Source of the DNA: an uncultured beta proteobacterium
GTDB lineage: Bacteria > Pseudomonadota > Gammaproteobacteria > Burkholderiales > Burkholderiaceae_C
Reading direction: 5' to 3'
DNA: 45,804 nt
Assembly (NCBI GenBank): GCA_903929815.1
Contig: CAIYWD010000103.1
Span: 1-45,804 of the forward strand
A program made the translations under genes and the position numbers. Shown here in pieces: positions 1 to 45,804 of this stretch. Each line of letters begins with the position of its first letter. Position 1 is the first letter of the stretch. The notes beneath the pieces are model-generated. The model saw only the letters and a program-made list of their open reading frames with translations, was not told the origin of the DNA and did no database searches.

Positions 1-95
1 CCCCCCTTTTTCAAAGGGGGGACAAATACAGCGCTTTGCCCAAATAGGCTAACCGTTCTCATTCCCCCCTTTGAAAAAGGGGGGTTAGGGGGGAT
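1..95. repeat. C6/G6 inverted repeat pair
   Basis: Two copies of a C-run, T-run, AAA, G-run palindrome lie at about 1-22 and 64-86, followed by a TTAGGGGGGATTT tail. The arms can pair within each copy and between copies. The repeat forms the 3' end of the decayed methyltransferase reading frame, whose last codons are read from repeat sequence. I infer that the repeat marks the deletion or insertion point that truncated that gene. Confidence 0.7.
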
Positions 96-727
96 TTGGA
101 TGTCGCACCCAAGCAAAGCCACATCACTTTGAAACGCACCCGTGAAAGTCATTTTGTCGGCCTTGTTGGCTTGCTGCACGCCTGCTGTTTTCAGGTTGTC
201 CAAAATCATCTGCGGGAAAGTTTGACGGGCAGGGTAGCTGGCAGGGTTCTGGTTCAGGGTGTCGATCAGTTCATCGTCTTCGTCCACGGCCATCATGCGG
301 TGCGGGCTTAACGATTCAACGGTGAATGGGCCGGCCACCCGAACGCAGTTTTTGTTTTGGTAGGGCTTGTCAAACAGGGACTCAAATTCGGCCTTGGCGA
401 CAATGGAAGCGTCAATTTCACGCTGCCTTGCCATGCGGGCTTGCCACCAATCTTTTAGGAGTGTTTTAGCCATTTGAGCCTTATCCTGATTGAATTGTTC
501 GCTATCATTTTTAATGTTTTCCGTGAGCTTCTGTGGGACTTCCCATTCCTGCCAATGGGTGTTTTGGGTGATGTTGAGTTGTTCGCGTAGAGACTCCAGA
601 GTGATTTGCCATTTTTGCCAGATGACATCGATGTCGGCGTTGTTGGCGATGGATTTCAGAGTGATATGGGCACGCGCTCAACCACAAAACCATGGCGGAT
701 ATTGCCAAATGTTGGCGTTGCCTGCGT
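49..727 (-). pseudogene. Decayed type III-like (Mod) adenine DNA methyltransferase fragment
   Basis: Read on the minus strand, this stretch gives a continuous protein-like sequence with the segments HITLKSIANNADIDVIW, KTLLKDWWQARMARQRE, FESLFDKPYQ and VAGPFTVESLSPHR, which I recognise from site-specific adenine methyltransferases of the type III Mod group. The preceding NIRHGFVVERVP segment is in another frame, so one base has been lost near position 672. The 5' part of the gene, including the catalytic DPPY and SAM-binding motifs, is missing beyond the palindrome at 726-804. The 3' end runs into the C/G repeat and stops at 49-51. No complete enzyme can be made. No partner restriction gene is visible. 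Confidence 0.75.
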
Positions 728-804
728 AGGTCGGGTTAGCGAAGCGTAACCCGACGTTGGTGATTCGGATTGTCGGGTTACGCCCTGCGGGCTAACCCGA
801 CCTA
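726..804. repeat. Palindromic REP-like repeat (GTAGGTCGGGTTAG arms)
   Basis: The arms GTAGGTCGGGTTAG (726-739) and CTAACCCGACCTAC (791-804) are perfect inverted complements. Inside them lie further paired segments (GCGAAGCGTAACCCGAC and GTCGGGTTACGCCCTGC). The 79-bp unit can fold into a long hairpin. It abuts the broken 5' end of the methyltransferase remnant and lies upstream of pntA. Confidence 0.8.
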
Positions 805-972
805 CACTTTTTACTAACCTATTGTTTTTATAGAACTAATACTTAATGTAGTGCCATTGCACCCCGCATCCAGTTCGAGGCTCACACTTGGCCAAAAAAT
901 GCGGTAAGCTCTCAAAGTTGTTCAAGCCAGTGGTTTGAACTTTACTAACCTTCATTTATAAGGAGTTGCTTC

Positions 973-2634
973 ATGCAAGTTGGAGCCGCCACGGCAGGTC
1001 TATCTGGTCAGTCCCCAGTTACCAATCCTCCCCATTTTGTTACAACAGCACAGCGCATTGGTGTGCCTCGTGAGGTTTTTCCGGGTGAAAAACGTGTTGC
1101 CACTGTTCCCGATGTGGTTGCAAAACTCATCAAACTCGGGTTTTCAGTGGTGGTACAAAGTGGCGCTGGTGATGCTGCCAGCATCAGCGACGATGCCTAC
1201 CGTAGCGCCGGTGCCAGCATCGTGTCTGATGCACAGCAAATCTGGGACGACTCTGATATTGTGTTCAAAGTTCGCGGCCCCTCTACTGAAGAGGTTGCAG
1301 AAATGCGTGAAGACACCACGCTGGTCAGTTTCATTTGGCCTGCGCAAAACCCTGAACTGCTCCAGCAGTTGGCAGCCAAGCGTGCCACTGTGCTGGCCAT
1401 GGACAGTGTGCCACGCATCTCGCGGGCGCAAAAACTCGATGCCTTGAGTTCCATGGCCAACATTGGCGGCTACCGTGCGGTGATTGAAGCTGCACATCAG
1501 TTTGGTCGCTTTTTTACCGGCCAAATCACGGCTGCAGGCAAAGTGCCACCAGCCAAAGTGTTTGTGATTGGTGCGGGTGTTGCAGGCCTGGCTGCCATTG
1601 GTACAGCAGTGGGTCTGGGTGCTATTGTGCGTGCCAATGACACCCGTCCTGAAGTCGCTGATCAAATTTTGTCCATGGGGGGTGAATTCGTTCCTGTTGA
1701 TTATGTGGAAGAAGGTACAGGAGTGGGCGGCTACGCCAAGGTCATGAGCGAAGGCTTTCAAACAGCCCAGCGTGCCACGTTTGCCAAGCAGGCCAAAGAG
1801 GTGGACATCATCATCACCACAGCACTCATTCCTGGCAAGCCCGCACCCCGTTTGATCACCGCCGAAATGGTTCAATCGATGAAGCCCGGCAGCGTGATTG
1901 TGGATATGGCTGCCGAACAAGGCGGCAATTGTGAACTGACCGAGCATGGCAAAGTGGTTGTCAAACACGGTGTCATCATCATTGGCTACAGCGATTTGCC
2001 CAGCCGCCTTCCCACCCAGTCCAGTAACTTGTATGCCACCAATTTATTCAGACTGACCGAAGAATTGTGCAAAACCAAAGACGGCATCATCAACGTCAAT
2101 ATGGATGATGAAGTCTTGCGTGGCACCACAGTGGTCAAGGAAGGCAACATCACCTGGCCACCACCTGCTCCAAAATTGTCGGCTGCACCTTCTGCTACCC
2201 CTAGCCCTAAACCTGCTGCGCCTGCGGCCAAAAAGGGCCACGGTCACGGTGCTGCCAGTGAGCCTATGGCTGGCAACAAACTGATCATCATGTTTGCTGT
2301 GGTCGCAGCCCTGTTTTGGTTCGTGGGTGCCAACGCGCCGGGTGCTTTTCTGGCGCACTTCACTGTGTTTGTGCTGGCATGCTTTGTGGGCTACATGGTG
2401 GTCTGGAATGTCACCCCCGCCTTGCATACGCCCTTGATGAGTGTGACCAATGCCATCAGCAGCATCATTGCCATTGGCGCTTTGATACAAATTGCCCCGC
2501 CTTTGAGTGGTGCAAGCCTCCCACCCAACGAGTGGATACGCTATCTGGCGGTGTTTGGCATTGTGCTCACCGCCATCAACATGTTTGGCGGGTTTGCCGT
2601 CACTCAGCGCATGCTGGCCATGTTCCGCAAATAA
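973..2634 (+). CDS. pntA: NAD(P) transhydrogenase subunit alpha PntA
   Basis: Proton-translocating transhydrogenase alpha subunit (553 aa), which with PntB transfers hydride between NADH and NADP+ at the cytoplasmic membrane. The alanine-dehydrogenase-like N-terminal domain begins [18 protein letters not shown] near residue 29. The NAD-binding glycine motif [13 protein letters not shown] lies near residue 197. An Ala/Pro-rich linker (about 400-425) leads to a hydrophobic C-terminus with three to four membrane segments, so this is the fused alpha form as in E. coli. It is about 40 residues longer than the E. coli protein, from an N-terminal extension and the linker. The start is supported by AAGGAG at 960-965. 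pntB follows after 16 bp, so the two are probably one transcript. The 168 bp before the gene contain a weak hairpin (919-939) and no confident promoter. Confidence 0.95.
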
Positions 2635-2650
2635 GCACTGGAGAACCTTT

Positions 2651-4063
2651 ATGACTGGTAACGTATCAACTGTCTCCTACATTGGAGCCATTATTCTTTT
2701 TATTTTGAGTCTGGGGGGCTTGTCCAACCCTGAATCTTCGCGCCGTGGCAACCTGTACGGCATGATTGGCATGACCATCGCGGTGTTGGCCACCATTTTT
2801 GGACCGCGTGTGAGCATGGCAGGCGTTCCGTGGATCATTGCAGCCATGCTGGTGGGCGCTTGCATTGGCATCTACGCCGCCCGTACTGTTCAAATGACGC
2901 AAATGCCAGAACTCGTGGCCTTGATGCACAGCCTGGTGGGTCTTGCTGCCGTTCTGGTCGGATTGGCCAGCTACATCGATCATTCGGTTGTTCTCTTCGG
3001 TGCTGAAAAGTCCATCCACGAAATTGAGATTTACATCGGTATTTTGATCGGTGCCGTGACCTTTTCGGGGTCGCTTATTGCGTTTGGCAAGCTCAACGGA
3101 AAAATTGGCGGCTCTCCCATGCTCTTGCCAGGTCGCCATTGGCTGAATTTGACCGGTTTGCTGGTGGTCATCTGGTTTGGATGTGCTTTTCTGAATGCAG
3201 AATCCATCGCAGATGGCATGATGCCCCTGTTTGTAATGACTGCCGTTGCACTTTTGTTTGGTATTCACATGGTCATGGCCATTGGTGGCGCAGACATGCC
3301 GGTGGTGGTGTCCATGCTCAACAGTTATTCGGGCTGGGCTGCCGCGGCCACAGGCTTTATGCTGTCCAACGACTTGTTGATTGTGACCGGTGCGCTGGTG
3401 GGTTCGAGTGGTGCCATTCTGTCGTACATCATGTGTAAAGCCATGAATCGCAGCTTTATCAGTGTGATTGCAGGTGGCTTTGGTACGGGGAGCGGTAAAC
3501 CCGCAGCCACGGGTGGCGCGCTGGTGCCGGCGGGCGAAGTCACTTCTATTTCCAGTGTTGACACTGCTGAACTGCTGCGTGAAGCCAAAAGCGTCATCAT
3601 CGTTCCAGGTTATGGCATGGCCGTAGCGCAAGCACAGCACACGGTATTTGAGATTACCAAGGTCTTGCGTGATCGGGGTGTCAATATTCGCTTTGGCATT
3701 CATCCGGTGGCAGGGCGTATGCCAGGTCACATGAACGTGCTGCTGGCCGAAGCCAAAGTGCCTTATGACATCGTGATGGAAATGGACGAGTTGAACGATG
3801 ATTTCCCAAAAACCGATGTCGCCATGGTGATTGGTGCGAACGACATTGTGAACCCCGCTGCCCAGGATGACCCCAACAGTCCGATTGCCGGTATGCCCGT
3901 GTTGGAAGTCTGGAAGGCCAAGACCTCCATCGTCATGAAGCGCAGCATGGCATCGGGTTATGCTGGTGTTGATAACCCCTTGTTTTACAAAGAAAACAAC
4001 AGAATGCTATTTGGCGATGCCAAGAAAATGCTCAATGAGGTTCTGACTGCATTGAAAGCGTAA
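2651..4063 (+). CDS. pntB: NAD(P) transhydrogenase subunit beta PntB
   Basis: Beta subunit (470 aa) of the membrane transhydrogenase: a membrane channel followed by the NADP-binding domain. The N-terminal half is a run of hydrophobic helices including [17 protein letters not shown]. The C-terminal domain has [34 protein letters not shown] and [15 protein letters not shown], all characteristic of domain III. The frame is open upstream into pntA, but the ATG at 2651 gives the usual length, and GGAG at 2640-2643 precedes it. The complex probably supplies NADPH for biosynthesis using the proton-motive force. It is co-transcribed with pntA. Confidence 0.95.
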
Positions 4064-4206
4064 GGGCGATGCACCCTGTGACTGCTGCAGGCCATCGCAA
4101 TGGGCGAAGTGGAAGAACGGTCGGGTAACCCAGCCACTTTTGATCACTGCCGTTCGAACTAACTTTCATGGCGTCCAGTCCACTCCAAATGATGAAAGTA
4201 CCCCTG

Positions 4207-4233
4207 GGATCGAGGGCATCTTGCCCTCGATCC
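4207..4233. terminator. Perfect 12-bp hairpin between pntB and the kinase gene
   Basis: GGATCGAGGGCA (4207-4218), a three-base loop and TGCCCTCGATCC (4222-4233) form a perfect stem. It ends 17 bp before the kinase ATG. There is no T-run after it, so a classical rho-independent terminator is not proven; it may instead limit read-through or affect initiation of the kinase gene. Its position argues against the longer kinase start at 4140. Confidence 0.5.
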
Positions 4234-4250
4234 TTAAGATTGGTTGTTGC

Positions 4251-7200
4251 ATGAACCATTACTTGAATCCTGTTAGCCCTTGGTCGTGGCGTTCGCTGCA
4301 GACCCGTATTACAGTACTGACACTCACCGCTTTTTTGTTCAGTATCTGGTCACTGTCATTTTTTGCCAGCCGCATTCTGCACAGTGATGTTGAAAAATTG
4401 CTCAGTGAGCAACAATTGGCCACAGCGTCATTACTTGCCAGTGACATCCATCGCTCACTCACTGAGCGACTGGCCACACTGGAAACCGTTGCCCAGCATA
4501 TTCCGGTTGGTTCGATGAGCAATCCTGCGGCCTTGCAGACATTTTTGAATGACCGCGTGTCCATGCACCCTATTTTTAATGGGGGTTTTTTTGTGACGGG
4601 GGCAACCGGCATCGCAGTGGCTTCGGTTCCTATCGCAGCTCAACGCATGGGTGTTAGTTATTTGGATCGCGACCACGTGGCCACAGCACTGAAAAAAGGT
4701 CGCAGTGCCATCAGCCAACCCGTGATAGGCAAGCAGCTACGGTCACCCGTGGTATCAATAGCTGTGCCCATCCGCCATGTACAAGGTCAGGTGATGGGAT
4801 GCCTGGTTGGTGTGATTGACCTTGGAAAAACCAACTTTTTAGATCAAATCATCTCGGCCGAGCACGGCAAGACCGGCAGCTACATGCTGATTGCCAATCA
4901 GTGGCGCACAGTGGTGTCGGCCACCAACAAGCAAGATACTCTTATGGTACTGCCCAAAATGGGAATCAATCCGGGGATTGACCGTTTTGTGCAAGGCTTT
5001 GAAGGCTCTGCCGTCGTACTTAATATGTATGGCGTTGAAGTACTGGCCTCAGCCAAACGTATTCCTGTAGCAAACTGGAGCATCGTGGCCTCTTTGCCTA
5101 GCGCTGAAGCTTTTGCGCCTGTTAAAAACCTCGTGCGAAATATTGCATTGGCCACACTCACAGCATCTTTGCTGGCAGGCATGCTCACCTGGTGGTTACT
5201 ACGCCGCAAGCTTCAACCTGTTCACCATGCTTTTCAGACACTTGTCAGCCACGCTGAATCCAAACAACCTTTGCAAGCCTTGCCGCAAACCAGCGAAGAT
5301 GAAGTAGGCCAGCTCATTCACATTTTTAACGACATGCTCATCACCCTTGAGCAGCACGAAGAGTTCTTGACAGTCAGCGAGAAAATCACACACGAACTGT
5401 CTGAGCGTTTGAATGAAGCGCAGCAAATTTCCCAACTGGGCAGTTGGACGCTTGACCTTCGCTCTGGTGAACTGCTTTGGAGCAATGAAATTTACCGCCT
5501 GTTCGAGCTTGATTTGCAGCCATTTAATCCCAGCTACGACAACTTTCTCAATGCCATTCATCCAGATGACAGAGCGGCAGTCAACCAGGCCTACACCACA
5601 TCTTTGCTCACCCAAACCCCGTATCAAATTGAGCACCGTCTGCACATGGCCGATGGACGTATCAAGTGGGTTCATCAGCGCTGCCGCTCTGAATTTGATG
5701 AAGGTGGCAAAGCTCTGCGTTCCATGGGTACGATGCAAGACATCACCGAGCGCAAACTGGCCGAGACTGCACTCTCTGATGCACGCACACTGCTGATGAC
5801 GGTGCTAGACACCATTCCCATGCGTGTTTTTTGGAAAGACAGGGAACTCAATTACCTGGGTTGCAACACCGAATTCGCTCGTGATGCCGGCTTCGAGCAT
5901 CCGTCTGACATCATTGGCAAAGACGATTTTCAGATGAAATGGAAGACGCAGGCCGATACTTATCGACAAGACGACCGCAGCGTGATGGAGTCCGGTATTG
6001 CAAAACTGTTTTACGACGAGTCTGCAACCACACCTGATGGACGCATCATCTGGCAGCGCATTTCCAAAATTCCTCTAAAAAACCAAACAGGTGCTATTTT
6101 TGGTGTGATGGGCATCTATGAAGATGTCACCCAACGCAAACAAGCCAAAGAACAGTTGCGAAAGTTATCGCGAATTGCCGAACAAAGCCCCGAGAGTCTG
6201 GTAGTCACTGACACCAAAGGCAACATCGAGTATGTTAACGAGGCATTTATCCAAAATACCGGCTACAGCCGCGAAGAAGCTGTGGGACAAAACCCGCGCA
6301 TACTCAATTCGGGGCAGACCCCTGCTGCTACCTTCAGTGGCATGTGGAAAGCCCTGACGGATGGCCACAACTGGAGTGGCCAGTTGACCAATCGCCGCAA
6401 AGACGGCAGCATTTACATCGAATGGGTCATCATCTCGCCTTTGCGCAATACAGAGGGCATCATCACCCACTACGTAGCGGTCAAACAGGACATTACCGAG
6501 AAAAAACGCATGGGGCAAGAGTTGGATCAGCATCGCCACCATCTTGAAAATCTTGTCGAATTGCGCACCGCAGAGCTGAACAGTGCACGCTTGCAGGCCG
6601 ATGCAGCCAGCCGTTCAAAATCCGAATTTTTGGCCAATATGAGTCATGAAATTCGCACACCCATGAACGGGATCATGGGCATGGTTGATCTGATTGAGCA
6701 AACCAGACTCACCTCCGAACAAAGGCGAATGTTGGCCACCATCAACAGTTCATCAGTTGCTTTACTCTCCATTCTCAATGACATTCTTGATTTTTCAAAA
6801 ATCGAGGCAGGCAAACTAGACATTGAACAAGTTCCCATCTGCTTGCGTGATGTGATTGAAAACGCTGCTTTGCTCATGCAAAACGTGGCCAGCCACAAAG
6901 AGGCAGAGATTTCCCTGTTCATTGACCCCACTTTGCCGGAGTGGATTATTTCTGACCCCACGCGGCTGCGTCAAATTTTGCACAACTTGCTGGGTAATGC
7001 CCTTAAATTTGTATCCGACAGGGTGGGTCATGCCATGCTTCATGTGCAACCGGTCACCCAGGTTGATGGTACAGCCTGCATGCGCTTGAGCGTGATTGAC
7101 AACGGCATCGGCATGAGTCCGGAAGTTTTGGACAAACTGTACCAACCCTTTACGCAGGCAGATTCGAGCACCATGCGCCGGTTTGGCGGCACCGGTCTGG

Positions 7201-8615
7201 GGTTGTCCATCACCCGCCGTCTGATTGATATGCTGCATGGCAGCATTACCGTGCAAAGCACTGTGGGCATGGGATCGGAATTTACCGTTGAGATTCCCTT
7301 GCAAATCGCAACACCGCCTGCGGACTACTTGCCGCCCGATTTGCCTGATCTGCACGGTGTGCATGTGCTGGCAGTCACGCCTTCCATGGCAGACATGACG
7401 ATGTTTCAGACGTACTTAGGTGCTGCGGGTGCGCAAGTCGTGGCAATGTCAAACATCAGCGCAGCGCACCAGTGCATGGCGCAGTCACCGCGTGATACCG
7501 TTTTGTTGCTGGGTGTGACCCAAGCCTCATCAGATGATTCTGATTTGCAAAAGAAATGGACGAGTGAATACAGACCGCATAGAGTGCGTGTAGTGCGTCT
7601 GGTGCATAGAGGGCGATTCAGCACAGATGCTGGTGTGATTGAAGTGCTTGCACGTCCACTGCTTTACCACGACTTGCTAAGGGGTGTCGCTGTGGCCAGT
7701 GGACGTTTAAGCACCCTGATTCAAACCGCCCACGACCGCCCTGTATTGACCCAACGTATCGCCCCTGGCGTGGAGGAAGCTGTACAAAACGGCACACTGA
7801 TTTTGATGGCTGAGGACAATGAGACCAACCGCGATGTGATGCAAGCACAACTGCACCTGTTGGGCTATGCGTGTGAGGTGGCCTTTGATGGCGACATGGC
7901 ACTGACCATGTGGCGAACAGGCCGTTATGCGCTGCTTTTGACGGACTGTCACATGCCCAAAATGGATGGTTTTGAGTTGACAACCGCGATCAGGCAAAAT
8001 GAACCCCCAGGCACTCATCTGCCCATCATTGCCGTTACTGCCAATGCCATGCACGGAGAAGCTGCGCGGTGCAAAGCGCATGGCATGGACGATTACTTAA
8101 GCAAACCTTTGCGCACCCTCGAATTGCGCGGCATGTTGGCACGTTGGCTTCCCCTTCCTGTCATAGAGGGTGAAAATACTACAACATTGATAGCTACTAA
8201 CGTAGAGCCAGCGCGGGTTACAGGCCATTTTGATATATGGAATAGCCAGACCTTGGGTGAGTTGGTGGGTCACAATCTCACCACACACAAGCGCTTGTTG
8301 AAGCGGTTTTTGGACAACGCCCCTCAGCAATGCGATGCCATTGTCAGTGCCGCTGAAGAAGGTGATTTCGCTACACTGAACCTTCAAGCTCATACACTGA
8401 AATCGGCTGCTCGCAGCGTTGGTGCATTGGCGTTGGGTGAACTGTGCCAATCCATTGAATCTGCCAGCCGACCACAAGACAGAAAAATTTGCGCATCCAT
8501 GGCGCAAGACCTGCCATCTGCCTTGGACACAGTGAATGGCTACATCAAAGACCACCTTGCTGTCTTGAACTCAACAGACTCAACAGATTCAACAGACTCA
8601 GGAGTCAGTGCATGA
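4251..8615 (+). CDS. Hybrid sensor histidine kinase (CACHE-HAMP-PAS3-HisKA-HATPase-REC-REC-Hpt)
   Basis: A 1454-aa membrane phosphorelay kinase of BarA/TorS-like architecture. Membrane helices near residues 20-40 and 300-320 bracket a periplasmic, probably CACHE-type, sensor. A HAMP-like linker and three PAS domains follow (about 392-503, 514-633 and 637-753; SPESLVVTDTKGNIEYVNEA is in the third). HisKA has FLANMSHEIRTPMNGI with His799. The ATPase has DNGIGM and GGTGLGLSI. A first receiver-like segment (about 1032-1147) shows no clear phospho-Asp and looks degenerate. The second receiver has AEDNETNR, Asp1232 in LLLTDCHMPKMDGF and a SKPL lysine. A C-terminal Hpt has His1381 in QAHTLKSAARSVG. 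The ATG at 4251 is preferred because the hairpin at 4207-4233 lies between it and the longer start. The stop overlaps the next gene by 4 bp. The signal is unknown. Confidence 0.93.
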   Translation: MNHYLNPVSPWSWRSLQTRITVLTLTAFLFSIWSLSFFASRILHSDVEKLLSEQQLATASLLASDIHRSLTERLATLETVAQHIPVGSMSNPAALQTFLNDRVSMHPIFNGGFFVTGATGIAVASVPIAAQRMGVSYLDRDHVATALKKGRSAISQPVIGKQLRSPVVSIAVPIRHVQGQVMGCLVGVIDLGKTNFLDQIISAEHGKTGSYMLIANQWRTVVSATNKQDTLMVLPKMGINPGIDRFVQGFEGSAVVLNMYGVEVLASAKRIPVANWSIVASLPSAEAFAPVKNLVRNIALATLTASLLAGMLTWWLLRRKLQPVHHAFQTLVSHAESKQPLQALPQTSEDEVGQLIHIFNDMLITLEQHEEFLTVSEKITHELSERLNEAQQISQLGSWTLDLRSGELLWSNEIYRLFELDLQPFNPSYDNFLNAIHPDDRAAVNQAYTTSLLTQTPYQIEHRLHMADGRIKWVHQRCRSEFDEGGKALRSMGTMQDITERKLAETALSDARTLLMTVLDTIPMRVFWKDRELNYLGCNTEFARDAGFEHPSDIIGKDDFQMKWKTQADTYRQDDRSVMESGIAKLFYDESATTPDGRIIWQRISKIPLKNQTGAIFGVMGIYEDVTQRKQAKEQLRKLSRIAEQSPESLVVTDTKGNIEYVNEAFIQNTGYSREEAVGQNPRILNSGQTPAATFSGMWKALTDGHNWSGQLTNRRKDGSIYIEWVIISPLRNTEGIITHYVAVKQDITEKKRMGQELDQHRHHLENLVELRTAELNSARLQADAASRSKSEFLANMSHEIRTPMNGIMGMVDLIEQTRLTSEQRRMLATINSSSVALLSILNDILDFSKIEAGKLDIEQVPICLRDVIENAALLMQNVASHKEAEISLFIDPTLPEWIISDPTRLRQILHNLLGNALKFVSDRVGHAMLHVQPVTQVDGTACMRLSVIDNGIGMSPEVLDKLYQPFTQADSSTMRRFGGTGLGLSITRRLIDMLHGSITVQSTVGMGSEFTVEIPLQIATPPADYLPPDLPDLHGVHVLAVTPSMADMTMFQTYLGAAGAQVVAMSNISAAHQCMAQSPRDTVLLLGVTQASSDDSDLQKKWTSEYRPHRVRVVRLVHRGRFSTDAGVIEVLARPLLYHDLLRGVAVASGRLSTLIQTAHDRPVLTQRIAPGVEEAVQNGTLILMAEDNETNRDVMQAQLHLLGYACEVAFDGDMALTMWRTGRYALLLTDCHMPKMDGFELTTAIRQNEPPGTHLPIIAVTANAMHGEAARCKAHGMDDYLSKPLRTLELRGMLARWLPLPVIEGENTTTLIATNVEPARVTGHFDIWNSQTLGELVGHNLTTHKRLLKRFLDNAPQQCDAIVSAAEEGDFATLNLQAHTLKSAARSVGALALGELCQSIESASRPQDRKICASMAQDLPSALDTVNGYIKDHLAVLNSTDSTDSTDSGVSA
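8186..8233. repeat. TAGCTAC-type dispersed repeat inside the kinase ORF
   Basis: TTGATAGCTACTAACGTAGA followed by GCCAGCGCGGGTTACAGGCC is a member of the short dispersed family also seen at 14311, 19224, 26279, 37143 and 43232. Here it lies in frame between the second receiver and the Hpt domain and is translated as linker residues. Confidence 0.65.
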
Positions 8616-9442
8616 ATATCGACGTACTTTTTGACCATTTCAACACGCTGCCACCTGCCTCACACGTGGTGCAAGAAGTTCTGGCTCACTTTCAACAAGA
8701 TGGACGGCAAGCCAATGAGCTTATAGAGTTGATTGAAAGCGACCCCGTGCTCTATGCGCGGTTATTGCAAGTGGCCAATTCAGCCCGCTTTCAAATGCCC
8801 CAACGCATCCAAACTGCAAAACAAGCTGTGCAATTGCTGGGATTGGTCAATGTGCGCACTTTGGTCATCAGCATCGGGTTAATCCACTGCTTCAAGCAAC
8901 TTCCAGCCACGCTGCTGCAACCCATGTGGCAACACAATCTTTACACTGCTACTGCAGCGCGCCAGCTTGCATTACGGGTTGATGTAGATGCCGGTTTGGC
9001 CTATGCTTTGGGACTACTGCATGGCATTGGTCAATTGGTCATGCGCATCGTTCAACCAGAGGCCATGCTTGATCTGGACGAACAAGTCAGTCCGCAAGCC
9101 CCCCAAAGGCTGATTCTGGAGCAGCAGACCTTTGGCTACGCCTATACCGATGTCAGTGCCGAGCTGACGAGACGCTGGCAATTCCCAAAGCTTTTTGAGC
9201 AAGTTCTAGCAGGTGCGTCCGATCCCTTGGCCCATCCGATGGATGCCGATGTAGCCACCCTGGCAGCCCTGATTCACCTGTCTGCATGGCTGGCTTGGGC
9301 TAACGACTTGTCACCCCAGACCACAAACGACAGTTGGCCTGTTGATGTTGCAAAAAAATTGGGTTTGCCTAACAGTGCTGCTGAATTGGCCCTACCACCC
9401 CTGCAAAGCTTGTGCCCAGCGTTGCAAGACTTGATCCATTGA
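8612..9442 (+). CDS. HDOD domain protein
   Basis: A 276-aa soluble protein with an HDOD (HD-related output) domain: LPPASHVVQEVLAHFQQDGR, then LIELIESDPVLYARLLQVAN and VQLLGLVNVRTLVISIG. These are the typical helices of the family. HDOD proteins generally lack phosphohydrolase residues and act as signalling or scaffold modules. The ATGA overlap with the hybrid kinase (8612-8615) indicates translational coupling, so it is the best candidate for an output or partner of that kinase. The frame is open further upstream within the kinase gene, but the overlap start gives a standard domain boundary. The molecular function is not predictable from sequence. Confidence 0.85.
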   Translation: MNIDVLFDHFNTLPPASHVVQEVLAHFQQDGRQANELIELIESDPVLYARLLQVANSARFQMPQRIQTAKQAVQLLGLVNVRTLVISIGLIHCFKQLPATLLQPMWQHNLYTATAARQLALRVDVDAGLAYALGLLHGIGQLVMRIVQPEAMLDLDEQVSPQAPQRLILEQQTFGYAYTDVSAELTRRWQFPKLFEQVLAGASDPLAHPMDADVATLAALIHLSAWLAWANDLSPQTTNDSWPVDVAKKLGLPNSAAELALPPLQSLCPALQDLIH

Positions 9443-9499
9443 TGTGCGCGCAGGATACTTCCAAAGTCATTCGGACTTACCCTTTCACTATTTTAATTT

Positions 9500-10612
9500 A
9501 TGAATTCTTTCAACACCCTACATCCCATGTCGTCTGATTCTTCATTGACAAATGTCCTGCCCCTCACCGAGCCACGTCTGACCAGTCTGTCGCATGGCGG
9601 GGGGTGTGGCTGCAAAATTGCACCGGGCGTGTTGTCCGAGATTTTGCGTGGAACGTGTGCCATGCCTGTGCCACCGCAGTTGCTCGTAGGCATTGAAACT
9701 TCAGACGATGCGGCGGTGTATCAGCTCAATGACGAGCAAGCCTTGATTGCCACCACAGACTTCTTTATGCCTATTGTGGATGACCCTTTTGATTTTGGTC
9801 GTATCGCTGCAACCAATGCCATTTCGGATGTTTATGCCATGGGGGGTACTCCCATCATGGCTCTGGCCTTGGTCGGTATGCCCACCCAGGTGCTGTCCAT
9901 CGCCACCATTGGCAAAATTCTGGAAGGGGGTGCTTGTATGTGCCGATTGGCCGGTATTCCCATTGCGGGCGGACACACCATTGATTCGGTAGAACCCATT
10001 TACGGTTTGGTGGTGCTGGGGTTGGTACACCCCGATCGTGTCAAGCGCAATGCCAGCGCACGTTTGGGCGACCGACTGATTTTGGGCAAGCCTTTAGGTA
10101 TAGGCATTTTGTCTGCCGCCTTGAAAAAAAACAAGCTCGATGCCACGGCTTACGCCCAAATGATTGCGGTCACAACCCAGCTCAATACGCCAGGCCCACG
10201 TCTGGCAGCGCTTGAGGGTGTACATGCCATGACCGATGTCACGGGCTTTGGCTTGGCAGGTCATGCACTTGAGATGGCACGCGCAGCCCACTGCACCCTG
10301 CACCTGGACTGGCCAAAAGTGCCTGTGCTGGAAGGTGTGCGTGCATGGGTGCAGCAGGGTTGCATCACGGGTGCATCTGGCCGTAATTGGGCGGCTTATG
10401 GTCACGAGGTCAGCCTGCCATCGGGCTTTGATGCCTGCGATCAGGCACTGCTCAGTGACCCCCAAACCAGTGGTGGCTTGTTGGTCAGTTGTTCGGCGCA
10501 GTCGGCGCAGGCTGTCATGGCGGTGTTTCGGGATTGCGGTTTTGAGCATGTCGCCGATATTGGCGTCGTCTTGGCGTTAGAAGGCCAAACTCGGCTGGTG
10601 TTGCATGTTTGA
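9500..10612 (+). CDS. selD: Selenide, water dikinase SelD
   Basis: Makes selenophosphate from selenide and ATP, the selenium donor for selenocysteine and for 2-selenouridine in tRNA. The 370-aa protein has the catalytic motif GGGCGCKIAPGVL with Cys36 and Lys39, here cysteine rather than selenocysteine. It also has ATTDFFMPIVDDP, NAISDVYAMGGTPIMAL and the C-terminal LLSDPQTSGGLLV, all diagnostic of SelD. The start is uncertain: ATG at 9500 or ATG at 9527, neither with a strong ribosome-binding site. No selA, selB, tRNA-Sec or selU/mnmH gene lies in this window, so which selenium pathway it feeds cannot be told here. glnS follows 46 bp downstream. Confidence 0.93.
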   Translation: MNSFNTLHPMSSDSSLTNVLPLTEPRLTSLSHGGGCGCKIAPGVLSEILRGTCAMPVPPQLLVGIETSDDAAVYQLNDEQALIATTDFFMPIVDDPFDFGRIAATNAISDVYAMGGTPIMALALVGMPTQVLSIATIGKILEGGACMCRLAGIPIAGGHTIDSVEPIYGLVVLGLVHPDRVKRNASARLGDRLILGKPLGIGILSAALKKNKLDATAYAQMIAVTTQLNTPGPRLAALEGVHAMTDVTGFGLAGHALEMARAAHCTLHLDWPKVPVLEGVRAWVQQGCITGASGRNWAAYGHEVSLPSGFDACDQALLSDPQTSGGLLVSCSAQSAQAVMAVFRDCGFEHVADIGVVLALEGQTRLVLHV

Positions 10613-10658
10613 GCATCCATGTATAAATTGCAATTGAACCAACTCTAAAATCAGGGCA

Positions 10659-12485
10659 ATGAATTCACCACGCCCCCATACTTTGTCATCCCCTGATATT
10701 AAAAGCTCACCTGAGACTCCCAAAGTCAGTCATTTTTTACGTCAGGTGATTGAATCCGACCTTGCAAATGGCACTTATGCAAAGCGCCGTTGGGCAGGTA
10801 CACCCGGAGACGCTTCCCACCACGAAATGGGGCTGCCAGACCCTGCCAAAATAAGAACGCGCTTTCCCCCTGAACCCAATGGTTACCTTCATATTGGTCA
10901 CGCCAAAAGTATTTGCCTGAATTTTGGTCTCGCACAAGACTATGCAGGTGTGTGCCATTTGCGTTTTGACGATACCAACCCCGAAAAAGAAGATACCGAG
11001 TATGTTGACAGCATCATTGATGCCGTGCGTTGGCTGGGTTTTGACTGGAACAGCGATACGACTTGCCATTTGTATCACGCCAGTGATTATTTTGACTTCA
11101 TGTACCGCGCTGCACACTACTTGATCAGGGAAGGTTATGCGTATGTGGATGATCAGAGTTTTGAGCAAATGCGCATCAACCGTGGCGACTTCAACACGCA
11201 CGGCATCAATAGCCCTTACCGGCAACGCACACCCGCAGAAAACCAACATCTTTTTGAGCAAATGAGAGTTGGACGGTATAACGATGGTGCTAGGGTCTTG
11301 CGGGCAAAAATTGACATGGCTAGCCCCAACATCAACCTTCGTGACCCCGTCATTTACCGCATCAAACACGCAAAGCACCACATCACGGGCGATCGTTGGT
11401 GTATTTACCCTATGTACACCTTTGCGCATCCCATTGAAGATGCACTGGAAAACATCACACACAGCATCTGCACGCTGGAGTTTGAAGACCAGCGCCCGTT
11501 TTATGACTGGTTGATGGAACGACTGCTGGAAGGTGGGTTGATCAACGCCCCTGCACCCCGTCAATATGAGTTTGCCCGTTTGAATCTGACCTATGTGGTG
11601 ACCAGCAAACGAAAACTCGCGCAGCTTGTGTCTCAAGGCCATGTACAGGGATGGGATGACCCCCGTATGCCTACCCTTGTGGGCTTGCGTCGCAGAGGTT
11701 ACACACCCGAGAGTTTGCAACTTTTTTCAGATCGCGTTGGTGTTTCCAAAAGCGACAGTTGGATTAATGACAAAACGCTTGAAGGCTGCCTGCGTGAAAC
11801 CCTTGACAAAACAGCACCGCGTGCCATGGCGGTGCTTGATCCTGTCAAACTGGTGATTGACAATTGGGATGATGTGATGGGGAAAGATGTTCTGGATCAT
11901 TGCAGTGCGCCTTTGCACCCGCAGCGCCCTGATCTGGGGCAGCGCTCTTTCAAAATGGGCAAAGAAATCTGGATTGATCGCAGCGATTATCAGGAAAACG
12001 CCCCCAAAGGCTTTTTCAGATTGTTTCCAGGTAACCAGGTACGACTGAAATATGGTCACGTGATTGAATGCACGGGCGCTACTCAAGATGCCTTGGGTCA
12101 TATTTGTTGCATCAACGCCCAACTGGTGCCAGATACCAAAAGTGGAACACCCGGCAGCAACATCATCAAGGTCAAAGGTGTCGTCACTTGGGTTTCTGTG
12201 GCTGATGGCATCCCCGCTGAAGTCAGACTGTATGACAGACTTTTCACAGTGGCCCAGCCTGACGCAGGCGGGAAAGATTTTCTGGAATACATCAATTCCA
12301 ACAGTCTGAAAGTGGTCACCGCCATTCTTGAACCCTCATTGGCCACAGCTCACGGAGACGATAAGTTTCAGTTTGAGCGGCACGGCTATTTTGTTGCCGA
12401 CCGAGTAGATCACACCAGGGAAAAACCCGTTTTTAACCTGGCTGTTGGCTTGAAAGAGGGTTGGAGTGCAGCCATTTCCACATAA
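10659..12485 (+). CDS. glnS: Glutaminyl-tRNA synthetase GlnS
   Basis: Class I aminoacyl-tRNA synthetase that charges tRNA-Gln (608 aa). The N-terminal catalytic core has FPPEPNGYLHIGHAKSICLN with the HIGH signature near residue 75 and RFDDTNPEKEDTEYVDSI. The KMSKS-type loop reads VTSKRKLAQLV. The C-terminal anticodon-binding barrels follow (KGFFRLFPGNQVRLKYG). The protein is somewhat longer than the E. coli enzyme (554 aa), mainly through an N-terminal extension of about 50 residues. It belongs to the plus-strand run selD-glnS-exporter. Confidence 0.96.
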   Translation: MNSPRPHTLSSPDIKSSPETPKVSHFLRQVIESDLANGTYAKRRWAGTPGDASHHEMGLPDPAKIRTRFPPEPNGYLHIGHAKSICLNFGLAQDYAGVCHLRFDDTNPEKEDTEYVDSIIDAVRWLGFDWNSDTTCHLYHASDYFDFMYRAAHYLIREGYAYVDDQSFEQMRINRGDFNTHGINSPYRQRTPAENQHLFEQMRVGRYNDGARVLRAKIDMASPNINLRDPVIYRIKHAKHHITGDRWCIYPMYTFAHPIEDALENITHSICTLEFEDQRPFYDWLMERLLEGGLINAPAPRQYEFARLNLTYVVTSKRKLAQLVSQGHVQGWDDPRMPTLVGLRRRGYTPESLQLFSDRVGVSKSDSWINDKTLEGCLRETLDKTAPRAMAVLDPVKLVIDNWDDVMGKDVLDHCSAPLHPQRPDLGQRSFKMGKEIWIDRSDYQENAPKGFFRLFPGNQVRLKYGHVIECTGATQDALGHICCINAQLVPDTKSGTPGSNIIKVKGVVTWVSVADGIPAEVRLYDRLFTVAQPDAGGKDFLEYINSNSLKVVTAILEPSLATAHGDDKFQFERHGYFVADRVDHTREKPVFNLAVGLKEGWSAAIST

Positions 12486-12544
12486 TTTCACCGTTCACCG
12501 TTCAGTGTGTTTATTATAAATTATTGATATATAAAGAATAAATA

Positions 12545-14284
12545 ATGAATCATGGCAGCGTATTACAACGCATTCGCCGCTTTGTGCCTTATTTTGGAAC
12601 TCTGCTTGGCACCTGGCTACTGGTAGCGCTGACTGCCGTGGTGGGAGCTGCGACCGAGCCTATGATTCCCGCTTTGCTCAAACCTTTGCTGGACAAAGGC
12701 TTTCAGCAAGGTGCGTTGCCCATCTGGATGGTGACTGCATGCCTGTTGCTGCTCTTTGGTGTGCGCGGATTGACAGGCTATGTGTCACAAATTGGTTTGA
12801 CGCGCATCACTCACCACGGATTGCAGTTGATGCGTCAGGCCATGTTTGCCAAAATTCTGGCTTCTGAATTGAAGCTATTCACTACCCACAGTTCAAGTTC
12901 ATTGTCCAATACTGTGGTTTATGAAGTACAAAATGGTGCTGCCATGTTGGTCAATGCCATGCTGAGCCTGACACGCAACGGATTAACCTTGTTGGCGCTC
13001 ACGGCCTACCTGTTTTACCTGAACTGGAAGCTCACACTGATTGTGGCGGCTGTGTTTCCGGCGGTGGTGTGGGTGATGAAAGTCTTGACTGTGCGCGTCC
13101 ATAAATTGACCCAAGCCACTCAAGAGGCCACGGACAAGCTCGCTTATGTGGTGGAAGAAAATGTTCTGGCGCATCGCGACGTTCGCTTGTATGCAGCGCA
13201 GGCGGCGCAGGCTGTGCGATTTGGTCATTTGAGCGAATCGTTGCGTCATTTGGCCATGAAATCCACCGTGGCCGGAGCAGCCATGACACCGATGACACAA
13301 ATGCTTGCCGCGATAGCACTCTCGGCAGTTATTTCGGTAGCCTTGGTTCAAAGCGCCAGCAGCAGCACGTCGGTGGGCGGTTTTGTGGCTTTTGTGACGG
13401 CCATGTTGATGATCATTGCGCCGGTGCGTCAGCTCTCGGAGGTGTTTGCCCCCATCACCCGAGGTTTGGTGTCTTTGGAGCGTGCGCTGGCTTTGATTGA
13501 ACACACTCACGATGAATCGAGCGGTCAGTTTGCCAAGTCTCGCGCTACAGGATTGCTCACTTTTTCAGAGCTGATCGTGCACTACCCATCAGCGTTAGAG
13601 CCTGCTTTGAGCATTCATCATTTAATCATTCACCCTGGCGAAACGGTCGCGCTTGTGGGTGCATCAGGTTCTGGAAAAACAACACTCATCAATGTGCTGA
13701 CTCGCTTTGTCGATGTGCAATCCGGCCACGTTTGTTTGGATGATCATGATCTGCAAGACTGGCAATTGCCGGCCTTGCGTGCGCAGTTTTCATTGGTGAG
13801 CCAGCAGGTGGTGATGATGAACGACAGCGTGGCGGTCAATGTGGCATTGGGCTTGGGCTTAGGCCTGGATCGAGATCGCGTCATGCAGTGCCTGACCTCT
13901 GCCAACCTGGCTGGGTTCGTGCAGTCGTTGCCGCGAGGCATTGACACACTTGTTGGGCACAATGCCACGCAACTTTCGGGAGGGCAGCGGCAGCGTTTGG
14001 CGATTGCACGGGCACTTTATAAAAATGCACCCATCCTGATTTTGGACGAAGCCACTTCAGCACTGGACACAGAGTCAGAACGCAGTGTGCAAGAAGCTCT
14101 GGACAGGCTCATGAAAGACCGCACCACGCTGGTGATAGCGCACCGACTTTCGACGGTGCATCATGCCGATCGCATTGTGGTGCTTGACCATGGCCGCATT
14201 GCTGAAATGGGCAATCACACCACGCTCATGCAGACGAATGGCCTGTATGCACGGCTCTACCGGTTGGGTTTGCACGACGGATGA
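12545..14284 (+). CDS. msbA: MsbA-type ABC exporter (lipid A/lipid flippase family)
   Basis: A 579-aa half-transporter: an N-terminal domain of six membrane helices (about 1-310) fused to an ATPase. The ATPase has Walker A GASGSGKTT (near residue 374), the signature LSGGQRQR, Walker B ILILDEATSALD and the switch histidine in LVIAHRLSTVHHADR. Length and sequence style match the MsbA group, which flips lipid A-core across the inner membrane, but the substrate cannot be proven from sequence. The ATG at 12545 lies after an AT-rich leader (12510-12544) with AAAGAATAAATA. It converges on rpoD, with a short dispersed repeat between their ends. Confidence 0.85.
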   Translation: MNHGSVLQRIRRFVPYFGTLLGTWLLVALTAVVGAATEPMIPALLKPLLDKGFQQGALPIWMVTACLLLLFGVRGLTGYVSQIGLTRITHHGLQLMRQAMFAKILASELKLFTTHSSSSLSNTVVYEVQNGAAMLVNAMLSLTRNGLTLLALTAYLFYLNWKLTLIVAAVFPAVVWVMKVLTVRVHKLTQATQEATDKLAYVVEENVLAHRDVRLYAAQAAQAVRFGHLSESLRHLAMKSTVAGAAMTPMTQMLAAIALSAVISVALVQSASSSTSVGGFVAFVTAMLMIIAPVRQLSEVFAPITRGLVSLERALALIEHTHDESSGQFAKSRATGLLTFSELIVHYPSALEPALSIHHLIIHPGETVALVGASGSGKTTLINVLTRFVDVQSGHVCLDDHDLQDWQLPALRAQFSLVSQQVVMMNDSVAVNVALGLGLGLDRDRVMQCLTSANLAGFVQSLPRGIDTLVGHNATQLSGGQRQRLAIARALYKNAPILILDEATSALDTESERSVQEALDRLMKDRTTLVIAHRLSTVHHADRIVVLDHGRIAEMGNHTTLMQTNGLYARLYRLGLHDG

Positions 14285-14310
14285 TGTGGGGTAAAGTTAC
14301 AAGCCTTTTT

Positions 14311-14360
14311 GCCTTGTAACGCACGCCCAGCATACGTTAGTAGCTATCTAAATAGTAGCA
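14311..14360. repeat. TAGCTAC-type repeat between convergent msbA and rpoD
   Basis: CTTGTAACGCACGCCCAGCA followed by TACGTTAGTAGCTATCTAAA resembles the copy at 37143-37196. It fills most of the 83-bp gap between the two convergent gene ends. No T-rich terminator was seen here, so the repeat may carry the 3'-end structure. Confidence 0.6.
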
Positions 14361-14367
14361 AACTGGT

Positions 14368-16743
14368 TCAAATGTTGTCCGTAAAACTGCGCAGCTTGTC
14401 TGATCGGCTGGGGTGCTTGAGTTTGCGCAAAGCCTTGGCCTCTACCTGGCGAATGCGTTCACGGCTGACATCAAACTGTTTGCAGACTTCTTCCAGCGTG
14501 TGGTCGTTGGTCATTTCAATGCCATAACGCATGCGCAAGACCTTGGCCTCACGCGGGGTCAAGCTGTCAAGAATGTCTTTCACCACGTCGCGCAGCCCCC
14601 CTTGCATGGCAGCTTCTACAGGGGCGGTATTGGCGCCATCTTCAATGAAATCGCCAAGGTGGCTATCGTCATCGTCACCAATCGGAGTTTCCATGGAAAT
14701 CGGTTCTTTGGCGATTTTCATGATTTTGCGAATTTTGTCCTCTGGAATTTCCATGCGTTCAGCCAACACCGATGCATCAGGTTCATAGCCAAATTCCTGC
14801 AAGTGCTGGCGGCTATAGCGGTTCATTTTGTTGATGGTTTCAATCATGTGAACCGGAATGCGGATGGTGCGTGCCTGGTCGGCAATGCTGCGGGTAATGG
14901 CCTGGCGAATCCACCAAGTGGCGTAGGTTGAAAATTTGTAACCGCGACGGTATTCAAATTTATCAACAGCTTTCATCAACCCAATGTTGCCCTCTTGAAT
15001 CAGGTCAAGAAATTGCAGACCACGGTTGGTGTATTTTTTGGCAATTGAGATCACCAAGCGCAAATTGGCCTCAATCATTTCTTTTTTGGCTGCACGCGAA
15101 GCATATTCGCCATCGTTCATGCGCTTGTTGATGTCTTTAAGCTGGTCCAGTGGCACCACTACTTTGGTCTGCAAATCCAAGAGGCGCTGCTGCAACTCTT
15201 GCACGGGTGGAATATGGCGACTCATGGTCGCGCTCCAGGGTTTGCCTGCGGCAGCCTGTTTTTCAATCCATTGCCGATCAAGCAGGTGACTGACCACCCT
15301 GTTGTGATGCTTGTCACGACCACTGAACTCGGCAATGAAATGAACGAGGGGGTAGCCACATTTATCAACAATGATGCGGCGAAGCTCACGCTCTTTTTTA
15401 CGTACATCATCGACTTGAGTACGCACCATGCTGCACAATTTTTCGATGGATTTGGCCGTAAAGCGGATGGACATGAGTTCGTCAGACAAGGCTTTTTGTG
15501 TTTTGACGTAATGAGGCGTTCCATAACCTTCTTTGGCGTGAATGGCAAGGATTTTTCCGTGTAAATCTCGCAAGCGATCAAAGCGACTCATGGCTTCGAC
15601 TTTCAGTTCTTCCAGCTTTTTGGTCAGTGCCTTGGAGCCGCCCTGGCCGTCGTCATCATCCTCGGCATCAAATTCATCAAAATCTTCTTCGGCCACGTAA
15701 TCATCGGCTTCGTTGGGATTGGTAAAGCCATCCACAATGGTGGTGATGACAACCTTGTCAGCACGAATTTCCTCACCCAATTGCAAAATTTCAACAATGC
15801 TGGCAGGTGACGCTGAAATGGCTTCCATCATCGCCATCAAACCACCTTCAATGCGTTTGGCAATTTCAATTTCACCTTCACGCGTGAGAAGCTCCACTGT
15901 ACCCATTTCACGCATGTACATGCGAACAGGGTCTGTTGTGCGGCCAAACTCACTGTCAACCGTGCTCAGTGCAGCCTCGGCTTCTTCCTCGGCCTCTTCT
16001 TCTGTGGCTGCTGTCGGGCCATTTTGGTTGAGGAGCAAAGTTTCAGTGTCGGGTGTATTTTCATAGACTGCCACGCCCATGTCGTTGAGCATGGAAATCA
16101 CAACTTCGAGTGTTTCAGCATCAATGAGCTTGTCGGGCAGATGGTCTGAAATTTCGCCGTGGGTCAGATAGCCACGGGTTTTGCCCAGTTTGATCAAGGC
16201 TTTCAGACGCATGCGACGTTTGATCAGGTCTTCTTCAGACAAAACAGTCTCATCAAGACCGAACTCTTTCATCAAGGCACGCTCTTTGGCCTTGCTGATT
16301 TTCATGCGAAGCGGTTTGATTTTTTCGGAAGCTGCATCGGGGGATTCAGCAACAGGATCATCGACGACTTCGACGACCTCGACTGCTGTATCAGGCACGA
16401 CAACAGTTTCAATGGGTTTAATACGTTTAACAGGTGCAGGGCTGGGGGCAGGCGCTGAAAGCACTTTTGCAGGTTCGATGACGGGCGCTGAAAGCACCTG
16501 TGCAGGTTCGATGACAGGCGCACTGTCTGGTGCGATCACCTGGATGCTGCGGTTTTTTTTCTTAACAACCGGCACACCGAGGGCGTTGGATGGTTCTGAT
16601 ACAACTGCAGCCTTGTGTTTTCTTGTTTTGGCAACAAGGACTGGTCGCTTGGCTGCTCCATTGGCATGATGATCAGACGGTGTTGTATCGACACTCACCA
16701 CCACATCGGGGGCAGTCACTTTCGTGGGCTTTTTAGCAGACAT
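14368..16743 (-). CDS. rpoD: RNA polymerase sigma factor RpoD (sigma-70)
   Basis: Primary sigma factor, 791 aa from the ATG at 16743 (MSAKKPTK). That start is preferred over the longer frame because AAGG lies upstream and because Burkholderiales RpoD proteins start with a similar Lys/Pro-rich region. Region 1.2 reads [22 protein letters not shown] strongly acidic stretch ([16 protein letters not shown]) lies in the non-conserved region. Region 2 has [40 protein letters not shown] and [15 protein letters not shown]. Region 4 has [16 protein letters not shown] and the helix-turn-helix [17 protein letters not shown]. The N-terminal region carries a near-duplicated [22 protein letters not shown] tract. 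dnaG is not adjacent, unlike in many relatives. Divergent from htpG. Confidence 0.97.
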
Positions 16744-17179
16744 AGTGAAACCTTGAAAAGTTGAACATCGGATTTTGTGAACGCTAAGGATAGGGTCAAC
16801 AATGCACAGCGTCAGATGCAGATGCAGACGACAGGGATATAACCCGAAACAAGCAAGAGGGAGGGCGAACATTTGGCGTGCAGTCCTTGCGTTAAATGGG
16901 CCGGGTGGAAAATGAAACTCACCGTGTGGCCTCGTTCGGAGGTGCTGCTGTCGCGCTTGCTAAGGATACGGTCAATAATAAGGATATGCACAACTTATTG
17001 TTGACCATATCTTAAAAACGGGCGATTGTACGGTTTCAGACCCATAATTGTCTCGTTTGCCTAAAATTTTTGTCAGATCCAGCCATTTTTTTTCCCTTGA
17101 AATGCAGGGATTCGTCCCCAACTACGGCGGTCAATACAGGATCGTTCTGTACTGCATTTCATTCCACTTCAATCCAACC
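16744..17179. promoter_or_regulatory. Divergent rpoD/htpG intergenic region with repeat-element ends
   Basis: This 436-bp gap must contain promoters for both rpoD and htpG. I could not assign a sigma-70 or sigma-32 box with confidence. It contains a solo repeat end TAAGGATAGGGTCAAC (from 16785) and a 54-bp back-to-back pair of the same ends (16961-17014). The stretch 16803-16960 is otherwise unique and GC-rich, with no convincing ORF. Confidence 0.5.
16961..17014. mobile_element. Internally deleted MITE: two TAAGGATA..GGTCAA termini back to back
   Basis: TAAGGATACGGTCAATAATA (16961-16980) and, inverted, CTTATTGTTGACCATATCTT (16994-17013) are the two ends of the element seen at full length at 29488-29654. 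Only about 14 bp separate them, so the core is gone and the remainder can fold as a hairpin. It lies within the rpoD-htpG regulatory region, upstream of htpG. Confidence 0.65.
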
Positions 17180-19219
17180 ATGAACAAACAAACCCTTTCC
17201 TTTCAAGCCGAAGTTGCACAATTGCTGCATTTGGTAACCCATTCGTTGTACTCCAACAAAGAGATTTTTTTGCGAGAGTTAATCTCCAACGCATCCGATG
17301 CCTGCGACAAATTGCGTTTTGAAGCCATCAACAACACCGCTTTTTACGAAGATGCGCCCAATCTGGAAGTGCGCGTGACGTTTGACAAGGATGCCAAAAC
17401 GCTCACCATCACCGATAACGGCGTGGGCATGAGCGAGCAAGAGGCAGTGGAGCACTTGGGCACTATTGCCAAGAGCGGTACCAAAGACTTTATGAGCAAG
17501 CTCACAGGCGACCAAAAAGCCAGCGCGTCGCAACAGGGCCAGCTCATTGGGCAGTTTGGCGTGGGTTTCTATTCTGGCTTTATCGTGGCTGACAAAATCA
17601 CCGTTGAAACTCGCCGTGCGGGTTTAACTCCCGCCGAGGGTGTTCGCTGGGTCAGCGGCGGGGCTGGTAATTTTGAAGTGGAAACCATCGAGCGCCAAAA
17701 GCGAGGCACCAGCGTCACCCTGCATTTGCGAGAAGATGCTCAAGACTACACCAACAACTGGAAAATCAAGAGCACCATCAGCAAATACTCCGACCACATC
17801 AGCCTGCCCATTTTGATGGAAAAAGAAGAATGGAAAGATGGCGAACTGATTAATCCCAATGACGAAAAAGGGGGACGTCAACCGGGTGCCATGGTCAAAA
17901 CCGGTGACTGGGAAACCGTCAACAAAGCCAACGCCATCTGGGCACGCGCCAAAAAAGACATCACCCCTGAGCAATACAACGAGTTTTACAAACAAATCAG
18001 CCATGATTTTGAAGTGCCGCTGGCCTACACCCATAACCGCGTTGAAGGCAGCACAGAATACACCCAGTTGCTTTATGTTCCGTCCAAAGCACCGTTTGAT
18101 TTGTACAACCGCGACAAATCGGCAGGGGTCAAGCTGTATGTGAAGCGCGTGTTCATCATGGACGATGCTGATGCACTGCTGCCTACTTATTTGCGCTTTG
18201 TCAAAGGTGTGGTGGACTCCAGCGATCTGCCACTGAACGTCAGCCGTGAATTGTTGCAAGAAAGCCGCGACGTGAAAGCCATTCGTGAAGGCTGCACCAA
18301 GCGTGTGCTGGGCATGCTGGAAGATTTGGCCAAAAATGACAAACTGTCCACCACAGAATGCACCAAAGACGGCGCAGCTTGCGATGAATCCTGCGAGTGC
18401 AAAAAAGAGTCTGATGCGAACGACGTGACCGATGTTGTGACGGCACAAGACAAAGCACAGGCCGGAAAATACACCAAGTTCTACCAGGAATTTGGCGCAG
18501 TTCTGAAAGAAGGTTTGGGTGAAGACTACGCCAACAAAGACCGCATTGCCAAATTACTGCGTTTTGCCAGCAGCACCACTGACACGGTCAGTGTGAGTTT
18601 TGCTGACTACAAAGCCCGTATGAAAGACGGCCAGGAAGCCATTTACTACATCACCGCTGACACTTTGCCCGCTGCCAAAAACAGTCCTCAATTGGAAGTG
18701 TTCAAGAAAAAAGGCATTGAAGTGCTTTTGATGACCGACCGTGTTGATGAATGGGCGCTCAATTATGTGCATGAGTTTGACAGCACACCACTGCAAAGCG
18801 TGGCCAAAGGCGCGGTCGATTTGGGCAAACTGCAAGACGAGACCGAGAAAAAAGCTGCCGAAGAAGCAGCCGAATCTTTCAAACCGTTGCTAGCCAAGCT
18901 CAAAGAAGCTCTGAAAGACAAAGCAGAAGACGTTCGCGTGACCACACGGCTGGTAGATTCACCCGCATGTTTGGTCGTGCAAGACAACGGCATGAGCACG
19001 CAACTAACACGCATGCTCAAGCAAGCCGGACAGACCACGCCCAACGTCAAGCCTGTGCTTGAAGTGAATGCCGAACACCCCTTGGTGAAAAAGCTCGAAG
19101 GCTCAGTGCATTTCAATGACCTGGCGCACATTTTGTTTGATCAGGCACTGCTCGCCGAAGGCGGTTTGCCTGAGGATCCTGCCATGTATGTCAAACGGGT
19201 CAATGCACTTCTTGTGTAA
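17180..19219 (+). CDS. htpG: Molecular chaperone HtpG (Hsp90)
   Basis: Cytosolic Hsp90-family ATP-dependent chaperone, 679 aa from the ATG at 17180 ([19 protein letters not shown]), the usual family N-terminus; the frame is open further upstream but without similarity. The ATP-binding GHKL domain has [25 protein letters not shown] and [15 protein letters not shown]. The middle domain has [18 protein letters not shown]. It exceeds E. coli HtpG (624 aa) by about 55 residues. Much of this is an insertion near 388-430 that carries Cys394, Cys401, Cys405 and Cys407 (CX6CX3CXC), followed by acidic residues. The C-terminal dimerisation domain is present. It is convergent with purN, with only 39 bp between their ends. 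Confidence 0.96.
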
Positions 19220-19223
19220 CAAA

Positions 19224-19266
19224 AATGGCTGTAGGGCGCATGGAATAAGCGTTTGTAGCTATGAAA
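19224..19266. repeat. TAGCTAC-type repeat at the htpG/purN convergence
   Basis: CTGTAGGGCGCATGGAATAA followed by GCGTTTGTAGCTATGAAATT is the inverse of the copy at 26279-26325 (AATAGCTACCAACGCTTATT). It occupies the entire gap between the two convergent genes and reaches into the last codons of purN. Confidence 0.65.
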
Positions 19267-19852
19267 TTTGCAGCAATTTGGCAATCGCCCGAGGGTAAAT
19301 CAAATGCTCTTGGGTCAGCACCCTTGCTGCAAGTGTGTCAGCCGTGTCGTCTGATAACACCGGCACAATGGCTTGCGCCAGAATGGGGCCATGGTCAATT
19401 TCTGGCGTGACCAGATGCACCGTGGCTCCAGCTACTTTGCAGCCCGCATCCAATGCACGCTGGTGCGTGTGCAAACCAGGAAAAGCCGGCAACAGTGAGG
19501 GGTGAATATTGACCAAACGGCCGGCATAGCGGTTCACAAAGTCGGGGGTCAAAATGCGCATGAAACCAGCCAGCACCACCAGCGCGGGGTGGTTGGCATC
19601 TTCAAACTTGTTGATGTGCTGCACAATGGCCGCGTCAAAATTTTCACGATTTGCATAAGCCTTGTGGTTCACCACTTCAGTGGCAATGCCATGCGAACGG
19701 GCAAAATCCAAACCTTTGGCATCTGTCTTGTTGCTGATGACAGCGGCCACATGCACATCCCACTGGGTAGCCCAATGTTCAAGGTGGGCAGTTTGCACAA
19801 TGGCCGCCATGTTGGAGCCATTGCCCGAGATCAAAATAACGATATTTTTCAT
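19259..19852 (-). CDS. purN: Phosphoribosylglycinamide formyltransferase PurN
   Basis: Purine biosynthesis enzyme that uses 10-formyl-tetrahydrofolate to formylate GAR (197 aa). It starts MKNIVILISGNGSNMAAIVQ. The formyl-transfer site NIHPSLLPAFPGLHTHQRAL contains the catalytic Asn and His, and VHLVTPEIDHGPILAQA carries the conserved Asp. The C-terminus is complete. It lies 19 bp downstream of glmS on the same strand and probably shares its transcript. The end of the gene overlaps a dispersed repeat. Confidence 0.95.
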   Translation of the reverse strand: MKNIVILISGNGSNMAAIVQTAHLEHWATQWDVHVAAVISNKTDAKGLDFARSHGIATEVVNHKAYANRENFDAAIVQHINKFEDANHPALVVLAGFMRILTPDFVNRYAGRLVNIHPSLLPAFPGLHTHQRALDAGCKVAGATVHLVTPEIDHGPILAQAIVPVLSDDTADTLAARVLTQEHLIYPRAIAKLLQIS

Positions 19853-19871
19853 ATCCTGCCCGTGGGGTGTG

Positions 19872-21740
19872 TTATTCCACCGTCACGCTCTTGGCCAAAT
19901 TGCGGGGTTTATCAACATCGGTACCCCGCGCACACGCTGTGTGGTAGGCCAGCAATTGCAGTGGCATCACATGGAGCAGTGGTGAAAGTGCGCCGTAATG
20001 TTCGGGCATACGAATCACATAGAGGCCGTCGGCGCTTTCAATGTGAGAATCGGCATCGGCCAACACATACAACACACCCCCACGCGCCCGCACTTCGTGC
20101 ATATTGCTCTTGAGTTTTTCGAGTAGCGCGTCGTTGGGGGCCACTGTGACCACGGGCATGGCGCTGGTGACCAAAGCCAGAGGACCATGTTTGAGTTCTC
20201 CTGCAGGATAGGCTTCGGCGTGGATGTAGCTGATTTCCTTGAGCTTCAAAGCGCCTTCAAGCGCAATGGGGTAGTGCAGACCCCTGCCCAAAAACAGGGC
20301 GTTTTCCTTGGGTGCGAAGTCTTGTGCCCAGGCCATCACCTGAGGTTCAAGCGCCAACACCGATTGCATGGCAGCAGGCAAATGGCGCATGGCTTTGATG
20401 TGGCGCTCTTGTGTTGCATCATCCAGCAAACCACGGGACTGTGCCAGTGCGAGTGTCAGCAAAAACAGTCCGGCGAGTTGCGCGGTGAAGGCTTTGGTGG
20501 AAGCCACACCAATTTCAACGCCGGCACGGGTGATGTAGATCAGTTCACACTCACGAACCATGGCACTCGTGGCCACATTACAGATGGTCAGACTGTGATT
20601 CATCCCCAGGCTTTGCGCATGGCGAAGGGCTGCCAGCGTGTCCGCCGTTTCGCCACTTTGGGAAATAGTGACCACCAAGGTGCGAGCATGAGGTACAGAG
20701 TCGCGGTAGCGGTATTCGCTGGCCACCTCGACCTGGGTAGGGATTTTGGCGATGCTCTCCAGCCAGTATTTGGCGGTGCAGCCACTGTAGTAGCTGGTGC
20801 CACAGGCCAAAATCAGCACGGAGTCAATGGTTTGAAAAACTTGCGCTGCGCTGGCATTTGCCCCATCAAACAGTGCGGGCATGATGCGATTGACCCCCTC
20901 CAGGGTGTCGGCGATGGCGCGAGGCTGTTCAAAAATTTCCTTTTGCATGTAATGGCGGTAGGGACCCAGATCAGCCGCGCCGCTGTGGGCGTGAACCGTT
21001 TTGACAGGGCGCTGTGCTGTGGTTAAAAGTTGAAAGGCCTTGTTGAACAACCTGTAGGCGCCCAGTTGAAGGTCAGCCACATCGCCTTCTTCAAGATAAA
21101 CAATCTGGTCAGTCACCCCTGCGAGCGCCATGGCATCGCTGGCCAGGTAATACGATTGACCATCCGTCCCCACCCCCAAAATCAAGGGTGAACCAGCACG
21201 TGTACCTATCAGCCGATGGGGTTCATCCTTGCAAAAAACAGCAATGGCATAAGCACCGCGCAAAGAGGCTAACGCGCTTTTGACGGCCTCCAACACATCG
21301 CCGTCATACAGGCTGTCCACTAAGTGGGCGATGACTTCGGTGTCGGTCTGGCTTTGAAACACATAGCCTTTGGCTTGTAGGGCGATGCGCAATTCATCAT
21401 GGTTTTCAATGATGCCGTTGTGAACCAACGCGATGCGCCCGGGCTGACTGGCAGCATCAACCCCGGGGCCGTGACTGAAATGCGGATGGGCGTTATGAAC
21501 CGCAGGGACACCGTGAGTAGCCCAGCGCGTGTGGGCAATGCCGGTGCTGCCCTGAAATTGTGAACTGGTAATTTGTGCCTGCAACTCTGCCACGCGCGAA
21601 GTGCTTCGCGCACGGTGCAGTCCGTTGGCATGAACTGCCACGCCGCAGGAGTCATAACCCCTGTATTCCAGTCTGGACAAACCCTGAACCAGAATGGGAA
21701 CGATATTTTGGTTTGAAACTGCACCAACAATGCCACACAT
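19872..21740 (-). CDS. glmS: Glucosamine-fructose-6-phosphate aminotransferase GlmS
   Basis: Makes glucosamine-6-phosphate from fructose-6-phosphate and glutamine, the first step to UDP-GlcNAc for peptidoglycan and LPS (622 aa). The start at 21740 gives [12 protein letters not shown], so Cys2 becomes the N-terminal nucleophile of the glutaminase domain. The slightly longer frame would mask this residue and was not chosen. Two SIS domains follow, with [33 protein letters not shown] and [15 protein letters not shown]. The C-terminus [11 protein letters not shown] matches the family end. It is upstream of purN in the same direction. Confidence 0.97.
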
Positions 21741-21860
21741 AAATTGCTCCAATGGTTAAAAACTGACCGCATCACAACAAACGCCTGAATGGATACCGAC
21801 AGGCTGTTAGGTCTGGACAATGTTACCGCGTGATGGGTTTTCGGTTTGTGCGGTTTTTAT

Positions 21861-21926
21861 CATTCCCACGCTCCGGCGTGGGAATGCAACCTCACCACGT
21901 TCCCACGCAGGAGCGTGGGAACGATA
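21861..21926. repeat. Two tandem CATTCCCACGC/CGTTCCCACGC palindromes
   Basis: Copy one (21861-21886) has CATTCCCACG and CGTGGGAATG arms. Copy two (21898-21926) has CGTTCCCACGC and GCGTGGGAACG arms around AGGA. The same palindrome recurs at 22621, 23311 and 32161, always outside intact genes. It lies between glmS and a nuclease fragment, with no transposase nearby. Confidence 0.85.
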
Positions 21927-21945
21927 CAAGCCATCAACCGACCCG

Positions 21946-22265
21946 CTACCAGGCCCTGGGCGTAAACCCCTCTGTATTGCTGACAACAACGTTGTCACCG
22001 TTTTGGCACAGCACATAAAACCCTTGGTTTTGGGCATAGACCTTGACGCTGTCGCTCATCACCATCGCGGCCACCGCCCCTAGCGCACGGTGGTTTTTGT
22101 ACAGCGGAAACAATCGCTTTAACTTTTCCATGCGCACAAGGTGTTCATCGACATGGGCGTGTGTGAGTTTGCTTTTGCATTCCACTGCCACCAGGGCACC
22201 GTCATTGATCACCAACAGATATCTTCAAACGTGGGTGCGGGGGTGTCAAATTGGATCGGTGGCAT
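21946..22265 (-). pseudogene. PD-(D/E)XK-like nuclease family remnant
   Basis: The C-terminal part, NDGALVAVECKSKLTHAHVD then EKLKRLFPLYKNHRALGAVA, matches in my recollection a family of hypothetical proteins with a PD-(D/E)XK-type ECK core, found near repeats. The protein should start upstream, and an ATG at 22265 does give MPPIQFDTPAPTFEDI. That reading then meets a stop, and the frame shifts near 22215 into LVIND. The middle of the gene, with the coiled coil, appears deleted. I call it a broken gene. Confidence 0.6.
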
Positions 22266-22413
22266 GGGGTTGTTCCTGAGGGGATATTGATCCGCATTTT
22301 AGGAAACAATGTGAGCAAAATCCCACTCTGAATAATTTGTCCTGAATTGATTGTTACTATTTTATTGATAGCGCACTATGCAGGCTGGATAAGCGTTATA
22401 GCCGTTTTCATGC

Positions 22414-22665
22414 CCAAATAACGGTGTTTACCTGCTGCTGAAGTTTCAGTCTTCCATCGACAAAGCCATGCCAGTGCGAATGATGCAATACGTGGCGGCA
22501 CTCTATGACCATCTGGTGCGCGGCAAGGTCATTGACCTGGCCGACGGTTTGTCCCCTGTGCTGCCCATTGTGATTTACAACGGCGATGCGCGCTGGCGGC
22601 ACAGCCCTGAAGTGTTTTTATCGTTCCCACGCAGGAGCGTGGGAACGATACAAATATGCGGGTGA
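22414..22665 (+). pseudogene. Rpn/transposase_31-type nuclease fragment
   Basis: The frame reads GVYLLLKFQSSIDKAMPVRM, MQYVAALYDHLVRGKV, then SPVLPIVIYNGDARWR. These are typical of the Rpn family (PD-(D/E)XK recombination-promoting nucleases, formerly putative transposases). There is no start or N-terminal third, and the 3' end is replaced by the GTTCCCACGC palindrome at 22621, which is read as SFPRRSVGTIQ. Truncated at both ends and not functional. Confidence 0.7.
22621..22651. repeat. GTTCCCACGC palindrome
   Basis: TCGTTCCCACGCAGGAGCGT continues to GGGAACGATACAA. It is nearly identical to the copies at 21898 and 32161. It truncates the Rpn-type fragment and is followed 24 bp later by the end of brnA. 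Confidence 0.85.
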
Positions 22666-22674
22666 TGTGATACA

Positions 22675-22998
22675 TCACGATGCCTTCGCTACACCATGCA
22701 CCACGGCATCACGGAGTACAGCATTGATTCGGGTCTGCCAGCCTGGCCCTGTTGCCTTGAACGCGTCCAGCACTTCGGCATCCACTCGCATCTTCAAGGT
22801 TGGGCGCTTGACAGCCACGGCAGGCCTACCAGGACCACGCTTGATGGTCGCGCTCTGCCAGTAAGCGTCCACGGCGGCGGCATCGTTGGGGTCATACGGC
22901 TCAGTAGCAGCATCAAAGTGAATCGACGCATCAGCAACGGCTTCACGCTTAACGCGCTTCCAGTCAGTGCCACTGGGTTTAGAGATGGTTCTTGGCAT
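22675..22998 (-). CDS. brnA: BrnA-type antitoxin
   Basis: A 107-aa antitoxin of the BrnT-BrnA type II system. The C-terminal DNA-binding region reads KMRVDAEVLDAFKATGPGWQ then TRINAVLRDAV, as in other BrnA proteins; it binds BrnT and the operon promoter. The N-terminal half carries Asp/Ala-rich toxin-contact sequence. The ATG at 22998 (MPRTISKPSG) is chosen because it overlaps the end of brnT by 20 bp, the usual coupled arrangement with the toxin first. The family is generally autoregulated. Confidence 0.85.
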   Translation of the reverse strand: MPRTISKPSGTDWKRVKREAVADASIHFDAATEPYDPNDAAAVDAYWQSATIKRGPGRPAVAVKRPTLKMRVDAEVLDAFKATGPGWQTRINAVLRDAVVHGVAKAS

Positions 22999-23257
22999 AC
23001 ATCGTCCTTTCCTGTTTTGATGCACGGCGCAGTGAGATAACCCGCACTTCGTCCGGCTGTCGCATCACATAAACCAGCACCAGCACGACACCAGCCATAT
23101 TAACCAAGGCAATGTCCAGCAATCGGGCTTCGTTGTCTCTTGGGCTTTCAAGCGTCAACTTGTTGGGCGCATTGAACACCAGCGGTGCATCAGCCAAAGA
23201 CAGCCCGTGCTTGATGATATTGGCAGCGTCTTTGTTCTGGTCGTATGTGAATTTCAT
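22979..23257 (-). CDS. brnT: BrnT-type ribonuclease toxin
   Basis: A 92-aa RelE-fold toxin. The sequence has the family order: FTYDQNKDAANIIKHGLSLA, then a DNEARLLDIALVNMAGVVLV strand region, then RVISLRRASKQERTMY. BrnT proteins inhibit translation by cleaving RNA and are neutralised by BrnA. Both genes look intact. The pair sits in a repeat-rich patch with two gene fragments, consistent with horizontal arrival. The ATG at 23257 follows AACATA without a strong ribosome-binding site. Confidence 0.87.
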   Translation of the reverse strand: MKFTYDQNKDAANIIKHGLSLADAPLVFNAPNKLTLESPRDNEARLLDIALVNMAGVVLVLVYVMRQPDEVRVISLRRASKQERTMYAKNHL

Positions 23258-23310
23258 TATGTTTATGATGGAAACCTGCCAGCGATTGTAGGAACATCAA
23301 CATGTTTTGC

Positions 23311-23340
23311 ATCGTTCCCACGCTCTTGCGTGGGAACGAT
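23311..23340. repeat. GTTCCCACGC palindrome upstream of brnT
   Basis: ATCGTTCCCACGC and GCGTGGGAACGAT pair around TCTT. This copy has CTCTT in place of CAGGA in its loop. It lies between the divergent brnT and barrel-protein genes. The surrounding 23258-23538 holds no ORF that I support. Confidence 0.85.
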
Positions 23341-23538
23341 GCAAGCTGGGGGTTGCATTTGACATGCTCTTAACCCATTTTGGCCATCAGCATGGTTGGG
23401 TAGCGCACACATCCCTCTTTTGAAACTGCAACTGTGATTAGAATGATGCCGCGCATGTCATTAACACATTGTTGATGTGCGTTTTTTGTGTTTGCGTGAG
23501 CAAACATGTCCATTTGGCATTTTTTTATTGGAGACGGT

Positions 23539-24372
23539 ATGAAAATTAAAATTTCTTGTGCCCTGATGGCTATTGCTGGTTTGTTGGGGGGGGGGGCGTT
23601 TGCTGAGGACAGTGCCCCCAGTGGGGATAACCTTAAAGTTACCTTGGGGTTAAAGGCGTGGGATAATAAATGGACAAGCGCCGCTAAGGCGTATAGTGGG
23701 GCTATTATTGCAATACCAACCAGCGAGGAACTTCCTTTACTTCCTTTAGTGTCAGTCAAATGGAAAAACTGGTCCATCTCAGCAAGTTCCTATACCAAAA
23801 CAACACACAAAGCACCATCGTACCCTGACCAAGTTTATGTTCCTAGTAAAATTGCAGCTAACGTAAATTACATGGAGACACCAATAGACCGTGAAGAGTA
23901 TGACATTTCTGTAGGCTATGATGTTTTACCAGGCTTAACAGTGAGCTTGGGGTATAAAAATGTAAAACAAACATTTAATACTGCGTACCAAATAACAGCA
24001 TGTGATGCGGCTGTTGGAAGTGGTTACGACTGTCCTAGTTTGCAAAACGGTGTACAACGGGATACAGACACTGCCACCTATACAAGCACTATCCTTGGTG
24101 TGCAGGGTAGTTCGTTGCTTGGAGATACCAAATTTTTTGTATATGGCAATGCGTCAATGTCAATTGATGGTTCTTGGAAATTTGAATCATCAGACGGCTT
24201 ATCAATTCAACATAATGGCGATTACACAAGTACCGAATTTGGGCTTGGGTATCTCTTGTCCAAAAATATGGTGCTGACGTTGGGGAAAAAGCACCAGGTT
24301 ATTGATGACAAGTCAATGGGCTCGGCTGATGTCACCTCGGGTTTTATTGCCGGTATCAGTTATACCTTTTAA
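23539..24372 (+). CDS. Outer-membrane beta-barrel protein with poly-G tract in its signal peptide
   Basis: A 277-aa exported protein, family not recognised. The start at 23539 follows GGAGACGGT, and a signal peptide ends GGGAFA before EDSAPSG. The mature part alternates polar and hydrophobic residues in strand-like runs (DNLKVTLGLKAW, WSISASSYTKTT, YDISVGYDVLPGLTVSLGY) and ends ISYTF, with the C-terminal Phe typical of BAM-assembled barrels. Eleven consecutive Gs (23586-23596) encode the LGGGA of the signal peptide. A gain or loss of one G would frameshift the protein, so expression could be phase-variable. A Rho-independent terminator follows. It lies upstream of the caspase-like gene in the same direction and may belong to the same surface locus. 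Confidence 0.75.
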   Translation: MKIKISCALMAIAGLLGGGAFAEDSAPSGDNLKVTLGLKAWDNKWTSAAKAYSGAIIAIPTSEELPLLPLVSVKWKNWSISASSYTKTTHKAPSYPDQVYVPSKIAANVNYMETPIDREEYDISVGYDVLPGLTVSLGYKNVKQTFNTAYQITACDAAVGSGYDCPSLQNGVQRDTDTATYTSTILGVQGSSLLGDTKFFVYGNASMSIDGSWKFESSDGLSIQHNGDYTSTEFGLGYLLSKNMVLTLGKKHQVIDDKSMGSADVTSGFIAGISYTF

Positions 24373-24436
24373 CTTATTTTTATAATAATAACAACACAGT
24401 CCACAGATTTCAAGATCATGTGTTGCTGGAAAAACC

Positions 24437-24475
24437 AAGGCCGCGCACCCTCTGGGTGTTTGCGGCCTTTATTAT
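24437..24475 (+). terminator. Rho-independent terminator after the barrel gene
   Basis: AAGGCCGC (24437-24444) pairs with GCGGCCTT (24462-24469). Inside, CACCC pairs with GGGTG, and TTTATTATT follows. It separates the barrel gene from the caspase-like gene, which starts 28 bp later. Confidence 0.8.
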
Positions 24476-24502
24476 TGGGGTAAAGACAAAGGTCATTGAG
24501 AT

Positions 24503-25909
24503 ATGAAACGCATGGTGTTTATCTTGATGATGGTATTGATGCTGGCACTGACAGCCCAGGCGGGTTCGCGTGTCAAGTCCCGTAATGCACCAACACGCAG
24601 TACGTCAGACGATTCTGCACAAAGAATTGCGCTGGTGATTGGCAATGCCAGTTACAAAAAAATGCCTTTGCCCAACCCTGTGAATGACGCGCGTGACATG
24701 GCGGCCAAGCTTGAAGAGCTGGGGTTTGAGGTGATTAAATACGAAAATCTTCGCACTTTGGAGATGGGCAAAGCCCTGCGGAAGTTTCGTGAGCGTATTC
24801 AACCGGGTGCTGTTGCCATCTTCTTTTATGCAGGTCATGGTCTGCAATTGAAAGGGGTGAACTACCTTCCGACAGTTGATAACGAAATTTCAGGGGAAGA
24901 CGATGTTTCAGTGCAAAGTCTGGATGTCAACAAAATTTTTGCCCTGATGGAAGAAGCCAAAACGCGGCTCAATCTGGTTTTTCTGGATGCTTGCCGCAAC
25001 AATCCCTACACACGCAGTTTTCGGTCGATGGAAGGCGGTTTGGCCAAAGTCACTGCCCCGTCAGGCACACTGATTTCTTTTGCAACACGCCCAGGGTCAA
25101 CAGCCAGCGATGGTGATGGTAGAAATGGCCTTTACACCCAAAATCTGCTGGCCGCAATGGATATGCCCAATTTACCCATTGAACAAATGCTCAAACAGGT
25201 CGTGCGTGGTGTCAAGGAAGGTTCAGGTGGTGCGCAGGAACCCTGGAGCGAGGGCAGCATCGAAGGTGATTTTTATTTTCGGGGTGGCGCACAGTCCTCG
25301 GGCGAAGATGTGGAAAGAACTTTGTGGGCATCCATCAAGGATTCCCCCATCATCGCCCCCTTTGACGCCTACCTGACCCACTACCCCAACGGCCTTTTTG
25401 TTCAGCAGGCCAAAGAGGCCAAGGTCAGAATCTTGACGCAGCAAGCTGAAGAAGCCAAAGCCAGACTCACGATTCAGCAAGCAGAAGAGGCCAGAGCCAG
25501 ACTTGTGATTCAACAAGCGGATGAAGCCAGAGCCAGACTCGTGATTCAACAGGCTGAAGAGGTCAAGGCCAGAGTTGTGATTCAACAAGCCGAAGAAGCC
25601 AAAGCCCGACTGGCCACTCAGCCCGCCGAAGAGGCCAAACCCGCAGAGGGGACGTCTTTATGGGACAGATTTATAAAAAAAATAGCGCCCAATCCCAAAC
25701 CCAATCCCGATCCCAATTCCGCAGAGCAAGCGCCTCAAGATTCACAAGCATACCAAGCAGAATTAAAAAAACTGGCCGAAGAAAGAGAGAAACTGGCTAA
25801 AGAAAGAAAAGCATTGGAAGAACGCCAAAATGAAATCACTACATCCAAGGAGAAGGGCAATGGCAACACATCCAGAAAATCCACCATCTACATTCCGGCA
25901 TCGTTTTAG
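24503..25909 (+). CDS. Secreted caspase-like (C14) protein with 12-residue repeats
   Basis: A 468-aa exported protein. A signal peptide (about 1-21, ending AQAGS) precedes a caspase/metacaspase-like domain (about 40-260). That domain has RIALVIGNASYKKMPLPNPV, catalytic His112 in FFYAGHG and Cys164 in FLDACRNNPY. The end of the domain reads PWSEGSIEGDFYFR. Residues about 305-380 are six 12-residue units of the QQAEEAKARLxI type, probably a long helix or coiled coil. A Pro/Asn-rich link and a charged coiled coil follow, and the protein ends IYIPASF. Caspase-like proteins of this sort often occur beside CsgG- or DUF4384-type proteins. Substrate unknown. It overlaps the next gene by 50 bp. Confidence 0.85.
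   Translation: MKRMVFILMMVLMLALTAQAGSRVKSRNAPTRSTSDDSAQRIALVIGNASYKKMPLPNPVNDARDMAAKLEELGFEVIKYENLRTLEMGKALRKFRERIQPGAVAIFFYAGHGLQLKGVNYLPTVDNEISGEDDVSVQSLDVNKIFALMEEAKTRLNLVFLDACRNNPYTRSFRSMEGGLAKVTAPSGTLISFATRPGSTASDGDGRNGLYTQNLLAAMDMPNLPIEQMLKQVVRGVKEGSGGAQEPWSEGSIEGDFYFRGGAQSSGEDVERTLWASIKDSPIIAPFDAYLTHYPNGLFVQQAKEAKVRILTQQAEEAKARLTIQQAEEARARLVIQQADEARARLVIQQAEEVKARVVIQQAEEAKARLATQPAEEAKPAEGTSLWDRFIKKIAPNPKPNPDPNSAEQAPQDSQAYQAELKKLAEEREKLAKERKALEERQNEITTSKEKGNGNTSRKSTIYIPASF
25413..25640 (+). repeat. Six tandem 36-bp units in the caspase-like gene
   Basis: Units of 36 bp encode QQAEEAKARLxI-type dodecapeptides. Several neighbours are nearly identical at DNA level (for example GCCAGACTCGTGATTCAACA), so unequal recombination could change the copy number. 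It is coding and in frame, not a CRISPR array. Confidence 0.85.
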
Positions 25910-26261
25910 AGCCGCAGCCATGGTTCGCGCGCTGTGCATGGCCTGCACGGTCTTGACGCTGTCGTCTTGCGCCGACCTGCGCTACCGCGAGTGGGAACAA
26001 TCTGCCCGATCAAAGGCAGAGCAGGGTCAAATGCAGTGGTCAGAGTATTACCGAGGGTGCTTTACCCGTCTGGTCGATGCACCCTACGGCAGGGTGCCCG
26101 AGATGGAGTTGTGCAACACCTTGATTGATTACGCCATGGCGTTGGAAGGCGGCAAAATGAGCGCATCCGAGTTTGACATCAAAAGACGCCAGGCCCAACT
26201 GGACTATGCACGGCGCAAGGATGCCGCAGGCACAAACGTTTTTGTACCGGCTTCTTTTTGA
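25860..26261 (+). CDS. Small lipoprotein ending in PASF
   Basis: A 133-aa protein, family not recognised. From the ATG at 25860, with AAGGAG 12 bp upstream, it has a basic N-terminus, a hydrophobic stretch and a lipobox TLSSC. A shorter start at 25920 is possible. The mature part is charged, with four further Cys residues or fewer, and reads YREWEQSARSKAEQGQMQWS and SEFDIKRRQAQLDYARRKD. The C-terminus FVPASF matches the IPASF end of the caspase-like protein whose gene overlaps it by 50 bp. The overlap and shared tail suggest that they work together. It converges on the QIQGNT-repeat genes. Confidence 0.75.
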   Translation: MATHPENPPSTFRHRFRAAAMVRALCMACTVLTLSSCADLRYREWEQSARSKAEQGQMQWSEYYRGCFTRLVDAPYGRVPEMELCNTLIDYAMALEGGKMSASEFDIKRRQAQLDYARRKDAAGTNVFVPASF

Positions 26262-26278
26262 ATCGGCAAGGATATTTG

Positions 26279-26325
26279 CTATTAAAGCAATAGCTACCAA
26301 CGCTTATTCCATGCGCCTTAGAGGG
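26279..26325. repeat. TAGCTAC-type repeat in a convergent gap
   Basis: CAATAGCTACCAACGCTTAT followed by TCCATGCGCCTTAGAGG is the complement of the copy at 19224-19266. It lies between the lipoprotein gene and the terminator at 26376. Confidence 0.65.
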
Positions 26326-26375
26326 TGTTTTCATGCACCATGTTTCATAAACAAAGTGGCAATCATTTCAAACAA

Positions 26376-26401
26376 AAAACCGCCATTCGGCGGTTTTTTT
26401 A
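26376..26401. terminator. Bidirectional rho-independent terminator
   Basis: AAAAAACCGCC and GGCGGTTTTTTT flank ATTC, giving a short GC stem with an A-run on one side and a T-run on the other. It lies between the convergent lipoprotein gene and the first QIQGNT-repeat gene and can serve both strands. Confidence 0.9.
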
Positions 26402-26416
26402 GTGAGTCAAGAGAGC

Positions 26417-26755
26417 TTACTTGCCTTCAATCACCCCGGCCTCGTTGGCAGCTTTGTTGTGCTTGCCTACTGCCACAGCGGTTGTTTTCTTTTGTTTGGC
26501 TTTGACGGTTGTATTGCCTTGAATTTGAACGCCACTTTTAACCGTGCCTGCGGCATTTTGGGCTGTGTTTCCCACACCGGCAGCCACAGCGGCAGCCTCT
26601 TCCTGAGTCGCCTTGATGTCTGTGTTGCCTTGAATTTGAACGCCCTTGTCGTTGGACGAGCCCATGGCGCCTTGCCGAGTGGCTTGGGACGTTTGTGCCA
26701 GTACAGTCAATGACGAAAAAGCACAAAGGGTTGCGATGAAAAGTTTAGCCTTCAT
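26417..26755 (-). CDS. Secreted curlin-like repeat protein (two QIQGNT units)
   Basis: A 112-aa protein starting at 26755, with GGAG 7 bp upstream. The signal peptide ends VLAQTS. The mature part is essentially two 37-residue units: GVQIQGNTDIKATQEEAAAV continuing to AQNAAG, and GVQIQGNTTVKAKQKKTTAV continuing to AANEAG. The unit pattern QIQGNTxIxAxQxxxTAxAxGxxNxAxNxxG resembles curlin repeats in its spaced Gln, Gly, Asn and Ala, although it is not the classical sequence. Such units can stack as amyloid-type beta-solenoids. It is the last gene before the terminator and has a close paralogue just upstream. Secretion by the CsgG-like protein at 30344 is inferred. Confidence 0.75.
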   Translation of the reverse strand: MKAKLFIATLCAFSSLTVLAQTSQATRQGAMGSSNDKGVQIQGNTDIKATQEEAAAVAAGVGNTAQNAAGTVKSGVQIQGNTTVKAKQKKTTAVAVGKHNKAANEAGVIEGK

Positions 26756-26782
26756 ATAAAACTCCATAAAAAAATATAAAAA

Positions 26783-27106
26783 TTACTGACCACCTATAAC
26801 GCCAACTTCGTTGGAAGCCTTGTTATCCTTACCTTCAGCCACTGCAGTTGCATTCTTTTGTGAGGCTGTGATTTTGGTATTACCCTGAATTTGAGTATCC
26901 CCCTTAATGGCGCCCGCCATATTGGTGGCAGTATTGCCCTTGCCGACAGCAATGGCCGTTGTATTTTCCTGTTCGGCCTTGATTTCGGTATTGCCCTGAA
27001 TTTGAACGCCCTGGGCATTACTGGAACGTTGCGCATTTTGTGCAAAAGCCGGAAAAGCTGAAACAGCCATGATGGCAGATGCCATGAATAAAGAAACAAA
27101 TCGCAT
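26783..27106 (-). CDS. Secreted curlin-like repeat protein (two QIQGNT units)
   Basis: A 107-aa protein starting at 27106, preceded by AGGAG. The signal peptide ends PAFAQNAQ. Two repeat units follow: GVQIQGNTEIKAEQENTTAI continuing AVGKGNTATNMAG, and TQIQGNTKITASQKNATAVA continuing EGKDNKASNEVG. It is the closest paralogue of the 26417 protein, and the tandem genes probably arose by duplication. The two could be major and minor fibre subunits, which is inference. The mature part has no Cys and little Trp, as in many curlins. Confidence 0.75.
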   Translation of the reverse strand: MRFVSLFMASAIMAVSAFPAFAQNAQRSSNAQGVQIQGNTEIKAEQENTTAIAVGKGNTATNMAGAIKGDTQIQGNTKITASQKNATAVAEGKDNKASNEVGVIGGQ

Positions 27107-27135
27107 ATCTATTCTCCTGGGTTAAATAAACGTCA

Positions 27136-27732
27136 TTATCCGACGACCTTGAATACCACACGACGGTTTTTTGGGTCTTGTGGAGCGAGGTTCTTGAGGG
27201 TGTCTGTAGAGCCTTTGCCGATAGGAACCAATCGACGGTGTTCAAGCCCCATTTTTTCGACCATAAATTCAACAACAGCGTCAGCGCGATGGCGCGATAA
27301 AGTCATATTCCTATCTGCATTACCCGATACATCGGTATGCCCCTCAACAATAACGCAGTGATCAGGAGATATAGCCAGTATTTTGGCAATTTGTCGCAAC
27401 AAGGGCTGTGAAGAAGGTGCAATATCCGCACTGCCTACCTTGAATTGAACGACAAAATCAACGGCAACAGAATTAACATCGGGTGGTAATGCAGCGCAGT
27501 CTGCAATATTGACTGGTTTGGAATCAACACCGTCACCGGGTGCAAGTGGTTCATTGTCAAACACAATAGCCCTTGACTGATGCGGCTTTTTACCAGTGGA
27601 AGTGGGGGTACTCATGGCTTTTTCAAGCGCCTTGAATTTGGCTTCGTCGCTCTTGTCAAAAGCTGAAACACTGCCCACTGCAAGCAGCGCAAAGATGACG
27701 GCAGCATCCATCCAACCCGTTCTGTAGTTCAT
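27136..27732 (-). CDS. OmpA-like C-terminal domain protein
   Basis: A 198-aa exported protein starting at 27732, with GAGGAAA upstream. The signal sequence ends SVSAFDK. A variable segment (about 30-90) precedes an OmpA/MotB-type peptidoglycan-binding domain: VQFKVGSADIAPSSQPLLRQ, VIVEGHTDVSGNADRNMTLS and RHRADAVVEFMVEKMG, ending RRVVFKVVG. Two Cys residues (ADCAAL and DHCVI) may form a disulphide. It sits between the repeat-protein genes in one minus-strand run and could anchor the assembly to peptidoglycan. CsgG and OmpA-like genes do co-occur in surface-fibre loci, but the link here is inferred from position. Confidence 0.85.
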   Translation of the reverse strand: MNYRTGWMDAAVIFALLAVGSVSAFDKSDEAKFKALEKAMSTPTSTGKKPHQSRAIVFDNEPLAPGDGVDSKPVNIADCAALPPDVNSVAVDFVVQFKVGSADIAPSSQPLLRQIAKILAISPDHCVIVEGHTDVSGNADRNMTLSRHRADAVVEFMVEKMGLEHRRLVPIGKGSTDTLKNLAPQDPKNRRVVFKVVG

Positions 27733-27740
27733 AATTTTCC

Positions 27741-28055
27741 TCACTTGCAAACGTTGATAACCTCTTTGGTCGTCACGACAACATCTTTCGGGGCTTTTTG
27801 TCCCTTTTGCGTTGTGCCAACATTGACCACACAATTTCCAGATTTTTGACTGCCGATATTCACGACACTTTTGTTCTGTTGGGCTTGGTAGCCATCCTGA
27901 CTGGTGTCTGTTTGAGACCATTTTTTGGCCATGGCCTTGCCCACCTTGCTTTGCCCGTGTGCGTCCAGATTTTGATAAGCAAAACAAGAGCCTGCCACCC
28001 ACACCATGGCAGAAATTAACACCAGGCATTTACCCAAGAATTTATTTGCATTCAT
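27741..28055 (-). CDS. Small exported protein ending NVCK
   Basis: A 104-aa protein, family not recognised. The ATG at 28055 overlaps the end of the preceding gene by 14 bp. The signal peptide ends CFAYQNL. The middle is polar (KAMAKKWSQTDTSQDGYQAQ). The C-terminal half has strand-like NKSVVNIGSQKSGNCVVNVG and DVVVTTKEVINVCK. Two Cys residues could pair in the periplasm. The SVVNIG/CVVNVG pair is a short internal repeat. Tight spacing to both neighbours indicates the same operon; an accessory or minor-subunit role is a guess. Confidence 0.7.
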   Translation of the reverse strand: MNANKFLGKCLVLISAMVWVAGSCFAYQNLDAHGQSKVGKAMAKKWSQTDTSQDGYQAQQNKSVVNIGSQKSGNCVVNVGTTQKGQKAPKDVVVTTKEVINVCK

Positions 28056-28350
28056 CGCTGACAATGCTCCCAATATTTGTACAAGCCTTTTTGTTACGAC
28101 CGCCCACCACGGTGGTGACGTTGGTCGCGCTGATATTGATTTTAGTATTTCCTTTCTTTGACCCTTGCACGACACCAATACGATTTCGGGCCACGGTATT
28201 TTGACCTGTGGCAATGGCTGTCGTATTTTCGGTGACTACATTAATTTCAGTATTGCCTTTGATTTGACTCTGACTTGTTTGAGCAAAAGCGCTGGCATGA
28301 ATCATGACCAGCATATAAAAAACCAGTTGATATGGACGACCATGATTCAT
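28042..28350 (-). CDS. Divergent secreted curlin-like repeat protein ending DECK
   Basis: A 102-aa protein starting at 28350, with GGGAG upstream. The signal peptide ends ASAFAQTS. Two diverged repeat units follow: QIKGNTEINVVTENTTAIAT continuing NTVARNRIG, and KKGNTKINISATNVTTVVGG continuing RNKKACTNIG. The GNTxI and NxA positions are kept, but the second unit gains Cys, and the protein ends in DECK, like the NVCK end of the next gene product. I take it for a minor, disulphide-stabilised subunit or a nucleator. It overlaps the 104-aa gene by 14 bp. Confidence 0.72.
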   Translation of the reverse strand: MNHGRPYQLVFYMLVMIHASAFAQTSQSQIKGNTEINVVTENTTAIATGQNTVARNRIGVVQGSKKGNTKINISATNVTTVVGGRNKKACTNIGSIVSDECK

Positions 28351-28368
28351 CGGAATACTCCCTTAAAA

Positions 28369-29262
28369 TTACTGTAGTGGCAGTTGAGTGGGTGGTTTGC
28401 CTTGACGAAACATCATTCGCATGGATTGCAAGTTGTCTTCACTCACCCCCAATTTTTTGGCATTGAACGAATGTGAGTCAGGTGTAAACATCAAATAGGC
28501 TTGCATTTCATTGACCAGCAAATCACCAGAAGTCACATCATAGTTGTATTTTTTGAAAAACTGAATAAAAGAATGTCGTTGACCATCATTGAGTGATGTT
28601 TTCCAGAAATGACGACAGTAGTTGGCATAATAAGGATTGGTATAGTATTCGCCATGCGAAATTTCATGCAGCAAAATGGTACGACGGGCTAATTCAGTCA
28701 CCACAGGTTCATTTTCTCGCTGCGGTTGCTCTTGTGGTATGGATAACACCACAATGTCAGGTTGCAAGGTTTGGTAAAAGCCACGCCATAATTTTATAAA
28801 ACCTTGTTGAAGCAGAAAATCCCGCAAAACAATTTCTTCAGGAAATAATTCTATTTTGTCACGGTCTGCAAAATTGTAAAACTGAACCAACTCGCTCACC
28901 AACACATCATGTCCAAACGCAAAATCAGCCTGTGTTCGCCTTAACGATACCAGATACTGGGCAAAGGCTGTGTTTGACATAACAACAGGATAGCCATTGC
29001 GTTGCTGAACCTGCTCAATAAACTGGGTGATGCGGTTGAACGTGTTGCCTTGGTGGGTCAAACTTGGAAAATCAAAAATAAATAATTTTGGATTGTCAAA
29101 AAACTTCCAGACGACCAGTGTCTTGCTTTGGGCATTCAAAATGGTTTCAAAATTGCCAGATGCCACATTCAGGCTCCAGGCTGCACAGGGACTCAAAAAA
29201 AGAATCACCATAAACCAGGATGTGACTCGTTTCAGATTCAACGCAAATATAAATTTTGACAT
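28369..29262 (-). CDS. Exported HEXXH metallopeptidase-like protein
   Basis: A 297-aa protein. The start at 29262 (MSKFIFALNL) has AAGG upstream; the longer frame is only translated repeat sequence. An N-terminal hydrophobic signal ends near PCAAWS. The zinc-site motif LLHEISHGEYY gives His199, Glu200 and His203. NEMQAYLMFTPD has Glu252, a possible third ligand. Between them, YYANYCRHFWKTSLNDGQRH is distinctive. I do not recognise a named family. It lies 18 bp upstream of the repeat-protein genes and may process or release surface subunits; that role is inference. Confidence 0.72.
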   Translation of the reverse strand: MSKFIFALNLKRVTSWFMVILFLSPCAAWSLNVASGNFETILNAQSKTLVVWKFFDNPKLFIFDFPSLTHQGNTFNRITQFIEQVQQRNGYPVVMSNTAFAQYLVSLRRTQADFAFGHDVLVSELVQFYNFADRDKIELFPEEIVLRDFLLQQGFIKLWRGFYQTLQPDIVVLSIPQEQPQRENEPVVTELARRTILLHEISHGEYYTNPYYANYCRHFWKTSLNDGQRHSFIQFFKKYNYDVTSGDLLVNEMQAYLMFTPDSHSFNAKKLGVSEDNLQSMRMMFRQGKPPTQLPLQ

Positions 29263-29307
29263 TTCATGACCTTGTTTGTAAATTTCAAGTCTATAGCTTG
29301 ACCCTAC

Positions 29308-29479
29308 GTAACCGTTTAGATACCCTACCACCGTCATTCCCGCGAAGGCGGGAATCCAGACAGTCTTTTTATTCTGAAAACCCCAAATGCACTGGATTCC
29401 CGCCTTCGCGGGAATGACGACAGCTTGTGACCTTCGCAAAAATCACAGTGTTTCACAGGGGGGGGGTCTAAACAGTTAC
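29308..29479. mobile_element. MITE with GTAACCGTTTAGA termini and 8-bp target duplication
   Basis: The left end GTAACCGTTTAGA (29308-29320) and right end TCTAAACAGTTAC (29467-29479) are inverted repeats. GACCCTAC flanks both sides (29300-29307 and 29480-29487), a perfect 8-bp duplication. Inside are two inverted copies of the 20-mer ATTCCCGCGAAGGCGGGAAT and a G-run of 9 or more. There is no ORF. GTAA ends and 8-bp duplications match what is known of IS66-family elements, so IS66-type transposition of a non-autonomous unit is likely. Confidence 0.8.
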
Positions 29480-29487
29480 GACCCTAC

Positions 29488-29654
29488 CCTTAGGATATGG
29501 TCAACAGTAAGTTCCGCATTTGGCCGTTAAAGTTGGGGTGCAATGCTAGGCGCAAATCGTGCGGTGTGGCACAGCCACATAAGCGATTTGTAACGACGCA
29601 GTGCGCCCAAATCTGACGAGCCAAATGCGGAACTTATTATTGACCATATCCTTA
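29488..29654. mobile_element. MITE with TAAGGATATGGTCAA termini (full copy)
   Basis: The left end TTAGGATATGGTCAACAGTA continues to AGTTCCGCATTTGGC. The right end is its inverse, ending GACCATATCCTTA. These make inverted repeats of about 35 bp around a 100-bp non-coding core. The same unit, inverted and lacking one end, is at 35459-35595. It separates the metallopeptidase gene from the upstream genes of the cluster, directly beside the GTAACCG element. Confidence 0.8.
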
Positions 29655-29659
29655 CTGTC

Positions 29660-30313
29660 TTACTGTTCCTGAACGCTGATATTGTCATGTTTTCCCCAAT
29701 GAATCAAATATGTTTTCTGGGTGGTGGGGGATGTATAAATCGTTTGTCCGTTTGGAACCTGTTTGCCATCCACATAGACTTGACCGTTGAGAACGGCAAC
29801 ACCACTCGTATGTTCAACGGGTACCGTTGTTCCCCATTTCACAGTAGTTCTCACCTTATGGCCTGATGCAGATGTGCCGTTCAAATAGTGATGCGCTCGA
29901 TTCAGGTTTCTTTCCACATTTTTCCGGGGGGAGTCAGACCTGGGTATCACTTGACCGGGTACACGCGGTAGGGTGCTTTTGATGTCATCTGAATGGGTTT
30001 TATCCAAATAATTCTGTGCTTTCGTCCGGTTATCCGGTAGTATTCCCCAACCGGGTCTGGAGAATAGGCCATTTTCTTCCCAAGGTTCAAGCTCAGAAGG
30101 TGCCACCCAAGGACGATCCCCTTCATCAAGATGCGACCTGGCTTTGTTGATATTGTGGGATGCCTCAGCACTGTTGTTGACGGTTTTGCCTGAAGGGGTC
30201 AGAATAATCTCTCCGGCCAACAAGATACCCTCACTTAGCGAAGTATCGTCAGCGCGTGCGATGCACAGATGTGTTGCACACAGCACCCCTATCCATAGCG
30301 TGATGAGTTTCAT
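29660..30313 (-). CDS. Exported protein with three N-x-A-x-x-Y/H-L repeats, unknown family
   Basis: A 217-aa protein starting at 30313, with AAAGG 8 bp upstream. The signal peptide ends CIARADD. The central part has three spaced helical units: INKARSHLDEGDRPWV, RTKAQNYLDKTHSDDI and LNRAHHYLNGTSASGH. Each is preceded by a Pro/Ser-rich link. The C-terminal block VAVLNGQVYVDGKQVPNGQT continues to TQKTYLIHWGKHDN, probably a small beta domain. I know no named family. It lies 30 bp downstream of the CsgG-like gene and is probably co-transcribed with it. A CsgE/CsgF-like accessory role is possible but unsupported by similarity. Confidence 0.7.
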   Translation of the reverse strand: MKLITLWIGVLCATHLCIARADDTSLSEGILLAGEIILTPSGKTVNNSAEASHNINKARSHLDEGDRPWVAPSELEPWEENGLFSRPGWGILPDNRTKAQNYLDKTHSDDIKSTLPRVPGQVIPRSDSPRKNVERNLNRAHHYLNGTSASGHKVRTTVKWGTTVPVEHTSGVAVLNGQVYVDGKQVPNGQTIYTSPTTQKTYLIHWGKHDNISVQEQ

Positions 30314-30343
30314 CAACGACCTTTGAAAAGGATATGACCTGAT

Positions 30344-31984
30344 TTACTGGACAGAAATATCAACCATGCTGGTGGTCAGCTCTGGATTGCTTGTCTTGAA
30401 TTGCCCCATTAATTCATCAAGTGAATGAACCGGCAGTGGACTTAAATCTTTACGTCCTGCCAAACCCGAGGGGAAAATAAGTTCACGGTCAGAGCCAACG
30501 CAGGCCACCCGTTCACGTCCCCGTTTGTCAAACCTGATCTTGAAACCGCCTGTGGGCAGAGGGATTTGGAAATTGCCAGACAACTGGGAATTGCTAAAGA
30601 ATCGATTGGGAAAAATACGCACCGTATTGCGATCGGTGTCTTCATAAAAACATGATGCAAATCCAGATTTGTTCACCGACATTTGCAAATTGAGAAAATC
30701 ACCCACTTTGTAAGTGGGACGGCCACCCTTGTCACTCATCAAATGAATGGCAAAAGGCGACGGGGATGCAGTCTTGAACTCAGGCACAGCAGTGACCGGC
30801 ATGGGGGGCATGGTCACTGCCACCATGTTCGGCGCGGCTGCAGGCGGTGAGAGGGGAAGAGCCGCCAGTTCATTTTGAGTGTCGTCTTTCAGGTTGAAAT
30901 ACAGATCAAAATTAACCCTTCCATCCGCAATCAGACCCACATAAGCCTGGTATTCGGCGATGGCGCTTTTGAGATCGTCATTCATCAGACCGTCCAGGGT
31001 GCCTTTGTAGCGTTTCATGCCTGCAAGTTTACGCTGAATGAACAAAACACGCTCTTTGTCAGATGCCACGTCATACCACTCGCGCACCTGATCCAGAAGT
31101 TCGGGGTTGGTGGATTCAATGTCAAGACATTTCCAGTAGGGCACCCGCGTAAATTTGCCTAAAACCTCAATCAAACCCAGTTCAATCAAGGTTCTGTAAG
31201 CTGCCCCCAACCCTTCTGTTCGGCTTAAATCCTTGTTGAAATTCAGCCCCATTTTGATGACTTTTCCACCGGCTTCGCCTGATCTGCCACTGTTGGTGAT
31301 GATCATGGTATTGGATGTGTTGGTTTCAGGAAGAATGCGCCGTGTGGCGGCATCTCCCACGCTCATATCGACACTGATCAAATTGAAGGATTGCTCTTTG
31401 GCGTAACCTATGTCCAAAAATGGCAATGCCAGGCCTGCGCCTTTACTTTCACGCACCGCGTTATCGTCAAGCTGGGTGACTGCCCCTCGAATGTAATAGT
31501 CTGGAATTTTGGTATTGCCCTTGCCTTTGAGTTCAAACAGCGTGACCAGGTCGTTTTCTCCAAATGTACCTGCGGTCAAATCGATGAATTCAAAGGCATT
31601 GCTCTTCATGGTCATTTTGGACAAGGCCGAGATCATCATTTCTTTGTCGCCCGCTTTTGCCTTGCCGGTGTTATCAGGAATGCCTGCCGATGTGATCACA
31701 ATGCCCCGTTTGCCATTGGACAAAAATAACTCGTCCATACAGCGCAAGGCCTGCGTGAAGTTGGTGATGGTTTTGACAGCAGGTGTTTTGGGTGCCGCCC
31801 CCACTCTGGCGCGGGTTGTTTTTTCTTCAGTCTCGCGAACTCCGGCAGCTCTTTCGTGGCTGGGGGTCACACCGTTGGTAAAAAAATTATCGTTGCTCTC
31901 AGCCTGCACCTGGGGCATAAACATCAGCGCCACAAGGATGGCGCTGCGCTGAAAAATGGACTGGAAAAGTGTGTGATGAGACAT
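30344..31984 (-). CDS. CsgG-like secretion protein with peptidoglycan-binding-like and DUF4384 domains
   Basis: A 546-aa exported protein starting at 31984 (MSHHTLFQ) with a signal peptide ending PQVQAES; a TTG at 32005 is the alternative. Residues about 75-290 look CsgG-like: RGIVITSAGIPDNTGKAKAG, IRGAVTQLDDNAVRESKGAG, ISVDMSVGDAATRRILPETN and AAYRTLIELGLIEVLGKF. CsgG forms the outer-membrane channel for curli subunits. Residues about 310-365 resemble a peptidoglycan-binding repeat (GTLDGLMNDDLKSAIAEYQA). Residues about 425-520 resemble DUF4384 (YKVGDFLNLQMSVNKSGFAS, VRIFPNRFF). No lipobox Cys is seen, unlike classical CsgG. This is the best evidence for a secretion system handling the downstream small proteins. 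Confidence 0.8.
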   Translation of the reverse strand: MSHHTLFQSIFQRSAILVALMFMPQVQAESNDNFFTNGVTPSHERAAGVRETEEKTTRARVGAAPKTPAVKTITNFTQALRCMDELFLSNGKRGIVITSAGIPDNTGKAKAGDKEMMISALSKMTMKSNAFEFIDLTAGTFGENDLVTLFELKGKGNTKIPDYYIRGAVTQLDDNAVRESKGAGLALPFLDIGYAKEQSFNLISVDMSVGDAATRRILPETNTSNTMIITNSGRSGEAGGKVIKMGLNFNKDLSRTEGLGAAYRTLIELGLIEVLGKFTRVPYWKCLDIESTNPELLDQVREWYDVASDKERVLFIQRKLAGMKRYKGTLDGLMNDDLKSAIAEYQAYVGLIADGRVNFDLYFNLKDDTQNELAALPLSPPAAAPNMVAVTMPPMPVTAVPEFKTASPSPFAIHLMSDKGGRPTYKVGDFLNLQMSVNKSGFASCFYEDTDRNTVRIFPNRFFSNSQLSGNFQIPLPTGGFKIRFDKRGRERVACVGSDRELIFPSGLAGRKDLSPLPVHSLDELMGQFKTSNPELTTSMVDISVQ

Positions 31985-32218
31985 GGACAACACCCAAATT
32001 TGCAAAGGTCGTCATGTTATCAGCTTCAAATGGTGTGGGTAGTGGGACGGGCGCGATTGGGTGCGTTTCAAAGTGATGCGGTGTCTGGCATGTCTGACCT
32101 AAGTTACAAAAATCATAGCACTCTACGCAAGTGGGACGGGCGTTAGAGGCCTATGTTTTATCGTTCCCACGCAGGAGCGTGGGAACGATACAACTGTTCG
32201 AGCGTTGATACGCCTAGG
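31985..32218. repeat. Intergenic gap with a GTTCCCACGC palindrome (32161-32190)
   Basis: The gap before ccmH on the plus-strand map contains one copy of the TCGTTCCCACGCAGGAGCGT palindrome, identical to that at 22621. No ORF was supported. The promoter of the CsgG-like gene should lie here, reading leftward, but no clear box was found. Confidence 0.75.
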
Positions 32219-32620
32219 TCATTGATGTGTTACTTTTTTCGAGAAGTTGACAGTGTGTATCATTAAAAAAACAGCACATAATAATATCAACAAAGGCCCC
32301 CACCATAATAGCCATGTGACGGGTTTTAATGGCGGTTGATACAGTACAAAATCACCGTATCTATTGACCAAAAATTCTTTGATGTCATCATCAGTTTTTC
32401 CTGATTGAATCAAATGACGAATTTCACGGCGTAAGTCTTGTGCCAGGTCAGCCTGTGAATTCGCCATGGATTCGTTTTGACACACCAGGCAGCGAAAATC
32501 TTGTGTTATGGCATTGAGGCGTTGCTCTACTGCAGAGTCAAGTGCCAAGAGAGGTGCTTCACGGGCATCGGTGACTGAAAATAATTGCCAGCACAAAAAA
32601 AAGCCAATCCAAAATTTCAT
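32219..32620 (-). CDS. ccmH: Cytochrome c maturation protein CcmH (short form)
   Basis: A 133-aa membrane-anchored thiol protein that handles apocytochrome c haem-binding cysteines in the periplasm. A signal sequence ends TDAREA, followed by FRCLVCQNESMANSQADLAQ, with the RCLVCQ redox pair, and KEFLVNRYGDFVLYQPP. The C-terminal helix (LLWWGPLLILLCAVFLM) anchors it. Only the CcmH N-terminal domain is present; no CcmI/TPR part follows. The start is the ATG at 32618-32620, which lies inside the 8-bp target duplication of the upstream element. No good ribosome-binding site remains, since the element end lies 5 bp away. Confidence 0.93.
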   Translation of the reverse strand: MKFWIGFFLCWQLFSVTDAREAPLLALDSAVEQRLNAITQDFRCLVCQNESMANSQADLAQDLRREIRHLIQSGKTDDDIKEFLVNRYGDFVLYQPPLKPVTWLLWWGPLLILLCAVFLMIHTVNFSKKVTHQ

Positions 32621-32625
32621 TTTTG

Positions 32626-32891
32626 GTAACCGTTTAGACCCCGCCACCGTCATTCCCGCGAAGGCGGGAATCCAGACTGACTTTTTGTATCCATAAAGAC
32701 CAAAATACACTGGATTCCCGCCTTCGCGGGAATGACGACATCTGGGGTAACCGTTTAGACCCCATCACAGCCATCCGTCGCGGATATGGGCATCCAAGCT
32801 GGGAACGCGGGCATCTTGCCCGCAGCGGGCGGGATGCCCGCGCTCCCAAGCAACACATCACGGAATGTGGTCAGGGGGTCTAAACGGTTAC
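32626..32891. mobile_element. Composite GTAACCGTTTAGACCCC element inserted at the ccmG/ccmH junction
   Basis: Termini GTAACCGTTTAGACCCC (32626-32642) and its inverse GGGGTCTAAACGGTTAC (32875-32891) are perfect. A third, direct copy lies at 32747, so two units are joined. The first carries two ATTCCC-N8-GGGAAT hairpins. The second carries a GGGCATC/GATGCCC hairpin (about 32801-32848). On the minus strand CAAAAATG flanks both ends, an 8-bp duplication that contains the ccmH start codon. There is no ORF of its own. Confidence 0.85.
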
Positions 32892-33415
32892 CATTTTTGC
32901 AGTTGATGAATCATTGGTAATATATGATTGTGCAATACTTCCAATGTTAATGGCCCAACATGTTTGTAGCGAATTATGCCCGCCTTGTCAATTAAAAAAC
33001 TCTCAGGCACACCATAAATACCAAAATCTATCCCCATTTTCCCATCCCTGTCTGACACAGTCACATCGTAAGGGTTACCAAAACGCATCAGCAGATATTT
33101 TCCATCTTCTTCTTTATCTCTGTAATCTAACCCCACCATGGGTATGATTTTGCTTTTTGCCAATTCAAGCAAAACAGTATGTTCTTCACGGCAAGTCGCA
33201 CACCACGATGCCCAGGCGTTGAGTAGCCACACGTTGCCCAGCATATCTTTTGGGGTCAGTTTTCGAGTAGGCTGATGGAGAACAGATGCCACAAAATCAG
33301 GCACTGGCTTATCCATCAGCGGTGAGGGTACAAGGTGCGGATCATGGAACAAGCCTTTGACCAAAAAGACCAGTAAAACAACAAAAATGCCCAAAGGGAT
33401 AGAGGCTTTTTTCAT
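32888..33415 (-). CDS. ccmG: Thiol:disulfide interchange protein CcmG/DsbE
   Basis: A 175-aa membrane-tethered periplasmic thioredoxin that reduces apocytochrome c or CcmH during haem attachment. An N-terminal anchor (PLGIFVVLLVFLVKGLF) is followed by WLLNAWASWCATCREEH with the CXXC site and GVPESFLIDKAGIIRYKHVG. The ATG overlaps the ccmF stop (33412-33415). The final Trp and stop codon (TGG TAA) are made by the inserted element. Without it the reading would end one codon earlier, at a TGA overlapping the ccmH ATG. Confidence 0.94.
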   Translation of the reverse strand: MKKASIPLGIFVVLLVFLVKGLFHDPHLVPSPLMDKPVPDFVASVLHQPTRKLTPKDMLGNVWLLNAWASWCATCREEHTVLLELAKSKIIPMVGLDYRDKEEDGKYLLMRFGNPYDVTVSDRDGKMGIDFGIYGVPESFLIDKAGIIRYKHVGPLTLEVLHNHILPMIHQLQKW

Positions 33416-35415
33416 GGGGCTGTCACGTTATTTTTGCGATAGCGTTTGTCTCCTACTGCCACCATGCCACCCAGTGCCATGAACAGGCATCCTCCCCAAA
33501 TCCAGACCACAAAGGGCTTGTGATGCACGCGAATAGCCCAGGCGGGTGGATGATGAAGCGCCTCACCCAGTGACACATAAACATCGCCTGTCAACCCGCT
33601 ATCAATGGCAGCTTCAGTCATGGGCATGGAAGATGAAAAATAATATCGCTTTTCAGGGCGCATGATGCCCAGAATTTTGTTGCCGTGAATCAGTTCAAGA
33701 GTGCCAATATCTGCATTGAAATTAGGACCTGTACTTTTGTGAATGCCTGTCAATCGCAATGTATAGCCGCCGATTGAAACAGTGTCACCCACAGCCATTC
33801 GCACATTTTTCGATGTTTCATAAGTCATGACCATGGTTATACCCACCACACAAATAGCCATTCCAATATGCGCCACATGCATACCCCAAAGCGACAGCGG
33901 CATGGTTTTAAATTGTTGCCACATCTGTAAAAAAGAGGCCAACACAATCCAGGCCGCCAGTGAGAGTGCCAATGCAGCCAGAATAGACCCATGATCAGCT
34001 AACCCAGCTAACCAAGGTGCAACACAACCCAGCATGACCGAAACCATCCCCACAGGCCACAGATATTGGGTTAATCGCGCCACGCTGTCATGTTGCCAAT
34101 AGGCACAAGAGCCGACGGCCATCAAAAATAGAACCGGCATCATGAGGGGTGTAAACACGCGATTGAAATAAGGCGGCCCCACAGACAATTGCCCCAGGTC
34201 GAGGGCATTCATCATCAGGGGATACAAAGTGCCCAAAAGCACAGTAGCAGCAGCAGTGGCCAGTAAAGTGGCGTTCATCAGCAAAAAAGTTTCACGTGAA
34301 ATCCAACCCATACGGCCATCACTGTGCAGTGTGTGGGAGCGTCTGGCAAACAACACGAGAGAACTTCCCACCACAGCAGACAAAAACAACAAAATAAAAA
34401 TGCCACGCCGTGGGTCAGATGTGAAGGCATGAACCGATGTCAAAATGCCAGAGCGCACTAGAAAAATACCCAGCAGACACAAAGAAAATGCCACCAGCGA
34501 CAGCAAAATAGTCCAGCTACTCATCAATCCTCTTTTTTCAGTCACTGCCAGCGTGTGAATCAAGGCCGTGCTCACCAGCCAAGGTAAAAAAGAAGCATTT
34601 TCAACGGGATCCCAAAACCACCAGCCGCCCCACCCCAATTCGCTGTAAGCCCACCATGAACCTGAGGCAATGCCCAGGGTTAGGCAAATCCAGGCAACCG
34701 TTGTCCAGGGACGAACCCAGCAGACCCACAGGGTATCGATCCGACCCAAGGCCAAGGCTGCCATTGAAAATGCGAAAGGAATCGACAGCCCCACATAACC
34801 CATGTAAAGCAAAGGCGGGTGGAAAATAAACCAGGGATCTTGAAGCAAAGGATTCAGGTCGCGCCCATTGTCTGGAATGTCTTGGAGACGAACAAACGGG
34901 TTGGATGTCAGCTCTGTCAATAATAAAAATCCAAATGCCAATAGCGCCATCACACCCAAAATGTAAGACACCATGACAGGAGGTATTTGGCGCGAAAAAA
35001 GAGACACAGCCATCATCCATGTGCAAAGTATCACCAGCCACAGCAGCAAAGAGCCTTCATGCCCACCCCAAATGGCGGCTATACGATAGATGTCAGGCAA
35101 CGCAGTGTTGGAATGCTGGGCCACAGACAACACCGAAAAATCGTTGGTGTAAAACGCATACAACAAACAAAAAAACGATAGCGTTGTGAGTAACCATAAA
35201 GCCTGAGTACCGGTTTTAACCAAGGTCTGACCTAAGGGACTTCTCACATGTTGCAACTTTAATGCTGTTCGATCCCTCGTAAAAATGGGGAGTATTTTTG
35301 AGAGCAACAATAAGCGGGGTGATCCTGATTGCCCACTCGTTAAACCCAGTATGCCTGTGATAAAGGAAACAAAAATGGCAAAAATCAACGAAAAATGTCC
35401 AATCTCTGGAATCAT
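33412..35415 (-). CDS. ccmF: Haem lyase subunit CcmF
   Basis: A large integral membrane protein (667 aa) of the system I cytochrome c haem lyase, which attaches haem to apocytochrome c with CcmH/CcmG. The tryptophan-rich haem-handling motif reads WGGWWFWDPVENASFLPWL. Other family segments are YRIAAIWGGHEGSLLLW and FHPPLLYMGYVGLSIPFAF. There are about 14-15 membrane helices, with a periplasmic domain near the C-terminus (VAVGDTVSIGGYTLRLTGI). The start at 35415 gives MIPEIGHFSLIFAIF, the standard N-terminus; the upstream extension is not conserved. ccmABCDE are not in the window. A diverged second copy of this 5' end lies at 36386-36458. Confidence 0.96.
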   Translation of the reverse strand: MIPEIGHFSLIFAIFVSFITGILGLTSGQSGSPRLLLLSKILPIFTRDRTALKLQHVRSPLGQTLVKTGTQALWLLTTLSFFCLLYAFYTNDFSVLSVAQHSNTALPDIYRIAAIWGGHEGSLLLWLVILCTWMMAVSLFSRQIPPVMVSYILGVMALLAFGFLLLTELTSNPFVRLQDIPDNGRDLNPLLQDPWFIFHPPLLYMGYVGLSIPFAFSMAALALGRIDTLWVCWVRPWTTVAWICLTLGIASGSWWAYSELGWGGWWFWDPVENASFLPWLVSTALIHTLAVTEKRGLMSSWTILLSLVAFSLCLLGIFLVRSGILTSVHAFTSDPRRGIFILLFLSAVVGSSLVLFARRSHTLHSDGRMGWISRETFLLMNATLLATAAATVLLGTLYPLMMNALDLGQLSVGPPYFNRVFTPLMMPVLFLMAVGSCAYWQHDSVARLTQYLWPVGMVSVMLGCVAPWLAGLADHGSILAALALSLAAWIVLASFLQMWQQFKTMPLSLWGMHVAHIGMAICVVGITMVMTYETSKNVRMAVGDTVSIGGYTLRLTGIHKSTGPNFNADIGTLELIHGNKILGIMRPEKRYYFSSSMPMTEAAIDSGLTGDVYVSLGEALHHPPAWAIRVHHKPFVVWIWGGCLFMALGGMVAVGDKRYRKNNVTAP

Positions 35416-35458
35416 GGTGGGTATCATTAAAAGTGTTGGAAACTGTCCTTTGAATCGC

Positions 35459-35595
35459 ACCCCGTCAGATTTGGGCGCACTGCATCGTTACAAATCGATG
35501 ATGTGACTGGGCCACACTGCGCGATTTGTGCTTGGCATTGCATCTTTAACTCTGACGGCCAAATGCACAACTTATTGTTGACCATATCCTAAGGG
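35459..35595. mobile_element. Truncated MITE of the TAAGGATATGGTCAA family (inverted relative to 29488)
   Basis: GTCAGATTTGGGCGCACTGC onward matches the core of the 29488-29654 copy in reverse. It ends GTTGACCATATCCTAAGGG. The other terminus is absent, as the core abuts unique DNA just upstream of ccmF. The intact end supplies AAGGG, the only ribosome-binding-site-like sequence before the TTG start at 35601. Confidence 0.75.
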
Positions 35596-35600
35596 CAATC

Positions 35601-36236
35601 TTGGCGCGCCCCTATCTGTTCCTGAGTATTACGCTGGGTTGTGCAACGGTTTTTCTTCTGCCCGACCAGTGGATTCATCAACAGATCACAAAATCCATCG
35701 TAGGCTGGAACGTTGGCGCTGGCCTGTACCTGATGCTTGCCGCCTGGATGATGTTTTGCTCCACCCACGAAAGGATGCGCATACGTGCATTGCAGCACGA
35801 CGAAGGACGTTTACCCGTTTTGATTCTGGTGGTGTTGTCGGCATGTATGTGTCTCGGCGCCATTGTGGCTGAATTGGCGGTTGCCAAGGAACTCCAGGGT
35901 ACAACGCGATACACCCATATTGGGTTGGCCGCACTGACCATCGTGACATCCTGGATTTTTACTCAAGTCATGTTTGCCTTGCACTATGCACACGACTATT
36001 ACGTTGCAGAAATCAATGGTGTGCATGGAGGCCTGGACTTTCCTGGCGGTCACTCTCCTGACTATGGTGACTTTCTGTATGTCGCTGTGGTCATCGGCAC
36101 CTCTGGCCAAACGGCGGATGTCAGCTTCTCCAGTCGGAGAATGCGTAAAACAGGGCTGGTGCATTGTGTGTTGGCATTTTTTTTCAACACCACACTGCTT
36201 GCGCTCACTGTCAACATCGCGTCCGGGTTGTTCTGA
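35601..36236 (+). CDS. DUF1345 family membrane protein
   Basis: A 211-aa inner-membrane protein with four hydrophobic segments: SITLGCATVFLLP, AGLYLMLAAWMMF, VLVVLSACMCLGAIVAEL and SWIFTQVMFALHYAHDYY. The conserved block HGGLDFPGGHSPDYGDFLYV then VAVVIGTSGQTADVSFSSRR is diagnostic of DUF1345, whose function is unknown. The only start is TTG, 5 bp after the end of a MITE. The natural N-terminus may therefore have been trimmed and the translation signal replaced. It runs divergently from ccmF and lies between the two copies of the ccmF 5' end. Confidence 0.85.
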   Translation: MARPYLFLSITLGCATVFLLPDQWIHQQITKSIVGWNVGAGLYLMLAAWMMFCSTHERMRIRALQHDEGRLPVLILVVLSACMCLGAIVAELAVAKELQGTTRYTHIGLAALTIVTSWIFTQVMFALHYAHDYYVAEINGVHGGLDFPGGHSPDYGDFLYVAVVIGTSGQTADVSFSSRRMRKTGLVHCVLAFFFNTTLLALTVNIASGLF

Positions 36237-36385
36237 AATCTACAAGATTGATTTGCTGATTGGCATTTCCAACTGTTATGGCATCCTGGCCACCCCGAAT
36301 GATGAAAGAATTTTTTACCCATAAAAAGTGCCTGTAGCCCTTATGGGATAAGGATACATTGCTATTGTTTTCTTTGTTCTTTTAC

Positions 36386-36458
36386 GTCCTAAGATGCCTG
36401 TGATGAAGGCAACAAATAGGGCAAGAATCAGTGAAAAGTGTCCAATTTCTGGAATCAT
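36386..36458 (-). pseudogene. Diverged second copy of the ccmF 5' end
   Basis: On the minus strand the ATG at 36458 opens MIPEIGHFSLILALFVAFIT then GILG, after which it reads into unrelated sequence. The intact ccmF starts MIPEIGHFSLIFAIFVSFIT then GILG. By hand alignment of about 75 bp the two copies agree at roughly four of five bases, so the copy is old or came from a relative. Only about 24 codons are kept. Confidence 0.8.
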
Positions 36459-36769
36459 GGTGGTGACATTGCAAGTGCGATTGCCTTAGGTTGAATGCCG
36501 TCATCATAGGATAAGGCAACATATTTTTGAACCTGTCCGCAACCTTGATTTTGGGGCGTTTACACTTCGCGCCATGCGGCGGTTTTCTGCAAGGCATTCA
36601 GTGCTGGTTGTTTTCAGAGCAAAAACGTGGTGGTATTATTTTGTGCAAGCGGGTCATCATGGGGCTGTTTGTCAAATAAAAATAGCTTGAATATTGAGCG
36701 TTTTTACGTGGAAATCTATCGTAAATCATCGATGTGTAAATTTTTAGTAGTAACAAAGAAAGAATAATC
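36459..36769. other. Non-coding gap upstream of the AhpD-like gene
   Basis: About 310 bp with no supported ORF. The last 100 bp become AT-rich and should contain the promoter of the downstream gene, but no convincing -35/-10 pair was assigned. A frame on the opposite strand (36598-36852) overlaps the real gene and has no protein-like features. Confidence 0.5.
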
Positions 36770-37117
36770 GTGAGTACATTTGAACATGCTGAATTGACCC
36801 AAAATATCAATTCAAGTCTTGGCCCGTTTCGCAAATCACAAAGCGATGCCATGCAGGGCTTTGGTCAGCTTGCGCGCTCGGCCATGGCCGAAGGTACTTT
36901 GAGTGCCAAAACCAAAGAGTTGATTGCCATGGCCATTGGTGTGACTCAACATTGCTCGGGCTGCATTGGTTTTCATGTCAAGGCATTGCACAAGCTCGGC
37001 TGCACCAAGGCTGAGTTTGAAGAGATGTTGTCGGTGTGTGTCTATATGGGCGGCGGCCCCGGCCTGATGTATGTAGCCGAAGCCCTCAGGGCATGGGACG
37101 ACCTGGCGACGGCTTGA
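36770..37117 (+). CDS. AhpD/carboxymuconolactone decarboxylase-like protein
   Basis: A 115-aa single-domain protein of the AhpD-like alpha-helical fold. TLSAKTKELIAMAIGVTQHC then SGCIGFHVKALHKLGCT contains the CXXC plus His arrangement (HCSGCIGFH) used for peroxide or disulphide chemistry in this group. It starts with GTG at 36770; AAAGAAAG lies upstream. It precedes the cytochrome bd operon by 100 bp, separated by a dispersed repeat, so co-transcription is uncertain. A role in oxidative stress is plausible; the substrate is not known. Confidence 0.88.
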   Translation: MSTFEHAELTQNINSSLGPFRKSQSDAMQGFGQLARSAMAEGTLSAKTKELIAMAIGVTQHCSGCIGFHVKALHKLGCTKAEFEEMLSVCVYMGGGPGLMYVAEALRAWDDLATA

Positions 37118-37142
37118 GCCAGTACAGTTTTTAGATGGAAAA

Positions 37143-37196
37143 TTGGCCTGTAACGTAGAGCCAGTCTGCGTTAGTAGCTATGTAAATAATAGCACA
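37143..37196. repeat. TAGCTAC-type repeat upstream of cydP
   Basis: TGGCCTGTAACGTAGAGCCA then GTCTGCGTTAGTAGCTATGT continues to AAATAATAGCAC. It combines both ends of the family as seen at 8186 and 14311. It lies where the cyd promoter would be expected. Confidence 0.65.
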
Positions 37197-37217
37197 TAAT
37201 TGTGCATAAATCATTTC

Positions 37218-37403
37218 ATGAAGCCCATTGACAGGTATCTTGTTACCAAACTCGCCCTTGTGCTGCTGATCAAATTGGCTGTGCTGGTCGCCTTGTGGTG
37301 GGTGTTTGTGCGTGATCAGCGTGTGACGGTCGATGAACACAGGATCGCTGACCAGTTTTTATCATCCCAAAGTTTGAACCCAACCCCAGGAGAACTCCCT
37401 TGA
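37218..37403 (+). CDS. cydP: Cytochrome oxidase putative small subunit CydP
   Basis: A 61-aa single-pass membrane protein: MKPIDRYLVTKLALVLLIKL then AVLVALWWVFV, followed by a short polar tail. Size, helix and position immediately before cydA match the CydP family of Burkholderiales. Its stop overlaps the TTG start of cydA (37400-37403). The ATG at 37218 is preferred over a TTG 18 bp upstream. Its role is presumed to be assembly or stability of the bd oxidase. Confidence 0.82.
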   Translation: MKPIDRYLVTKLALVLLIKLAVLVALWWVFVRDQRVTVDEHRIADQFLSSQSLNPTPGELP

Positions 37404-38980
37404 TTTCTGACCAACTGGTAGATTTGTCACGTTTGCAATTTGCAGCGACTGCGATGTATCACTTTCTGTTTGTGCCCTTGACACTGGGCATGGTGTGGAT
37501 GCTGGTCATTATGGAAAGCATTTATCTGACCACAGGCAAGGTAGTCTGGAAAGATATGACGCGATTTTGGGGCAAACTCTTTGGTATTAACTTTGCCTTG
37601 GGCGTGACAACCGGCATCACCCTGGAGTTTCAGTTTGGCACTAACTGGGCTTATTATTCTCATTATGTGGGCGACATTTTCGGAGCACCGCTGGCTATTG
37701 AAGGCTTGATGGCGTTTTTCCTGGAGTCCACCATGATTGGCCTGTTCTTTTTTGGATGGGACAGGCTTTCCAAACCCCAACATTTGTTGGTTACTGTGCT
37801 GATGGCGGTCGGCACCAATTTGTCAGCGTTGTGGATTTTGATAGCAAACGGCTGGATGCAAAACCCGGTGGGGGCAGAGTTCAGTTATCAAACCATGCGC
37901 ATGGAAATGACCAGTTTTTGGGCTGTACTATTTAACTCTGGTGCGCAGGCCAAGTTTGTTCATACAGTGTCAGCGGGTTACACCACTGGTGCCATGTTTG
38001 TCCTGTCCATTTCGAGCTGGTATTTGCTTAAAAAGCGCGATGTTGAATTTGCCAAGCGCAGTTTTGGTGTCGCAGCGGCTTTTGGTCTGGCTTCGGTGCT
38101 TAGCGTCATTGTGTTGGGTGATGAGTCAGGTTACACGGTGGTTGAGGCTCAACATGCCAAGTTGGCAGCGATGGAGGCCATGTGGGAAACCAAGCCCGCA
38201 CCGGCAAGTCTGACACTACTGGCCAGCATTGATGAAGTGGGTCAGAAAAATAACTGGGAAATTGGTATTCCCTGGGTGATGGGCTTGATTGGCACTCGCT
38301 CCCTGACCAAAGAAATCCCCGGTATTCACGAGATCAAAGCCAAAAATCGTGAACGCATTGTGAGGGGTATAGTGGCTGTGACTGCCCTTGAATCCTTGCG
38401 CGCCCATCGTGATGATGCGCAAGCCAAACAAACGTTTGAGCAGTACAAATCCGATTTGGGCTTTGGTTTTCTACTTAAAAAATATGTTCAAAATGTCAGT
38501 TTTGCCACTCCAGAGATGATTGACAAGGCAGTGAATGACACTGTGCCACGGGTCGCCTTGATGTTCTGGGGTTTTCGCGTCATGGTAGGTCTGGGGTTTG
38601 CGATGTTGGCCTTGTTTGGTATGGCTTTTTACAGCACACTCAAATCTGCTGACAAGCACCCTCCCTTATTGCTGAAATCTGCGCTGTGGATGCTGCCTGC
38701 ACCTTGGCTGGCCTGTGAACTGGGGTGGTTTGTGGCAGAGTATGGTCGCCAGCCCTGGACCATTTACGAAGTTCTACCCACGCACATGTCCGTCTCTACG
38801 CTCAGTGTAGGCAGCCTGTATGGATCGCTGGCGGGCTTCGTCGGTTTTTACACTATGTTGCTGGTGGTTGAAATGTTTTTGATGCTGAAGTTTGCCCGCA
38901 TGGGACCTGGCAGTCTGGGTACAGGTCGCTATCAAAACGAAAGTGTTTCTCACTCTGTTCCTGCACCTGCACCTACCTGA
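37400..38980 (+). CDS. cydA: Cytochrome bd ubiquinol oxidase subunit I CydA
   Basis: Haem-bearing subunit (526 aa) of the high-oxygen-affinity quinol oxidase. RLQFAATAMYHFLFVPLTLG carries His21, equivalent to the haem b595 ligand. GRQPWTIYEVLPTHMSVS is the family signature. The segment between helices VI and VII (about 250-390) is long, as in the long Q-loop E. coli type. It begins with TTG, preceded by AGGAG at 37388-37392, and overlaps the cydP stop. With CydB and CydX it reduces oxygen to water without pumping protons, useful at low oxygen or under stress. Confidence 0.96.
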   Translation: MISDQLVDLSRLQFAATAMYHFLFVPLTLGMVWMLVIMESIYLTTGKVVWKDMTRFWGKLFGINFALGVTTGITLEFQFGTNWAYYSHYVGDIFGAPLAIEGLMAFFLESTMIGLFFFGWDRLSKPQHLLVTVLMAVGTNLSALWILIANGWMQNPVGAEFSYQTMRMEMTSFWAVLFNSGAQAKFVHTVSAGYTTGAMFVLSISSWYLLKKRDVEFAKRSFGVAAAFGLASVLSVIVLGDESGYTVVEAQHAKLAAMEAMWETKPAPASLTLLASIDEVGQKNNWEIGIPWVMGLIGTRSLTKEIPGIHEIKAKNRERIVRGIVAVTALESLRAHRDDAQAKQTFEQYKSDLGFGFLLKKYVQNVSFATPEMIDKAVNDTVPRVALMFWGFRVMVGLGFAMLALFGMAFYSTLKSADKHPPLLLKSALWMLPAPWLACELGWFVAEYGRQPWTIYEVLPTHMSVSTLSVGSLYGSLAGFVGFYTMLLVVEMFLMLKFARMGPGSLGTGRYQNESVSHSVPAPAPT

Positions 38981-38991
38981 AAGGCAAGATC

Positions 38992-40128
38992 ATGTTTGAC
39001 TATGAAACCTTAAAAATCATCTGGTGGCTTCTGATAGGTGTCTTGCTGGTAGGCTTTGCCATCATGGACGGTCATGACATGGGCGTGGGTACGCTGCTCC
39101 CATTTGTTGGCCGCAGTGACATAGAGCGCCGTGTGATCATCAACACGGTAGGTCCCCACTGGGATGGCAACCAAGTTTGGTTTATCACCGGTGGCGGTGC
39201 CATTTTTGCTGCCTGGCCGCTCGTCTATGCCACGGCATTCAGTGGTTTTTATTGGGCGATGTTGGTGGTGTTGTGGTCCTTGTTTTTCAGGCCGGTGGGG
39301 TTTGATTACCGAAGCAAAATCAACAACAGCACCTGGCGCAGTGTTTGGGACTGGGGTTTGTTTGTGGGGGGTGCAGTGCCACCACTGATTTTTGGCGTGG
39401 CATTTGGCAATTTGCTGCTGGGTGTTCCTTTTCATTTTGACGCCTACCTGGTCTCCACCTACACCGGCACATTCTGGCAACTACTCAACCCCTTTGCCAT
39501 ACTCGCAGGTGTGGTCAGCAGCGCCATGATCACGATGCATGGCGGCACTTATCTGGCACACCGCACTGAGGGCATTATTCAGGAGCGCGCCACCCAGGCT
39601 GCCAAAGGTGCTGCAGTGGTCATGATTCTGGCGTTTGTGGCTGCGGGGGTGTGGCTACAGGCGATTGATGGTTATCGCATCACCTCGGTCATCAATTCGT
39701 CGGGCGTATCTGACCCCTTGGCCAAAACGGTGGTTCGTGAGGCTGGCGCCTGGATGGCCAATTATGGTCACCAGCCCCTGATGTGGCTCTTGCCAGCTTT
39801 GGGGGTGTTGGGCGCTGCTGCTGCGGCACTATGGCTTGCCCGTGGCCGAACCTTGTGCGCCTTTGTCGCATCGTCGTTCGCACTCCTGGGGGTGATAGGC
39901 ACGGCGGGCGCGTCGATGTTTCCGTTTGTCATGCCTTCCAGCGCCATGCCCTCGGCCAGTCTGACGGTCTGGGACAGTGTGTCAAGTCACATGACACTGA
40001 ACATCATGTTTTGGGTCACTCTGATTTTTATGCCCTTGATTGTCTTTTATACATCATGGGCTTACAGTGTGATGCGCGGCAAAGTGACTGCCGCTTATGT
40101 GCAAGAGCACGAACACGCTGCTTACTGA
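38992..40128 (+). CDS. cydB: Cytochrome bd ubiquinol oxidase subunit II CydB
   Basis: A 378-aa partner subunit with eight to nine membrane helices: ETLKIIWWLLIGVLLVGFAI, MDGHDMGVGTLLPFVGRSD, TVGPHWDGNQVWFITGGGAI and MPSSAMPSASLTVWDSVSSH. All are standard CydB segments and the length is as in E. coli (379 aa). It starts 11 bp after cydA and is followed 14 bp later by cydX. cydDC, the glutathione/cysteine exporter needed for bd assembly, is not in this window. Confidence 0.96.
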   Translation: MFDYETLKIIWWLLIGVLLVGFAIMDGHDMGVGTLLPFVGRSDIERRVIINTVGPHWDGNQVWFITGGGAIFAAWPLVYATAFSGFYWAMLVVLWSLFFRPVGFDYRSKINNSTWRSVWDWGLFVGGAVPPLIFGVAFGNLLLGVPFHFDAYLVSTYTGTFWQLLNPFAILAGVVSSAMITMHGGTYLAHRTEGIIQERATQAAKGAAVVMILAFVAAGVWLQAIDGYRITSVINSSGVSDPLAKTVVREAGAWMANYGHQPLMWLLPALGVLGAAAAALWLARGRTLCAFVASSFALLGVIGTAGASMFPFVMPSSAMPSASLTVWDSVSSHMTLNIMFWVTLIFMPLIVFYTSWAYSVMRGKVTAAYVQEHEHAAY

Positions 40129-40142
40129 AAGAAAGGTTTTTT

Positions 40143-40259
40143 ATGTGGTATTTTGCTTGGGTGTTGGGCATTGCATTTGCAGTTTTATTTGCCATCATGA
40201 CCGGCTTATGGGGTGAACACCAAGAAGCCAGGGAAGCCTCGCGTGGCAAAAATGAATGA
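40143..40259 (+). CDS. cydX: Cytochrome bd small subunit CydX
   Basis: A 38-aa single-helix protein: MWYFAWVLGIAFAVLFAIMT then GLWGEHQEAREASRGKNE. The MWYFxWxLG start is typical of CydX, which stabilises the CydAB haem site. The start is at 40143 with GAAAGAAAGG just upstream, and the stop overlaps the next ATG by 4 bp. Confidence 0.93.
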   Translation: MWYFAWVLGIAFAVLFAIMTGLWGEHQEAREASRGKNE

Positions 40260-40549
40260 ATCAGTCAGACACATTGCCTGATGCCCATGCGACACCTTGG
40301 CATCCTTTGAGTTTGGGTATCGCTTTGGTCATCATTTTGGGTGGAAGTTTCTATCCTTTCATGTTTGCATCATCCAACGGAAAAGCTGACCACGGTTTGG
40401 CCTCGGTCATTTTTTGGGCGATGAGTGCCGGCTTGGTGCATGGCGTGGGTTTTGTGCCTCGGTTTGCCTTGTGGCGCTGGCTTTTTTCGGGATGGGCCTG
40501 TTGCTTGGCCTTGTCGCTGGCGGCGTGGGTGCGCTTTTGTCAGGGTTAG
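40256..40549 (+). CDS. ybgE: Cyd operon protein YbgE
   Basis: A 97-aa membrane protein with three hydrophobic segments: LSLGIALVIILGGSFYPFMF, LASVIFWAMSAGLVHGVGFV and WLFSGWACCLALSLAAW. Position directly after cydX, with an ATGA overlap, and the size match the YbgE (CydE) family. Its function is unknown, though it is regularly found with cytochrome bd. The operon ends here; surE begins 15 bp later and may share the transcript. Confidence 0.85.
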   Translation: MNQSDTLPDAHATPWHPLSLGIALVIILGGSFYPFMFASSNGKADHGLASVIFWAMSAGLVHGVGFVPRFALWRWLFSGWACCLALSLAAWVRFCQG

Positions 40550-40563
40550 GCATAGGACATGTC

Positions 40564-41334
40564 ATGAGAATTCTGATTTCAAACGACGACGGATTTCAAG
40601 CCCCCGGCATTGTGGCGCTTTACAACGCCCTCAAAGACATGGCGCAAGTGGAGGTGGTCGCGCCAGAGCACAATAACAGTGCCAAGTCCAACGCGCTCAC
40701 CTTGCATACGCCTTTGTATGTCACGCAAGCGGTCAATGGGTTCAGGTATGTCAATGGCACACCGGCTGATTGCGTGCATATTGCCTTGACGGGTTTGCTC
40801 GATTACCGCCCTGATCTGGTGGTGTCAGGCATCAACAACGGTCCCAATATGGGCGATGACACCATTTATTCCGGCACGGTCGGAGCTGCCATGGAAGGGT
40901 ATTTGTTTGGCATACCCGCCATTGCATTTTCTCAAGTGGAGCATGATTGGAGACATCTTGATGCAGCCGCATCAAAGGTTCGCGAGATGGTGACTTACCT
41001 GAAAGAGCAAGACTTGATTGGGCAGACGCCATGGTTATTGAATGTTAATCTACCCGGTGTGGCTTTGAATCAGATGGGGCAGTTCAAGTTGTGTCGATTG
41101 GGTCGGCGACATGCGGCTGAAGCCGTCATTACCCAAAAAAACCCGCATGGTCAAACCATGTATTGGATTGGTGCAGCCGGCCAAGCCAAAGACGATGCCG
41201 ATGGCACCGACTTTCATGCAACGGCACAAGGGTATATTTCTGTGACACCCCTTCAAATTGACTTGACGGATCATGCACACTTAAAGGATTGGGTACAGTC
41301 TATCTGTGATCTCAATCACATCACGGGAATTTAG
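40564..41334 (+). CDS. surE: 5'/3'-nucleotidase SurE
   Basis: Metal-dependent survival phosphatase (256 aa) acting on nucleoside monophosphates and short polyphosphate. MRILISNDDGFQAPG has the metal-binding Asp8 and Asp9. APEHNNSAKSNALT and DLVVSGINNGPNMGDDTIYS then GTVGAAMEG complete the active site. The ATG at 40564 is chosen since MRILISNDDG is the family N-terminus. In relatives the usual order is surE-pcm-nlpD-rpoS; pcm is absent here and nlpD follows after 1 bp. Confidence 0.95.
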   Translation: MRILISNDDGFQAPGIVALYNALKDMAQVEVVAPEHNNSAKSNALTLHTPLYVTQAVNGFRYVNGTPADCVHIALTGLLDYRPDLVVSGINNGPNMGDDTIYSGTVGAAMEGYLFGIPAIAFSQVEHDWRHLDAAASKVREMVTYLKEQDLIGQTPWLLNVNLPGVALNQMGQFKLCRLGRRHAAEAVITQKNPHGQTMYWIGAAGQAKDDADGTDFHATAQGYISVTPLQIDLTDHAHLKDWVQSICDLNHITGI

Positions 41335-41335
41335 G

Positions 41336-42172
41336 ATGATGCTTTTCAAAAATCAATTGGCTTGTGCTTTGGCTGTCAATTTGGCGGCTCTGTTGATGCT
41401 GGGATGCAGCAGCACACGTTTGAACCATGCACCGGTTGAAGACAGGGGCACGCGTTTTGGCGCATCTGGAATGATCACACCTGCTGTCAAGCTCCCATTG
41501 GGGTTTGAAAATGCAGGCAATCCGGGTTATTACACCGTCAAACCTGGCGACACCCTGATTCGCATTGCAATGGAGCATGGTCAGTCATTGCGTGATATTG
41601 CCCATTGGAGTCAGGTATCTGACCCCAATCGGATTGAAGTGGGTCAAGTGCTGCGGGTTGTACCGCCTGTCAACACGCAAGTGCAAATCAAGCCAGTGAC
41701 CGGTCCCGTGGTCATTGCCAGCTCAACAAAACCAGCAGCATCCAGTGCAGCTCGTGGCGCAATATCCGCTGCTTCGCCACCCACAACCAGCACTGCACCC
41801 GCGGCAGAGATTCACTGGATGTGGCCTGCATCAGGGGAAGTTCTGGCTGGTTTTGACGAAATCAAAAACAAAGGCCTGGATATTGACGGCAAGGCAGGCG
41901 CACCCGTCGTGGCGGCCGCTGATGGGCGTGTTGTTTATGTGGGTGCCGGCTTAAGGGGTTACGGTAACTTGATTATTCTCAAGCATGACAACGTTTTTTT
42001 AACAGCTTATGCACACAATCAAACTTTACTGGTTAAAGAAGATCAATCGGTATTGAAAGGCCAAAAAATTGCCGTCATGGGTAACAGCGACGCAGACAGG
42101 GTCAAACTGCACTTTGAACTCAGGCGGCAAGGCAAACCTGTTGATCCCCTCAAGTATTTACCGGCACGATAG
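41336..42172 (+). CDS. nlpD: LysM/LytM lipoprotein, NlpD-like
   Basis: A 278-aa outer-membrane lipoprotein with lipobox LLMLGC (Cys24). A LysM domain (about 61-106) reads YYTVKPGDTLIRIAMEHGQS, then RIEVGQVLRV. After an Ala/Ser/Pro linker comes a C-terminal M23/LytM domain (about 165-275): GLDIDGKAGAPVVAAADGRV, YAHNQTLLVKEDQSVLKGQK and KLHFELRRQGKPVDPLKYL. The first zinc-ligand His is replaced (NKGLDI), as in degenerate NlpD/EnvC activators of the AmiC-type amidase. So it probably regulates cell-wall splitting at division rather than cutting. rpoS, the usual next gene, is missing. Confidence 0.9.
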   Translation: MMLFKNQLACALAVNLAALLMLGCSSTRLNHAPVEDRGTRFGASGMITPAVKLPLGFENAGNPGYYTVKPGDTLIRIAMEHGQSLRDIAHWSQVSDPNRIEVGQVLRVVPPVNTQVQIKPVTGPVVIASSTKPAASSAARGAISAASPPTTSTAPAAEIHWMWPASGEVLAGFDEIKNKGLDIDGKAGAPVVAAADGRVVYVGAGLRGYGNLIILKHDNVFLTAYAHNQTLLVKEDQSVLKGQKIAVMGNSDADRVKLHFELRRQGKPVDPLKYLPAR

Positions 42173-42199
42173 GATAGTGTGTCTGCATGGCCTGCGTTG

Positions 42200-43582
42200 A
42201 TGTCAACTTCTGACCGGTTACACGTTGAGTCTCTTGACCTTGATGCCCAAGGCATTGCACACAATACCGAGGGCAAGGTGGTTTTTATCGAGGGCGCTTT
42301 GCCTTTTGAATCTGTCACTGCCAACATCAACCGCAAAAAAAACAACTGGGAACAAGCCACCCTGATCCGTATTCACCAGGAATCTTCGCAGCGGGTCACG
42401 CCTGTCTGCCCCCATTTTGGCCTGCACCGTGGCGCATGTGGGGGCTGCAAAATGCAGCACTTGCATGGTAATGCTCAAGTAGCCGTCAAACAGCGCGCAC
42501 TTGAAGACAACCTATGGCATTTGGGCCGCGTCAAACCCGAGTTGATTTTGCGCCCCATACAGGGGCCAACGTGGGGCTATCGAGATCGTGCCCGTCTCTC
42601 AGTGCGCCATGTTCGCCAGAAAGATACGGTTCTGATTGGTTTTCGTGAGCGAAAAAGCAGCTTTGTGGCAGACATGCAGCAATGCCCCATCTTGCCTGCA
42701 CGAGTCAGTGCCATGCTGCTGCCTTTGCGTCTGTTGATAGCATCTTTGGATGCAAACGACACCTGTCCGCAAATTGAGGTGGCGTGTGGTGATGATGTGA
42801 TCGCTTTGGTGTTAAGGCACTTGATGCCATTGAGTGGGGGCGACCTGAACAAGTTGCGTGCTTTTGCCCATGAGCATGAAAGTGTGCAATGGTGGTTACA
42901 ACCCCAAGGACCACAAACGATCCATTTGCTCGATAACGACGATGCAAGACCGTTGCGCTACACCTTGCCTGAATTTGGCCTGACCCTGCCTTTTATGCCC
43001 ACAGATTTTACACAGGTCAATCCTCACATCAATCAGGTGTTGGTGTCGATGGCTGTACGCTTATTGGCCATTGAATCCCATGAAAGGGTGATGGACTGGT
43101 TTTGCGGTCTGGGCAATTTCACACTGCCCATTGCCACTTTGGCGCGTCAGGTTTTTGGCGTGGAAGGATGTGAAACGCTGGTGCATCGGGCACGTCAAAA
43201 TTTTATGGAAAATAGGGCGCAAACCCACGTCCATCATACGTTAGCAGCTACATCATTTATAGCAAGAAATTTATTTGAAATGACACCTGAAGTCTTGCAA
43301 AAAGATGGCGTGGCAGACAAATGGCTGATAGACCCGCCGCGCGAAGGCGCATTGGCGCTGGTGCGATCGTTGGCGGGGTTGTATCAACAGGCCATTGGCG
43401 ACGCACACGCATGGCAACTTCCAAAGCGCATCGTCTATGTCAGTTGCAATCCAGCCACATTGGCCAGAGATGCCGGCCTTTTGGTGCATCAGGCAGGCTA
43501 TCTGTGTTCAAGCGCAGGAATCATCAATATGTTTCCCCACACGGCGCATGTGGAAAGTGTGGCTGTGTTTGATAGGGTGTAG
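42200..43582 (+). CDS. rlmD: 23S rRNA (uracil-C5)-methyltransferase RlmD
   Basis: Methylates U1939 of 23S rRNA (460 aa). The N-terminal TRAM part reads [17 protein letters not shown]. The iron-sulphur cysteines are in [20 protein letters not shown], with a further Cys in QQCPI. The SAM fold has [16 protein letters not shown], and the catalytic Cys is in [16 protein letters not shown] at 42200 or GTG at 42179 are both possible; the former is nearer the conserved region and neither has a good ribosome-binding site. The segment at about residue 345 is partly encoded by a dispersed repeat. It follows nlpD by 27 bp. Confidence 0.94.
43232..43264. repeat. TAGCTAC-type repeat translated within rlmD
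   Basis: CATACGTTAGCAGCTACATC then ATTTATAGCAAG matches the TACGTTAGTAGCTAT part of the 14311 and 37143 copies. It is in frame ([11 protein letters not shown]) in the SAM-domain part of rlmD. The match is short, so chance similarity is not excluded. Confidence 0.45.
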
Positions 43583-43619
43583 GTAATGGGCGTGTAGGAC
43601 AGGGTCATTGGGAGCTTTT

Positions 43620-44015
43620 CTAATGAGCCGCGGCCTTCTTGGCCTTGCCACGAGGCACTGTTTCCTCTATGACCTCGTCCGCTGCATCGTTAGCAGGGGG
43701 TGCAGAAACAGAAACAGGTGCTGAAGGTGGCGGCTCAGGTGGCAATGGAATGACTGCGCGAACCCCTTCAATTTTGTTCTCGCGCATATAGACATCCATT
43801 TCACGCCACCCCTCAAAAATGGCCGATTTATTTACCCCCCTGTTCAGGGTGTAACAGTCCTCGATACCGCGCATACCATAACGGCAGGCACCACCTGTTG
43901 CGCGGGCTTCAGCTTCCTTTTGTGCAACGCGTGGATCAGGCCCCAGGCCCAGCATACTTAAATCACAAGCCGACAACAACAACGCCGTGCAAACCATCAG
44001 TGGAACTTTATGCAT
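43620..44015 (-). CDS. Small lipoprotein, conserved in Burkholderiales-type genomes
   Basis: A 131-aa lipoprotein with lipobox LLLSAC (Cys17). The core ACRYGMRGIEDCYTLNRGVN then KSAIFEGWREMDVYMRENKI is one I have seen in hypothetical proteins of this order. Two Cys residues there may form a disulphide. The C-terminus is low-complexity, Pro/Ala-rich and ends in lysines. Function unknown. It is convergent with rlmD and probably lies downstream of the Bax-inhibitor-like gene, with a 72-bp gap. Confidence 0.8.
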   Translation of the reverse strand: MHKVPLMVCTALLLSACDLSMLGLGPDPRVAQKEAEARATGGACRYGMRGIEDCYTLNRGVNKSAIFEGWREMDVYMRENKIEGVRAVIPLPPEPPPSAPVSVSAPPANDAADEVIEETVPRGKAKKAAAH

Positions 44016-44087
44016 GGTGGCAATTCAAATTCGACTGGATAGCACGGTGTGTCAAGTCAAAAAGGCTAATTTTTGACTTGACTGGGA

Positions 44088-44783
44088 TCAATCCTGTTCG
44101 CCACCAAAAATGCCAAGCAGAGCCAGCAAACTTTGGAACACATTGATAATGTCCAAATAAAGGGCGAGCGTTGCGCTGATGTAATTGGTTTCACCACCAT
44201 CCACAATGCGTTTCAGGTCATACAGCATGTAGGCACTGAACACCCCAATGGCTGCGACCGAGAGGGCCATCATGCCCGCCGTAGAACCTACAAACACATT
44301 GACAATGCCACCGACCATAATGGCCAATGCCCCCACAAACAGCCATTGCCCCATGCCTGAAAGGTCTCGCTTGATGATGCCAGACAAATTGGCCATGACC
44401 AAAAACACACCTGCAGTTCCACCAAATGCGGTCATGATGAGGTCAGGCCCGTTTTTAAAACCCAGCACCATGGCAATCATGCGAGAGAGCATCAACCCCA
44501 TGAAAAACGTAAAACCCAATAACACAGGCACACCTGTTGCAGAATTTTTTGTTTTTTCAATGGCATAGATGAACCCAAAAGCACCGCCCAAAAATACTAT
44601 CAGCCCCAAACCACCGCTTAACGCTTGGGTGATGCCCGTAGCCACCCCCAGCCAGGCACCCAACACAGTAGGCACCAGGCTCATCGCCAGCAGCCAATAG
44701 GTATTGCGCAAGACTTTGTTGCGCTGCATGGCGGCAGAATCAAAACCGTAAATGTGTTCGATGGATTGATCGTGATTAGACAT
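44088..44783 (-). CDS. Bax inhibitor-1/YccA family membrane protein
   Basis: A 231-aa inner-membrane protein with about seven helices. Typical segments are RNTYWLLAMSLVPTVLGAWL, MALSVAAIGVFSAYMLYDLK and the C-terminal NYISATLALYLDIINVFQSL, which contains the conserved Asp of the family. Bacterial members include YccA, a modulator of the FtsH protease, and calcium-leak proteins; the exact role here is not determinable. It starts at 44783 (MSNHDQSIEHIYGFD). The 276 bp beyond it (44784-45059) have no supported gene. Confidence 0.92.
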   Translation of the reverse strand: MSNHDQSIEHIYGFDSAAMQRNKVLRNTYWLLAMSLVPTVLGAWLGVATGITQALSGGLGLIVFLGGAFGFIYAIEKTKNSATGVPVLLGFTFFMGLMLSRMIAMVLGFKNGPDLIMTAFGGTAGVFLVMANLSGIIKRDLSGMGQWLFVGALAIMVGGIVNVFVGSTAGMMALSVAAIGVFSAYMLYDLKRIVDGGETNYISATLALYLDIINVFQSLLALLGIFGGEQD

Positions 44784-45059
44784 AAATATTCCCCAAAAAA
44801 ATGAGTGACAAACGATATGGCAAAAAATAACTTCCCGATATGGATATGCCCCTCTTGTACTTCCTTGCCACCCCGACGAAAGGCTGATGTTTTATCCATA
44901 CCCTATCACCGGCATAATTTTAACGTGAAAGAACAGGAGGGAGAGAGGGTGTCTCCAGGCTGTCGAAATAATTTTTTTTGAGTATAGTTTATTATTTCGG
45001 TTTATGGATGCAAGAATGATATTTGAAGTATAATTCTCTTAGTTCACCTTGAACGAACT
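44784..45059. other. AT-rich non-coding gap
   Basis: From about 44960 the base composition turns AT-rich. TATAAT occurs at 45029-45034 without a good -35 box. A small palindrome GTTCACCTTGAAC (45042-45054) follows it and could be an operator for the downstream ORF; this is weak. Confidence 0.4.
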
Positions 45060-45293
45060 GTGTTTTGTATAATTTTTTTACTATTGTTATTATTAATAAT
45101 TATGTTACAATTTTCAAAAATCCTAGAAAGTCGTGATGAATGGAAAACTAAAGCAGTTCAAAGAGCTAATAAAATTCGAGAATATCGAAAAGCCATCAAA
45201 CAAAATCATGAGCAATTAGAAATACTCAAAAAGCGTGTCCTTGAGCTAGAGCAGATCGCTGATGATAGTAAAAAAAACAAGTCACAACAATAA
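45060..45293 (+). CDS. Short membrane/coiled-coil ORF, possibly transposon-associated
   Basis: A 77-aa frame from GTG 45060 with a very hydrophobic start (FCIIFLLLLLLIIML). An ATG at 45102 would give 63 aa, without that segment. The rest is a coiled coil: SRDEWKTKAVQRANKIREYR then KQNHEQLEILKKRVLELEQI. SRDxWKxKAxxR-type sequences occur at the beginning of some transposase-associated proteins, so this may be the first part of a decayed element; no transposase follows. Codon use is much more AT-rich than its neighbours, which suggests acquisition. Confidence 0.5.
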   Translation: MFCIIFLLLLLLIIMLQFSKILESRDEWKTKAVQRANKIREYRKAIKQNHEQLEILKKRVLELEQIADDSKKNKSQQ

Positions 45294-45682
45294 CTGGTAA
45301 TGTTGTTAACGTAATGCAAACACAGATATAGATGCCCGCATTAACAAAGCGACATGAATCTCAGTCCATCAAACGTGTGCTTTGTGAAATTTGTCGCTTT
45401 ACCAGCTACTGGATCAATAACACAAACACTATGTTTACTAATCGTTATCAATAGACTTTATTAGCAACCTATTCTTTAATTATTTCAACATGTTGTTTTT
45501 CCTACCACTGCTGGCAGGTTTCCAATAAAGTCTAATGCTGTTGTATCATTTCGTAGTGTGCCAAGAATCATAACTTTATTTAACACGCAAATGTTTTCTG
45601 GATGAAGTTGGGTACCACATTTCACATCAGTCATTAACTGGGCTTTGCGATTGGGTTTAGGACTACTTGAACAAATAAAACC
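45294..45682. other. AT-rich stretch without a supported gene
   Basis: The region has low GC and several short broken frames on both strands. A minus-strand frame (45485-45778) joins an AT-rich part (LMTDVKCGTQLHPENICVLN) to translated repeat sequence. The first part could be the end of a decayed gene, but nothing is recognisable. Confidence 0.4.
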
Positions 45683-45686
45683 TAGC

Positions 45687-45771
45687 TTTTTGTATCCATG
45701 AAGACCAAAATACACTGGATTCCCGCCTTCGCGGGAATGACGACATCTAGGCCAGGGGTCTAAACGGTTAC
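45687..45771. mobile_element. Truncated GTAACCG-family element
   Basis: TTTTTGTATCCATGAAGACC onward matches the middle of the 32626 element, followed by one ATTCCCGCCTTCGCGGGAAT hairpin arm and the terminus GGGGTCTAAACGGTTAC (45755-45771). The left terminus is missing and joins AT-rich DNA, so no target duplication can be seen. Confidence 0.8.
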
Positions 45772-45804
45772 ATGCCAACAGTGCCTACCCGCCCAACTTC
45801 GAGA

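Follow-up and report, generated by a model that had tools for sequence, protein, structure and literature searches.

A conserved operon pairing a CsgG/HfaB-type protein with probable beta-repeat cargo and a putative metallopeptidase in an uncultured beta proteobacterium

Does an uncultured beta proteobacterium carry a curli-like secretion locus of unusual composition, and which of the genes gathered there belong to it? The window, by which we mean the whole stretch of DNA analysed, spans 45,804 nucleotides of contig CAIYWD010000103.1 (assembly GCA_903929815.1). A first reading of its sequence (the original prediction) named a CsgG-like protein, three small repeat proteins, an OmpA-like anchor, an HExxH protein, a caspase-like protein, a lipoprotein and an outer-membrane barrel as one set. 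These open reading frames exist at or near the positions given for them, and one gene (NEW), lying between the R3 and OmpA genes, had been overlooked (Table 1). Eight of the genes, at window positions 26417-31984 on the minus strand, form a conserved operon in the order CsgGL, H218, HExxH, R3, NEW, OmpA-like anchor, R2, R1. With a probability of roughly 0.6, we read it as a CsgG/HfaB-type outer-membrane export system with a 37-residue beta-repeat cargo and its own putative metallopeptidase; export, fibres and the role of the peptidase are what we infer from it. Export signals were assessed by eye, and scans for promoters (14 sites against 12.1 expected) and terminators (15 against 11.7) were uninformative.

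Table 1. Genes of the conserved operon and its neighbours (window coordinates).
Gene	Position	Strand	Description	Basis
CsgGL	30344..31984	-	546 aa, CsgG/HfaB-type; PG_binding_1 + DUF4384 C-terminal	Pfam, hhalign, AlphaFold2, Foldseek, sequence
H218	29660..30313	-	putative exported protein	
HEXXH	28369..29262	-	putative exported zinc metallopeptidase, 297 aa	
R3	28042..28350	-	repeat protein, 35-residue period, C-terminus Cys-Lys	
NEW	27741..28055	-	104 aa, putative exported, two invariant Cys, C-terminal NVCK	
OmpA-domain protein	27136..27744	-	putative peptidoglycan anchor; start codon assumed	Pfam OmpA 62.6 bits
R2	26783..27106	-	repeat protein, 2 x 37-residue repeats, predicted all-beta	
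R1	26417..26755	-	repeat protein, 2 x 37-residue repeats	
Small putative lipoprotein (LP)	25920..26261	+	3' of caspase gene; start codon assumed	
Caspase-like (Peptidase_C14)	24503..25909	+	convergent neighbour of operon; recurrent, not obligate	
Putative outer-membrane barrel (OMP)	23539..24372	+	partner of caspase gene, not of operon	

Membership of the operon is established by comparison with related loci, where the expected co-occurrence of the genes was found. All five partner families tested (H218, HEXXH, NEW, R3 and OmpA) are present in 28 of the 30 core loci having at least 5.5 kb of sequence beyond CsgGL; individually, H218, HEXXH and NEW occur in 28/30 each, while R3 and the OmpA-like gene, recognised as such by Pfam, occur in 29/30. 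The partner genes stay together even at loci where they are divided between divergent units (L032/L086, L034, L081 and L083; two units each), and H218 is matched in relatives by two adjacent genes, one for each of its halves. A single core locus, L053, has CsgGL and an adjoining gene, its 21.6 kb containing no member of the five partner families. Across 399 genomes of the order, surveyed for HEXXH and CsgGL with at most three and five candidates scored per genome, the HEXXH family was found in five, all of which belong to the 23 genomes where CsgGL was matched. In these comparisons CsgGL is accompanied by the repeat proteins, by NEW, by OmpA and H218, and by the HExxH protein. Carriers of the operon include Candidatus Accumulibacter and related bacteria of sludge and fresh water, as well as the cultured strains Rhodocyclus purpureus DSM 168 (locus L081) and Giesbergeria anulus ATCC 35958 (locus L068). 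The alignments used below were hand-picked for spread (A3, 38 rows; A5, 22; A6, 21; A7, 47), except A4 (30 rows), which holds the window protein and all 29 HEXXH matches of loci L051-L130; the 100 related loci include four pairs from the same genome (L032/L086, L036/L120, L037/L099, L041/L126).

An HMM search for CsgG, proposed originally as a check, falls short: CsgGL reaches 15.0 bits, under the Pfam cut-off of 20.8, the model attains E<=0.1 in 12 of 38 CsgGL homologues, and it gives no match anywhere in the window's genome. Since the Pfam score is sub-threshold, assignment to CsgG is based on profile comparison and predicted fold. The former aligns CsgGL to E. coli CsgG with an hhalign E of 1.3e-7, against 0.016 or worse for 17 controls; the latter, which the original prediction had set as its own test, places CsgG at all 25 best PDB matches of the AlphaFold2 model (Foldseek E 4e-11 to 6e-6; model pTM 0.54). 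The predicted DUF4384 domain is also present (43.3 bits), accompanied by PG_binding_1 (27.4 bits), both over their cut-offs. At the constriction loop, present in both aligned CsgG sequences (E. coli CsgG and L133), CsgGL shows a 12-residue gap. By pattern matching the corresponding span is 14 residues in 29 of 38 homologues, compared with 26 in E. coli CsgG; four of the remaining homologues matched longer from an earlier start and five were unmatched. As modelled, CsgGL is a CsgG-type protein without the constriction loop and with added peptidoglycan-binding and DUF4384 domains.

For the three small proteins, which had been described as built of curlin-like repeats of about 37 residues, the periodicity is real but homology to curlin was not detected. 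The period is 37 in R1 and R2 and 35 in R3, each value being reached in 0 of 500 shuffles, and it lies between 34 and 38 residues in 95 of the 98 R proteins measured (99 taken, one skipped). A model of R2 has three strands per repeat, with block means of pLDDT between 83 and 96 over the repeats; its Foldseek matches to fibrils of FapC and CsgA fall short of significance (E 0.13-0.33), FapC being on top at E 0.13. Comparison of R with PDB sequences gave chance-level matches, FapC not among them, the Pfam curlin model matched none of 21 R proteins, and hhalign of R against CsgA/B was at noise level. R, NEW and HEXXH were each considered as homologues of CsgA, B, C, E or F and rejected on noise-level hhalign scores. 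Searches of NCBIfam (NEW and R) and Pfam (R) returned scattered matches and no common family, the best for R being TetR_C_45 in 2 of 21 proteins (1.8e-5). With no homology detected, the candidate cargo appears to be unrelated in sequence to curlin.

The HExxH protein is a true member of the operon, as originally proposed. Its H197, E198 and H201, together with a distal glutamate, E250, are invariant in 30 of 30 homologues, giving a gluzincin-like pattern. No known peptidase family was found for it in NCBIfam, its PDB matches are at chance level, and its Pfam matches are scattered and weak (M90, E 0.05; M91, E 0.16; one member each). The family probably represents a novel type of putative metal-dependent protease.

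How far, then, does the comparison with curli extend? The operon shares with the type VIII system the predicted CsgG fold of CsgGL and repeat proteins as likely cargo. It differs in its OmpA and HExxH partners, in a CsgGL devoid of the constriction loop (the window protein has no lipobox either), and in the genomes that carry it: models for curlin repeats (PF07012), CsgE (PF10627) and CsgF (PF10614) each matched 0 of 33 operon-carrying genomes (probably 32, one being a duplicate), in line with the original observation that classical CsgA/B, CsgE and CsgF are lacking, and nothing resembling a CsgE or CsgC chaperone was identified. Fap of Pseudomonas resembles the operon in its imperfect beta-repeats and in its dependence on a dedicated protease, as described in PMC12822426. 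Fap relies on the trimeric FapF barrel together with a cysteine protease, in place of the CsgG-type protein and HExxH protein found here. The Fap protease, FapD, is a C39-type protease; no Pfam match of that type was obtained among the ten window proteins scanned (NEW excluded).

A second analogy is offered by HfaABD, the Caulobacter holdfast anchor, in which HfaB is required for HfaA and HfaD to be displayed (PMC6707917). CsgGL matches a profile of nine HfaB-model matches at E 1.6e-15, two of whose rows (L152 and L158) are probably wrong ORFs and do not align to CsgGL. Taken singly, seven of the nine ORFs align at E 2e-6 to 8e-12, four of them (L149, L154, L155, L156) better than E. coli CsgG does and two (L151 and L153, above the HfaB cut-off) worse, and a profile of two CsgG sequences attains 7.1e-9, so that the scores against HfaB-type and CsgG sequences overlap. 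These alignments relate CsgGL to CsgG as well as to HfaB, with a ranking that is not firm, and 'curli-like' is therefore one of two analogies. It is accordingly worth asking whether R and NEW are displayed as a surface complex that tethers exopolysaccharide, as in HfaABD, instead of forming fibres. The profile match and the shortness of R1-R3, with two repeats each, would suit such an anchor, which we nevertheless regard as unlikely: besides the unsettled ranking, CsgGL scores 16.0 against an NCBIfam HfaB cut-off of 300, NEW and R showed no similarity to four ORFs adjoining HfaB-model matches (not authentic HfaA/HfaD), and, judged by eye, no neighbour family of at least five core loci had the look of polysaccharide synthesis. 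CsgGL also differs from HfaB in its shorter loop (14 residues versus 21-22 in the three relatives, of eight tried, that the pattern matched), in its peptidoglycan-binding and DUF4384 domains and in its other partners, among them the putative metallopeptidase.

Less probable still is that CsgGL is no pore at all and serves as a periplasmic scaffold within the CsgG/FlgT/PelC/LpoB fold group, tied to the wall by its peptidoglycan-binding domain. Such a role would fit the missing constriction loop and the N-terminus of the window protein, which has no cysteine before residue 82 and therefore no lipobox, an N-terminal anchor being described as essential for CsgG insertion (PMC13397529); a crude motif scan likewise finds no lipobox in 26 of 38 core loci. 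It would also fit the weaker Foldseek matches to FlgT, HpaA, GNA1162 and PelC, the LpoB match in one of 38 family members, and the partly low confidence of the second hairpin, whose return strand (residues 245-254) has pLDDT <50. Yet the model contains the long strands 163-186/190-211 and 223-242/245-255, CsgG is ahead of every other fold, and the motif scan finds a lipobox in 56 of 61 distant loci, some positives being doubtful because start codons are uncertain.

The three plus-strand genes (23539-26261) lie outside the conserved core. Neither barrel nor lipoprotein has a phmmer match (E<=1e-5) among the ORFs of the 100 related loci, and their inclusion in the original set was accordingly rejected; the OMP is matched in 0 of 59 other genomes and has one further copy in its own. 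The caspase-like protein does have the predicted domain (Peptidase_C14, 139.7 bits, with the His/Cys dyad in the motifs YAGHG and LDAC). Of the two protease-like genes assigned to the set, HExxH is retained and the caspase is a recurrent neighbour, not a fixed member. Caspase genes occur in 11 of 29 core loci against 0.86 expected (observed cases counted with a purpose-made profile, expected numbers with Pfam), and the associated P of 1.3e-10 overstates the enrichment because the loci are related; the 29 were chosen after the caspase-bearing loci were known, with exclusion of L087 and later loci, which had been picked for showing a caspase. Seven core loci outside the test (L052, L053, L064, L071, L080, L082, L084) have no caspase at E<1e-60, which makes the overall count 11/36. 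A joint system of barrel, caspase, lipoprotein and operon, acting for instance in surface-layer processing or release or in a death response, is very improbable, since against this over-representation, the convergent placing of caspase and R genes at three loci (the window, L059 and L085), and the description of some cyanobacterial orthocaspases as carrying DUF4384 as an accessory domain (PMC8283722, PMC7475262) stand the absence of a caspase from the examined stretch of 18 of 29 core loci and from the further seven, the low identity of the window caspase to the commonest neighbour type (23-26%, versus 34-51% to others), and a second caspase in the same genome, paired with the OMP paralogue on another contig, where the operon is absent from the 14 kb read.

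We therefore return to the export system as the preferred reading. CsgGL would oligomerise into a pore, predicted to be wider or differently gated for want of the constriction loop, through which R1-R3 would pass before stacking their beta-repeats into a coat or fibre at the cell surface. R3 and NEW, both with cysteine-containing ends, might serve this structure as caps, nuclei or anchors; attachment of the complex to the wall could come from the OmpA protein and the peptidoglycan-binding domain of CsgGL; and the HExxH protein may act in the periplasm as a peptidase, maturing or clearing components, comparable to the cysteine protease FapD. Several results count against this reading: the missing constriction loop and lipobox, the lack of significant matches of R to amyloid subunits in structure or sequence, the pTM of the CsgGL model and the low pLDDT in its second hairpin, the partnerless locus L053, and the failure to recognise a CsgE- or CsgC-type chaperone. 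A bolder proposal, to which we give slightly less than an even chance, is that the operon represents a distinct class of CsgG-type export, having a loop-less pore, often no lipid anchor, a peptidoglycan-binding and DUF4384 fusion, its own non-curlin beta-repeat cargo, a metallopeptidase family and Cys-ended caps. Such a class would amount to a surface-fibre system that had moved between distant lineages, with Accumulibacter, Azonexus, Rhodocyclus, Gallionella and Giesbergeria among its carriers, and that surveys based on CsgA/B would not detect.

Surveys of functional amyloids begin with curlin or Fap repeats. A 2025 update is described as requiring homologues of the CsgA/B repeats with a further curli gene nearby (PMC12822426), a 2023 survey as relying on earlier CsgA models (PMC10192328), and a 2012 survey considered its extra CsgG matches to be probable paralogues within a larger family (PMC3521004). 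Because the curlin model is silent in 33 of 33 carrier genomes, such surveys should miss the operon. Within the open-licence PMC literature, we found no paper joining CsgG with DUF4384 or with Accumulibacter, and no CsgG or curli among the matches listed for caspase and curli terms. The loop-less pore, if true, offers a test of what the constriction loop does, and the dedicated putative metallopeptidase raises the question of processing. The operon probably exports small repetitive proteins through a curli-type pore with other partners, which standard curli searches would miss, and its carriers include Accumulibacter and its relatives in sludge and fresh water, in which the protein fraction of the biofilm matrix matters.

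The putative export operon comprises eight genes, transcribed in the order CsgGL (encoding the 546-aa CsgG-like protein), H218, HEXXH (an HExxH protein), R3, NEW (a small Cys-ended protein), OmpA, R2, and R1. R1-R3 encode small repeat proteins, the candidate export cargo, and NEW was missing from the original prediction. The R3 and NEW genes share 14 bases, and NEW and OmpA share 4 provided that the first start is correct; a gap of about 400 bases with inverted repeats lies between H218 and HEXXH. One inverted repeat in this gap has 55-nt arms with 80% complementarity. The window's H218 is apparently a fusion or deletion product, corresponding to two separate genes in relatives. Beyond CsgGL lie genes that we take to resemble those for cytochrome c maturation. 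Of the 8 copies of a 30-base palindrome in the 2.6-Mb assembly, three lie here, the second and third of them flanking the entire 23.5-32.0 kb cluster; present in only 2 of 161 loci, both from the window, the palindrome is possibly a boundary or REP-like element.

Coordinates of the operon, its neighbors, and associated sequence features (window positions unless a locus is named)
Feature	Position	Strand
Eight-gene operon	26417-31984	minus
NEW	27741-28055	minus
Inverted repeat, H218-HEXXH gap	29492-29652	
H218	29660-30313	minus
Barrel protein, caspase-like protein, small lipoprotein	23539-26261	opposite to operon
Caspase C-terminal repeats	25401-25642	
Shared tail motif	25889-25906	
Shared tail motif	26241-26258	
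Shared tail motif	L161:5756-5773	
30-base palindrome	22620-22649	
30-base palindrome	23311-23340	
30-base palindrome	32160-32189	
CsgGL gene adjoined by 223-aa gene	L053:9950-11626	
1966-aa ORF with caspase domain	L060:3813-9713	

This operon is real and conserved. Family profiles were run over 100 loci; a single scan of named genomes had yielded 132 relatives, and the best 80 of these were retained. The gene set recurs in strains or metagenome-assembled genomes (MAGs) named Sulfurimicrobium, Rhodoferax, Gallionella, Sulfuritalea, Propionivibrio, Azonexus, Accumulibacter, Giesbergeria, and Rhodocyclus, and in two MAGs labelled Deltaproteobacteria and Desulfobulbaceae. Partners were counted in the 30 of 37 CsgGL-bearing core loci that extend at least 5.5 kb past CsgGL: H218, HEXXH, and NEW were each found in 28, and R3 and OmpA in 29, so that the expected co-occurrence in other genomes is borne out for the operon. 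Of the two exceptions, L084 lacks H218, HEXXH, and NEW, and L053 lacks all five partner families within 21.6 kb, its core-type CsgGL gene being adjoined by a 223-aa gene. Four loci (L032, from the same genome as L086, and L034, L081, and L083) retain the set though it is divided into two divergent units; L082 resembles them, its contig stopping short of the HEXXH position. Across the order, CsgGL was detected in 23 of 399 genomes including the window's own, five of these matches being weak (E 1e-9 to 1e-3). The HEXXH profile matched five of the 399, all among those 23, and in this sample never without CsgGL. In 44 more distant named loci HEXXH was not found (0/44), and 28 had a match to NEW, OmpA, or R, often weak. 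One genome with a match of 33% identity (L035) nonetheless has HEXXH, OmpA, and a caspase close to CsgGL.

In Pfam, CsgGL matches DUF4384 (43.3 bits) and PG_binding_1 (27.4 bits), and scores 15.0 bits against CsgG, under the threshold of 20.8; the CsgG model has no match anywhere in the window's genome. With domain matches accepted at E<=0.1, DUF4384 was found in all 38 homologues scanned, PG_binding_1 in 31, and CsgG in 12. A profile of these homologues aligns with E. coli CsgG at E 1.3e-7 across 240 columns, with controls (six other csg proteins, ten shuffled and one reversed CsgG) all at 0.016 or worse, and a two-sequence CsgG profile matches CsgGL at 7.1e-9. For HfaB, the CsgG-type protein of the Caulobacter holdfast anchor, a profile of nine ORFs from model hits, four of them above the model's cut-off, gave 1.6e-15 (five column-shuffled controls, 0.29 or worse); singly, seven of the nine matched at 2e-6 to 8e-12 and two did not. 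Because profile and single-sequence matches reach both CsgG and HfaB relatives, sequence comparison places CsgGL in the CsgG/HfaB group, with overlapping scores for the two branches. The CsgG fold that was originally set as a check is also recovered in the AlphaFold2 model (mean pLDDT 78.6, pTM 0.54), whose 25 best PDB matches are all CsgG chains, and which has two long beta-hairpins, with low confidence at the end of the second.

CsgGL nevertheless departs from E. coli CsgG in a 12-residue alignment gap over the segment KPYPASNFSTAV, which presumably contains the constriction residues Y51, N55, and F56. E. coli CsgG has a motif span of 26 residues and three HfaB relatives one of 21-22, against 14 in CsgGL. 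A second CsgG (L133) likewise has the full-length loop, and the loop-span pattern had no match in three other CsgG loci. A review describes the CsgG pore as narrowed to 1.2 nm by a highly conserved loop (PMC4389571). The first 81 residues of the window's CsgGL contain no cysteine, and therefore no lipobox; a crude scan detected a lipobox in 56 of 61 distant loci, whereas 26 of 38 core loci gave none.

The R proteins had been described as curlin-like, with repeats of about 37 residues. The periodicity stands (37, 37, and 35 residues in R1, R2, and R3, each reached by 0 of 500 shuffles; 34-38 residues in 95 of 98 family members measured, one of 99 being skipped), but curlin models find no match in them. 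In the R2 model (pLDDT 80.1 overall, pTM 0.58), the repeats have three strands each and block mean pLDDT of 83-96. Its best PDB matches, FapC (twice) and the CsgA fibril, are suggestive but fall short of significance, with E 0.13-0.33 and a Foldseek probability of 0.06-0.08. A Cys lies within the final three residues in 32 of the 88 R proteins listed, and NEW has an invariant Cys near its C-terminal end. HEXXH matched no known family, and its HExxH motif and distal Glu are kept in 30 of 30 homologues, pointing to a putative metallopeptidase. In Fap, the Pseudomonas functional amyloid system, a cysteine protease, FapD, is reported to be required for secretion (PMC12822426).

The caspase, barrel, and lipoprotein genes, originally included in the cluster, are placed outside the core, the caspase as a recurrent neighbor. 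Of 29 core loci, 11 have a caspase gene in the examined stretch, where genome-wide counts would predict 0.86 (P 1.3e-10 assuming independent loci, which these are not); the caspases fall into at least two subfamilies. The window's caspase has an intact dyad and adjoins the barrel gene; a second barrel-caspase pair lies on another contig of this genome (C170), where operon genes were not found within 14 kb. DUF4384 is described as an accessory domain in some cyanobacterial orthocaspases (PMC8283722, PMC7475262). A similar tail, [YF][IV]P..F, closes both caspases of this genome and the small lipoprotein; the pattern was chosen after the tail had been seen and fits 3 of 7081 ORFs of at least 90 aa in the sequence examined. 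The C-terminal part of the window's caspase carries a 12-residue repeat (36-base period). At nine loci (L034, L055, L057, L058, L059, L076, L081, L083, and L085) an SDSC-type caspase lies near a common family of 214-296 aa, and at seven of these also near another of 361-515 aa. A caspase domain also lies within a 1966-aa ORF of L060, the start of which resembles a filamentous-haemagglutinin-type exoprotein.

In the CsgGL tree the window falls in a seven-row group (support 100/100) of two uncultured betaproteobacteria, Sulfurimicrobium, a Rhodoferax MAG, and two deltaproteobacterial MAGs, and among 35 other genomes of its genus 33 have no CsgGL match and two match at 30% identity. This grouping and near-absence suggest horizontal transfer, with MAG binning errors as a possible alternative.

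By membership the operon is not curli. It is best read as a new form of CsgG/HfaB-type export in which both the candidate cargo and the putative peptidase belong to new families, and its mode of action most likely resembles that of curli or of a holdfast anchor.
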